A stretch of DNA of 46,125 nt, from the NCBI GenBank assembly GCA_947456825.1, contig CANGTM010000007.1, positions 1-46,125 on the forward strand, in the 5' to 3' direction. Each line of letters starts with the position of its first letter. Positions within the stretch are counted from its first letter, which is position 1. Shown here piece by piece: positions 1 to 46,125 of this stretch. Under the pieces are notes generated by a model that worked only from the letters and a program-made list of their open reading frames with translations, did no database searches and had not been told where the DNA came from. This DNA is from Chitinophagaceae bacterium (lineage in GTDB: Bacteria > Bacteroidota > Bacteroidia > Chitinophagales > Chitinophagaceae). The translations under genes were made by a program, and so were the position numbers.

Positions 1-2
1 AT

Positions 3-1004
3 GGCACCGCTTGGGTTAGTTTGGCTAATACGCCCGCGAGTCTTTTCAATGAGGCTGCCACGGCTGCCATTGGTTGGTACCCTGCTAAAACCATTGCCCT
101 TCCTGCAGCTGCTCAGATAAACGGACTCAAACTTCGCTTTGTAAGAAATACCGGCGGCACGGTAACCATACGCATAGATGATGTGGTACTTACCGGTACA
201 CCCGCCGTGGTCGGAAGCTGCGGAACGAATGTTTCTGTCAGTAGTAGCGTTACCTCCGCTTGTGGGCCTACATCGGTTAATCTAAGTGTAACGAGTGGTC
301 CGCTGGTGCCTGGCGCCAGTTGGGTTTGGTATAGTGGTAGTTGTGGTGGTACACGCGTGGGAACCGGTGCTACGCTTGCCGGTGTGCCCGTTAGTGCAAC
401 TACCAGATTTTTTGTTCGCTCAGAGGGCGGCAGCTGTGGTAACACCCGCCCCTGCGAAACGCTTACCGTATCTGTGACGCCCATTCCAGTTATGAGCGTG
501 GAGGTCTTGGGAGATACTAGCTTGATTCCCGGAAACACCACAACACTGATAGCCACGGCCAATCCTGCTTCGACCGGTCTGGTGTATACCTGGAGAAAAG
601 ACGGTGTGGTCGTTAGTGGGGCTACCGGTTCTTCCATTACGGTGGGTATCGATGACCTGGGTACTTACACGGTTAGCGCGCTAACGACAACGGGTTGCTC
701 AGCCGTTTCACCGGGACGCAGAATAATTGCTGCAGCTTCCGAGCAGGCTTGGATCAGCCCTAATCCTACCAGTGGTCCCTTTAAGGTTCGTTATTACAGC
801 CGCGCCACCGCTTTTAATTTTCAGCGCATCCTATACATCTATGATCAGCAGGGAAGACTGGTCTTCAGCAGAAACTACGCTATAACAGGACCTTATAGCA
901 GCATGGATGTTGATTTTTCCGGAATGAGTAAGGGAACTTATTATGTATTTATCGGAAAAACAGTCGGAGAGCGAATCGCCGTTGGAAAACTTGTTGTTCA
1001 ATAA
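3..1004 (+). CDS. Secreted Ig-like protein with T9SS type A C-terminal sorting domain; 5' end lies outside the window
   Basis: Frame is open to the left edge (GTAWVSLANTP...). C-terminus ISPNPTSGPFKVRYY...IYDQQGRLVFSRN...GTYYVFIGKTVGERIAVGKLVVQ is a typical Por/T9SS tail. Confidence 0.85.
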   Translation, partial: GTAWVSLANTPASLFNEAATAAIGWYPAKTIALPAAAQINGLKLRFVRNTGGTVTIRIDDVVLTGTPAVVGSCGTNVSVSSSVTSACGPTSVNLSVTSGPLVPGASWVWYSGSCGGTRVGTGATLAGVPVSATTRFFVRSEGGSCGNTRPCETLTVSVTPIPVMSVEVLGDTSLIPGNTTTLIATANPASTGLVYTWRKDGVVVSGATGSSITVGIDDLGTYTVSALTTTGCSAVSPGRRIIAAASEQAWISPNPTSGPFKVRYYSRATAFNFQRILYIYDQQGRLVFSRNYAITGPYSSMDVDFSGMSKGTYYVFIGKTVGERIAVGKLVVQ

Positions 1005-1070
1005 ATGCTAGATGGTTGTTTTTCAATGGGAAATACACTTATCTCATAAAAAACTACAAAAGAATAATGA

Positions 1071-1099
1071 TTTGTTGATTTGAGGCATTCCTATATTTG
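1071..1099 (+). promoter_or_regulatory. Putative Bacteroidota promoter (TTG ... TATATTTG) for the receiver gene
   Basis: TTG at 1072-1074, 17-bp gap, TATATTTG at 1092-1099; matches TTTG/TAnnTTTG consensus. Confidence 0.5.
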
Positions 1100-1104
1100 T
1101 GGGG

Positions 1105-1533
1105 ATGGTTCAAAAATCGAACAACCCTCAGCAAGTCCTGATCGCCGACCGGAGTCCAATATTTCGGCTGGGAATGTGCAATACGCTTAAACAACATTAT
1201 AGCTCAGCAGCGGTATTCGAGGTCGGTAATGGTGACGCATTGATGCAGCTTTTTCGAACACACCGCTTTGACTTGCTCATCATGGACGATCTTGTATTCG
1301 AAACGGAGCTTCGCCAATTAATCAAAAAGCTAAGGCTTATTAATCCCTCTACTCGAATTCTTTTCTTCTCCGACCGGGGCGAGGAACATTTTCTCTCTTG
1401 TATGCCAAGAGGAGGAATCTATGGTTACATCAACAAAAAAGCCCCGTCGGCCCAATTGATAGAAGCGGTCGATACGCTGGTGCAAGGCCATCATTATTTT
1501 TCGCAAGAACTCCTTATCGATCGCTTACTTTAA
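1105..1533 (+). CDS. Receiver-domain-only protein (NarL/LuxR-type receiver, no HTH output domain)
   Basis: VLIADRSPIFRLGMCNTL..., FDLLIMDD, GYINKKAPSAQLIEAV; stops after the receiver domain. ATG at 1105 preferred over the GTG at 1099. Confidence 0.7.
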   Translation: MVQKSNNPQQVLIADRSPIFRLGMCNTLKQHYSSAAVFEVGNGDALMQLFRTHRFDLLIMDDLVFETELRQLIKKLRLINPSTRILFFSDRGEEHFLSCMPRGGIYGYINKKAPSAQLIEAVDTLVQGHHYFSQELLIDRLL

Positions 1534-1569
1534 GTGGATGCCCTTCGGCAAAAAGGTCGACGCACCACC

Positions 1570-1577
1570 TATCTTTG
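1570..1577 (+). promoter_or_regulatory. -7 element TATCTTTG upstream of uvrA
   Basis: Match to TAnnTTTG, 10 nt before the uvrA ATG. Confidence 0.5.
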
Positions 1578-1586
1578 TAAGCTCTT

Positions 1587-4442
1587 ATGCCCCGAAAATC
1601 AGTCGTTGCCTCCACTTCCACCGCTCCCGAAACGGACGCTATTGTGGTATCCGGAGCCAGGGAGCACAATCTTAAGGACCTCGACATTCGTATTCCCAAA
1701 AATCAATTGGTGGTCATAACGGGCATTAGCGGTTCCGGTAAATCGTCGCTTGCTTTTGACACGCTTTATGCCGAGGGGCAACGTCGTTACATGGAAACAT
1801 TCGGTGCCTACGCCCGGCAATTTATGGGTGATATGGAAAGGCCCGATGTTGATCGCATTACGGGGCTCTCACCTGTTATCGCTATTGAGCAAAAGACCAC
1901 CAACAAAAACCCGCGCTCCACGGTAGGTACGGTTACAGAAGTTTATGATTTTTTACGACTGCTATTTGCCAGGGCTGGTCAGGCTTTTTCTTATGAGACC
2001 GGTAAGCCGATGGTAAAGTGGAGCGAAGAAGAGATCGTTCAAAATATTTTTTCGACTTGTCTGGGAAAAAAGATCACAGTGCTGGCACCCTTGGTGCGTG
2101 GCCGCAAGGGACACTATCGCGAGTTATTCGAAGAGTGGCGCAAAAGAGGATTTGTAAAAATGCGCGTAGATGGCGAGATACGGGAGATGACGGCGCGCAT
2201 GCAGTTGGATCGCTATGTGATACACGACATAGAGTTGGTTGTAGACCGGATGCAAGTGAGCGATGATCTCCGACCTCGCCTTAGCGCCAGTGTTCAGCAA
2301 GCCCTGAAACTGGGCAAGGGGTTGTTGTTCGTACTAACCGAGCAAGACAAGTTGATCCAATATTCCCGTCAGCTGATGTGCGAAGACACGGGTATCAGCT
2401 ACGAGGAGCCTTCCCCCAATGCCTTCTCGTTTAATTCCCCATACGGAGCCTGCCCGGTTTGTAAAGGACTGGGGGTACAACACCAGGTGAGCATGGAAAA
2501 GCTAATGCCGGATACTTCGTTATCGATCAGCGAGGGTGGCATTGCACCGTTGGGTGAGGCGAGGGATGCCTGGGTCTATAAACAAGCGCAAGAATTGGCC
2601 CGGCAGCACAAGATATCGTTGCAAAAACCACTGAGCGAACTCTCGAAAGCCCAGCTCAACATCTTGCTATATGCGAACAGCGAAGGAAAACCAGCCGAGA
2701 TAGATTTTGCAGATGCCAAGTTCGATGCATCGGCTCCCTTTGAAGGCGTCGTGAATGTATTGCTTCGCTGGTATGCGAGCCCTTACAGTGATTCCATTCG
2801 TGAGTGGGCCGAAGATTTTATGGAGGTGCGTCCTTGTGAGGCTTGCGAGGGTACTCGACTAAAAAAGGAAAGTCGTTGGTTTAAGGTCAATGGTCGAAAC
2901 ATTGCCGAATTAAGCCAGTTGAACCTCGATAATTTGGCAGCCTGGTTCGATGGTATAGAGTTGATGCTCGATAACAAGCAAAAGGCCATTGCCAAGGATG
3001 TACTCAAAGAGATCAGAGAAAGGTTACAATTTTTGCTCAACGTGGGGCTTGGTTATTTGACACTCAACAGGGGTACGCGTACGCTAAGCGGGGGAGAATC
3101 GCAGCGAATTCGCTTGGCTACGCAGATCGGAAGCCAGTTGCAAGGCATCACCTATATTCTTGATGAGCCCTCCATCGGACTGCATCAACGAGATAACCAG
3201 CGACTGATCGATGCTCTCAAGCAGTTGCGAGACATAGGCAATAGTATTCTAGTGGTGGAGCATGACAAGGACATCATGTTAGCGGCCGATTATTTGATCG
3301 ATATCGGCCCAAAGGCGGGTATACATGGAGGAAAAATTGTAGCAGCGGGAACGCCCGCCCAAGTCAAAAAATTAAAGACCCTTACGGCCGGTTATCTCAA
3401 CGGGCATTATTCGTTGCCACTGCCATCCTCACGAAGAAAAGGATCTGGCCATGCCATTGTGTTAAGCGGTGCGTCTGGCAATAATTTACACCAAGTAACG
3501 GCCCGTTTTCCATTGGGAACCTTTATCGTAGTGACCGGTGTGAGTGGCTCCGGTAAATCCACGCTGATCAACGAAACCCTGTATCCCATTTTATCGCAGC
3601 ATGCCTATGGTTCGAGACAGCAGCCACTTGCTTATAAAGAAGTAAAAGGGTTGGAGCATGTCGACAAGGTGATCGAGATCGACCAGGCACCCATTGGGCG
3701 CACGCCGCGCAGCAATCCGGCCACCTACTGCGGTTTCTTTGCGGATATTCGTACGTTGTTTGCTTCGCTACCCGAAAGCAAAGTAAGGGGATATGGAGCG
3801 GGTCGGTTCTCCTTTAACGTAAAGACAGGTCGGTGTGCCGATTGTGAGGGAGGCGGAATGAAAGTGATCGAAATGAATTTTTTGCCCGATGTCTATGTGC
3901 ACTGTCAAACCTGCAACGGAAAAAGATATAATCGTGAGACACTCGAGGTGCGTTACAAAGGAAAATCCATCGCCGATGTTTTGGAGATGACGGTAGAGGA
4001 GGCCATGGAATTTTTTCAGCCTGTTCCTTACTTGTACAGAAAGATCAAGGTGTTGTACGAGGTAGGGTTGGGTTATATAACATTGGGACAGTCGGCACTC
4101 ACCCTAAGCGGTGGCGAGGCACAGCGCATCAAGTTATCTACGGAGCTGGCCAAGCGAGATACCGGAAAAACATTTTACATTTTGGATGAGCCTACCACTG
4201 GATTGCATTTCGAAGACATTCGGCAACTGACCGAAGTGCTGAATAGGTTAGTGGAGCGGGGCAACACGGTGCTGGTCATTGAACATCACATGGATATCAT
4301 CAAGCTGGCCGATCATATTATCGATCTGGGTCCCGAGGGCGGTGATGGAGGCGGAAAAATCTTGTTTGCCGGAACCCCCGAAGAAATGGTGCGAGACACC
4401 GATACGCATACTGCCCGGTTTTTAGCGCCCGAACTTCACTAA
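1587..4442 (+). CDS. uvrA: Excinuclease ABC subunit UvrA
   Basis: 951 aa; two ABC ATPase modules (GISGSGKSSLAFDTLYAEGQRRY, GVSGSGKSTLINETLYP), LSGGESQRIRLATQIGS, zinc-finger CPVCKGLG / CADCEGGG. Confidence 0.98.
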   Translation: MPRKSVVASTSTAPETDAIVVSGAREHNLKDLDIRIPKNQLVVITGISGSGKSSLAFDTLYAEGQRRYMETFGAYARQFMGDMERPDVDRITGLSPVIAIEQKTTNKNPRSTVGTVTEVYDFLRLLFARAGQAFSYETGKPMVKWSEEEIVQNIFSTCLGKKITVLAPLVRGRKGHYRELFEEWRKRGFVKMRVDGEIREMTARMQLDRYVIHDIELVVDRMQVSDDLRPRLSASVQQALKLGKGLLFVLTEQDKLIQYSRQLMCEDTGISYEEPSPNAFSFNSPYGACPVCKGLGVQHQVSMEKLMPDTSLSISEGGIAPLGEARDAWVYKQAQELARQHKISLQKPLSELSKAQLNILLYANSEGKPAEIDFADAKFDASAPFEGVVNVLLRWYASPYSDSIREWAEDFMEVRPCEACEGTRLKKESRWFKVNGRNIAELSQLNLDNLAAWFDGIELMLDNKQKAIAKDVLKEIRERLQFLLNVGLGYLTLNRGTRTLSGGESQRIRLATQIGSQLQGITYILDEPSIGLHQRDNQRLIDALKQLRDIGNSILVVEHDKDIMLAADYLIDIGPKAGIHGGKIVAAGTPAQVKKLKTLTAGYLNGHYSLPLPSSRRKGSGHAIVLSGASGNNLHQVTARFPLGTFIVVTGVSGSGKSTLINETLYPILSQHAYGSRQQPLAYKEVKGLEHVDKVIEIDQAPIGRTPRSNPATYCGFFADIRTLFASLPESKVRGYGAGRFSFNVKTGRCADCEGGGMKVIEMNFLPDVYVHCQTCNGKRYNRETLEVRYKGKSIADVLEMTVEEAMEFFQPVPYLYRKIKVLYEVGLGYITLGQSALTLSGGEAQRIKLSTELAKRDTGKTFYILDEPTTGLHFEDIRQLTEVLNRLVERGNTVLVIEHHMDIIKLADHIIDLGPEGGDGGGKILFAGTPEEMVRDTDTHTARFLAPELH

Positions 4443-4449
4443 GTGATCT

Positions 4450-4893
4450 TTACCGTCGGCGGGTCATTTCTATGTGCTCTATGCCATCTTCGAGATAGAT
4501 CTCTCCGGATTGTACAAATCCGAACGACTCGTAAAATTTTTGCAAGTAACATTGCGCTCCGATCACGAGGGTCGTGGGATCATAAAGTCGCTCGCAGTGT
4601 TCGATCGACACCTGCATCAGCTCTATGCCAAGTCCTTTTCTTCGGTGCGCGGGCGAGGTGACCACCCTGCCGATAGAGGCAGCTTCGTAAGAGATGCCCG
4701 GCGGTACCAAGCGGGTGTAAGCCACCAGTTCGTCATTCTGATATCCCAGTAAATGATAAGAGGGCTGGTCTTTGTTATCGAGATCCTGAAAAGCGCAGGA
4801 TTGCTCTACTACGAATACCTCTGCACGTAGCCGGAGTAGGGCATAGAGTTCATCGCCGGTCAGCTCCTGAAATTTTTTTAATACCCAGCGCAT
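4450..4893 (-). CDS. GNAT N-acetyltransferase, ElaA-like
   Basis: LRAEVFVVEQSCAFQDLDNKD, SIGRVVTSPAHRRKGLGIELM. Confidence 0.85.
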   Translation of the reverse strand: MRWVLKKFQELTGDELYALLRLRAEVFVVEQSCAFQDLDNKDQPSYHLLGYQNDELVAYTRLVPPGISYEAASIGRVVTSPAHRRKGLGIELMQVSIEHCERLYDPTTLVIGAQCYLQKFYESFGFVQSGEIYLEDGIEHIEMTRRR

Positions 4894-4896
4894 GAA

Positions 4897-5553
4897 CTAA
4901 GCAGCCACTGTTTTTTTGAGTTGCGCAATGGTGGCGATCGGATCGGCGGCTTTAAAGACCGTGTTGCCGGCGACCAACACATCAGCCCCGGCTGCTACAA
5001 TAGAAGGGGCATTGTCGAGGGTTACGCCACCATCTATCTCTATCAGTGCCTTGGATCCACTGCTGTTGATCATTTCTTTTAGTTCGCGGATCTTGACCAA
5101 CGTGTGGGGTATAAATTGTTGTCCGCCAAATCCGGGGTTCACGCTCATCAGACAGACCAGGTCTATCTCGCGAATGATCTCGCTGAGTACCTGTATAGGG
5201 GTATGGGGGTTGAGTGCCACTCCGGCCTTAACGCCCAAACTTTTTAATTGCTGAATATTACGGTGTAAATGGATGCAAGCCTCTGCATGAATAGTAATGA
5301 TGTCTGCACCCGCCTGCTGAAAATCTGCTGCATAGCGCTCAGGCTCCTCGATCATCAAATGCACATCACAGGTCTTACTCGTGGCCTTTCTAAAAAAACT
5401 GATCAGCATGGGTCCGAAGCTGATGTTAGGAACGAACCGTCCGTCCATCACATCGAGGTGATACCAGTCGGCCTGGCTGTCATTAAGCATGTCGCAGTCT
5501 TTTTGCAATTGCAAAAAGTTGGCCGAAAGAAGCGAGGGAGCTACAAGTGGCAT
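4897..5553 (-). CDS. rpe: Ribulose-phosphate 3-epimerase
   Basis: APSLLSANF, WYHLDVMDGRFVPNISFG, CDVHLMIEEPE, VNPGFGGQQFIP, EIDGGV; start set at MPLVAPSLL. Confidence 0.95.
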   Translation of the reverse strand: MPLVAPSLLSANFLQLQKDCDMLNDSQADWYHLDVMDGRFVPNISFGPMLISFFRKATSKTCDVHLMIEEPERYAADFQQAGADIITIHAEACIHLHRNIQQLKSLGVKAGVALNPHTPIQVLSEIIREIDLVCLMSVNPGFGGQQFIPHTLVKIRELKEMINSSGSKALIEIDGGVTLDNAPSIVAAGADVLVAGNTVFKAADPIATIAQLKKTVAA

Positions 5554-5569
5554 GGCTGCAAGATACTGA

Positions 5570-6283
5570 TCATTTTTCAAGCTGCTCAAGGGCCAGCCGG
5601 GCTTCGGTCAACGTACTGTCTAGCGACAGCGCCAGGCGGTAATGCCGGATGGCCATTTGCTTCTTATTCTGAAGAAGAGCCCATTTGCCTAGCCAGTAAT
5701 GCACGGGGGCATAGCCGGGCGATAAGGTACGCAGCAACTCCAATTCTTTGTAAGCAGGCTCATATTGGCTAGCCTCTATAAGCAACGCACTTTTTTCTAT
5801 ATAGGCTTCAAAAAAGTTGTAGTCGGTCTCGATGGTCTTGTCGAACCAGGCGATTGCTTTTTGGGGCTGTTTTAGGGTAGTGTAATAGATGCCTTTGTAG
5901 TAATAGGGCTCGGCTCCTCCCCGGGGGCCCTGTTGGGCCAACAGCGAGTCGCAGAGCAGCAGGGTAGCGGGGTCGCCCCCCTCGGCCATTCGCAGTGCCC
6001 GGGCATACGCTAATTGAAGTGGCGATGCCAGTAGGCTATCTCCCGTGCTGTGGGTATCGCCTGCTGCAAGGGCTTCGGAATTAGTCTCGGGCATACTAGT
6101 GGATACTGTCGAGGCGTTCTCAGACAATGGCGATTCGCAGCTCATAAATACCACCAAACAGGTCATAAGTAGGGCGATCCACCTTACCTTGCCAGCGTTG
6201 TTTTCTTTGTATGAAAGGCCGGTCCGGGAAAAGGCCAAAACCGGTCCGGACGGGCTGCTCAAAAACGGGCTAAGGTTTGACAT
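5570..6283 (-). CDS. TPR-repeat lipoprotein-like protein
   Basis: Hydrophobic segment ending LVVFMSCESP (lipobox-like) followed by TPR-like repeats (YYYKGIYYTTLKQPQKAIAWFDKTIETD). Start set at MSNLSPFL. Confidence 0.7.
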   Translation of the reverse strand: MSNLSPFLSSPSGPVLAFSRTGLSYKENNAGKVRWIALLMTCLVVFMSCESPLSENASTVSTSMPETNSEALAAGDTHSTGDSLLASPLQLAYARALRMAEGGDPATLLLCDSLLAQQGPRGGAEPYYYKGIYYTTLKQPQKAIAWFDKTIETDYNFFEAYIEKSALLIEASQYEPAYKELELLRTLSPGYAPVHYWLGKWALLQNKKQMAIRHYRLALSLDSTLTEARLALEQLEK

Positions 6284-6307
6284 TTGGTTGACAGTTATAT
6301 GTGGATA

Positions 6308-6321
6308 CAAAGATAGTTTTG
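6308..6321. promoter_or_regulatory. Divergent, 2-bp-overlapping -7 elements: minus-strand TATCTTTG (6308-6315) and plus-strand TAGTTTTG (6314-6321)
   Basis: CAAAGATAGTTTTG between divergent start codons at 6283(-) and 6341(+). Confidence 0.5.
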
Positions 6322-6340
6322 CAACCTTTAAAGATGTAGT

Positions 6341-7441
6341 ATGGTACAATTCTTACGATCTAACGCGACCCGTCTTTTGTTATTGCTTTTCGTGTTGAGC
6401 GGATGTATCCAGTTAAGGGCACAGACCGCCGATGCTGATTCACTTCGGTATGCCGACGAAACCCATCTGCGCAACATCCGTCAATTGACATTCGGCGGCG
6501 ACAATGCAGAGGCCTATTGGAGTTTTGATGGCAAGATGCTGGTCTTTCAGCGTACCTCGGTCAAAGATGGCATTCCCTGCGACCAGATCTTTGTGGGCAA
6601 GGTGCCTGCCAAGGCCAGTGAGCCCTTTACGTACAAGATGGTCAGCACCGGAAAGGGTCGCACCACGTGTGCCTATTTTACCTACGACAACAAGCATGTC
6701 ATCTATGCGTCTACGCATCTGTCCAGTGAGGTTTGCCCACCGGTACCTGACCGCGCCAAGTATGGTAACAAATACATCTGGCCTCTCTATAAAGGGTACG
6801 ATATTTTTATGGCCGACCTAGACGGAAACATTAAAAAGCAACTCACCAACTCTCCCTATTATGATGCCGAGGCGACCCTCTCTCCCGATGGAAAAAAGAT
6901 GATCTACACCAGCACCAAAGACGGAGATATTGAACTTTACATCATGGAGTTGGCTACCGGAAAAGAAAAACGAATCACTAATACACTGGGGTATGATGGG
7001 GGCGCTTGGTTTAGCCCCGATGGAAAAAAAATTATCTGGCGAGCCTCTCGTCCACAAACTCCAGAGCAGATAAACGAGTATAAGGAGTTATTAGCCCAAG
7101 ATCTGGTGGCTCCTACGAATATGGAGGTGTGGGTGGCAAACGCCGATGGCAGCAATGCCCGACAAGTTACACAGTACGGTCAGGCCAACTGGGCGCCGGT
7201 ATTTATGCCCGACAGCAAACGCATCATCTTTGCCTCGAATCATGAGTACAAACGGGGCTTTCCATTCAATCTTTATACCATCAACGAAGATGGCACCAAC
7301 CTTCAAAAGATCAGCCGCGACAAGGGTTTTGACGCTTTTCCCATGTTCTCTCCCAATGGAAAGAAGATCGTTTTTGCCAGTAACCGCAACAATGGAGGCA
7401 CCCGCGATACCAACGTCTTTGTGGCCGATTGGATAGAATAA
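6341..7441 (+). CDS. TolB/PD40 beta-propeller protein
   Basis: Signal peptide and repeated PD40 motifs (TLSPDGKKMIYTSTKDGDIELYIM, WFSPDGKKIIWRAS, MFSPNGKKIVFASNR). Confidence 0.85.
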   Translation: MVQFLRSNATRLLLLLFVLSGCIQLRAQTADADSLRYADETHLRNIRQLTFGGDNAEAYWSFDGKMLVFQRTSVKDGIPCDQIFVGKVPAKASEPFTYKMVSTGKGRTTCAYFTYDNKHVIYASTHLSSEVCPPVPDRAKYGNKYIWPLYKGYDIFMADLDGNIKKQLTNSPYYDAEATLSPDGKKMIYTSTKDGDIELYIMELATGKEKRITNTLGYDGGAWFSPDGKKIIWRASRPQTPEQINEYKELLAQDLVAPTNMEVWVANADGSNARQVTQYGQANWAPVFMPDSKRIIFASNHEYKRGFPFNLYTINEDGTNLQKISRDKGFDAFPMFSPNGKKIVFASNRNNGGTRDTNVFVADWIE

Positions 7442-7455
7442 GCAAAGAGATTTGC

Positions 7456-7463
7456 TATATTTG
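7456..7463 (+). promoter_or_regulatory. -7 element TATATTTG
   Basis: Match to TAnnTTTG, 21 nt before ATG 7484. Confidence 0.4.
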
Positions 7464-7483
7464 GTTCATACAAAATCAAGCTT

Positions 7484-7912
7484 ATGGAAACCGGACTATT
7501 ACACCTGCACAACGCGCTTCGCTGGGTGGTTCTTGTGCTCTTGTTGCTCTCTATCATACAGGCCTTCTCTAAAAAAGAGTCGGTCAGATCGACCAGTCTT
7601 TTTTTGATGATCGCTGCCCACACCATGTTATTGATCGGTCTTTATCAAATTTTGGGCGGTCGCTACTCGTGGGGTAACGTGCCTGAGGGTGTATCTGTAA
7701 TGAAGGATGGGTTTTACCGGTTCTACCTAATCGAACATCCCTTTTTAATGATCTCGGCCATTGTGCTGATCACCTGGGCTCGCACCAAAGCCAAAGCACT
7801 AGCATTTAAGCCGGTCGCCTACATGCTGCTGATCTCTTTGCTCATGATTTTGGCTGCCATGCCTTGGCCTTTTCGTGAGATCGTGGGCCGTCCTTGGTTC
7901 CCCGGCATGTAA
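7484..7912 (+). CDS. Small multi-pass membrane protein
   Basis: 142 aa with about four hydrophobic helices (WVVLVLLLLSIIQAF, LFLMIAAHTMLLIGLYQIL, FLMISAIVLITWA, AYMLLISLLMILAAMPW). Confidence 0.65.
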   Translation: METGLLHLHNALRWVVLVLLLLSIIQAFSKKESVRSTSLFLMIAAHTMLLIGLYQILGGRYSWGNVPEGVSVMKDGFYRFYLIEHPFLMISAIVLITWARTKAKALAFKPVAYMLLISLLMILAAMPWPFREIVGRPWFPGM

Positions 7913-7933
7913 TTGATCTCTTAAACAACAGCT

Positions 7934-9091
7934 ATGCCTCACTATTATACATTGGGTTCCATTCCGCATAAGCGGCATACACAGTTCAGAAAGCCCGATG
8001 GTACCCTGTACAGCGAACAGTTATTTTCTACCGAAGGATTCAGCGATGACTACGCATTGCTCTATCACTGCCATCCGCCCACGCAGATCATTCGCACCGA
8101 ACCTCAGCAGGATGTATCACCTCAAGTGGCAGAGGAGAAAATGCTTCGTCATCGCAGCTTCGAGGGATTTAAGGTTCCTCGTATCGACGACTATCTCCAA
8201 AGTCGTATACCTGTGTTGGTCAATGGAGATTGTCATATTGTTTTGGCAGCTCCGCGTCTAAGCACTACCGATTATTTCTACAAGAATACCGATGGAGACG
8301 AGTTGATCTTTGTACACGAGGGCAGCGGTACGGTCAAGACACAGTACGGTCAATTACCATTTAGCTACGGCGATTATATTATGTTGCCCCGCGGCACCAT
8401 TTACCAAATACATTTTGATACTCCCGAAAACCGACTCTTTATCGTAGAGTCTTTTACACCACTTCGTTATCCGAAGCGCTACACCAGTCTTCGTGGTCAA
8501 TTGATGGAACATTCTCCCTATTGCGAAAGGGATATTCGTCCGCCACAAGACTTAGTGACCATCGATCAAAAGGGCGATTTTTTGATCAAGGCCAAAAAGA
8601 AAGGGGTGCTCTATGGGCTTCATTACGGTACGCATCCCTTCGATGTGGTAGGGTGGGATGGATGTTGTTATCCTTTCATCTTCTCCATTCACGATTTTGA
8701 ACCCATCACCGGACGTGTGCACATGCCTCCTCCCATTCACCAAACCTTCGAGACAGATGCGTTCGTGGTTTGCTCTTTTGTACCTCGTCTGTTCGATTAT
8801 CATCCCCAAGCCATTCCTGCTCCTTACAATCATTCCAATATTGACAGTGATGAGGTCATCTATTATGTAGATGGCGATTTTATGAGCCGCAAATCGGTAA
8901 CCCGCGGTATGATCACCCTGCATCCGGCCGGTATTCCGCATGGTCCGCATCCGGGCGCGGTCGAAAAAAGTATTGGCGCGAAAGAGACCAAAGAACTCGC
9001 TGTTATGGTCGACACCTTTCGTCCGCTCATGCTGACCCGCCAGGCCCTCGAGATCGAGAACGGCGACTACGTAATGAGCTGGGCCGAGTAG
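7934..9091 (+). CDS. hmgA: Homogentisate 1,2-dioxygenase family protein
   Basis: DELIFVHEGSGTVKTQYGQLPFSYGDYIMLPRGTIYQI, GRVHMPPPIHQTFE, YVDGDF, TLHPAGIPHGPHPGA. Confidence 0.85.
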   Translation: MPHYYTLGSIPHKRHTQFRKPDGTLYSEQLFSTEGFSDDYALLYHCHPPTQIIRTEPQQDVSPQVAEEKMLRHRSFEGFKVPRIDDYLQSRIPVLVNGDCHIVLAAPRLSTTDYFYKNTDGDELIFVHEGSGTVKTQYGQLPFSYGDYIMLPRGTIYQIHFDTPENRLFIVESFTPLRYPKRYTSLRGQLMEHSPYCERDIRPPQDLVTIDQKGDFLIKAKKKGVLYGLHYGTHPFDVVGWDGCCYPFIFSIHDFEPITGRVHMPPPIHQTFETDAFVVCSFVPRLFDYHPQAIPAPYNHSNIDSDEVIYYVDGDFMSRKSVTRGMITLHPAGIPHGPHPGAVEKSIGAKETKELAVMVDTFRPLMLTRQALEIENGDYVMSWAE

Positions 9092-9235
9092 AAGGGGTAT
9101 GGGTCGTGCCTTTGAGAGCAGCTTGTAAATAGCTGAAATACATTATTTTGTGATTATTTTTCTGCGCCAGTCTCCGGGTTTTCCACCGTCGGGGAAAAAA
9201 TCGGCGATTTTCTTCGTTATTCCCTGATAACGACC

Positions 9236-9243
9236 TATCTTTG
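9236..9243 (+). promoter_or_regulatory. -7 element TATCTTTG upstream of the infA operon
   Basis: Match to TAnnTTTG, 17 nt before infA ATG 9260. Confidence 0.5.
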
Positions 9244-9259
9244 CACCCCTTAAAATCGT

Positions 9260-9478
9260 ATGTCGAAACAACCGCTGATCAAGCAAGATGGAATCATTCT
9301 GGAAGCATTGTCAAATGCCATGTTCAGAGTTAAGCTTGAAAACGGTCACGAGATCCTGGCCACGATCTCCGGAAAAATGAGGATGCATTACATCCGCATT
9401 CTGCCCGGTGACAAAGTAGGAGTTGAGCTTTCGCCCTACGATCTGACAAGGGGTCGGATCAATTTCCGATACAAATAA
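9260..9478 (+). CDS. infA: Translation initiation factor IF-1
   Basis: [63 protein letters not shown]. Confidence 0.98.
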
Positions 9479-9497
9479 GACCGAAAAATAAAACAAG

Positions 9498-9614
9498 ATG
9501 AAAGTAAGAGCCTCCATCAAAAAGCGCAGCGTAGACTGTAAGATCGTTCGTCGCAAAGGCAAGCTGTACATCATTAACAAAAAGAATCCCCGCTTCAAGC
9601 AACGCCAGGGATAA
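9498..9614 (+). CDS. rpmJ: 50S ribosomal protein L36 (missing from the supplied ORF track because of its length)
   Basis: Own translation: [38 protein letters not shown], 38 aa, between infA and rpsM. Confidence 0.97.
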
Positions 9615-9651
9615 TCTTAGTCAATAACCTATTCAACAATAACAAACTATT

Positions 9652-10032
9652 ATGGCTCGTATTGCCGGTGTTGATTTACCAAAAAACAAAAGAGGGGAGA
9701 TCGGTCTCACCTATATCTTCGGAATTGGTCCTGCCACTGCCCGTTACATTCTCGACAAGCACAGCATTGATCGCAACAAGAAAGTGCACGAGTGGAACGA
9801 CGATGAGCTCAATGCCATTCGTTCCGTCATCACCGAAGAGCTGAAAGTAGAAGGTCAGCTTCGTTCTGAAGTTCAGATGAGCATCAAGCGTTTGCTCGAT
9901 ATCGCTTGCTATCGCGGTCTTCGTCATCGTAAGGGTCTGCCCGTTCGTGGACAGCGTACCAAGACGAACAGCCGTACCCGTAAAGGAAAACGTAAAACCG
10001 TTGCCGGTAAGAAGAAGGCAGCTAAAAAATAA
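9652..10032 (+). CDS. rpsM: 30S ribosomal protein S13
   Basis: [26 protein letters not shown]..., [25 protein letters not shown]. Confidence 0.99.
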
Positions 10033-10056
10033 TTAACAGACGATCATCCAATCATC

Positions 10057-10467
10057 ATGGCAAAAGCACAACAACAGCAACCCAGCGCCAAGGCCGCCGC
10101 TAAGAAAAGAGTGGTGAAGGTAGACGCCTACGGCGACGCCCACATCTCCGCTACTTTCAATAATATCATCATCAGTCTTACCAATAAGACCGGTCAGGTG
10201 ATCTCTTGGAGCAGTGCCGGCAAAATGGGATTCCGCGGATCTAAAAAGAATACTCCTTATGCCGCTCAAACGGCCGCTGCAGATGCAGCCCGTGCCGCCT
10301 TTGATGCAGGTCTCAAGCGCGTAGACGTCTACGTTAAAGGACCCGGCTCAGGTCGTGAGGGTGCCATTCGCTCGTTGTCACAAAGTGGTATCGAGGTGGT
10401 GATGATCAAGGACGTTACGCCAATGCCTCACAATGGCTGCCGTCCTCCCAAGAAGAGACGAGTTTAA
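10057..10467 (+). CDS. rpsK: 30S ribosomal protein S11
   Basis: [60 protein letters not shown]. Confidence 0.99.
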
Positions 10468-10502
10468 TTGACATACGCCATTTGCGTTTCATTTTATAAA
10501 AG

Positions 10503-10564
10503 GGTGCGCGATTAATTTTTTAAAAGCTTTTTACCGATCGCGTCACCGGTTTTTAAAAAAGCTT
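10503..10564 (+). promoter_or_regulatory. Candidate S4 (rpsD) leader RNA with H-type pseudoknot potential
   Basis: Stem 1 GGTGCGCGAT (10503-10512) with ATCGCG-T-CACC (10537-10547, one bulged T); its loop AAGCTTTTT (10524-10532) is complementary to AAAAAGCTT (10556-10564); rpsD ATG at 10580. Confidence 0.5.
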
Positions 10565-10579
10565 AAATGAACAATCACT

Positions 10580-11185
10580 ATGGCAAGGTACAATGGTCCT
10601 AAGACCAAGATCTCCCGTATTTTCGGGGAGCCCATTTTGGGCAATGGAAAATGGCTGGGTAAGAACAGTAATCCTCCCGGTCAGCATGGAGAAAAGCGTA
10701 AGCGTAAATCGCTCGGCGAATATGCCCTGCAATTGCGTGAGAAGCAAAAAGCCAAATACACCTACGGGGTATTGGAAAAACAATTCCGCAAAACATTCGA
10801 GGAAGCCGCCCGCCGCAAGGGGGTAACCGGTGAGAACCTCATCCAGTTACTTGAGGCCCGTCTGGACAATACGGTATTCCGTATGGGGATCGCTCCCTCT
10901 CGTCCGGCTGCCCGTCAATTGGTAAGCCATAAGCACGTTGAAGTGAACGGCAAGGTAGTTAACGTACCTTCTTTTCAATTAAAGCCAGGTGATGTGGTAA
11001 CCATCAAGGTCAGCAGCAAAGAGCGCGCTTCCATCGCCGGAGCTATTCGCGGAAAGAATCCCAAGTACAATTGGATCGACTTCAACGAGACCGCTGTCAA
11101 GGGAACCTTTATCGCTTATCCCGAAAGAGAGAGCGTGCCCGAGAATATCAAGGAGCAACTTATTGTCGAATTGTACTCTAAGTAA
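10580..11185 (+). CDS. rpsD: 30S ribosomal protein S4
   Basis: [21 protein letters not shown]..., [41 protein letters not shown]. Confidence 0.99.
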
Positions 11186-11224
11186 TAACGAGGAGTTTTT
11201 CCTTACCATTTAAAGTAATCAACT

Positions 11225-12226
11225 ATGGCCATCCTGAATTTTCAAAAGCCCGATAAGATCATTCTTCAGAAAGCATCCGACTTTCATGCGCAGTTCGAGT
11301 TTCGTCCGTTGGAGCCCGGATATGGGGTAACCATCGGTAATGCCCTGCGTCGTGTATTACTTAACTCCCTCGAGGGGTATGCTATCGTCGGTATCAAGAT
11401 CGAAGGCGTCGATCATGAGTTCGCTACCCTAAAGGGTATTAGCGAAGACGTGGTCGAAATGTTGCTGAACCTCAAACAAGTTCGCTTCAAGAAGATCGGC
11501 GATCAGGAGTTTACCGCTGAGAAGATCAGCCTTTCTATTAAGAATAAGACGGAGTTTACCGCTGCCCTGATCGGGGAGAACACCCAGTCTTTTCAGATCA
11601 TGAACCCTGAGTTGCTCATCTGTACCCTTGATGGTTCTGCCCGTCTGGACATGGAGCTGACTATCGGTAAGGGCCGTGGGTATGTATCTGCCGAAGACAA
11701 CAAGCCTAAAGATGCTCCGTTGGGATATATTCCTGTCGATGCCATCTACACACCCATCAAGAACGTTAAATACAGTATCGAGAATACTCGTGTGGAGCAG
11801 CGTACCGACTTCGAAAAGTTGATCATGGAAGTGGCCACCGATGGAACGATCCATCCCGAGGAAGCTGTAAAGCAGGCCTCTCGTATCCTGATCCAACATT
11901 TGATGATCATCACCGACGAGAACATCACCTTCGATAATAAAGAAGAAAAGAAAGAAGATCTGGTCGATGAGCAAACCTTGCAACTGCGCAAAGTGCTGAA
12001 GACTCCGCTTGAGGACCTCGATCTTTCTGTTCGTGCCTTTAACTGTCTGAAAGCCGCTAAGATCAATTCACTAAGCGAGTTGGTACAATACGAGCAAGAA
12101 GACCTGATGAAATTCCGCAACTTCGGACAAAAGTCATTGTCCGAGATCGAGCAAGTGCTGTCAGAAAGAGGCTTGCACTTTGGAATGGATCTGGTGAAGT
12201 TGGGTATCGACCTGAGCGAGTTCTAA
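11225..12226 (+). CDS. rpoA: DNA-directed RNA polymerase subunit alpha
   Basis: FEFRPLEPGYGVTIGNALRRVLLNSLEGYAIVGIKIEGVDHEF..., alpha-CTD LDLSVRAFNCLKAAKINSLSELVQYEQEDLMKFRNFGQKSLSEIEQVL. Confidence 0.99.
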   Translation: MAILNFQKPDKIILQKASDFHAQFEFRPLEPGYGVTIGNALRRVLLNSLEGYAIVGIKIEGVDHEFATLKGISEDVVEMLLNLKQVRFKKIGDQEFTAEKISLSIKNKTEFTAALIGENTQSFQIMNPELLICTLDGSARLDMELTIGKGRGYVSAEDNKPKDAPLGYIPVDAIYTPIKNVKYSIENTRVEQRTDFEKLIMEVATDGTIHPEEAVKQASRILIQHLMIITDENITFDNKEEKKEDLVDEQTLQLRKVLKTPLEDLDLSVRAFNCLKAAKINSLSELVQYEQEDLMKFRNFGQKSLSEIEQVLSERGLHFGMDLVKLGIDLSEF

Positions 12227-12240
12227 ATTTATTCAATCAC

Positions 12241-12289
12241 GCCCTTTGCAAAGAGGGGCAACCACTGCAATTCCTGACACGGTGCAGTG
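12241..12289 (+). promoter_or_regulatory. Two putative RNA hairpins in the rpoA-rplQ gap
   Basis: GCCCTTTGCAAAGAGGGGC (12241-12259) and CACTGCA (12263-12269)/TGCAGTG (12283-12289). Confidence 0.35.
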
Positions 12290-12307
12290 TTCATAAAACA
12301 AAATGTC

Positions 12308-12808
12308 ATGCGTCACGGAGACAAAGTAAACAACCTGGGTAGAAAGAAAGCCCACAGAGATGCCCTGTTGAGCAATCTGGCTTGTCAGCTTATCGCACAC
12401 AAGCGTATCGTAACTACTACTGCCAAGGCCAAGGCCCTGCGCGTATATGTTGAGCCTATCATTACCAAGGCTAAAGAGAACACCACCAATCAACGTCGTG
12501 TAGTATTCAGCTATCTGCAAGACAAAGAGGCCGTTAAGGAACTCTTTGGCGCCGTTGCCGAAAAAGTGGCCGGTCGTCCCGGAGGTTACACCCGCATCAT
12601 CAAATTGAGATTCCGTACCGGAGATAATGCCGATACGTCCATGATCGAGCTGGTGGATTTTAACGAGATCTATGGTAAGGGTAAAGGCGAAGAAAAGACC
12701 ACGGCCAAGAAAACCCGTCGTTCCGGCTCACGCAAAAAAGCTGCCGCACCAGCAGCAGCTCCTGCAGCCACGGAAGCCTCTGCCGAAGAGACCCCTGCCG
12801 CCGAATAA
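12308..12808 (+). CDS. rplQ: 50S ribosomal protein L17
   Basis: [29 protein letters not shown]...; start moved to ATG 12308 from the upstream GTG. Confidence 0.98.
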
Positions 12809-12831
12809 GTTTAAAGGATCTGATTATATCA

Positions 12832-12860
12832 ATGCCCCTCCTCTCGAGGGGCATTTTTTT
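12832..12860 (+). terminator. Rho-independent terminator after rplQ
   Basis: ATGCCCCT - 7-nt loop - AGGGGCAT followed by a T run. Confidence 0.85.
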
Positions 12861-12898
12861 GTCTTCTATATTTTAGAGCTTCACTGCGCTCAATGGGT

Positions 12899-12906
12899 TA
12901 TTTTTG
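12899..12906 (+). promoter_or_regulatory. -7 element TATTTTTG upstream of aguB
   Basis: Match to TAnnTTTG, 12 nt before ATG 12918. Confidence 0.4.
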
Positions 12907-12917
12907 CGCCATAAACA

Positions 12918-13799
12918 ATGCCTATGAGATCGGTATCAGTTGGCTTGGTGCAGATGAGTTGCTCCCATAACAAAGCAGATAATCTGGGCAAGGCTATCAG
13001 AGAGGTCGAACAAGCGGCCGCCAAGGGTGCTCAGGTGATCTGCTTGCAAGAGCTTTTTACATCTCTTTACTTTTGCGATGTAGAGGCATACGAGAATTTT
13101 CAGTTGGCTGAGCCCATTCCCGGTCCTTCCACAGAGGCGTTGCAACAGGTAGCCAAGCGATTGGGTGTTGTGATCGTGGCTTCGCTCTTCGAGAAGCGGG
13201 CCGAGGGACTTTATCATAATACCACTGCTGTTATCGATGCCGATGGAAGTTATTTGGGTAAGTACAGAAAGATGCACATCCCTGACGATCCGGCTTATTA
13301 CGAGAAATTTTACTTTACGCCCGGCGATCTTGGTTATAAAGTTTTTAAAACAAAGTTTGCCACCATTGGCGTACTCATCTGCTGGGACCAGTGGTATCCC
13401 GAGGCTGCGCGTATTACAGCGCTGATGGGTGCCGAAATTCTATTTTATCCAACGGCCATTGGATGGGCCACCAGTCAAGACCAGGCGACCAATACCGAAC
13501 AATACGGAGCCTGGCAAACCATGCAACGAAGTCATGCGGTGGCCAATGGCGTTCATGTCGTCAGCGTCAATAGAGTGGGATTGGAGCAAAATGGGGCCAT
13601 GCAGTTTTGGGGCGGATCTTTTGTGTCAAATCCTTTTGGAACCCTCATTTGGCAAGGCTCGCACGACAAAGAAGAAACGGCCGTTGTTACACTCGATCTT
13701 TCAAAGACCGATCATTACAGAACGCATTGGCCTTTCTTAAGAGATCGTCGTATCGATTCGTATCAGCCCATCACCAAGCGTTATGTAGATGAATACTGA
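12918..13799 (+). CDS. aguB: Carbon-nitrogen hydrolase, probable N-carbamoylputrescine amidase
   Basis: Nitrilase-family Glu/Lys/Cys motifs (LQELFTSLYFC, GKYRKMHIPDDP, VLICWDQWYPEAAR); next gene is agmatine deiminase. Confidence 0.92.
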   Translation: MPMRSVSVGLVQMSCSHNKADNLGKAIREVEQAAAKGAQVICLQELFTSLYFCDVEAYENFQLAEPIPGPSTEALQQVAKRLGVVIVASLFEKRAEGLYHNTTAVIDADGSYLGKYRKMHIPDDPAYYEKFYFTPGDLGYKVFKTKFATIGVLICWDQWYPEAARITALMGAEILFYPTAIGWATSQDQATNTEQYGAWQTMQRSHAVANGVHVVSVNRVGLEQNGAMQFWGGSFVSNPFGTLIWQGSHDKEETAVVTLDLSKTDHYRTHWPFLRDRRIDSYQPITKRYVDEY

Positions 13800-14841
13800 C
13801 CAGCGCACACCCAGAGAGCTGGGTTATTATTTTCCTGCGGAGTTTGCTCCCCATGCTGCCACCTGGCTCAGCTGGCCTCATAAGGAGGCTTCGTGGCCCG
13901 GCAAGATCCAAACCATCTATCCCAGTTATGTCAAGTTCATAAAAGAGCTGACCCAAGGTGAGCAGGTCAAGATCAATGTGGCCGATGCGGCTATGCAACA
14001 ACAAGCCACCGACTGGTTACTTCGTTTTGATGTAGATCTTTCGAAAGTTGATTTTTTTCATCATCACACCAATGATGCCTGGTGCAGAGACCATGGCCCT
14101 GCTTTTTTGATCAACCCTGCGGCCGCTCAAAAAAAAGTAATTGTTGATTGGGGATATAACGCGTGGGGAAACAAGTATCCGCCTTACGATCTCGATGATG
14201 TGATTCCTACCCGTATTGCCGAGCACTACCAAATGCCGGTGTGGCATCCCGGTATTGTGATGGAGGGGGGTAGTGTAGAGTTTAACGGGGCTGGCACGTT
14301 GCTAACCTCCACGGCCTGCTTATTAAATCCCAATCGCAATCCTCACTTGAACCAAGACCAGATAGAGCAATACTTGCGCGACTATTACGGAGTGGAACAG
14401 ATCTTATGGGTAGATGAAGGGATCGTAGGAGACGATACGGACGGACATATCGACGACACGGTTCGCTTCGTTAATGCCGATACGGTGCTGGCCACGGTAG
14501 AGACGGATCGTAACGATGACAATTATGAGTTGCTGCAAACCAATCTTCGCCAGCTCAAGGCCATGCGGTTGCCGGGTGATCGATCGCTCAATATCATTGA
14601 GCTGCCGATGCCACCGGCCCTTGTTTACGAGGAGCAGCGCTTACCTTGTTCCTATGCCAACTTTTATATTGCCAATCGTTCGGTGATCGTGCCCGTATTT
14701 AACTGCAAGCAAGACGACACGGCACTTCGTATTATTGAGCAGTGTTTTCCGGATCGAAGGGTGGTAGGCATCGATTCGGTCGATATTATTTGGGGACTGG
14801 GTAGTTTTCATTGCCTGAGCCAGCAAGAGCCGCTGGTATAA
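13789..14841 (+). CDS. aguA: Agmatine deiminase
   Basis: ATWLSWPHKEASWPGK, WCRDHGPAFLI, GIVMEGGSVEFNGAGTLL, DDTDGHIDD, C-terminal GLGSFHCLSQQEP; overlaps aguB by 11 nt. Confidence 0.93.
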   Translation: MNTDQRTPRELGYYFPAEFAPHAATWLSWPHKEASWPGKIQTIYPSYVKFIKELTQGEQVKINVADAAMQQQATDWLLRFDVDLSKVDFFHHHTNDAWCRDHGPAFLINPAAAQKKVIVDWGYNAWGNKYPPYDLDDVIPTRIAEHYQMPVWHPGIVMEGGSVEFNGAGTLLTSTACLLNPNRNPHLNQDQIEQYLRDYYGVEQILWVDEGIVGDDTDGHIDDTVRFVNADTVLATVETDRNDDNYELLQTNLRQLKAMRLPGDRSLNIIELPMPPALVYEEQRLPCSYANFYIANRSVIVPVFNCKQDDTALRIIEQCFPDRRVVGIDSVDIIWGLGSFHCLSQQEPLV

Positions 14842-14919
14842 TTTGTGCACATCTTTGGGTGTTGGCAGGGGCAAAAGCATTATTTTTACGCAATTTGTTT
14901 TTACTGTAACCCTACGATT

Positions 14920-16026
14920 ATGCCCTCCTCATCTACCCCCGCTGTTTTGGTGCTCGCTGACGGAACGGTCCATCATGGTCTGGCCTTCGGTGCCATCGGC
15001 ACAACGACCGGCGAGATCTGTTTTAATACCGGCATGACCGGCTACCAAGAGGTCTTTACCGATCCCAGCTATTTTGGGCAGATCCTTATCATGAATACGG
15101 CCCATGTGGGCAATTATGGCGTAAAGGACCTTGATGTGGAATCCGACAGCATCAAGATCAGTGGACTCATTGGCAGAAATCTCGAAGCACTTTATTCTCG
15201 TCGGCAAGCCACTGCCTCGTTACAGGAATACCTGGAAAAAAGTGGCGTGGTCTCTATAGAGGGCGTTGATACGCGCTCACTGGTGGCTCATATTCGCACG
15301 AAGGGCGCCATGAATTGTATCATCTCTTCGGAGACCACCGATATAGAGGCCTTACAAAAAAAGTTACAGGCAGTGCCCAATATGGATGGCTTAGAGCTGG
15401 CCTCAAAGGTGAGTACGGCCAAGGCCTACGAACTGGGCGATGCCAACGCTGACATTCGTATCGCCGTAATGGACTACGGAGTAAAGCGAAATATCTTGCA
15501 ATGTATGGTCGAGCGCGGAGCACATGTAAAAGTGTTTCCGGCCCGTACGTCGCTTCAAGAGGTAAAGCAGTTTGACCCCAGTGGGTATTTTATATCGAAC
15601 GGGCCTGGCGATCCGGCTCCCATGGATTATGCTGTCTCGTTCGTAAAGGAGGTGATGAACGAAGGAAAGCCGCTTTTCGGCATTTGCCTGGGACATCAAT
15701 TACTGGCACTGGCCAACGATATTCCCACTTTTAAGATGCATCACGGACATCGCGGGCTCAACCATCCGGTAAAAAATTTGGAGACAGGCCGCTCCGAGAT
15801 CACCACGCAAAATCATGGATTTGGGGTAGATCCGGCCGCCGTAAAAAAAGCCGATCATATTCAAATTACGCACGTAAATCTCAATGACCAGTCGATCGAA
15901 GGAATCAGGGTAAAAGGCAAGCCTGCTTTCTCGGTGCAATATCACCCTGAGGCCACACCGGGCCCGCACGACAGCCGCTATCTGTTCGATCAGTTCATTG
16001 ACATGATCAGGGCCTCAAAAAATTAG
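14920..16026 (+). CDS. carA: Carbamoyl-phosphate synthase small subunit
   Basis: VLADGTVHHGLAFGA..GEICFNTGMTGYQEVFTDPSY, GIEGVDTR-like VSIEGVDTRSLVAHIR, FGICLGHQLLALA; start set at MPSSST. Confidence 0.96.
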   Translation: MPSSSTPAVLVLADGTVHHGLAFGAIGTTTGEICFNTGMTGYQEVFTDPSYFGQILIMNTAHVGNYGVKDLDVESDSIKISGLIGRNLEALYSRRQATASLQEYLEKSGVVSIEGVDTRSLVAHIRTKGAMNCIISSETTDIEALQKKLQAVPNMDGLELASKVSTAKAYELGDANADIRIAVMDYGVKRNILQCMVERGAHVKVFPARTSLQEVKQFDPSGYFISNGPGDPAPMDYAVSFVKEVMNEGKPLFGICLGHQLLALANDIPTFKMHHGHRGLNHPVKNLETGRSEITTQNHGFGVDPAAVKKADHIQITHVNLNDQSIEGIRVKGKPAFSVQYHPEATPGPHDSRYLFDQFIDMIRASKN

Positions 16027-16028
16027 TC

Positions 16029-16451
16029 ATGACAATCGCCATTATCAATGGTCCCAATTTGAATTTGCTGGGTAAGCGAGAGCCGGAAGTATATGGCGCA
16101 CAATCATTTGAAACATTCTTAGCATCGCTTCGAGAGCGATTCGCGGCCGTTACCATCGAGTATTACCAGAGTAATGTAGAAGGCGAATTGATCAACGAGA
16201 TACAACGAGCCGGTTTTTCTTGCGATGGGATCATTTTAAATCCCGGTGGTTACACACACACGTCGGTGGCCATTGGCGATGCGGTCGCGGCCATCAAGGC
16301 GCCGGTCATTGAGGTGCACATTTCTAATGTGCATGCTCGTGAGGAGTTTCGCAGGCATTCCTTTGTAAGCCCCAAGGCTGCGGGTACCATTTGTGGCTTA
16401 GGACTAGAGGGCTATGCCCTGGCCCTACAATGGCTGATGCAGCGTAGTTGA
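16029..16451 (+). CDS. aroQ: Type II 3-dehydroquinate dehydratase
   Basis: IAIINGPNLNLLGKREPEVYG, YYQSNVEGELINEIQ, ILNPGGYTHTSVAIGDA, EVHISNVHAREEFR. Confidence 0.97.
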   Translation: MTIAIINGPNLNLLGKREPEVYGAQSFETFLASLRERFAAVTIEYYQSNVEGELINEIQRAGFSCDGIILNPGGYTHTSVAIGDAVAAIKAPVIEVHISNVHAREEFRRHSFVSPKAAGTICGLGLEGYALALQWLMQRS

Positions 16452-16458
16452 TCGGTCG

Positions 16459-18993
16459 TTACTTCTTTTGTAGTTTATCTAATTTTCCTATGTACAAGCT
16501 GCGGCCATGCGTGCCGATGACGATCTCGTTATCTCGTTGCTGAATCGCAATGTCATGCACGGGTACGGAGCGTGGCATACCGGTCTGCCAGGCCTTGTAG
16601 CTTTTTCCGCCATCAAAACTCACATAAAGACCACCATCCGTTCCTACATAGAGGAGGTTGGCATTTTTAGGGTCCTCTCTTATTACGTTTACCGATTCAA
16701 GTGGTAAGTTGCCAGCTATGGATTGCCAGGTAACGCCCTTGTCTTCGCTAACATAGACAAAGGGTTCAAAATTATCAGCGCGATAACCATTGAGGGTTAC
16801 ATAGACCCTGTTTTCATTATGTTGTGAGGCCACTACGCGACTTACCCAGAGTTGTCGGGTATCTAACCCTGCAACGGTAGGCTTAGCCGTCTTACTTTTT
16901 TCACCAGCGATAGTTCGGTGTAAGACGGACCAAGTATACCCGCCATCGTCGGAGCGGTGCAAATTGCCGTCATCGGTTCCAACGTAGAGCATTCCAAAAC
17001 GAAGCGGTGATTCATCGATGGTAGTGATGGTTCCGTAAGGAACATTACCGGCTTGGCCACCCTTGGTAAGATCAGCGCTCATCAGCAGCAGGGTATCTGC
17101 TTTATTCAGCGATCGGTAGAGTCTGTTGGCTCCGTAGTAGAGGATGTCTTGGTTATGTCTGCTGAGTAAAATAGGGGTCTGCCAATTAAAGCGCAGCGGC
17201 CTTTCGCCTAGTTGGTGTTGCGGACGAATGTTTTTGGCAACACCGGGCTTGTCTTTTTGATACCGGGCATAAACACCAAATTGTGAACCTGAGTACACCG
17301 TATTGTTATCTCTTTTGTCTACTTGCGCCTGCATACCGTCTCCGCCATTGATCATTTTAAATCCGTACTGCCCCGCATCTATCCAGCCGATATCTTCTTT
17401 GTGGTTGGAAGGCCCCCACCAACTTCCATTGTCTTGCAACCCGCCATAGACATTGTAGGGCTTGGCATCGTCGGTCGTAATGGCATAGTACTGGCCTACG
17501 GCAGGAGTATTGGCCTTGAACCAATTTTTACCGGTGTCATAGCTAATGTTTACGCCTCCGTCATTTCCGTTGATGATATGACCATCTCTTTTAGGATTGA
17601 CCCACAACGCATGATGGTCGGCATGTACATTGCCCTTGTCCATATTGGTAAAGGTCTTGCCACCATCGGTGGATACTTGCGAACTAAAGCCAAGTATGTA
17701 CACTTTGTCGGCGTTTTGATACGAAGTATATACTTTGGCAAAGTAGTACCCGTAGGTGTTGAAGATGCCAATAGGCTTTTCGTGCGTCTTTGCCCAGGTA
17801 CGTCCACCGTCATTGCTTCGGTATACTTCGCAGCCCGCTATGCCACTGTTCTGAAATCCGTCGTCACTATCCAGCCAATCCCATAATACCGAGGGGGCTA
17901 AGTTGCCGGCCGCTACCTTTTCTTTAAGCTGGGATACAGTCGTCTGTCTGGGAAAGCGATTCTTACGCAAGAATCGATCGAGTTTGATACTATCGAGCGC
18001 TACGAATTGTGCCACGGTCAATTGGCGAAGATCTTCTTTGTTATAAGAGGAGTCGGTCGTTGATTTTTTTGCCGTAAGCGGCGTGTTGTTATCTACGATG
18101 GCATAGGCGATCTGCGAGTTGCCCGGAAAATAGCAAATGCCTATTCGACCGATCTTATTTCCTTGCGGAAAGCCGCTTCCCTCTCCCGATGTTTTTTGCC
18201 AGGTGCTACCACCGTCGGAGCTGCGATAGATGCCGCTTCCGGGTCCGCTTTCTTCGAACTTCCAGGCCTTTCGGTTCTTTTGCCACATGGCAGCCAATAA
18301 TTGATTGGGGTTGGCAGGATCGAGCGCCAGATCTACACAGCCCGTTTGCCCGTCGACAAAAAGTGTTTGTTGCCAGGTGTTTCCTCCGTCGGTCGTCTTG
18401 TAAACGCCTCTCTCGTTGTTGTCGGTGTAAAGATGCCCCAGTACTGCCACCCAGGCAATCTTGGGATCGGAAGGGTGCAACTCAATGTCGCCAATATGAT
18501 GTGATTCGGGCAGACCTCGGTATTGCCAGCTTTTTCCATTATCCGAAGAGACATAGATGCCCGTGCCCGCATACGAGGAGCGACTACTATTGGCCTCACC
18601 GGTTCCGGCCCAGATCAATCGGGGATTGCTAGACCAGTTAATGGCAATATCACCCAGAAAATGAATATCGAGGCTATCCATAATAGGGGTAAAGCTTTGT
18701 CCGTTATTGATAGTGTGCCAGAGACCACCGGTGGCATAAGCCACATAGAATTCGGTAGGATCGGTTGGGTTGGCCTCCACGTCTACTACGCGTCCGCTCA
18801 TAATGGAGGGGCCTATGGAGCGAAACGATACGCTATTGAGCAAGCTGTCTCCAAATAACGAGGAGCGTTGTGCCAGAGAGCGTAAACGTTCGGCACCCGA
18901 AGTGGGGGCTATTTGCGCGTTTGCTACAAGGGCGGTAGTGGATAAGAGTAGGCCCAGCATCAGGTGGAGCAGGGCAGATGGTTTAACTTGCAT
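16459..18993 (-). CDS. Secreted multi-Asp-box (BNR/sortilin-VPS10-like) beta-propeller protein
   Basis: Signal peptide; many Asp-box motifs (SSDNGKSW, KTTDGGNTW, RSSDGGSTW, RSNDGGRTW, STDGGKTF, RSDDGGYTW, VSEDKGVTW, SFDGGKSY). Confidence 0.88.
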   Translation of the reverse strand: MQVKPSALLHLMLGLLLSTTALVANAQIAPTSGAERLRSLAQRSSLFGDSLLNSVSFRSIGPSIMSGRVVDVEANPTDPTEFYVAYATGGLWHTINNGQSFTPIMDSLDIHFLGDIAINWSSNPRLIWAGTGEANSSRSSYAGTGIYVSSDNGKSWQYRGLPESHHIGDIELHPSDPKIAWVAVLGHLYTDNNERGVYKTTDGGNTWQQTLFVDGQTGCVDLALDPANPNQLLAAMWQKNRKAWKFEESGPGSGIYRSSDGGSTWQKTSGEGSGFPQGNKIGRIGICYFPGNSQIAYAIVDNNTPLTAKKSTTDSSYNKEDLRQLTVAQFVALDSIKLDRFLRKNRFPRQTTVSQLKEKVAAGNLAPSVLWDWLDSDDGFQNSGIAGCEVYRSNDGGRTWAKTHEKPIGIFNTYGYYFAKVYTSYQNADKVYILGFSSQVSTDGGKTFTNMDKGNVHADHHALWVNPKRDGHIINGNDGGVNISYDTGKNWFKANTPAVGQYYAITTDDAKPYNVYGGLQDNGSWWGPSNHKEDIGWIDAGQYGFKMINGGDGMQAQVDKRDNNTVYSGSQFGVYARYQKDKPGVAKNIRPQHQLGERPLRFNWQTPILLSRHNQDILYYGANRLYRSLNKADTLLLMSADLTKGGQAGNVPYGTITTIDESPLRFGMLYVGTDDGNLHRSDDGGYTWSVLHRTIAGEKSKTAKPTVAGLDTRQLWVSRVVASQHNENRVYVTLNGYRADNFEPFVYVSEDKGVTWQSIAGNLPLESVNVIREDPKNANLLYVGTDGGLYVSFDGGKSYKAWQTGMPRSVPVHDIAIQQRDNEIVIGTHGRSLYIGKLDKLQKK

Positions 18994-19027
18994 AACAGAG
19001 TATTTTAGGGGGCTGTTCCCGATCAAT

Positions 19028-19035
19028 CAAACTTA
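19028..19035 (-). promoter_or_regulatory. -7 element TAAGTTTG (minus strand) for the BNR gene
   Basis: Plus strand reads CAAACTTA; divergent region. Confidence 0.35.
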
Positions 19036-19040
19036 CTAAA

Positions 19041-19613
19041 ATGCGCGCATTTCTACTGATTTTACTGCTACAGGGCCTGCAGCTTTCGGCACAGTACAAA
19101 GACTTTATGCTTACCCGTCGGGGCGATACGCTCAATAGGGTCGATCTGGCCGGTAAAAGACAGGGCCCCTGGGTAGTATCGGTGCCCGAGCTGCGAGGCG
19201 AAAGGGGATACGAAGAAGAGGGGCATTTTTTCGATGACGCGAAAGAGGGTGTCTGGAAACGTTTTTCGTTAGAAGGTGTCAAGATCGCCGAAGAAAATTA
19301 TCGCTGGGGAAAGTTGCACGGAAAGCAACTCTATTACTCCTATTTTGGAGGATTGATCCGCGAGGAGAACTGGAGGGCCATGGATCCTAAACAAGCCTAC
19401 GATACGGTGGCCGTGTTCGATCTAAAGGATCCCGATAAAAAGATCGCTGATGTGATCGTAAAGAACGAGGGTATCTCCCTGCGACACGGGGTGTTCAGCT
19501 ATTACGACCCGCGCAGTGGTAAATTATTGGCCAAAGAAAATTACGTGATGAATAAATTACAAGAAGAGGACTCATCCGGTGGCGCCATAAAAAAACCTAT
19601 TGAAAAAAAGTAG
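19041..19613 (+). CDS. Secreted MORN-like/YwqK-type repeat protein
   Basis: Signal peptide; GKRQGPWVV, EGHFFDDAKEGVWKRFSLEGVKIAEENYRWGKLHGKQLYYSYFGGLIREENW. Confidence 0.6.
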   Translation: MRAFLLILLLQGLQLSAQYKDFMLTRRGDTLNRVDLAGKRQGPWVVSVPELRGERGYEEEGHFFDDAKEGVWKRFSLEGVKIAEENYRWGKLHGKQLYYSYFGGLIREENWRAMDPKQAYDTVAVFDLKDPDKKIADVIVKNEGISLRHGVFSYYDPRSGKLLAKENYVMNKLQEEDSSGGAIKKPIEKK

Positions 19614-20384
19614 TTGGTACGGAAGCGCCTGCCGCCAGTAATTCCAATCATGCTTTCCGGGACGAACGATATAGTCGTGTGCAATATTTTTTTCCAATAG
19701 CTTTTGATGAAAGACTTCGTTTACTGCAAAGAAAAAATCTTCGGTACCGCAGTCAATGATCATGGCAACGGTTTGATCGATGGGTTTATCCGACAACTGC
19801 AGCACGGAGTGTTGTCTCCAGTTTTCGACTTGCGCGATCGGGTCGCCCAGCAATTGATTCAGCTGCCATTTGTTAGGGAATGGTAGCAGGTCTACACCAC
19901 CACTCATGCTTCCACAGGCGCCGAATACAGCTGACCGCTTCAGGCCCAGATACAATCCACCGTGTCCTCCCATACTTAGTCCGGTAATGGCCCTTGCCTT
20001 TCTGTCGGCAACAGTAGGGTAATGGCTATCGATGTATGCAGGTAATTCCTCGGCTATATAGGTTTCCCATCGAATGCTATCTACAACAGGGCTGTTGATG
20101 TACCAGTTATTCTGTCCGTCCGGGCATACGATCATCATTCGAAATTGATCAGCGTAGCGTGCAAGGGCCGGAACTTTTTTGATCCAGTTCGAATAGTCTC
20201 CGCTGTAGCCATGCAGTAAGTAAGTTACGGGCAGCCTTGACTTCTGGTCTGTATCCGGCACTACCACTACACAACGAAAGGACCTTTTCATGGTGGGGCT
20301 ATCCACCCATATCGTATCGACCGTAGCGGCAACGATCGGGTAACTGATCAGCCATGCTATCCATAAAAAAACAAGTCGTTTCAT
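19572..20384 (-). CDS. Secreted esterase (alpha/beta hydrolase, esterase D/Ag85-like)
   Basis: VTYLLHGYSGDYSNWI, ITGLSMGGHGGLYLGLK nucleophile elbow, PGKHDWNYWRQALPYQL. Confidence 0.88.
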   Translation of the reverse strand: MKRLVFLWIAWLISYPIVAATVDTIWVDSPTMKRSFRCVVVVPDTDQKSRLPVTYLLHGYSGDYSNWIKKVPALARYADQFRMMIVCPDGQNNWYINSPVVDSIRWETYIAEELPAYIDSHYPTVADRKARAITGLSMGGHGGLYLGLKRSAVFGACGSMSGGVDLLPFPNKWQLNQLLGDPIAQVENWRQHSVLQLSDKPIDQTVAMIIDCGTEDFFFAVNEVFHQKLLEKNIAHDYIVRPGKHDWNYWRQALPYQLLFFNRFFYGATG

Positions 20385-20393
20385 TCACCAGGC

Positions 20394-22781
20394 TCAGAAA
20401 CCTTTTTTGGCTTCTTGGGCGCGCTGCATAGGATTGCCCGCTTGTCCGCCACCACTTCTTCTGCCACCCATTTGGCCTTGCTTGAATACGGTGAAGCGAG
20501 AAGGAGCAGGTATATTTCTCCAGCTGTTGTTGCTTTCGTCTATATCGGCGGTCTCGCGCATGGGATCGAGTTTAATGGAAGCCACCTCTTTTTCTTTGAC
20601 GAAAGATTTGATGACCTTCTTTTCGTTGAGACGCCATACCTGTGCTGGGATCTTCTCGGTTTCTTTGCTTCCGTCTTTATAGGTCCACTCAATGATGATG
20701 GGCATTATAAGACCTCCTTTATTAGAGAAGGTAAGTTCGTATTGGTGCAGTGAAGCGTACTTGGCTTTCTCCTCTTCGGTCATGGATTCGGGACTGCCTC
20801 CGCCCATGGTGACCTCTCTGCGAGAAGTATCATAGGGTTCCAGCCCTCTGGCATAGCGCCAGTAAAAATCTCGCAGGGTGGTGTCGGCATCGGTCGCGAA
20901 AACAATAGTTGTATCGGTACGATTTCTCAGCTTGGAGATATCCTCGAACGAATTGACCAGGGGTTTGTCGGCCGCACGACGCATGGTGGTGGTACGGGCT
21001 GTGCCCACATTTCCTGGGCTGGTGTCTGCTACGGCATATTTGACGGTATCGAGTGAGATATCGCAAGCATCGGTGCTGTAGAACCAACCTCTCCAAAACC
21101 AATCGAGGTCTTCGCCACTGGCATCCTCGAGTGTGCGGAACAGGTCGGCGGGTTCCGGATGCTTAAAGGCCCATCTTCTGGCGTATTCTTTGAAAGCATA
21201 ATCGAACAACTCGCGACCCATGATGGTCTCGCGTAGAATATTCAACCCGGTGGCGGGCTTGGAGTACGCATTGGGGCCGAACTGTACGATGTTATGGCTG
21301 TTGGTCATTATAGGCTCCAGTTGATCTTTGGGGAGCTTCATGTAATCGGTGATATAGGCAGCGGGCCCTCTGCGGCTGGGAAATTTATTGTCCCACAACT
21401 CTTCGGCCAGATACTCCACAAACGTGTTCAGCCCCTCATCCATCCAGCTCCACTGTCTTTCGTCGCTGTTGATGATCATTGGAAAGAAATTATGTCCTAC
21501 CTCGTGAATGATCACCCCAAGCATGCCGTTCTTGATGCTCTCGCTGTAGGTGCCATCCTTTTCGGTTCGTCCGTAGTTAAAACAGATCATAGGGTACTCC
21601 ATTCCATTGGAGGCCTCTATACTTTGAGCTACGGGATAGGGATAAGGGATCGTAAAGTCAGAATAGGTCTTGATGGTATGAGCCACCGCTTTGGTAGAGT
21701 AGGGGCGGTAAAGTCCGTAGGCCTCTTTGCCATAACCGCTCATGCACATTACTTTTTTGCCCTCTACGGTAATGGGCATGGCATCCCATACAAATTTTCT
21801 AGATGAGGTCCAGGCAAAGTCGCGTACGTTATCAGCTTTGTAGATCCAGGTTTTTTTAGTGGTAAGCTTTGTTTTCTCGGCCGCTTTAGCTTCGGCAAGT
21901 GTTACGATCTCAATGGGTTCTTTAGCGGTCTGTGCTTGCTTCCAGCGAGCTTGTTGAGCCGCGGAGAGTACCATCGGATAATTCTGGCATTCTCCTGTCG
22001 ATAGCACCACATGGTCGGCAGGAACGGTCATCTGCACTTTAAAGTTTCCGAAGGTCAGCGCAAACTCGCCACGTCCGGTAAATTGTTGGTTTTGCCAACC
22101 CTTAAAGTCGCTGTAGACGCAAAGACGAGGATACCACTGCGTCATGGTAAAAAGGTAATTGCCGTCCTCTGGAAAAAATTCATAGCCGCCGCGACCACCA
22201 ATGGTCATGCGGTTCGAGATCTTATAATCCCAGTTGAGCATAAAGACAAAACGCTGTCCGGGTTTGAGTGGAGTGGGCAGCTCTACCCGCATCATGGTTT
22301 TATTGATGGTGTAGCGAAGTGGTTTGCCGAGGGCATCGGTAAGCTTGCGGATCATAAAGCCATAACCATTGTCTCCTTTATTTTCTTCGAGTTGCTTTAA
22401 TTGCTGCACGCTCATCTGGCGGCTCATGGGCTCGCTATCTTGATAGTCGGCATTGTTGACCGAGCTGTGTTCGTTCTCGTCGAGTTGCAGCCAGAGATAG
22501 GTAAGAGCGTCGGGAGAATTGTTGAAGTAGGTGACTGTTTCGGATCCCTTGAGCATCAGATTTTTTTCGTCGAGCTCACAGCGAATATCATAGTCGCAGC
22601 GCTGTTGCCAATAACGGGGACCGGGGGCACCGCTGGCAGTGCGATATTCGTTGGGGGTTGGAAAGATGGTTCCCAGTTGTTCAAACTTGTTACCATGGTT
22701 GCTGTTGGGGTTGTTTTGAATGTTCTGGGCAAACAAGAAGCTTGTCAGTAACAATCCAAAGGCGAGCAAAATAGGTCTCAT
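20394..22781 (-). CDS. M1 family metallopeptidase
   Basis: Signal peptide; SNGMEYPMICF, VIIHEVGHNFFPMIINSDERQWSWMDEGLNTFVEYL (HEXXH...E). Confidence 0.93.
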   Translation of the reverse strand: MRPILLAFGLLLTSFLFAQNIQNNPNSNHGNKFEQLGTIFPTPNEYRTASGAPGPRYWQQRCDYDIRCELDEKNLMLKGSETVTYFNNSPDALTYLWLQLDENEHSSVNNADYQDSEPMSRQMSVQQLKQLEENKGDNGYGFMIRKLTDALGKPLRYTINKTMMRVELPTPLKPGQRFVFMLNWDYKISNRMTIGGRGGYEFFPEDGNYLFTMTQWYPRLCVYSDFKGWQNQQFTGRGEFALTFGNFKVQMTVPADHVVLSTGECQNYPMVLSAAQQARWKQAQTAKEPIEIVTLAEAKAAEKTKLTTKKTWIYKADNVRDFAWTSSRKFVWDAMPITVEGKKVMCMSGYGKEAYGLYRPYSTKAVAHTIKTYSDFTIPYPYPVAQSIEASNGMEYPMICFNYGRTEKDGTYSESIKNGMLGVIIHEVGHNFFPMIINSDERQWSWMDEGLNTFVEYLAEELWDNKFPSRRGPAAYITDYMKLPKDQLEPIMTNSHNIVQFGPNAYSKPATGLNILRETIMGRELFDYAFKEYARRWAFKHPEPADLFRTLEDASGEDLDWFWRGWFYSTDACDISLDTVKYAVADTSPGNVGTARTTTMRRAADKPLVNSFEDISKLRNRTDTTIVFATDADTTLRDFYWRYARGLEPYDTSRREVTMGGGSPESMTEEEKAKYASLHQYELTFSNKGGLIMPIIIEWTYKDGSKETEKIPAQVWRLNEKKVIKSFVKEKEVASIKLDPMRETADIDESNNSWRNIPAPSRFTVFKQGQMGGRRSGGGQAGNPMQRAQEAKKGF

Positions 22782-22809
22782 TATGTGCAGTTTTAATTAA
22801 GATACTTTT

Positions 22810-23391
22810 TTAGATAGAAGGTATGCGTTGAGCGATCATAAAAAGCGATAAACCAAAGGTAATTAATGCTACCGATTCGGTCCATTTTCGTTTCTCCAGG
22901 CCCAAGAATCGCACAGCGCTTTGTGCCACCAGTAAAAACAGGGCCATAAAGATCAGTTGCCCGGCTTCGAGCCCTAAATTGAAGCCCAGCAGCCCCCAGC
23001 CCAGCGACTGGTCTTGCGAGAGCATAAAGCGGATGTTATTGGCAAATCCCATTCCGTGAATGAAGCCAAAGAATAGCGCAGACCCGTACAGTAAAAAGGT
23101 CTTGCTGCGGTCCGGAAAACGTCCCCACCATTGCTGCGCTGCTGTCAGGGCAATGGTTATCGGAATCAGCAGCTCGACCCACCGGCTCTCTACCGAAAAC
23201 ACGTTCAGTACGCTAAGGGCAAGCGTTAAGGAGTGGCCTACCGTAAAGGCTGTGATCACGACCAGGAGTTTTTTCCAGTCTACGAAAAAAAAAGAGGCTC
23301 CCATGGCCGCCAAAAAGGCCTGATGGTCGAGTGCGTCGAGGCTTAGGATATGCTCCCAGCCCAACGGAAAATAAAACAGCAGGGTCTCCAT
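22810..23391 (-). CDS. HupE/UreJ-family membrane protein
   Basis: GWEHILSLDALDHQAF, TAFTVGHSLTLALS, LFFGFIHGMGFANNI, FNLGLEAGQLIFMALF; start set at METLLFYF. Confidence 0.85.
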   Translation of the reverse strand: METLLFYFPLGWEHILSLDALDHQAFLAAMGASFFFVDWKKLLVVITAFTVGHSLTLALSVLNVFSVESRWVELLIPITIALTAAQQWWGRFPDRSKTFLLYGSALFFGFIHGMGFANNIRFMLSQDQSLGWGLLGFNLGLEAGQLIFMALFLLVAQSAVRFLGLEKRKWTESVALITFGLSLFMIAQRIPSI

Positions 23392-23449
23392 GATACAACG
23401 GTTTTTACTTTTCCACTGCAAAATCTTTTTGCCGTAAAGCTTGAAAATA

Positions 23450-24007
23450 ATGCAGAGTTTTGTGAACAGAAAATATTTTATGCAAACGGTTCTGACGCTT
23501 TTTTTATGGTTGCTGATGGCCGGGGGCGACGCCACGGGGGGGTCCGCAAAACCACCGAGCCCGCATCCTTTTCATGTGAGCGTTACCGAGATACGTCATA
23601 ATACCACGGACCGTACGCTCGAAGTGCAGTGCAAGTTATTCACAGACGATTTTGAGGCAGCACTAAAAGCCTTCTTCCGTCAAAAGGCCGATCTCATCGA
23701 CCCGTCGATGCATGAGCGTATGGATACGCTGGTCAGCCGCTATGTGCAATCGCATCTGCAGTTACGGATCAATGAAAGATCGGTGGCCATGCAGTACTTG
23801 GGTTTTGAGCACGAGCGAGAGGCCACCTATGTGTATCTCGAGGTGACGAATGTAACGGGCCCCATTCGAAATATGGATTGTGCTGCTAAACTGCTATACG
23901 AGACATTCACCGATCAGGTCAATATTTTTCACGTTACTACCGACAAGGCAAAAAAAAGTGTCAAGCTAGATTATCCTGCACAGACGGTACGCCTTGACCT
24001 TGACTAA
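23450..24007 (+). CDS. DUF6702-like periplasmic protein
   Basis: Signal peptide; HPFHVSVTEIRHNTTDRTLEVQCKLFTDDFEAAL. The start could also be ATG 23480. Confidence 0.7.
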   Translation: MQSFVNRKYFMQTVLTLFLWLLMAGGDATGGSAKPPSPHPFHVSVTEIRHNTTDRTLEVQCKLFTDDFEAALKAFFRQKADLIDPSMHERMDTLVSRYVQSHLQLRINERSVAMQYLGFEHEREATYVYLEVTNVTGPIRNMDCAAKLLYETFTDQVNIFHVTTDKAKKSVKLDYPAQTVRLDLD

Positions 24008-24010
24008 TGG

Positions 24011-25309
24011 TTATTGCTGCATCTCTTCTCGCAGTTCATCACTGATGCTTACGAGTACTTTATCGATCCGATAACCATCCATGTCCATGATCTCGATGGT
24101 AAATCCTTTCCAACTTAATTTATCGGCTACTTTTGGAATACGCTCCAGACGGTGTAAGATAAAGCCGGCCATGGTATCGAAGTCTTGCTCCCCCTCGTTC
24201 ATCCACTCGGTCTTTTCAAATCGGGTCAAGAAATCATAAAACGGTATCTGCGCATCCACCAAAAAGCTTCCATCCTCTCGCTCGGTAATGGCATAGTCGG
24301 GTACATCCTCTTGCGGGATCTCTCCCACGATGGCCTCGAGAATATCATTGAGCGTAAGCATCCCTAAAATACTGCCGTACTCATCTACTATGAATGCGGA
24401 CTGGTTCTTGGAGGCTTTGAATCGTTCCAATACTTGGTAGGCCGAGAGGTTCTCAGGAATAAATAAAGCGGGCTGCATGATCTCCCCAAAGGGTTGTTGA
24501 TCGGGGCTTACATAAAGGTCCTTGATGGAGACCACACCCAAGATCGAATCGATAGATCCGCTGCAGATGGGATAGGCCGAATGCGGCTCTTGTAAGATCT
24601 TCTCTTTGATCTTTTCTTCGTTATCGTTCTTGTCGAACCAGATTATATCGCTACGGTGGGTCATGAGCGAAGTGATGTTGCGGTCGCTCAGATGGAACAC
24701 CCTTTCTATGATGTCTTGCTCGGCCTCCTCGATGGTGCCTGCCTCGGTACCCTCGGTAATCAGGGTTTTGATCTCCTCTTCGGTAATGGCGTCTTCTTTG
24801 GTCTTACGAATGTTGAAGAGGCGAAAAAAAATATCGCTACTGCGGTTGAGTAGCCATACGATAGGGTGGGTCAGTCGTGCGAAGGACTGCATGGGGCCGG
24901 CCACGGCTTTGGCGATCTTTTCAGATCGCAGCAAGCCAACTCGTTTAGGGATCAACTCGCCAAAAATGATGGACAAGAAAGTTATGACAACCACAATGAG
25001 TACGGTAGAGAGGGTCTCGGCCGCTTCTGCGGGTACTCCCAACTGTTCAACGTAAGGGAGCAGGTCTTTTCCGAATCGTTCACCCGAATACACCCCGGTA
25101 ACGATCGAGATCAGGGTAATGCCTATTTGCACGGCCGATAAAAAACGTTCGGGATGCTGAGAGAGTTTGAGCGCTAGTTGTGCCTTTTTATCTCCTTTGT
25201 CTGAAAGGCTCTCTAGTCGGCCTTTTCGGGCGGACACCAGTGCGATCTCGGACATTGAAAAAAGGCCATTCAAAAAAATGAGGGCCCCCAATATAAAAAA
25301 ATCCATCAA
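24011..25309 (-). CDS. Hemolysin-family CNNM/CBS/CorC-HlyC protein
   Basis: N-terminal CNNM membrane domain, CBS pair, C-terminal transporter-associated domain (EREDGSFLVDAQIPFYDF). Confidence 0.9.
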   Translation of the reverse strand: MMDFFILGALIFLNGLFSMSEIALVSARKGRLESLSDKGDKKAQLALKLSQHPERFLSAVQIGITLISIVTGVYSGERFGKDLLPYVEQLGVPAEAAETLSTVLIVVVITFLSIIFGELIPKRVGLLRSEKIAKAVAGPMQSFARLTHPIVWLLNRSSDIFFRLFNIRKTKEDAITEEEIKTLITEGTEAGTIEEAEQDIIERVFHLSDRNITSLMTHRSDIIWFDKNDNEEKIKEKILQEPHSAYPICSGSIDSILGVVSIKDLYVSPDQQPFGEIMQPALFIPENLSAYQVLERFKASKNQSAFIVDEYGSILGMLTLNDILEAIVGEIPQEDVPDYAITEREDGSFLVDAQIPFYDFLTRFEKTEWMNEGEQDFDTMAGFILHRLERIPKVADKLSWKGFTIEIMDMDGYRIDKVLVSISDELREEMQQ

Positions 25310-25923
25310 CGAGAAGGAGTTGTTACTGATTCGAAGATACGTAATTGATATCTTTTGTTAAATGCATAACCAATAACCCCGCCAAGGAGTATGCCTGTAA
25401 GGGCTCCGGCCAGCACATCGGAAGGGTAGTGAACTCCCACATAGATCTGCGCCCAACCTATGCTAAATGCCCATAGAAAGAATAGCCAACGCCAGTTACC
25501 GACCAATGAGCCGATCGTTAAAAAAGCGAACATGGCCATGGCAAAGTGGTTGGCAGCGTGATTAGAGATAAAACTATAGCCGGTTCCGCAGTTGGGAACC
25601 CGTAATACCAGCAACTCCATCATGTCAGGGTCGTTGCAAGGCCTGAGGCGTTGTACGGTCTGCTTGATCAGTTTATTGCCAATAGTATCCATCAAACTGA
25701 CGGTCATCACGAAATAAGCGATCCACCAACCCGCTTTTTTGCCAAAGTTTCGCACCATGAACAAAAGCAAGAACAAGTAAAGGGGTGTCCAGAACTCAGG
25801 TGTTCTCCAAAGGGGAAAAAGGCCGTCGAACCCGCTCCAGGAGAGTTGACGGTTGATGAGTTGAAAGACGCGGCGGTCGGTCTGTTCAAGTAGTTGCAGA
25901 AATTGTTGCCAGCTGTCGAGCAC
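25306..25923 (-). CDS. PAP2-family phosphatase
   Basis: KQTVQRLRPC, SFISNHAANHFAMA, YVGVHYPSDVLAGALTG; GTG start. Confidence 0.9.
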   Translation of the reverse strand: MLDSWQQFLQLLEQTDRRVFQLINRQLSWSGFDGLFPLWRTPEFWTPLYLFLLLFMVRNFGKKAGWWIAYFVMTVSLMDTIGNKLIKQTVQRLRPCNDPDMMELLVLRVPNCGTGYSFISNHAANHFAMAMFAFLTIGSLVGNWRWLFFLWAFSIGWAQIYVGVHYPSDVLAGALTGILLGGVIGYAFNKRYQLRIFESVTTPSR

Positions 25924-25927
25924 CCTG

Positions 25928-25935
25928 CAAAGGTA
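25928..25935 (-). promoter_or_regulatory. -7 element TACCTTTG (minus strand) for the PAP2 gene
   Basis: Plus strand CAAAGGTA ends 5 nt from the GTG start. Confidence 0.4.
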
Positions 25936-25985
25936 CTAAAGCTATCACTTGTAGTGAATGTCGTTATTTTGTGGTACTATCCATT

Positions 25986-27962
25986 ATGCTAACGCAATTG
26001 CGCATATCCAAGACCTTGCTCTGGGTGCTAAACCTTTTGCTGATCTTTTTATTGCTCTTTAGTTTATTTCGGTTGTTTATTTTTTTACAGTTTCGTCCGG
26101 CCGGATTGTCGGTGTCTGATATTACCTCGGCCTTTTTATTGGGCTTTCGCTATGACCTTCGATGGATTGCCGTGATCTTGTTACCCGTGGTACTGATCAG
26201 CATCAATCCGGTCTGGTCGCCCTTCTACTCGGGTATCAACAAAAAGATCTGGACTTGGTATTTGGCCTTGATCACCTTTGTGCTTTTTTTCTTTTTTGCT
26301 GCCGGCTATGGCAGTTTTTCTTACAATCAAACTCCCCTGGATGCCGGTGCCATGAACTTTGCCGAAGATTTTACCATTTCGGTAAGAATGATCTGGCAAA
26401 CCTATCCGCTGGTCTGGATGCTACTGGGGCTAGGAGTGGCTGTTTTGATCTTTCGCTGGATGTATAGGCGTAGTCACTGGCAAGTGATCAGTGCCACAGA
26501 CGGACAGGGTATTCCTCACCGGCCTGGGCACTTTCTGGTGGCGTTACTCTGTGTCTTGGTTTGCATACACGGATCTTTTTCTTTTCGGCCGCTGAGCAGA
26601 ACCGATAGTTTTCGTTTTTCCAAGGTCTTTCTGAGCTATCTGGCCATCAACCCAATTCAGAATTTTGCGGCTACCCTAGGACTGCGAAAGCCCGCTTATA
26701 ACGAAGATCGCGCCCGCGCCCTTTTTCCTGTCATCAAAAAATGGATGGGCTTTTCTACTTCGGCCGATCTTGATTTTAAGCGAACGGTTGGTCCTCGTAG
26801 CACATCGTTCGAAAGCCGTCCCAACATAGTATTGGTGCAGTGCGAGTCGTTCAGTATGTATAAGAGCTCTATGAGCGGTAATCCGCTCAACACGACCCCT
26901 TTCTTTGATTCGCTTTGTAGGCAAGGTGTTTTTTTCGATCGCTGTTTTGCTCCTACATTTTCTACGGCTCGTGCGTTATTTGCCATCATAACCGGTATTC
27001 CCGATGCCCAGTTCTTTAAATTTTCTAGCCGCAATCCCTTGGCGCTCGATCAATACACCTTACTGAGCGGGCTGGATGATTACGAGAAGCACTATTTTTT
27101 AGGGGGCGATGCGGGGTTCAACAATTTTGAGGGGATCCTGCGCAACATTCCAGGACTCCAAATGCATACCGGAAAAGATTTTACGGCCCCTCCCATCAAC
27201 GTATGGGGCGTTAGCGATAAAGATCTTTTTGCAGCGGCCGACCAGCGCCTGGGTCAAACCACTGCTCCCTTCTTCGCCTATATACAAACGGCAGGCAACC
27301 ACCGCCCTTTTCAACGTTCCATCTCTCCGAACGATACCGATTTTAAACGTGATACACTCAGTATCGATTCACTCAAAAAGTATGGTTTCGAATCGGTTGA
27401 TGAATACAATGCGTTTCGGTACTCCGATTACTGTATTCGCTCGTTCATAGGTGCGGCAGCACGACAGCCCTATTTTAACAATACTATTTTTGTTTTTATA
27501 GGCGATCATGGTGTGGCCGGAAATGCACAAGCCGTATATCCTTCTGTGTGGACCGAGCAACGCTTGACCGATCTGCATGTGCCGTTGTTGTTCTATGCTC
27601 CGGGTTTGTTAGCACCTCAGCGACGAAGTGAGGTGGTTTCACAGATAGATGTACTACCTACTATAGCGGGTCTCTTGCATCGATCTTATCAAAACAGAAC
27701 GTTGGGTAGGGATTTGCTCGATCCAAGTCGTAGAGAACATTTTGCATTTGTAACGAATGCTACCGACAAGATTGGCGTCATCACCGATGATTTTTATCTG
27801 GTGCGTCAGCTCAATTCGGGCGAGGAGCAACTGCATGCGCTCTCTGCTGCCACCGATACGCTTTCGTCGACGCAGCGGCGCAACATGCAGCGATCGCTCG
27901 CAGAGCTGGCCACGGCATTCTTTGAGACCTCTCGCTATTTGATCTTGAACAATAAAAAATGA
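25986..27962 (+). CDS. LTA-synthase-like membrane sulfatase/phosphoglycerol transferase
   Basis: Five hydrophobic N-terminal helices, then alkaline-phosphatase-fold domain: NIVLVQCESFSMYKSS, CFAPTFSTARALFAIITGIP, FVFIGDHG, DVLPTIAGLL. Confidence 0.9.
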   Translation: MLTQLRISKTLLWVLNLLLIFLLLFSLFRLFIFLQFRPAGLSVSDITSAFLLGFRYDLRWIAVILLPVVLISINPVWSPFYSGINKKIWTWYLALITFVLFFFFAAGYGSFSYNQTPLDAGAMNFAEDFTISVRMIWQTYPLVWMLLGLGVAVLIFRWMYRRSHWQVISATDGQGIPHRPGHFLVALLCVLVCIHGSFSFRPLSRTDSFRFSKVFLSYLAINPIQNFAATLGLRKPAYNEDRARALFPVIKKWMGFSTSADLDFKRTVGPRSTSFESRPNIVLVQCESFSMYKSSMSGNPLNTTPFFDSLCRQGVFFDRCFAPTFSTARALFAIITGIPDAQFFKFSSRNPLALDQYTLLSGLDDYEKHYFLGGDAGFNNFEGILRNIPGLQMHTGKDFTAPPINVWGVSDKDLFAAADQRLGQTTAPFFAYIQTAGNHRPFQRSISPNDTDFKRDTLSIDSLKKYGFESVDEYNAFRYSDYCIRSFIGAAARQPYFNNTIFVFIGDHGVAGNAQAVYPSVWTEQRLTDLHVPLLFYAPGLLAPQRRSEVVSQIDVLPTIAGLLHRSYQNRTLGRDLLDPSRREHFAFVTNATDKIGVITDDFYLVRQLNSGEEQLHALSAATDTLSSTQRRNMQRSLAELATAFFETSRYLILNNKK

Positions 27963-28706
27963 TCAGTGTTCCCTTTTGGCCATTACGATCAGGCGGGGAG
28001 ATCGCCTTTCATCGAAGGGTTGCAGTTGGTAATCGCCCTTGAGCTCAAGTATCGTCAGGCCCTCTTTTTGCAACAGCATTTGCAGCTCGGCGGCACTAAA
28101 CTTGCAGACCTTTTCCGTAAAAGTAAGCGGTGCCGGTAATTGCCGGTCGGTCACCGTTATCTTTTTGTACAAGTAGCGGGCATCTTCATAACGCTCGATG
28201 AGAAAATCTGTTTCTTTTATTGTTTTTTCTTCGCGGGCGATCAGTTGCTGCGATGCGTAATCGCTATTGATATAATCCATTACCAGTACACCGTCTTTTT
28301 TGAGTGCGGTGACCATGGTACGCATGGCCAGCTCGTTTTGATGCAGCTGGTCGAAATAGCCAAAACTGGTAAAAAAGTTAAAGACATAGTCGAAACAGCG
28401 GCTGCATAAGATCTTGCGCATATCGTGCACCTCAAAATGGAGTTGTGGTGTTTCGTATCGTTTGGCATACCGAATATTCTCTGGTGCTACATCCACACCG
28501 GTCACCTCGTATCCCAAAGCGGCCAGTGTACGGCTATGACGACCACGACCACAAGCCATATCGAGCATAGTGGATCCGGGGGCAGGCTGCAAGTAGCCAA
28601 TAAGCCGTTCAATAAAGGCCTTGGCCTCTTTGTCGTCTCTGTGCGCGTATAACTGGTGATAATAGGGAGAATTGAACCAATTGGTAAACCATGCTTTTCG
28701 AGCCAT
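27963..28706 (-). CDS. Class I SAM-dependent methyltransferase
   Basis: STMLDMACGRGRHSRTLAALGYEVTGVDVAPENI. Confidence 0.9.
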   Translation of the reverse strand: MARKAWFTNWFNSPYYHQLYAHRDDKEAKAFIERLIGYLQPAPGSTMLDMACGRGRHSRTLAALGYEVTGVDVAPENIRYAKRYETPQLHFEVHDMRKILCSRCFDYVFNFFTSFGYFDQLHQNELAMRTMVTALKKDGVLVMDYINSDYASQQLIAREEKTIKETDFLIERYEDARYLYKKITVTDRQLPAPLTFTEKVCKFSAAELQMLLQKEGLTILELKGDYQLQPFDERRSPRLIVMAKREH

Positions 28707-28709
28707 AGG

Positions 28710-28717
28710 CAAAGGTA
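28710..28717 (-). promoter_or_regulatory. -7 element TACCTTTG (minus strand) for the methyltransferase gene
   Basis: Plus strand CAAAGGTA with 3 nt between it and the ATG at 28706. Confidence 0.4.
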
Positions 28718-28759
28718 AGCCTAAGCGAAGATCTGTTCCGTCAATAACAGGTCATTGCG

Positions 28760-28767
28760 TATTTTTG
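28760..28767 (+). promoter_or_regulatory. -7 element TATTTTTG upstream of the glmM-like gene
   Basis: Match to TAnnTTTG, 19 nt before ATG 28786. Confidence 0.4.
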
Positions 28768-28785
28768 CAGCGCTAAAACCTTCCT

Positions 28786-30162
28786 ATGGCATTAATCAAG
28801 AGTATCTCCGGAATTAGAGGCACCATTGGCCATCGGCCCGGAGAAAATCTTACTCCCATCGATATCGTAAAGTTTACGGCAGCATTTGGTACCCTTGTAA
28901 AGAACAATAAAGAGGGTGTCAAGATGGTCGTAGGTCGCGACGGTCGAATCAGTGGCCCCATGGTACAACAATTGGTAGTGCAAACGTTGGTGGGATTGGG
29001 AATCGATGTTATCGATCTTGGACTTAGTACCACTCCCACGGTAGAGATGGCCGTGACCGCTGCACAGGCAGCCGGAGGCATCATCATTACAGCCAGCCAT
29101 AACCCCCGCGAATGGAATGCGCTTAAGCTGCTGAACGGGAAGGGAGAATTTATAGATGCTTCGGTAGGCGCCCAGGTACTCTCACTGGCCGAAAAGGAAG
29201 AATTCAGTTTTGCCACCGTCGAAAAGTTAGGCACTGTTACGGCGGCAGACTATATGGACTATCATCTCGATGCCATTTTGGAATATCCACTGGTCGATGC
29301 CTCGCTCATTGCCACCAAGAAGTTTAAGGTGGTGGTCGATGCCATAAATTCCACCGGAGCGATATACGTGCCTGCTCTGTTGCGCAAGTTGGGGGTTACC
29401 GATGTGGTCGTGCTTAATGAAACCGTCAATGGTCGATTTGCCCACTCACCCGAGCCGCTGCCGGAGAACCTACAGGAGCTTTGTCACGAGGTGGTCAGGC
29501 AGGGAGCCGATCTGGGCATAGCCGTGGACCCCGATGTTGACCGTCTCTGTTTTGTGAGTGAAGATGGTTCGTTATTTGGCGAAGAATATACTTTGGTGGC
29601 CGTGGCCGATTACATGCTTTCCAAAAAGGCAGGCTACGCGGTCAGCAATATGAGCAGCACTAAATCGCTCAAAGAACTTGCGCTGGCCAGCGGAGGACAG
29701 TATGCCTCGGCAGCTGTGGGCGAGGTCAATGTCGTGGCCAAAATGAAACAAGTAAATGCTGTAATAGGCGGAGAGGGGAACGGGGGCATTATCGTGCCGG
29801 ACTTTCACTACGGACGCGATGCCCTTATCGGTATCGGTCTTTTTTTGACGCATCTGGCTCTTTCGGGCAAAAAGATGAGTGCACTTCGAAAGCGTTATCC
29901 CGATTACTTTATTTCAAAGAATAAGATCGAGCTGCAACCGGGAACCGACCTGGCTTCTATTTTTTCGGCCATTCAAAAAAAATATGCGCACCATCCCCTG
30001 AATACCGATGATGGGCTCAAGATCGAGTTCGACAACGATTGGGTTCACTTGCGCAGCTCTAATACCGAACCCATCGTGCGTATCTATGCCGAGAGCGATC
30101 TTGAGTCGAAAGCTTCGCATATGGCGCAACAGCTGATGCGCGATATCAAGGAATTTTCATAG
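28786..30162 (+). CDS. glmM: Phosphoglucosamine mutase / phosphohexomutase
   Basis: ISGIRGTIG, IIITASHNPREWNALKLL, DPDVDRLCFV, GGEGNGGII, RSSNTEPIVRIYAES. Confidence 0.85.
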   Translation: MALIKSISGIRGTIGHRPGENLTPIDIVKFTAAFGTLVKNNKEGVKMVVGRDGRISGPMVQQLVVQTLVGLGIDVIDLGLSTTPTVEMAVTAAQAAGGIIITASHNPREWNALKLLNGKGEFIDASVGAQVLSLAEKEEFSFATVEKLGTVTAADYMDYHLDAILEYPLVDASLIATKKFKVVVDAINSTGAIYVPALLRKLGVTDVVVLNETVNGRFAHSPEPLPENLQELCHEVVRQGADLGIAVDPDVDRLCFVSEDGSLFGEEYTLVAVADYMLSKKAGYAVSNMSSTKSLKELALASGGQYASAAVGEVNVVAKMKQVNAVIGGEGNGGIIVPDFHYGRDALIGIGLFLTHLALSGKKMSALRKRYPDYFISKNKIELQPGTDLASIFSAIQKKYAHHPLNTDDGLKIEFDNDWVHLRSSNTEPIVRIYAESDLESKASHMAQQLMRDIKEFS

Positions 30163-30190
30163 ATACTTATCTAGTAACTTTAACTCGCCC

Positions 30191-31315
30191 ATGAACAGGA
30201 TTTACCTTGATAATGCAGCTACGACCCCGCTCGATCCGCAGGTGATGGAGGCCATGCTGCCTTATCTGTCGACTCATTTTGGAAATCCCTCCTCGATCTA
30301 CTCGTATGGACGAGAGACGCGGCTGGCGGTAGAAAATGCGCGCAAGACAGTAGCCCGTCTTGTAAAGGCAAGTCCCGGAGAAATTTTTTTTACCAGCGGG
30401 GGTACCGAAAGTGATAACATGGCGCTGGTGGCCGCTGTCGAGGACCTGGGTTGTCGCCATATCATAACGTCCTCCATAGAGCATCATGCGGTCGTTCATA
30501 CGGTAGAAAACTTGCAAAAAAAGCACCAGCTGCAACTCAGCTATGTGTCTGTGCTGCCCGATGGCCATATTGATCTAGATCACCTTCAGGCGTTGGTGGC
30601 TGGTTCTTCTGCGCGGGCACTAGTTAGTTTGATGCATGCCAATAACGAGATCGGTAACCTGCTCGATATCGAGAAGGTGGGAGCTATCTGTAAAGCACAT
30701 GGCGCCATCTTTCATTCAGATACGGTACAAACCCTGGGGCATTATCCGCTCGATTTTAGTAAAAAGTGGATCCACTTTGCTACCGGGGCCAGCCATAAAT
30801 TTCATGGACCAAAGGGTGTGGGACTCCTCTATGTATCGGACGAGGTAACCATTCGACCCATGATCCACGGGGGAGGACAAGAAAGAAACATGCGGGCGGG
30901 TACCGAAAATATCTATGGTATCGTAGGCTTTGCCAAAGCATTGGAGCTGGCCGATGAGCACGGAGAAAAAGATCGGTCACATATTTTATCACTCAAATAT
31001 TACTTGGCCGAGCGCTTACAGCAACAAATTCCCGGTCTGCTCTTCAATGGAGACTGGAAGGGAGAGAGCCTTTATACGGTGTTGAACGTCTCTTTTCCTC
31101 GCAACGAAAAAACAGAGATGTTGCTAATGGCCCTCGATATGCAAGGTATTTGTGTGTCGGGCGGAAGCGCTTGCAGCAGCGGCGCCGATGTGGGCAGTCA
31201 TGTAATTCGAGCGCTGCGCACAACGCCAAGTGTTCCCATTCGGTTTTCTTTTTCTAAGTACAATACTAAAGAGCAACTCGACCAGGTGCTTCAGGTACTG
31301 GCGCAGTTAGTATAA
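30191..31315 (+). CDS. Cysteine desulfurase (NifS/IscS family)
   Basis: YLDNAATTPLDPQV, TSGGTESDNMA, HFATGASHKFHGPKGVGLLY (PLP Lys), VSGGSACSSGA (active Cys). Confidence 0.95.
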   Translation: MNRIYLDNAATTPLDPQVMEAMLPYLSTHFGNPSSIYSYGRETRLAVENARKTVARLVKASPGEIFFTSGGTESDNMALVAAVEDLGCRHIITSSIEHHAVVHTVENLQKKHQLQLSYVSVLPDGHIDLDHLQALVAGSSARALVSLMHANNEIGNLLDIEKVGAICKAHGAIFHSDTVQTLGHYPLDFSKKWIHFATGASHKFHGPKGVGLLYVSDEVTIRPMIHGGGQERNMRAGTENIYGIVGFAKALELADEHGEKDRSHILSLKYYLAERLQQQIPGLLFNGDWKGESLYTVLNVSFPRNEKTEMLLMALDMQGICVSGGSACSSGADVGSHVIRALRTTPSVPIRFSFSKYNTKEQLDQVLQVLAQLV

Positions 31316-31419
31316 CCATCTTTTTCGCAAGCGATTCAAAGCAAAGATGTCGTCGGTTTCACGCGACGAGAGGTCACCATTTTTAGGGGTAAGTTCGGCT
31401 CGATACTTCGGCAACGCGG

Positions 31420-31641
31420 TCAGAGGTGATGCCAGGGATTTCTTCTACTAAGCTTTATATAGTGACTTAAGTTGCGCCAAAAGGCTAAGATCAGGTAAAC
31501 GATAACGGGGGAGCCCAGGGTCAGTACTGAGGTATACATAAAATACTGCCGGATTCTGCTGGGAGCGATCCCCATGCGGGCACCTATGGCGGAGCAAACC
31601 CCAAAGGCATTCCACTCCACGAAAAATTTTAACTTATTCAT
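31420..31641 (-). CDS. Small PspC-domain membrane protein
   Basis: [43 protein letters not shown], 73 aa. Confidence 0.75.
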   Translation of the reverse strand: MNKLKFFVEWNAFGVCSAIGARMGIAPSRIRQYFMYTSVLTLGSPVIVYLILAFWRNLSHYIKLSRRNPWHHL

Positions 31642-31678
31642 AGCACTAGGCTCCCGCTAAGTTAGTGGAATCGGCATT

Positions 31679-31708
31679 TTTGAACAAGCTTCTTCTTTCG
31701 TAAATTTG
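31679..31708 (+). promoter_or_regulatory. Promoter TTTG-N18-TAAATTTG upstream of aconitase
   Basis: TTTG at 31679-31682 and TAAATTTG at 31701-31708, both elements of the Bacteroidota consensus. Confidence 0.65.
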
Positions 31709-31754
31709 CCGCGCAGCAAACATCCCTTTTTTTACTTTTTAATATCCAACAGTT

Positions 31755-34022
31755 ATGGTATTCGATCTGGACCTCATCAAGAAAGTATACGCCAATATGC
31801 CCGCCCGTGTGGCCGCTGCCCGTCAAGCACTGGGCAGACCCCTGACCCTGAGTGAAAAAATTCTCTACAGTCACTTGTGGGAGGGTGTTACTATCGGCGA
31901 TTATGCCAGGGGAAAAGATTATGTTGATTTTGCACCGGACCGCGTGGCTATGCAAGATGCCACGGCGCAGATGGCACTGCTGCAATTTGACACCACCGGC
32001 CGCAAGAAAGTGGCTGTTCCCTCTACCGTGCACTGCGATCACCTGATCGTGGCCAAGCAGGAGGGAAAGGCCGACCTGAACAAAGCCGTTACCGATAACG
32101 AAGAGGTGTATAATTTTTTATCCTCGATCTCTAATAAGTATGGGATCGGGTTTTGGAAACCCGGCGCCGGTATCATTCACCAAGTGGTATTGGAAAATTA
32201 TGCGTTTCCCGGAGGTATGATGATCGGTACCGACTCGCACACGGTCAATGCCGGCGGATTGGGTATGGTCGCCATTGGAGTGGGTGGGGCCGATGCCTGT
32301 GATGTGATGGCCGGACTTAGCTGGGAACTGCTGATGCCCAAACTGATCGGCATCAAACTAAAAGGAAAATTAAATGGCTGGACCTCTCCTAAGGATGTGA
32401 TCTTGAAAGTGGCGGGTATTCTGACTGTCAAGGGAGGCACCAACGCCATTGTTGAATATTTTGGAGAGGGCGCTACGTCGATGAGCTGCACGGGCAAAGG
32501 CACCATTTGCAACATGGGTGCCGAGATCGGGGCCACTACCTCTACGTTCGGATACGACGAGAGTATGAGTCGTTATCTGAAGGCTACCGGCAGAGCAGCG
32601 GTGGCCGATGCAGCTGATGCCATCAAAGAGCATTTGACCGGTGACCCGGAGGTGTATGCTAATCCCGAAAAATATTTCGACCGCGTTATTGAGATCGATC
32701 TTAGCGAACTGGAGCCACATCTTAACGGTCCATTTACGCCCGATCTGGCTACACCCATATCTCAAATGAAAGAAGCGGCCGCTAAAAATAACTGGCCCAC
32801 CAAAGTAGAAGTGGGTTTGATCGGAAGCTGTACCAATTCTTCTTACGAAGATATCAGCCGTGCCGTTAGTTTGGCCCGGCAGGTAGCTCAAAAGGGCCTC
32901 AAGACAAAAGCAGAATTCACCATCACGCCAGGTAGCGAGCAAGTTCGCTATACTATCGAGAGGGATGGCTTTTTGGACACCTTCTCGCAGATCGGAGCTA
33001 CCGTATTTGCCAATGCCTGTGGTCCTTGTATTGGAATGTGGGATCGGATGGGCGCAGAAAAGCAAGAGCGGAATACCATCGTACACTCCTTCAATAGAAA
33101 CTTTGCCAAGCGTGCAGATGGCAACCCAAATACGCTGGCATTCGTGGCCAGCCCTGAGTTAGTAACAGCACTGGCGATTGCCGGCGATCTTACATTTAAT
33201 CCGCTTACCGACACGCTCATCAACGAAAAAGGCGAGCAGGTAAAGCTCGACCCACCCGCAGGAGATGAATTACCGGCGAAAGGATTTGCCGTAGAGGATG
33301 CCGGTTACCAAGCTCCTGCTGCCGATGGTAGTGGGGTGGTGGTCGATGTAAAATCAGACAGCAAGCGATTGCAATTGCTTTATCCCTTTGCCGCTTGGGA
33401 GGGAACCGATCTGAAAGACCTTCGTCTGCTCATCAAGGCCAAGGGAAAATGTACCACCGATCATATTTCAATGGCAGGACCCTGGTTAAAGTTTAGAGGA
33501 CACCTCGACAACATCAGCAATAATATGCTGATCGGTGCGGTCAATTATTTCAATGAGAAGACCGATAATGTAAAAAACCAGCTGACCGGTGAATACGGAC
33601 CTGTACCTGCCACCCAGCGCGCCTATAAGGCGGCCGGCATTGGAACTATGGTGATCGGTGATGAGAATTATGGAGAGGGGTCCTCTAGGGAGCATGCGGC
33701 CATGGAGCCTCGCCACTTAGGTGTTCGCGTGGTTTTGGTAAAATCCTTTGCACGTATTCATGAGACGAACCTTAAGAAGCAGGGTATGCTGGCCCTCACC
33801 TTTGCCAACAAGGAGGATTATAACCTGGTTCAAGAAGACGATCGTATCGATGTGATCGGGTTACCCTCATTTACCCCTGGTAAGCCATTGCAGATCGTAT
33901 TGCATCATGTTGACGGAACGTCGCACACCATCGAGGCAAATCATTCGTACAATCAACAACAGATTGAATGGTTCAAGGCCGGCGGGGCCCTCAATGTGAT
34001 CCGCAGCCAGGCCCAGAAATAA
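31755..34022 (+). CDS. Aconitate hydratase (mitochondrial-type)
   Basis: [89 protein letters not shown]. Confidence 0.97.
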
Positions 34023-34054
34023 AGGCCGATGAATTAAACGAGTTGACAATCATC

Positions 34055-34087
34055 AACCCCCTTTATGTAACGTAAAGGGGGTTTTTT
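34055..34087 (+). terminator. Rho-independent terminator after aconitase
   Basis: AACCCCCTTTA - TGTAACG - TAAAGGGGGTT then T run. Confidence 0.9.
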
Positions 34088-34096
34088 ATGCGTTCA

Positions 34097-34660
34097 TCAG
34101 GAAGATTGCCCCCACCGATAGGTCTTGACCGATAATCCTGCCAGGTCCATTACCCGGTCAGTAACGGTAGCCGCTACTTCTTGTAAGGTGGCCGGTTTGC
34201 TGTAGAATGAAGGAGTTGCCGGGCAAATAATACCTCCGGCCAGCGTAACGGTTTCCATATTGCGAATATGAATCAAATTATAGGGCGTTTCTCTGACTAC
34301 GCAAATCAGCTTTCTTCTTTCTTTTAATACCACATCAGCTGCTCGGGTTATGAGATCGTTTGATACACCTGTTGCGATGCGTCCGAGCGTGCCCATTGAG
34401 CAGGGGATCACGATCATGGTATCGTACTGGCCGGAGCCGGAGGCGAAGGGGGCCGAGAAGTCGTTGGTCTCGTAGTGTTGAACATCAAATTGTTTCCAGC
34501 TGTCCGTTTCCAGTTCTGTCTTCCAGACCTCCTTGGCATTGGTGGTCATGACCACGGCCAGCTGTTCCCATTGCGAGCGGGCCTGGCTTAGTTTTTGCAA
34601 CAAACTCTGGGCATAAATAGCACCACTGGCTCCAGTCACACAAAGCAATATTCTTCTCAT
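34097..34660 (-). CDS. UbiX-family flavin prenyltransferase
   Basis: RRILLCVTGASGAIYAQSLLQ, MIVIPCSMGTLGRIATGVSNDLITRAADVVLKERRKLICVVRETPYNLIHIRNM. Confidence 0.93.
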   Translation of the reverse strand: MRRILLCVTGASGAIYAQSLLQKLSQARSQWEQLAVVMTTNAKEVWKTELETDSWKQFDVQHYETNDFSAPFASGSGQYDTMIVIPCSMGTLGRIATGVSNDLITRAADVVLKERRKLICVVRETPYNLIHIRNMETVTLAGGIICPATPSFYSKPATLQEVAATVTDRVMDLAGLSVKTYRWGQSS

Positions 34661-34771
34661 TAGAAATATAACTCAGAAGCGCGCAATTGGTTCACTATAG
34701 GGTTAAAAAGTTAGTAGTTTACCCCTATTTTTAAAAATTTACTAAGTATTTTTTGCCATTCATCCCCAAAC

Positions 34772-34795
34772 AAATTCGACATTAGTGTCGAATTT
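34772..34795. repeat. Perfect inverted repeat, 10-bp arms with 4-nt loop
   Basis: AAATTCGACA TTAG TGTCGAATTT, read directly. Confidence 0.85.
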
Positions 34796-34837
34796 TCATA
34801 GGATAAGGTTTAATGGTTAATGGTCTATGATTAGGGC

Positions 34838-34867
34838 CCCCCGGTGTAAATCGGGGGTTCTTTTTTT
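34838..34867 (+). terminator. Plus-strand terminator-like hairpin with no plus-strand gene upstream
   Basis: CCCCCG - 8-nt loop - CGGGGG followed by TTCTTTTTTTT; no T run on the minus side. Confidence 0.6.
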
Positions 34868-37013
34868 ATCGAAGGGTATTCTCATTACCTAATACTGTCA
34901 AGATCCATTTTGTTTTCTTGCTCCACAAATGAAAGGTAGTGTTATCGGCCATGCCGCCAATGCCATGGTTTTTGTTGGGATAGTAGGCGCTTTCAAAGTC
35001 TATATTGCTTTTTACCAGCGCGGTGATCATCTGCGTGGCATTCTGAAAGTGCACATTGTCATCGGCTGTACCGTGTATAATCAGGTATTTCCCTTTTATC
35101 TTATCGGTGTGGTTGATGGGTGAATTATCGTCGTAACCCGCTGCGTTCTCCTTAGGAGTACGCATATAGCGTTCTGTGTAGATGTTATCATAAAAGCGCC
35201 AGCTGGTTACCGGAGCTACGGCCACGGCCGCACTAAATATTCCCGCTCCTTTGGTGATGGCCAGTGAACTCATAAACCCACCATAGCTCCATCCCCAGTG
35301 CCCTATCTTGTTTTTGTCGACCCAGGGTTGCTGACCTAAGAATGAGGCGGCATCGATCTGATCTTCGATCTCTAGTTTTCCTAGTTGCAGATATGTTTTC
35401 TTTTTGAATTCCTCGCCACGGTAGCCGGTTCCGGTATTGTCTACGCTCACCACAATAAAACCTTTTTGAGCCAGCAATTGATGCCAATTGCTAACGGCCC
35501 CAAATCGATTGGCCACTTGCTGCGAGCCGGGTCCACCGTAGTTGCAAAATAAGACAGGGTATTTTTTGGTCGAATCAAACCCCGTTGGTTTTAGCATCCA
35601 GCCATTGAGCGTGTCACCTTTGGTGTTGGGGATGCGAATGAACGAAGTTGTCCCAAATCCATAGTCACGCATGGTTGCTTTTAATTTGGGAGATTCTCCA
35701 AAGACCTTCTCTTGTACCGCAGTGATCGCTTTTTTCTTATCGATCACTACTTGTTGCAAACTGACGGTCTGTGGCGTATTGATATCTGAGAAATAAAGAA
35801 TGAATTTACTGAAGTCATCGTTGAAGGTGGCGCGGTTCCAGCCCTCACCTTGCGTAAGCGCATAGGTCTTGTCTCCGTTAAAATCGGTTACAAATAGATT
35901 GCGGTCCATGGGGCGAGGCCAGGCCATCGTGAAATAGATGCGTCTATTTGCTTCGTCTACGCCATTTACCTCGGTGACCTCTGCGTTGCCCTTGGTCAAT
36001 TGCTTTTTAGTCGCGCCATCCAATCCGTAGAGGTAGAGATGACGATATCCATTCATCTCGCTGGTGAACAAATAGTTCTTTCCGTCCTTAAGGAACCACC
36101 AATCGTCGTTGATCTCAACAAAGTATTTGTTTTTCTCTTCGTAAAGAGTACTGCTTTTGCCGGTGGTGGCGTCGGTGCTCAGGAGTTTTAATACATTTTG
36201 GTGCCGATTCATCCAAAATACTACCAGCTGGCGATCATCGGTGGTCCATTTTATACGGGGGATATAGATGTCGCCCGATTCGTACTGAGCCTTGGCTTTT
36301 GAGCCGTTCTTGACGTTGTAAATGTAGATGTCTACCACCGAGTTGTCATCTCCGGCTTTGGGATACTTGTACCGATAGTCACTATTGTGTGCGTTATCGT
36401 ACATCGTCATATTGAATTCTTTTACACCCGACTCATCGAAGCGGTAGTAGGCAATATAATTACCCTTCGGGCTCCACTCATAAGCGCGGCTAAATTCAAA
36501 CTCCTCTTCGTAGACCCAGTCACAATTTCCATTGATGATAAAATTCCATTTTCCATCGGTGGTTACCGCTTGGGTGGTAGCCGTCGGAATATGAAACAGC
36601 ATCAGATTATTATTTTGTACATACGAGATGTATTGACCGTCGGGTGAAAATTGCGGATGGAGTGATTTGGTATCACCTCCTATTTGTATTAACGAAGAGT
36701 CAGTACTGTTAAATAGGTACAGTAATGATTTGGAGGAGCGACGGTAAATAGGTTCCGTCTTTGTTCTGAGCAATTGCAAATTTGACTTGGCCTCGCAGGT
36801 GATGATATCATCGGGGCGTCCTATCTTTTTACCTTGTGCATCAGCAAAGCGATCCCAGTTGATGGAAGGGGAGGGCGCTTTACTCTCGGAGAACGAGGCC
36901 GAAACCGGGTCGGTGCGAAAGGTTCCCTTTTTATAGACATCTTCGAGTGTAATGGTCTTAGTTTGGCTCCAGCACAGGGCCGGCAGCGCTAAAAAGAGGA
37001 ACAGCAGTCGCAT
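34866..37013 (-). CDS. S9 family peptidase, DPP4-like
   Basis: DPP IV N-terminal propeller, FCNYGGPGSQ, IGHWGWSYGGFMSSLAI, IHGTADDNVHFQN, NKNHGIGG. Confidence 0.93.
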   Translation of the reverse strand: MRLLFLFLALPALCWSQTKTITLEDVYKKGTFRTDPVSASFSESKAPSPSINWDRFADAQGKKIGRPDDIITCEAKSNLQLLRTKTEPIYRRSSKSLLYLFNSTDSSLIQIGGDTKSLHPQFSPDGQYISYVQNNNLMLFHIPTATTQAVTTDGKWNFIINGNCDWVYEEEFEFSRAYEWSPKGNYIAYYRFDESGVKEFNMTMYDNAHNSDYRYKYPKAGDDNSVVDIYIYNVKNGSKAKAQYESGDIYIPRIKWTTDDRQLVVFWMNRHQNVLKLLSTDATTGKSSTLYEEKNKYFVEINDDWWFLKDGKNYLFTSEMNGYRHLYLYGLDGATKKQLTKGNAEVTEVNGVDEANRRIYFTMAWPRPMDRNLFVTDFNGDKTYALTQGEGWNRATFNDDFSKFILYFSDINTPQTVSLQQVVIDKKKAITAVQEKVFGESPKLKATMRDYGFGTTSFIRIPNTKGDTLNGWMLKPTGFDSTKKYPVLFCNYGGPGSQQVANRFGAVSNWHQLLAQKGFIVVSVDNTGTGYRGEEFKKKTYLQLGKLEIEDQIDAASFLGQQPWVDKNKIGHWGWSYGGFMSSLAITKGAGIFSAAVAVAPVTSWRFYDNIYTERYMRTPKENAAGYDDNSPINHTDKIKGKYLIIHGTADDNVHFQNATQMITALVKSNIDFESAYYPNKNHGIGGMADNTTFHLWSKKTKWILTVLGNENTLR

Positions 37014-37019
37014 AATGAT

Positions 37020-38279
37020 TTATTTTTTTTCTGCCATGTCTGGAATGGCCTCTACTTTATACGCTCCGGCATCCAGCTTAACCTTGGTCTCGGTAAAGGC
37101 TTCAAGGGTAAGACGGATGTCTTCATCGGTATGTACGGCAGAGGGGATCAGACGATAGATGATATGACCTTTTGGAATAACAGGGTATACAACAATGGAG
37201 GCAAAGACGCCGTAGTTCTCGCGAAGGTCCATAACCATTGCGGTTGCCTCTTCTACACCGCCTTTCATGTAAACGGGGGTTACTACCGAATCTGTCTTGC
37301 CAATGTCGAAGCCGCGTTCTTTGAGGCCTTGCTGCAGTTTACGGGCATTACTCCAGAGTTTGTCTTTTAGCTCAGGATGATTGCGCAACAGCTCCAGTCT
37401 TTTCAGATTGCCAACCACCAGTGGCATAGGTAGACTCTTGGCAAATATCTGTGAGCGGATATTGTAGCGGATATAATCCACAACGGGCTTGTCACCAGCT
37501 ACGAAGGCACCAATGCTGGCCATCGATTTGGCGAACGTGGAGAAGTAAATATCAATTTTATCTTGAACCCCTTGCTCTTCTCCGGCACCGGCACCGGTCT
37601 TGCCCAGAGTACCGAATCCGTGCGCATCATCTACCAATAATCTGAATTGATATTTTTCTTTGAGGGCAGCGATCTCTTTCAATTTTCCCTGGTCACCGGC
37701 CATTCCGAACACACCTTCGGTGATGACCAGAATGCCACCGGTCTTTTGCTTTTCGATGAGCGCCGTGGCACGTTGTAATTGTTTTTCGCAATCCTCTACA
37801 TCATTATGCTTAAAAACGTAGCGGTGTCCGGGGTGCAGCCTTAGGCCATCAATAATACAAGCATGGCTTTCGGCATCGTAGACGATCACATCGTGACGAC
37901 CGCAAAGCACATCGATCACACTCACCATTCCCTGGTAGCCAAAATTGAGTAAGATGGCATCTTCCTTCATTTCAAAGGCGGCCAGTTCGGCTTCGAGTTG
38001 TTCGTGGTGATTACTGTTACCACTCATCATGCGGGCACCCATAGGGTAGGCTAGTCCATACTGCGCGGCCGCATCAGCATCGGCCTTGCGCACTTCGGGA
38101 TGGTTAGCGAGTCCGAGATAGTTGTTAAGACTCCAAACGATCATATCCTTGCCACGAAACTTCATGCGGCTGCTGATCTCTCCTTCCAATTTGGGAAAGG
38201 CAAAGTAACCATGGGCTCTTTCGCGGTGTTGTCCCAGGGGTCCGGCATTCTTTAACAGTCTTTCAAACAGGTCGGCCAT
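37020..38279 (-). CDS. Alpha-oxoamine synthase-family PLP enzyme (2-amino-3-ketobutyrate CoA ligase/serine palmitoyltransferase-like)
   Basis: WSLNNYLGLANHPEV, LVDDAHGFGTLGKTGAG, IYFSTFAKSMASIGAFVAG (PLP Lys). Confidence 0.85.
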   Translation of the reverse strand: MADLFERLLKNAGPLGQHRERAHGYFAFPKLEGEISSRMKFRGKDMIVWSLNNYLGLANHPEVRKADADAAAQYGLAYPMGARMMSGNSNHHEQLEAELAAFEMKEDAILLNFGYQGMVSVIDVLCGRHDVIVYDAESHACIIDGLRLHPGHRYVFKHNDVEDCEKQLQRATALIEKQKTGGILVITEGVFGMAGDQGKLKEIAALKEKYQFRLLVDDAHGFGTLGKTGAGAGEEQGVQDKIDIYFSTFAKSMASIGAFVAGDKPVVDYIRYNIRSQIFAKSLPMPLVVGNLKRLELLRNHPELKDKLWSNARKLQQGLKERGFDIGKTDSVVTPVYMKGGVEEATAMVMDLRENYGVFASIVVYPVIPKGHIIYRLIPSAVHTDEDIRLTLEAFTETKVKLDAGAYKVEAIPDMAEKK

Positions 38280-38310
38280 AACAAGCGGTTTTACAGGTTT
38301 AAATCAGCTG

Positions 38311-38318
38311 CAAAAGTA
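38311..38318 (-). promoter_or_regulatory. -7 element TACTTTTG (minus strand) for the PLP enzyme-DPP4 pair
   Basis: Plus strand CAAAAGTA, 32 nt upstream of the start. Confidence 0.4.
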
Positions 38319-38363
38319 CGATTTTCTGCGGCATACGAGTTGCTCGCGCCGGCAGAAAAAAAC

Positions 38364-40811
38364 TCAAAATCCCTTTTTGTCACCGGCCGTCGGAGCCGGG
38401 GATTTTACGAACTTTTCCAGCCAGTCGAACTGCTCGGCCAGTACATGCAGCAGATTCTCCTTTCCGGTGTATCCATGCGATTCGTAGGGCAGACTTACAT
38501 AACGAGTTGTTCCGCCATGCCCTTTGATGGCATTGAACATGCGCTCGCTTTGTATGGGAAAGGTGCCTGTATTGTTGTCCATTTCTCCGTGAATGAGCAG
38601 CAGAGGTGTTTTGATCTGGTTCGCATAGCTAAATGGACTCATTCGGTTGTAGAGTTCGGAAGCCTCCCAGTAACTGCGGTCCTCATTTTGAAATCCAAAG
38701 GGTGTCAGCGTTCGGTTATAAGCACCACTGCGCGCGATACCGGCCTTAAAGAGCTTGGTGTGTGCCAGCAGATTGGCGGTCATAAAAGCACCGTAGCTAT
38801 GTCCTCCCACGGCCACCCGGTTCGGATCGCCCACGCCCATCGAGTCGAGTGCATTAATGGCGGCGCTGGCATTGAGCGTAAGCTGCTCAATGAAATTATC
38901 ATTCGGCTTTGCCTCGGCAGAAGTAGCCACAATGGGCATTTCTGCATTGTTGAGAACGGCATATCCCTGGGTAACATAAAAAACGGGAGATCCGCCGCTC
39001 AGATAGGTAAAGCGGTGTTCGCTGCCTCTGATCTGTGCGGCATCGGCCGCCGAATTGTATTCGGCAGGGTAAGCCCAGATTAACACGGGTAATTTTCCAT
39101 CTCTGCCCGCATCATATCCTTTGGGCAAATAAAGTTCTCCTGTTAGAGTAATGCCATCGGCTCGCTTGTAAACGATCTTTTGCTTGCGAACGCCTGCCAT
39201 GGCCGGGTAGGGGTCTTTGAATTGGGTGAGGGCTTTCCGGCTGGTAGTGGCGCCCAGTTTGATACGATAATAGTTGGGTACCTCTTTTTCGCTTTCGCGT
39301 TGCGTGATCAATTCTCCATTGTCTGCATCGATCACTTTGACGATGGTCTCAAAACTTCCTGGTTGGCAGCGCCATAGCGTATCGGCTTTCTTGGTGTGTA
39401 CATCAAACGAGAGCAAGAAGGGGAGATCGCCCTTGGGAGAGCTACCTGTATTGTTTATCATCAACACTTTATTGCCCTTATCGATGGTCCATAGTACTTG
39501 CTTGCCATATTCGTTTTGGCGGGTCAGCGGATTTCCGGGGTTGGCATAGGCGTTGGTGCTGTTGCGTGTAAGAATGCGCTCCAGGTCTTCGGTTATTGGA
39601 TTATAGCGATTGAGCCCGGTCAGCTGCTTGGAACGTAATCCCTCTGTGACCAATGCGAGCCCTTCATGTCCCCAGATTGTGCTGTTGTAGCGCATCTTAG
39701 TGGCAAATAGTTTTCTCTTGTTCTCGGTAAAGGGGGCAGACAGCGCATAGATGGCATCGCGATACGTTGCTTCGTTCTTAACGAGTCCCCCATCGAGGGG
39801 TTCGCACCAGGTGATTGTAGCCGGTTCATCATCTCGCCAGTCAAAACTGCGCGGTACGTTCTGCACGTTATCGTTTCCGCCGGGTGCTGTCTCTGAAGAA
39901 GGTAATTGTGCTAACTCTTTTATGAATTTTCCATTAGCATCGGTGATGACTACACGAGACGCAAAACCAGTGGCAGGTACCGTATACGAGAAAGGAGGTA
40001 CGATGATCTCTAGCAAGAAATATTTTTTATCGGGCGACACGCTAAGGCTTTTGTATAGTGCCGGATTTCCCAGCCGGGTTTCGGTGCCACCGCTATTGCT
40101 CACTAGTTGTGCCTGGGCGTAAAAAGCAAACAGCGCTTCGTCATGCGGCGATTTGATAAGGTCCTGAAAGGTGGGGCGAGGACTGGCCTTACCACTATTT
40201 TCTTGAATGGCCGGCCCTGCGGGAACATCCGGTTTTGTGGGTGCTGCCGAGATAGGTTGGGCACAGGTAAAATAAAGCAGTGTGCTATTATCTTTCCACT
40301 GGTAGCGGTTCATTACGGCATTTACTGGTGTACGGTTGATGCGAACAGCTTTTTTCTGCGCCAAGGTAATCACATAGAGATCGATATGGTTTTGACCCAT
40401 TTGAAGAAAAGATATTTTTTGTTGATCGGGGCTCCAACTTACCGCGGTAGCCTTGAGCGGCTCTGGCAGCCCGCCAATGGCATATTCTTTTTCCGTAACC
40501 GCATTACGAAGTTTGAGGGTATGGATCAGTGACTGCCGGCTGGGGCCTGCGTTGCGGGGATTGATGCGAAGTCCGGCGATCTTCAGTTCCGGGGCCGCCA
40601 GATCTTCCATGGCCGCATAGCTGTTCGTCTCACTAAGTAGCATCCACTCGCCTTTATTATCGACGCTCACAGTTGCAGGTCGCTGCGCCAGTAGCAAGTC
40701 GGCTACTTCTTTGGGAGGAAGTTTGTAACCGCTACCCTGTTGGGCAACCGCAGCCGCAACGGAGATAAATAACAGAAGCAAGGTTGAAAAAAAGCGAATA
40801 CACTTTTGCAT
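38364..40811 (-). CDS. S9 family prolyl oligopeptidase-like peptidase
   Basis: Signal peptide; VAVGGHSYGAFMTANLLAHT, LLIHGEMDNNTGTFPIQSERMF, LPYESHGYTGKEN. Confidence 0.92.
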   Translation of the reverse strand: MQKCIRFFSTLLLLFISVAAAVAQQGSGYKLPPKEVADLLLAQRPATVSVDNKGEWMLLSETNSYAAMEDLAAPELKIAGLRINPRNAGPSRQSLIHTLKLRNAVTEKEYAIGGLPEPLKATAVSWSPDQQKISFLQMGQNHIDLYVITLAQKKAVRINRTPVNAVMNRYQWKDNSTLLYFTCAQPISAAPTKPDVPAGPAIQENSGKASPRPTFQDLIKSPHDEALFAFYAQAQLVSNSGGTETRLGNPALYKSLSVSPDKKYFLLEIIVPPFSYTVPATGFASRVVITDANGKFIKELAQLPSSETAPGGNDNVQNVPRSFDWRDDEPATITWCEPLDGGLVKNEATYRDAIYALSAPFTENKRKLFATKMRYNSTIWGHEGLALVTEGLRSKQLTGLNRYNPITEDLERILTRNSTNAYANPGNPLTRQNEYGKQVLWTIDKGNKVLMINNTGSSPKGDLPFLLSFDVHTKKADTLWRCQPGSFETIVKVIDADNGELITQRESEKEVPNYYRIKLGATTSRKALTQFKDPYPAMAGVRKQKIVYKRADGITLTGELYLPKGYDAGRDGKLPVLIWAYPAEYNSAADAAQIRGSEHRFTYLSGGSPVFYVTQGYAVLNNAEMPIVATSAEAKPNDNFIEQLTLNASAAINALDSMGVGDPNRVAVGGHSYGAFMTANLLAHTKLFKAGIARSGAYNRTLTPFGFQNEDRSYWEASELYNRMSPFSYANQIKTPLLLIHGEMDNNTGTFPIQSERMFNAIKGHGGTTRYVSLPYESHGYTGKENLLHVLAEQFDWLEKFVKSPAPTAGDKKGF

Positions 40812-40943
40812 GGCTCAATAATTTTGGAGCCAGAAAGATAAGGCAAAACGGCCGCTGTGCCCGGTCTCTACGCTCCAAAAAAGCCACCGGTTTCTTGTTG
40901 ATTAATAGTCGATATTTGCCAAGTCTTTTGTAAAGTATTTATT

Positions 40944-41570
40944 ATGAATATCAAGGTTTGCGGAATCACCACTTTTAAGCAATTGCAACAACTAGATGGC
41001 CTCGAGATCGATATGGCCGGATTGGTCTTTATCCCCGATTCTCCGTGGTATGCAGGTACTGCATTATCCGGCTCGGCGGTCAGTAAGGCCGATTTTGATG
41101 TAAAAAAGGTTGGCATCATGCGTAATCCTTCGTTGAGCGAGGCCCTCGATATCATTGATGAGTACAAGCTCGACGTCGTTCAGTTGGTGGGAGAGGAGAG
41201 TGTCTCGCTTTGCGATGACCTAAGTACAGAGGTAGAGGTCATCAAAACTTTTTACCTGTCCGACGATACCTCATCCGTCGATGAGTTAATAAAGGATTAT
41301 GATGCGGTTTGTGATTATTATTTATTTAGCGGGGCATTGGCTACTCCCACCGATCTGTACGGCAGCGGCGTATCCCTTTCATTGCTGAAACAGGCGCGTA
41401 TCGAAAAGCCTTTTTTTATATCGGGCGGTATCGACAGTTCGCATGCCTCGATGATAAGGGGAATAGACCACCCCGACTTTTTCGGCATAGATCTGACCAC
41501 GGGTTTCGAGGTTGCTCCCGGCGATAAGGACCTCAAGTCGTTGCTGCAGTTCAGGCAACTGCTACGCTGA
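40944..41570 (+). CDS. TrpF (phosphoribosylanthranilate isomerase)-like protein with altered active site
   Basis: MNIKVCGIT, DMAGLVFIPDSPWY, VQLVGEE, SGGIDSSHASM, FFGIDLTTGFEVAPGDKD. Confidence 0.8.
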   Translation: MNIKVCGITTFKQLQQLDGLEIDMAGLVFIPDSPWYAGTALSGSAVSKADFDVKKVGIMRNPSLSEALDIIDEYKLDVVQLVGEESVSLCDDLSTEVEVIKTFYLSDDTSSVDELIKDYDAVCDYYLFSGALATPTDLYGSGVSLSLLKQARIEKPFFISGGIDSSHASMIRGIDHPDFFGIDLTTGFEVAPGDKDLKSLLQFRQLLR

Positions 41571-41575
41571 TTGCT

Positions 41576-41583
41576 TATCTTTG
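41576..41583 (+). promoter_or_regulatory. -7 element TATCTTTG upstream of the TlpA-like gene
   Basis: Match to TAnnTTTG, 31 nt before ATG 41614. Confidence 0.4.
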
Positions 41584-41613
41584 AGAACAATAGATCATAA
41601 AACTTTTTTTGAC

Positions 41614-42720
41614 ATGTTACTTCGTATCGCACTTTTAGCGGGTTGTCTGTGGATGGGCTCTTTGATAGCCGCTGCCCAAAACTCGGCCGAGTTCAGCTTG
41701 ACCGGACAAGTAGAAGGCTTCGCCGATAGCAGCGAGGTAAAGTTGGTTCGAAGCGGAGAGAATACGCCACTGGCACAAGCGCGCATCGTCAATAATCAGT
41801 TTGTACTAAAAGGAGCGTTGGCGGAGCCTTCGTTGGTTTTTTTATTCATCGGCGACCAACCTCAGCCCGCTGAACTTTTCATTGAGCCCAAGGTCATGTC
41901 CATACGTGGTAGCAAGGGAAACCCCGGTGCCATGCAACTGGAGGGTAGCAGTTCTCATCTCATTTTTCAGCGCTTTTTAGTTGGATTCGTGCCCTATGTA
42001 CAACTGCGTAACCAGCAAGCCACGGCGCTCAATGCATCACCTGGCGATAAAAACCGCGATAGTTTGATGGCGGCTTATTCCGCTACGAATATGGCCATGC
42101 AGCAATTGGTAGAGCAGTTGGCCCAACAAGAGCCTGCGTCTCCTGTCACCAGCTTTGTATTGGCGGCCACCTACGGATTTTTTAATGACATGGTCTGGCT
42201 CGAAAAATGTTTTGAGTCGCTGCAGCCGCCTGCCCGCCAAAGTGCGTCTGGCAAGCAACTCGATGCCATGATACAGGACGGAAAGATCGGAGCCGTTGGT
42301 TCAAAGGCCATTGATTTTACCCAGGCAGACACCAGTGGTAAGATGATATCGCTCTCCTCTTTCAAGGGCAAATATGTACTGGTTGATTTTTGGGCCAGCT
42401 GGTGTGGTCCTTGTCGCCAGGAGAATCCTAATGTGGTCGATAATTTCAACAAGTTCAAAGCAAAGAACTTCACGGTACTGGGCGTATCACTTGATCGCGA
42501 AGATCAACGTGCCAAATGGTTAGAGGCCATCAAGAAAGACAGGCTTACCTGGACGCATGTGAGCGATCTGAAATTCTGGAATAACGAAGCTGCTCGTTTG
42601 TATCGAGTCAATGGTATTCCCTATAATTTTCTGGTTGATCCCAGCGGCACCATCATTGCCAAGAACCTGCGTGGTCCTGCCCTCGAAGCCAAACTGTGCG
42701 AGGTGCTGGGTTGTAAATAA
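41614..42720 (+). CDS. TlpA-like thioredoxin-domain protein with N-terminal DUF4369-like domain
   Basis: Signal peptide; FSLTGQVEGFADSSEVKLV; VLVDFWASWCGPCRQENPNVV. Confidence 0.92.
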   Translation: MLLRIALLAGCLWMGSLIAAAQNSAEFSLTGQVEGFADSSEVKLVRSGENTPLAQARIVNNQFVLKGALAEPSLVFLFIGDQPQPAELFIEPKVMSIRGSKGNPGAMQLEGSSSHLIFQRFLVGFVPYVQLRNQQATALNASPGDKNRDSLMAAYSATNMAMQQLVEQLAQQEPASPVTSFVLAATYGFFNDMVWLEKCFESLQPPARQSASGKQLDAMIQDGKIGAVGSKAIDFTQADTSGKMISLSSFKGKYVLVDFWASWCGPCRQENPNVVDNFNKFKAKNFTVLGVSLDREDQRAKWLEAIKKDRLTWTHVSDLKFWNNEAARLYRVNGIPYNFLVDPSGTIIAKNLRGPALEAKLCEVLGCK

Positions 42721-42737
42721 GCGCCTATTTTTTGAGC

Positions 42738-43322
42738 TCATTTCCCTATCGTAAGTCGAAGATTCAGCCCATGGGTGGCAGCTGTCTCGCTGTACCCGGG
42801 AGTAATACGAAGGCTCAGATCATTTCCTACATCAAAACTTTTTAGGTGCGCGTCAACGGCCGCGTCCACTACATTTAGTCCCCATAGCACCAGAAAGAAT
42901 AGTGCCGAATAGTCGATGTCTCTTCTGAATTGGTTTCTATAATACTTTAAACTCTCTTCCGGAAGCGGCTGCAGATTCGGTTTGATCTTAGTAAAGAGGG
43001 CCGAGTCTGTTCGGTTTACACGCATATTGTATTTTACCCGGTAGGCAAAGCGTGTGTCTTGGTAATTATTGAGATTGTAAAAGAAAATAGCGCCCGAGGT
43101 AGCCAATGCCCCATATACAATTGGGACTTTCCATATTTTTTTATTGTATATCTGACCCAGTCCAGGCACGATGGCCGATCGCAGGGCTGCCTTTTTGGGA
43201 GGATGGGCTGCCGTTGCGGAGTCATAGCGGTTTTGCCTGGCTGCCGGCGCCTCTTGTCCGTAAGTTCCAGTTGCTATCAGTAGAAAAAAACCGTAAGCAA
43301 AAAAAAATATAATAGACTTCAT
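42738..43322 (-). CDS. DUF5683-domain protein
   Basis: KKAALRSAIVPGLGQIYNKKIWKVPIVYGALATSGAIFFYNLNNY; directly follows parB. Confidence 0.85.
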   Translation of the reverse strand: MKSIIFFFAYGFFLLIATGTYGQEAPAARQNRYDSATAAHPPKKAALRSAIVPGLGQIYNKKIWKVPIVYGALATSGAIFFYNLNNYQDTRFAYRVKYNMRVNRTDSALFTKIKPNLQPLPEESLKYYRNQFRRDIDYSALFFLVLWGLNVVDAAVDAHLKSFDVGNDLSLRITPGYSETAATHGLNLRLTIGK

Positions 43323-44239
43323 TAATCGAGAGGGGCATTCAGTTGCCGGAGAATTTTGTTCAGTTCTTCGGTTGAATAGTACTCTATGATCAGCTGTCCC
43401 TGCCCATCCTTTTGTTGCTTGATGCGCACCCGGGTGCTGAAATGAGAGGCTAATTTATCTTCAATTCGTTTAAGTGGGGAGACAGTAGTTGATTTTGCAC
43501 TTTTTTTAACAGCTGGGCGATCTTTTTTTACTTGCTGCACCAGGGCTTCGGTCTCTCGCACGGATAGACCTTTTTGCATGATCTCTTTAAAGGCGTAGAG
43601 TTGTACTTCTACCAGCTCAATGGCTAGCAGCGCTCTGGCATGCCCCATGCTCAGTTCGCCTTTGCGTACGGCCAACTGAATGTCGGGGGGCAATTTCAAC
43701 AGTCTGATGCTGTTGGCTACAGTGCTGCGGTCCTTTCCCATTCGGTCGGCTACCTGTTCTTGGGTGTAGTGCAGCTCATCCATCATGCGTTTGTAGCTTA
43801 AGGCTACTTCTATGGCATTGAGGTCTTCTCGTTGAAGATTTTCGAGCAAGGCCAGCTCTAATAACTGCTGGTCATTGGCCTGTCGTTGGTAAGCCGGAAT
43901 ATCGAGTAGTCCGGCCAATTTGGCGGCTCTCCATCTGCGTTCCCCGGAGATCAGCCGGTATTTACCGCTTGCCAATTTGGCTACGGTAATGGGCTGGATG
44001 ATATCGTGATCTTTAATGGATTTGGCTAATTGTTGCAGCGCCGTCTCGTCAAAATCGCGTCGGGGTTGCTTGGGGTTGGGCTCAATATCCGCCACTAAAA
44101 CTCTGGTGCTGGCCGTGGCCGACTCTACCACAGCCGGTTTAAGTTGACCGGCGGCAGTCTTTAGGTCGGTATCTATACTTTGCAGCAGTGAGCGGATCCC
44201 TTTGCCCAACTGGTCTTTGTGTTGCTTGGGGTTGCTCAT
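43322..44239 (-). CDS. parB: ParB/RepB/Spo0J partition protein
   Basis: IEPNPKQPRRDFDETALQQLAKSIKDHDIIQPITV, LISGERRWRAAKLAGL, HTH region. Confidence 0.97.
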   Translation of the reverse strand: MSNPKQHKDQLGKGIRSLLQSIDTDLKTAAGQLKPAVVESATASTRVLVADIEPNPKQPRRDFDETALQQLAKSIKDHDIIQPITVAKLASGKYRLISGERRWRAAKLAGLLDIPAYQRQANDQQLLELALLENLQREDLNAIEVALSYKRMMDELHYTQEQVADRMGKDRSTVANSIRLLKLPPDIQLAVRKGELSMGHARALLAIELVEVQLYAFKEIMQKGLSVRETEALVQQVKKDRPAVKKSAKSTTVSPLKRIEDKLASHFSTRVRIKQQKDGQGQLIIEYYSTEELNKILRQLNAPLD

Positions 44240-44241
44240 GA

Positions 44242-45045
44242 TTATAATTCTAAGATTCTTTCTTCGTTCTTGATGCGGGTCAGGTTATTCTTTTGCAAGA
44301 TCTCCTTGGCCAAATTCAGGTAATTCATGGCTCCTTTACTGTTGGCATCATAGAGGATCACGGGCTTACCGGTGCTGGGTGCTTCGGCGAGTCGGGCATT
44401 ACGGTGTACGATGGTGGTAAAGACCATATCCTCAAAATGTCTTCTTACTTCACTCACGACTTGGTTACAAAGCCGCAATCTTCCATCGTACATGGTCATG
44501 AGTATCCCCTCTATCACCAGTTGCATGTTAAGTCGACTTTGCACGATCTTGATGGTGTTGAGCAACTTGCCCAGGCCCTCGAGGGCAAAAAATTCGGCTT
44601 GTACGGGAATTACGACCGAATCGGCAGCGGTGAGCGCATTAACGGTGATGAGCCCCAGCGATGGTGAACAATCGATGATTATAAAATCGTACTCTTCTTT
44701 TACCACTTCGATCAAATTTTTGAGTACGGTCTCGCGGTTGGGATAATTGATCATTTCAATTTCGGCTCCTACCAGATCGATATGAGAGGGGATCAAGTCG
44801 AGGTTGGGGATCTCTGTCTTCAAGATCACATCTTTGGCCTTGGCCTGGTTGACCATGCAGTCGTATAAACTTTGGGTAACGTTGTGAAGGTCGAAGCCCA
44901 CTCCAGTGGTACTATTGGCCTGCGGATCAGCATCCACCAATAGCGTCTTGTATTCCAGCACTGCGAAACTGGCCGCCAAATTGATGGCGGTAGTGGTTTT
45001 TCCGACCCCTCCTTTTTGGTTGGCTACCCCGATGATTCTTCCCAT
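44242..45045 (-). CDS. parA: ParA/Soj chromosome-partitioning ATPase
   Basis: [60 protein letters not shown]. Confidence 0.97.
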
Positions 45046-45144
45046 AGTAAGTTGAACTTCCTTGCGTTGAAAATGTTAGTGGTAAAGATGCCTGATTGGC
45101 CGAAGACGACAAAATTAAGTTTTGCCCATTAATTTTACCGACCC

Positions 45145-46125
45145 ATGCGTAATGCTCCCTTTTGGTGGTTCTTTATTGGATTTGTTTTCTTACTTGACCT
45201 ATACGTTTTTCAGGTATTGCGTCACCTGACCACCGGGTCTAGCTCACGGGCCAGAATCCTATGGCATGGTTCCTACTGGTTTATTTCGGTCCTTTCGCTG
45301 GTGCTATTACTTTTTTTACCCACTCTTTTTTCAAAGAATGCCAGCCAGGTGGCTCGCTCCATTCTGTTCGCCCTGATTGCCGGACTTTTTTTGGCCAAAT
45401 TGTTGGCCGCCCTATTTTTTCTGACCGATGATATTCGACGGGCGTTGCAGTGGAGCGTAACAAAGATGGCCAGCAGCAAATCTTCAGCTGCTAAAGGAGA
45501 TCAAGCCGATTTTATCTCTCGTTCCGCTTTTTTAAGCTGGGCCGGCATGTTGGCTGGTTCGGGTCTCTTTGGAGCGTTGGCCTACGGGATGGGTAATCGC
45601 TACCGTTACCAGGTAAAGAACCTTAGACTCCAATTCGCTAACCTGCCGGCTGCTTTCAATGGGTTGCGCATTGTGCATATATCCGATATCCATTCCGGAA
45701 GTTTTACGGATCGTACGGCCGTTGAGCGGGGAGTGGAAAAGATAATGGCACAATCGCCGGATCTGATCTTATTTACCGGAGACTTGGTCAATAATCTGGC
45801 CACCGAGATGAATCCTTACATCGATGTATTCGCACGTCTTCGGGCCCCGCTCGGTGTCTACTCGGTGCTGGGCAATCACGACTATGCCGATTATGTTCGT
45901 TGGGACAACGCCGAAGACAAACAAGCCAATCTGGCCCTGCTCAAGGATATCCAGCGTCAAATGGGGTGGCGGCTTTTGCTCAACGAGCAGGCCTTGATAG
46001 AAAAGGACGGGCAACGCCTGCTATTACTAGGTGTGGAGAACTGGAGTGCCAAGCTTCGCTTTCCGAAATATGGAGATCTGTCACGCGCTTACGGAGACGG
46101 AGCGGCAGCGTCTTTCAAGATCTTG
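45145..46125 (+). CDS. Membrane-anchored metallophosphoesterase, truncated by the right edge (absent from the ORF track)
   Basis: Own translation: MRNAPFWWFFIGFVFLLDLYVFQVL... with LRIVHISDIHSGSF, DLILFTGDLVNN, VYSVLGNHDYADY; open to 46125. Confidence 0.9.
   Translation, partial: MRNAPFWWFFIGFVFLLDLYVFQVLRHLTTGSSSRARILWHGSYWFISVLSLVLLLFLPTLFSKNASQVARSILFALIAGLFLAKLLAALFFLTDDIRRALQWSVTKMASSKSSAAKGDQADFISRSAFLSWAGMLAGSGLFGALAYGMGNRYRYQVKNLRLQFANLPAAFNGLRIVHISDIHSGSFTDRTAVERGVEKIMAQSPDLILFTGDLVNNLATEMNPYIDVFARLRAPLGVYSVLGNHDYADYVRWDNAEDKQANLALLKDIQRQMGWRLLLNEQALIEKDGQRLLLLGVENWSAKLRFPKYGDLSRAYGDGAAASFKIL

Follow-up and report, generated by a model that had tools for sequence, protein, structure and literature searches.

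Small-genome freshwater bacteria have long kept trpF, and kept its product highly conserved, despite deleting the rest of the tryptophan pathway; the protein most likely serves a different job. We analyzed one such gene in a window of 46,125 nt, a whole stretch of DNA from a Chitinophagaceae bacterium. Its product has an enzyme fold, has lost essential catalytic residues and is conserved by selection, as a pseudoenzyme is. With slightly better than even confidence, we interpret it as a TrpF pseudoenzyme retained for a role that is non-catalytic and carried by the protein surface. TrpF is a textbook example of a TIM-barrel enzyme with one function; strong selection to keep it where substrate, product and catalytic residues are all missing would indicate a second role, hidden so far.

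A TrpF-fold protein between S9 peptidase and TlpA genes

The window's orphan trpF has an S9 peptidase gene upstream and a TlpA/AhpC-TSA-like gene downstream, with no trp genes nearby, just as the original prediction had described. The features of the locus are as follows.

40944..41570, + strand: orphan trpF, encoding a TrpF/phosphoribosylanthranilate isomerase (PRAI)-fold protein of 208 aa (ORF, profile, PDB alignment, orphan alignment and dN/dS)
38364..40811, - strand: S9 prolyl-oligopeptidase-family gene, divergent, at the upstream boundary of the former trp operon (by synteny, the same gene flanking trpE in trp+ relatives)
41614..42720, + strand: TlpA/AhpC-TSA-like thiol-disulfide protein with DUF4369, probably co-transcribed (the same gene lies directly after trpA in trp+ relatives)
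40905..40920, + strand: CGATATTTGCC, candidate promoter core of the orphan trpF (sequence comparison only)
41577..41584, + strand: TATCTTTG, perhaps an independent start signal for tlpA, six bases past the trpF stop (from the same kind of comparison)

Profile, sequence and structure searches all identify the protein as a TrpF relative. The uninterrupted 208-residue frame matches Pfam PF00697 (PRAI) at E=7.8e-20 (71.8 bits against a cut-off of 22.7), the only Pfam family to exceed its own cut-off, and the sole significant matches in a PDB sequence search were PRAI enzymes (E=3e-13). An AF2 model built on an alignment of 32 homologues (mean pLDDT 93.8, pTM 0.91) was compared with PRAI as had been proposed. 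All 12 of its best PDB matches in Foldseek were PRAI or TrpC-TrpF, the best being 1dl3, 1nsj, 1lbm and 1v5x. The protein shares the (beta-alpha)8 fold with Thermotoga PRAI (PF00697; 1nsj, 1lbm). Like TrpF/PRAI, it carries the catalytic-Cys strand KVCGIT and the motifs QL-G-E, SGG and DxxxGFE..PG.KD, and it occupies the position orthologous to trpF of the ancestral trp operon. Unlike them, it has replaced Arg36, Asp126, His83 and the GGTG loop (Thermotoga numbering) and resides in a genome without the trp pathway. It scores far under every NCBIfam equivalog cut-off (94 versus 215 bits), and its operonic TrpF relatives likewise fall below (161–169 bits). Phage records gave only distant, ordinary PRAI matches at 27% identity.

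The rest of the tryptophan pathway is absent

The host genome (G000, with the window as contig C7) is 1.82 Mb and is listed as 100% complete. Genome-wide trp loss was tested for trpC, trpD, trpA, trpG and trpE/pabB. Searches of G000 found no TrpC, TrpD or TrpG/PabA, no full-length TrpA and no chorismate-binding TrpE/PabB, and therefore phosphoribosylanthranilate is neither made nor used. HisA and HisF are also absent, with PF00977 giving only short partial matches, and a role as HisA replacement was rejected on that ground. A canonical trpF elsewhere in the genome had been suggested as a check; none exists, the window's copy being the only PRAI homologue. The gene is thus not a specialised paralog beside a canonical trpF, as the original prediction had offered, but the in-place orthologue of operonic trpF.

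Catalytic residues are lost across the orphan clade

In Thermotoga (Tm) PRAI, Cys7 is the general base, Asp126 is the general acid and Arg36 binds the anthranilate carboxylate. The window's Cys6 aligns with Cys7, and Cys is present in 10 of 10 orphans. Trp35 aligns with Arg36; this residue is Trp in all ten orphans and Arg in 21 of 21 canonical TrpFs aligned, a clade-wide pattern that noise does not explain. The counterpart of the general-acid Asp126 is Ser129, a position held by Ser or Thr in every orphan (Thr in the sister subclade) and by Asp in all canonical TrpFs. Val82 replaces Tm His83, where orphans have Val, Asn or Ile. The GGTG loop is lost (DLYG instead), and the DINS motif reads DLTT, varying among orphans as T/H/A/N plus T/Q/L/R. 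In four orphans the Gly of the SGG phosphate loop is Glu or Asp.

The original prediction was partly confirmed by these alignments. The ORF, the PRAI scaffold with its catalytic Cys, the Arg-to-Trp change and the His-to-Val change in VQLHG were all read correctly, as was the loss of the general-acid Asp. Its counterpart had been placed at Phe128, one residue off. Phe128 aligns with Tm Leu125, and every functional TrpF of the genus likewise has Phe there (YLFDT versus YLFSG). W35 is fixed in the orphan clade.

The protein would no longer isomerise phosphoribosylanthranilate: the cell has no means of producing this substrate, and the protein itself lacks the Arg that binds the carboxylate, the general-acid Asp, the His and the GGTG loop. 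Retention of the fold and catalytic Cys could instead mean that it is still a PRAI, or a HisA-type isomerase, acting on an imported or alternative substrate. We regard this as very improbable in a genome without TrpD, TrpC, TrpA, TrpE or HisA/HisF, and with both Arg and the general-acid Asp replaced in 10/10 orphans.

An in-place remnant of the trp operon

Gene order ties the orphan to the trp operon of its relatives. Large-genome congeners (2.6–5.5 Mb) carry the operon as trpE-G-D-C-(F1)-F-B-A, usually with the same TlpA/DUF4369 gene behind it and the same divergent S9 peptidase upstream (L124, L125, L127, L129, L130, L050, L051). In small genomes the order is divergent S9 peptidase, trpF, tlpA, then DUF5683, parB and parA. 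The window has lost trpE-G-D-C and B-A from this arrangement and retains trpF-TlpA in place. The conserved flanks therefore identify the gene as an in-place remnant of operonic trpF rather than a paralog. The other trp operon genes would have been deleted in the ancestor of the small-genome clade. Operonic trpF genes of large-genome relatives (for example G028, G033 and G019) are 53–59% identical to the orphan and have the same helix-1 and opposite-face residues; unlike the orphan, they retain all catalytic residues and a full trp operon around them.

Orphan trpF genes form a single lineage. Ten intact ORFs, with no stop codons, occur in small-genome relatives at 64–92% identity to the window's copy, and they group as one clade beside the operonic genes in the TrpF tree. 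The genomes that bear them form one clade in the ParB tree (support 100). The orphan-bearing contigs and related ones come from Bacteroidota/Chitinophagaceae MAGs, some of them lake-derived, and from Ferruginibacter.

Related loci show further variation. Two tandem, strongly diverged trpF genes occur in several trp operons of the genus (L050:5490-6755, L051:5883-7157, L124, L125); in some, the upstream copy starts with an altered KVCGN and carries His83>Ser (QLSG). In G032, trpE appears broken into three frames (L128:6355-7393), and no separate intact trpG or trpD was seen ahead of trpC; this may be an operon in early decay or a result of assembly errors. S9_B peptidase and TlpA appear fused into one frame of 1090–1120 aa in three genomes (L120:4214-7492, L121:3530-6901, L122:3710-6982).

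Other lineages lost the pathway with different outcomes

A second small-genome lineage (G007, G014, G024, G061, G065) lacks trpF and keeps trpG. Its trpG might have betrayed a hidden trp branch, but PabA is the better identification, since in the genomes tested pabB and trpG are either both present or both missing; tested members of this lineage do encode pabB. The tested genomes of the window's clade (clade A) lack both trpG and pabB, and trpG is kept with pabB in G007, G014 and G024 (L118, L120, L122). Loss of both genes suggests p-aminobenzoate (folate) auxotrophy in the window's clade.

The 3.9-Mb genome G001 represents an independent loss of the pathway in which an intact trpF was retained. 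Nested inside trp+ relatives in the ParB tree, it lacks trpC, trpA and trpD and keeps trpG-trpF-tlpA. Like the orphan clade it has lost the pathway and holds an intact trpF next to TlpA. Unlike the orphans, it also keeps trpG (as PabA), with pabB elsewhere in the genome, and its TrpF retains Arg35 and Asp129. The changes in G001 are, in Thermotoga numbering, Cys7>Ser, His83>Tyr, Val61>His, GGTG>GGIE, Ser157>Cys and Ser181>His.

The orphan protein is under strong purifying selection

Pairwise NG86 dN/dS values reveal strong purifying selection on the orphan TrpF. Weight was placed only on pairs with unsaturated dS (about 0.5–0.9), namely the two closest orphan pairs, dS being saturated in the others. 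G000-G013 gave 0.045 (dN 0.038, dS 0.86) and G011-G003 gave 0.055 (dN 0.028, dS 0.51). For these two pairs, the flanking S9, TlpA, DUF5683 and ParB genes span a range that includes both values, as do operonic trpF pairs. With values of about 0.05, a pseudogene was rejected. With no TrpD or TrpC, catalytic residues lost clade-wide and selection this strong, the non-PRAI function raised by the original prediction is strongly supported, and of its two suggestions only the paralog falls away.

Slow decay, with trpF a leftover awaiting removal, could draw on the loss of the rest of the operon, the sister lineage without trpF and the degraded active site. It is improbable, and already disfavored, given ten intact ORFs of 64–92% identity and closest-pair dN/dS equal to that of flanking genes.

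The gene might also be kept only as DNA or RNA, for instance to carry a tlpA promoter or translational coupling. tlpA begins about 11–44 bases past trpF among orphan loci, and TATCTTTG lies just past the stop in 4 of 10; in the remaining six the tlpA ATG falls within about a dozen bases of the stop. Selection on the amino-acid sequence already speaks against this highly unlikely alternative, and a promoter would not need a 208-aa frame. Upstream, CGATATTTGCC resembles the Bacteroidota -7 box TAnnTTTG, and an equivalent CGAT[A/C]TTT block lies in a similar place before all ten orphan trpF genes. We claim no functional link between trpF and the tlpA product, because their adjacency is inherited from the ancestral operon; in trp+ genomes tlpA follows trpA.

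Constraint moved to the opposite face of the barrel

Constraint in the orphans has moved from the catalytic to the opposite face. Faces were assigned from the secondary structure of the AF2 model, the opposite face being the alpha-beta loop side. Invariant positions make up 37% of the catalytic face and 73% of the opposite face in orphans, compared with 49% and 56% in operonic TrpFs. At positions conserved in operonic TrpFs, 12 of the 18 that changed in orphans lie on the catalytic face, versus 42 of all 113 (p=0.006), and 9/10 G001 changes at conserved positions lie on that face (p=5e-4), p values that are descriptive only because the faces were defined after the changes had been seen. G020, a divergent trpF still in a trp operon, has the reverse pattern, with 4/38 changes on the catalytic face. 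Five positions (58, 60, 82, 139, 186) changed in both the orphan clade and G001, a marginal overlap (p=0.049).

Charged and aromatic residues abound in the invariant block on the opposite face: A49-D50-F51-D52, K55, Y74, S94-T95, E98-V99, Y119-Y126, R152-F158, H176 and D178-F180. On the simplest account, a folded TrpF is retained for a non-catalytic, probably protein-binding or scaffold role. That role would be carried by helix 1 and the charged and aromatic opposite face (D50-F51-D52-K55, Y74, S94-E98, Y119-Y126, R152-P156, H176-F180), presumably through a partner protein.

Other observations pull against a scaffold. The sister small-genome lineage (G007, G014, G024, G061, G065) lost trpF altogether, and the role is therefore dispensable somewhere. 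The opposite face may be conserved just for fold stability or homodimerisation, and the predicted site of action of the adjacent TlpA-like protein lies outside the cytoplasm. Orphans are also still invariant at Cys6 and the barrel residues K4, Q80, E85, K101 and D183, and have fixed Trp35, Gly130, Tyr139 and Leu184; the invariant residues, with W35 and Y139, would also fit a new pocket.

Such a pocket is the most serious competing explanation, though a rather unlikely one. The protein would have been neofunctionalised, its PRA pocket rebuilt (Trp35, Tyr139, Ser/Thr129, kept Cys6, Asp183) for another small molecule, bound or converted. Strong selection and Cys6 in 10/10 orphans agree with this, as do 11 catalytic-face residues invariant in orphans and differing or unfixed in operonic TrpFs (including W35, Y139, G130 and L184). 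However, the orphan protein is less conserved on its catalytic face than on the opposite one, and a common phosphorylated ligand is unlikely because four orphans have Glu/Asp in place of the phosphate-loop Gly and the DINS motif is variable. G001 has R35 and D129 but not the Cys, which means that the two types of orphan have no single new pocket in common.

Under the favored non-catalytic reading, the second role would probably be older than the loss of the pathway, since the opposite face is already unusually conserved in the genus's working TrpFs and survives two independent losses; this would explain why trpF outlived the pathway. We tentatively extend this, as a possibility short of even confidence, to the genus as a whole: its TrpF may have had a second, non-enzymatic opposite-face job, and that job rather than tryptophan synthesis may have preserved trpF through at least two independent pathway losses (clade A and G001). 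If true, TrpF is a moonlighting protein turned dedicated pseudoenzyme.

Relation to known systems and other PRAI-like families

The nearest published case that we found is PriA in Actinomycetaceae (SubHisA2, SubTrpF), which is retained as trp and/or his genes are lost through genome reduction and, with selection relaxed, comes to accept fewer substrates (PMC5404923). Both cases involve a phosphoribosyl isomerase kept with changes at active-site residues. PriA still performs one of its two catalytic functions and selection on it is relaxed, whereas the window's protein is a monofunctional TrpF with both pathways gone and selection strong. We found no report of a TrpF pseudoenzyme in the open literature, of which our coverage was incomplete. 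The orphan lineage offers a natural experiment on non-catalytic uses of TIM barrels. Automatic annotation as "phosphoribosylanthranilate isomerase" would wrongly give these auxotrophs a trp step.

Two further families are PRAI-like. One, in the same order, lacks the catalytic Cys and usual motifs (KxSxxNxLSDARYFxA...; L045:887-1531(-), L046:5799-6386(-), L047:3981-4628(-); L176-L185). Its profile (A3) gives strong matches, with E-values under about 1e-20, in dozens of the 199 genomes, frequently next to a separate canonical-type match, and the family looks like another widespread PRAI-fold pseudoenzyme. The other (KICCISS.EEAK..ADALGLVGKMPSGPGPI) occurs in large genus genomes (L032:5974-6636, L033:5989-6642, L042:5986-6651). 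It keeps the Cys, Asp and GGTG, has no SPRY Arg and lies in conserved synteny close to a gene that resembles pyruvate dehydrogenase E1 beta.
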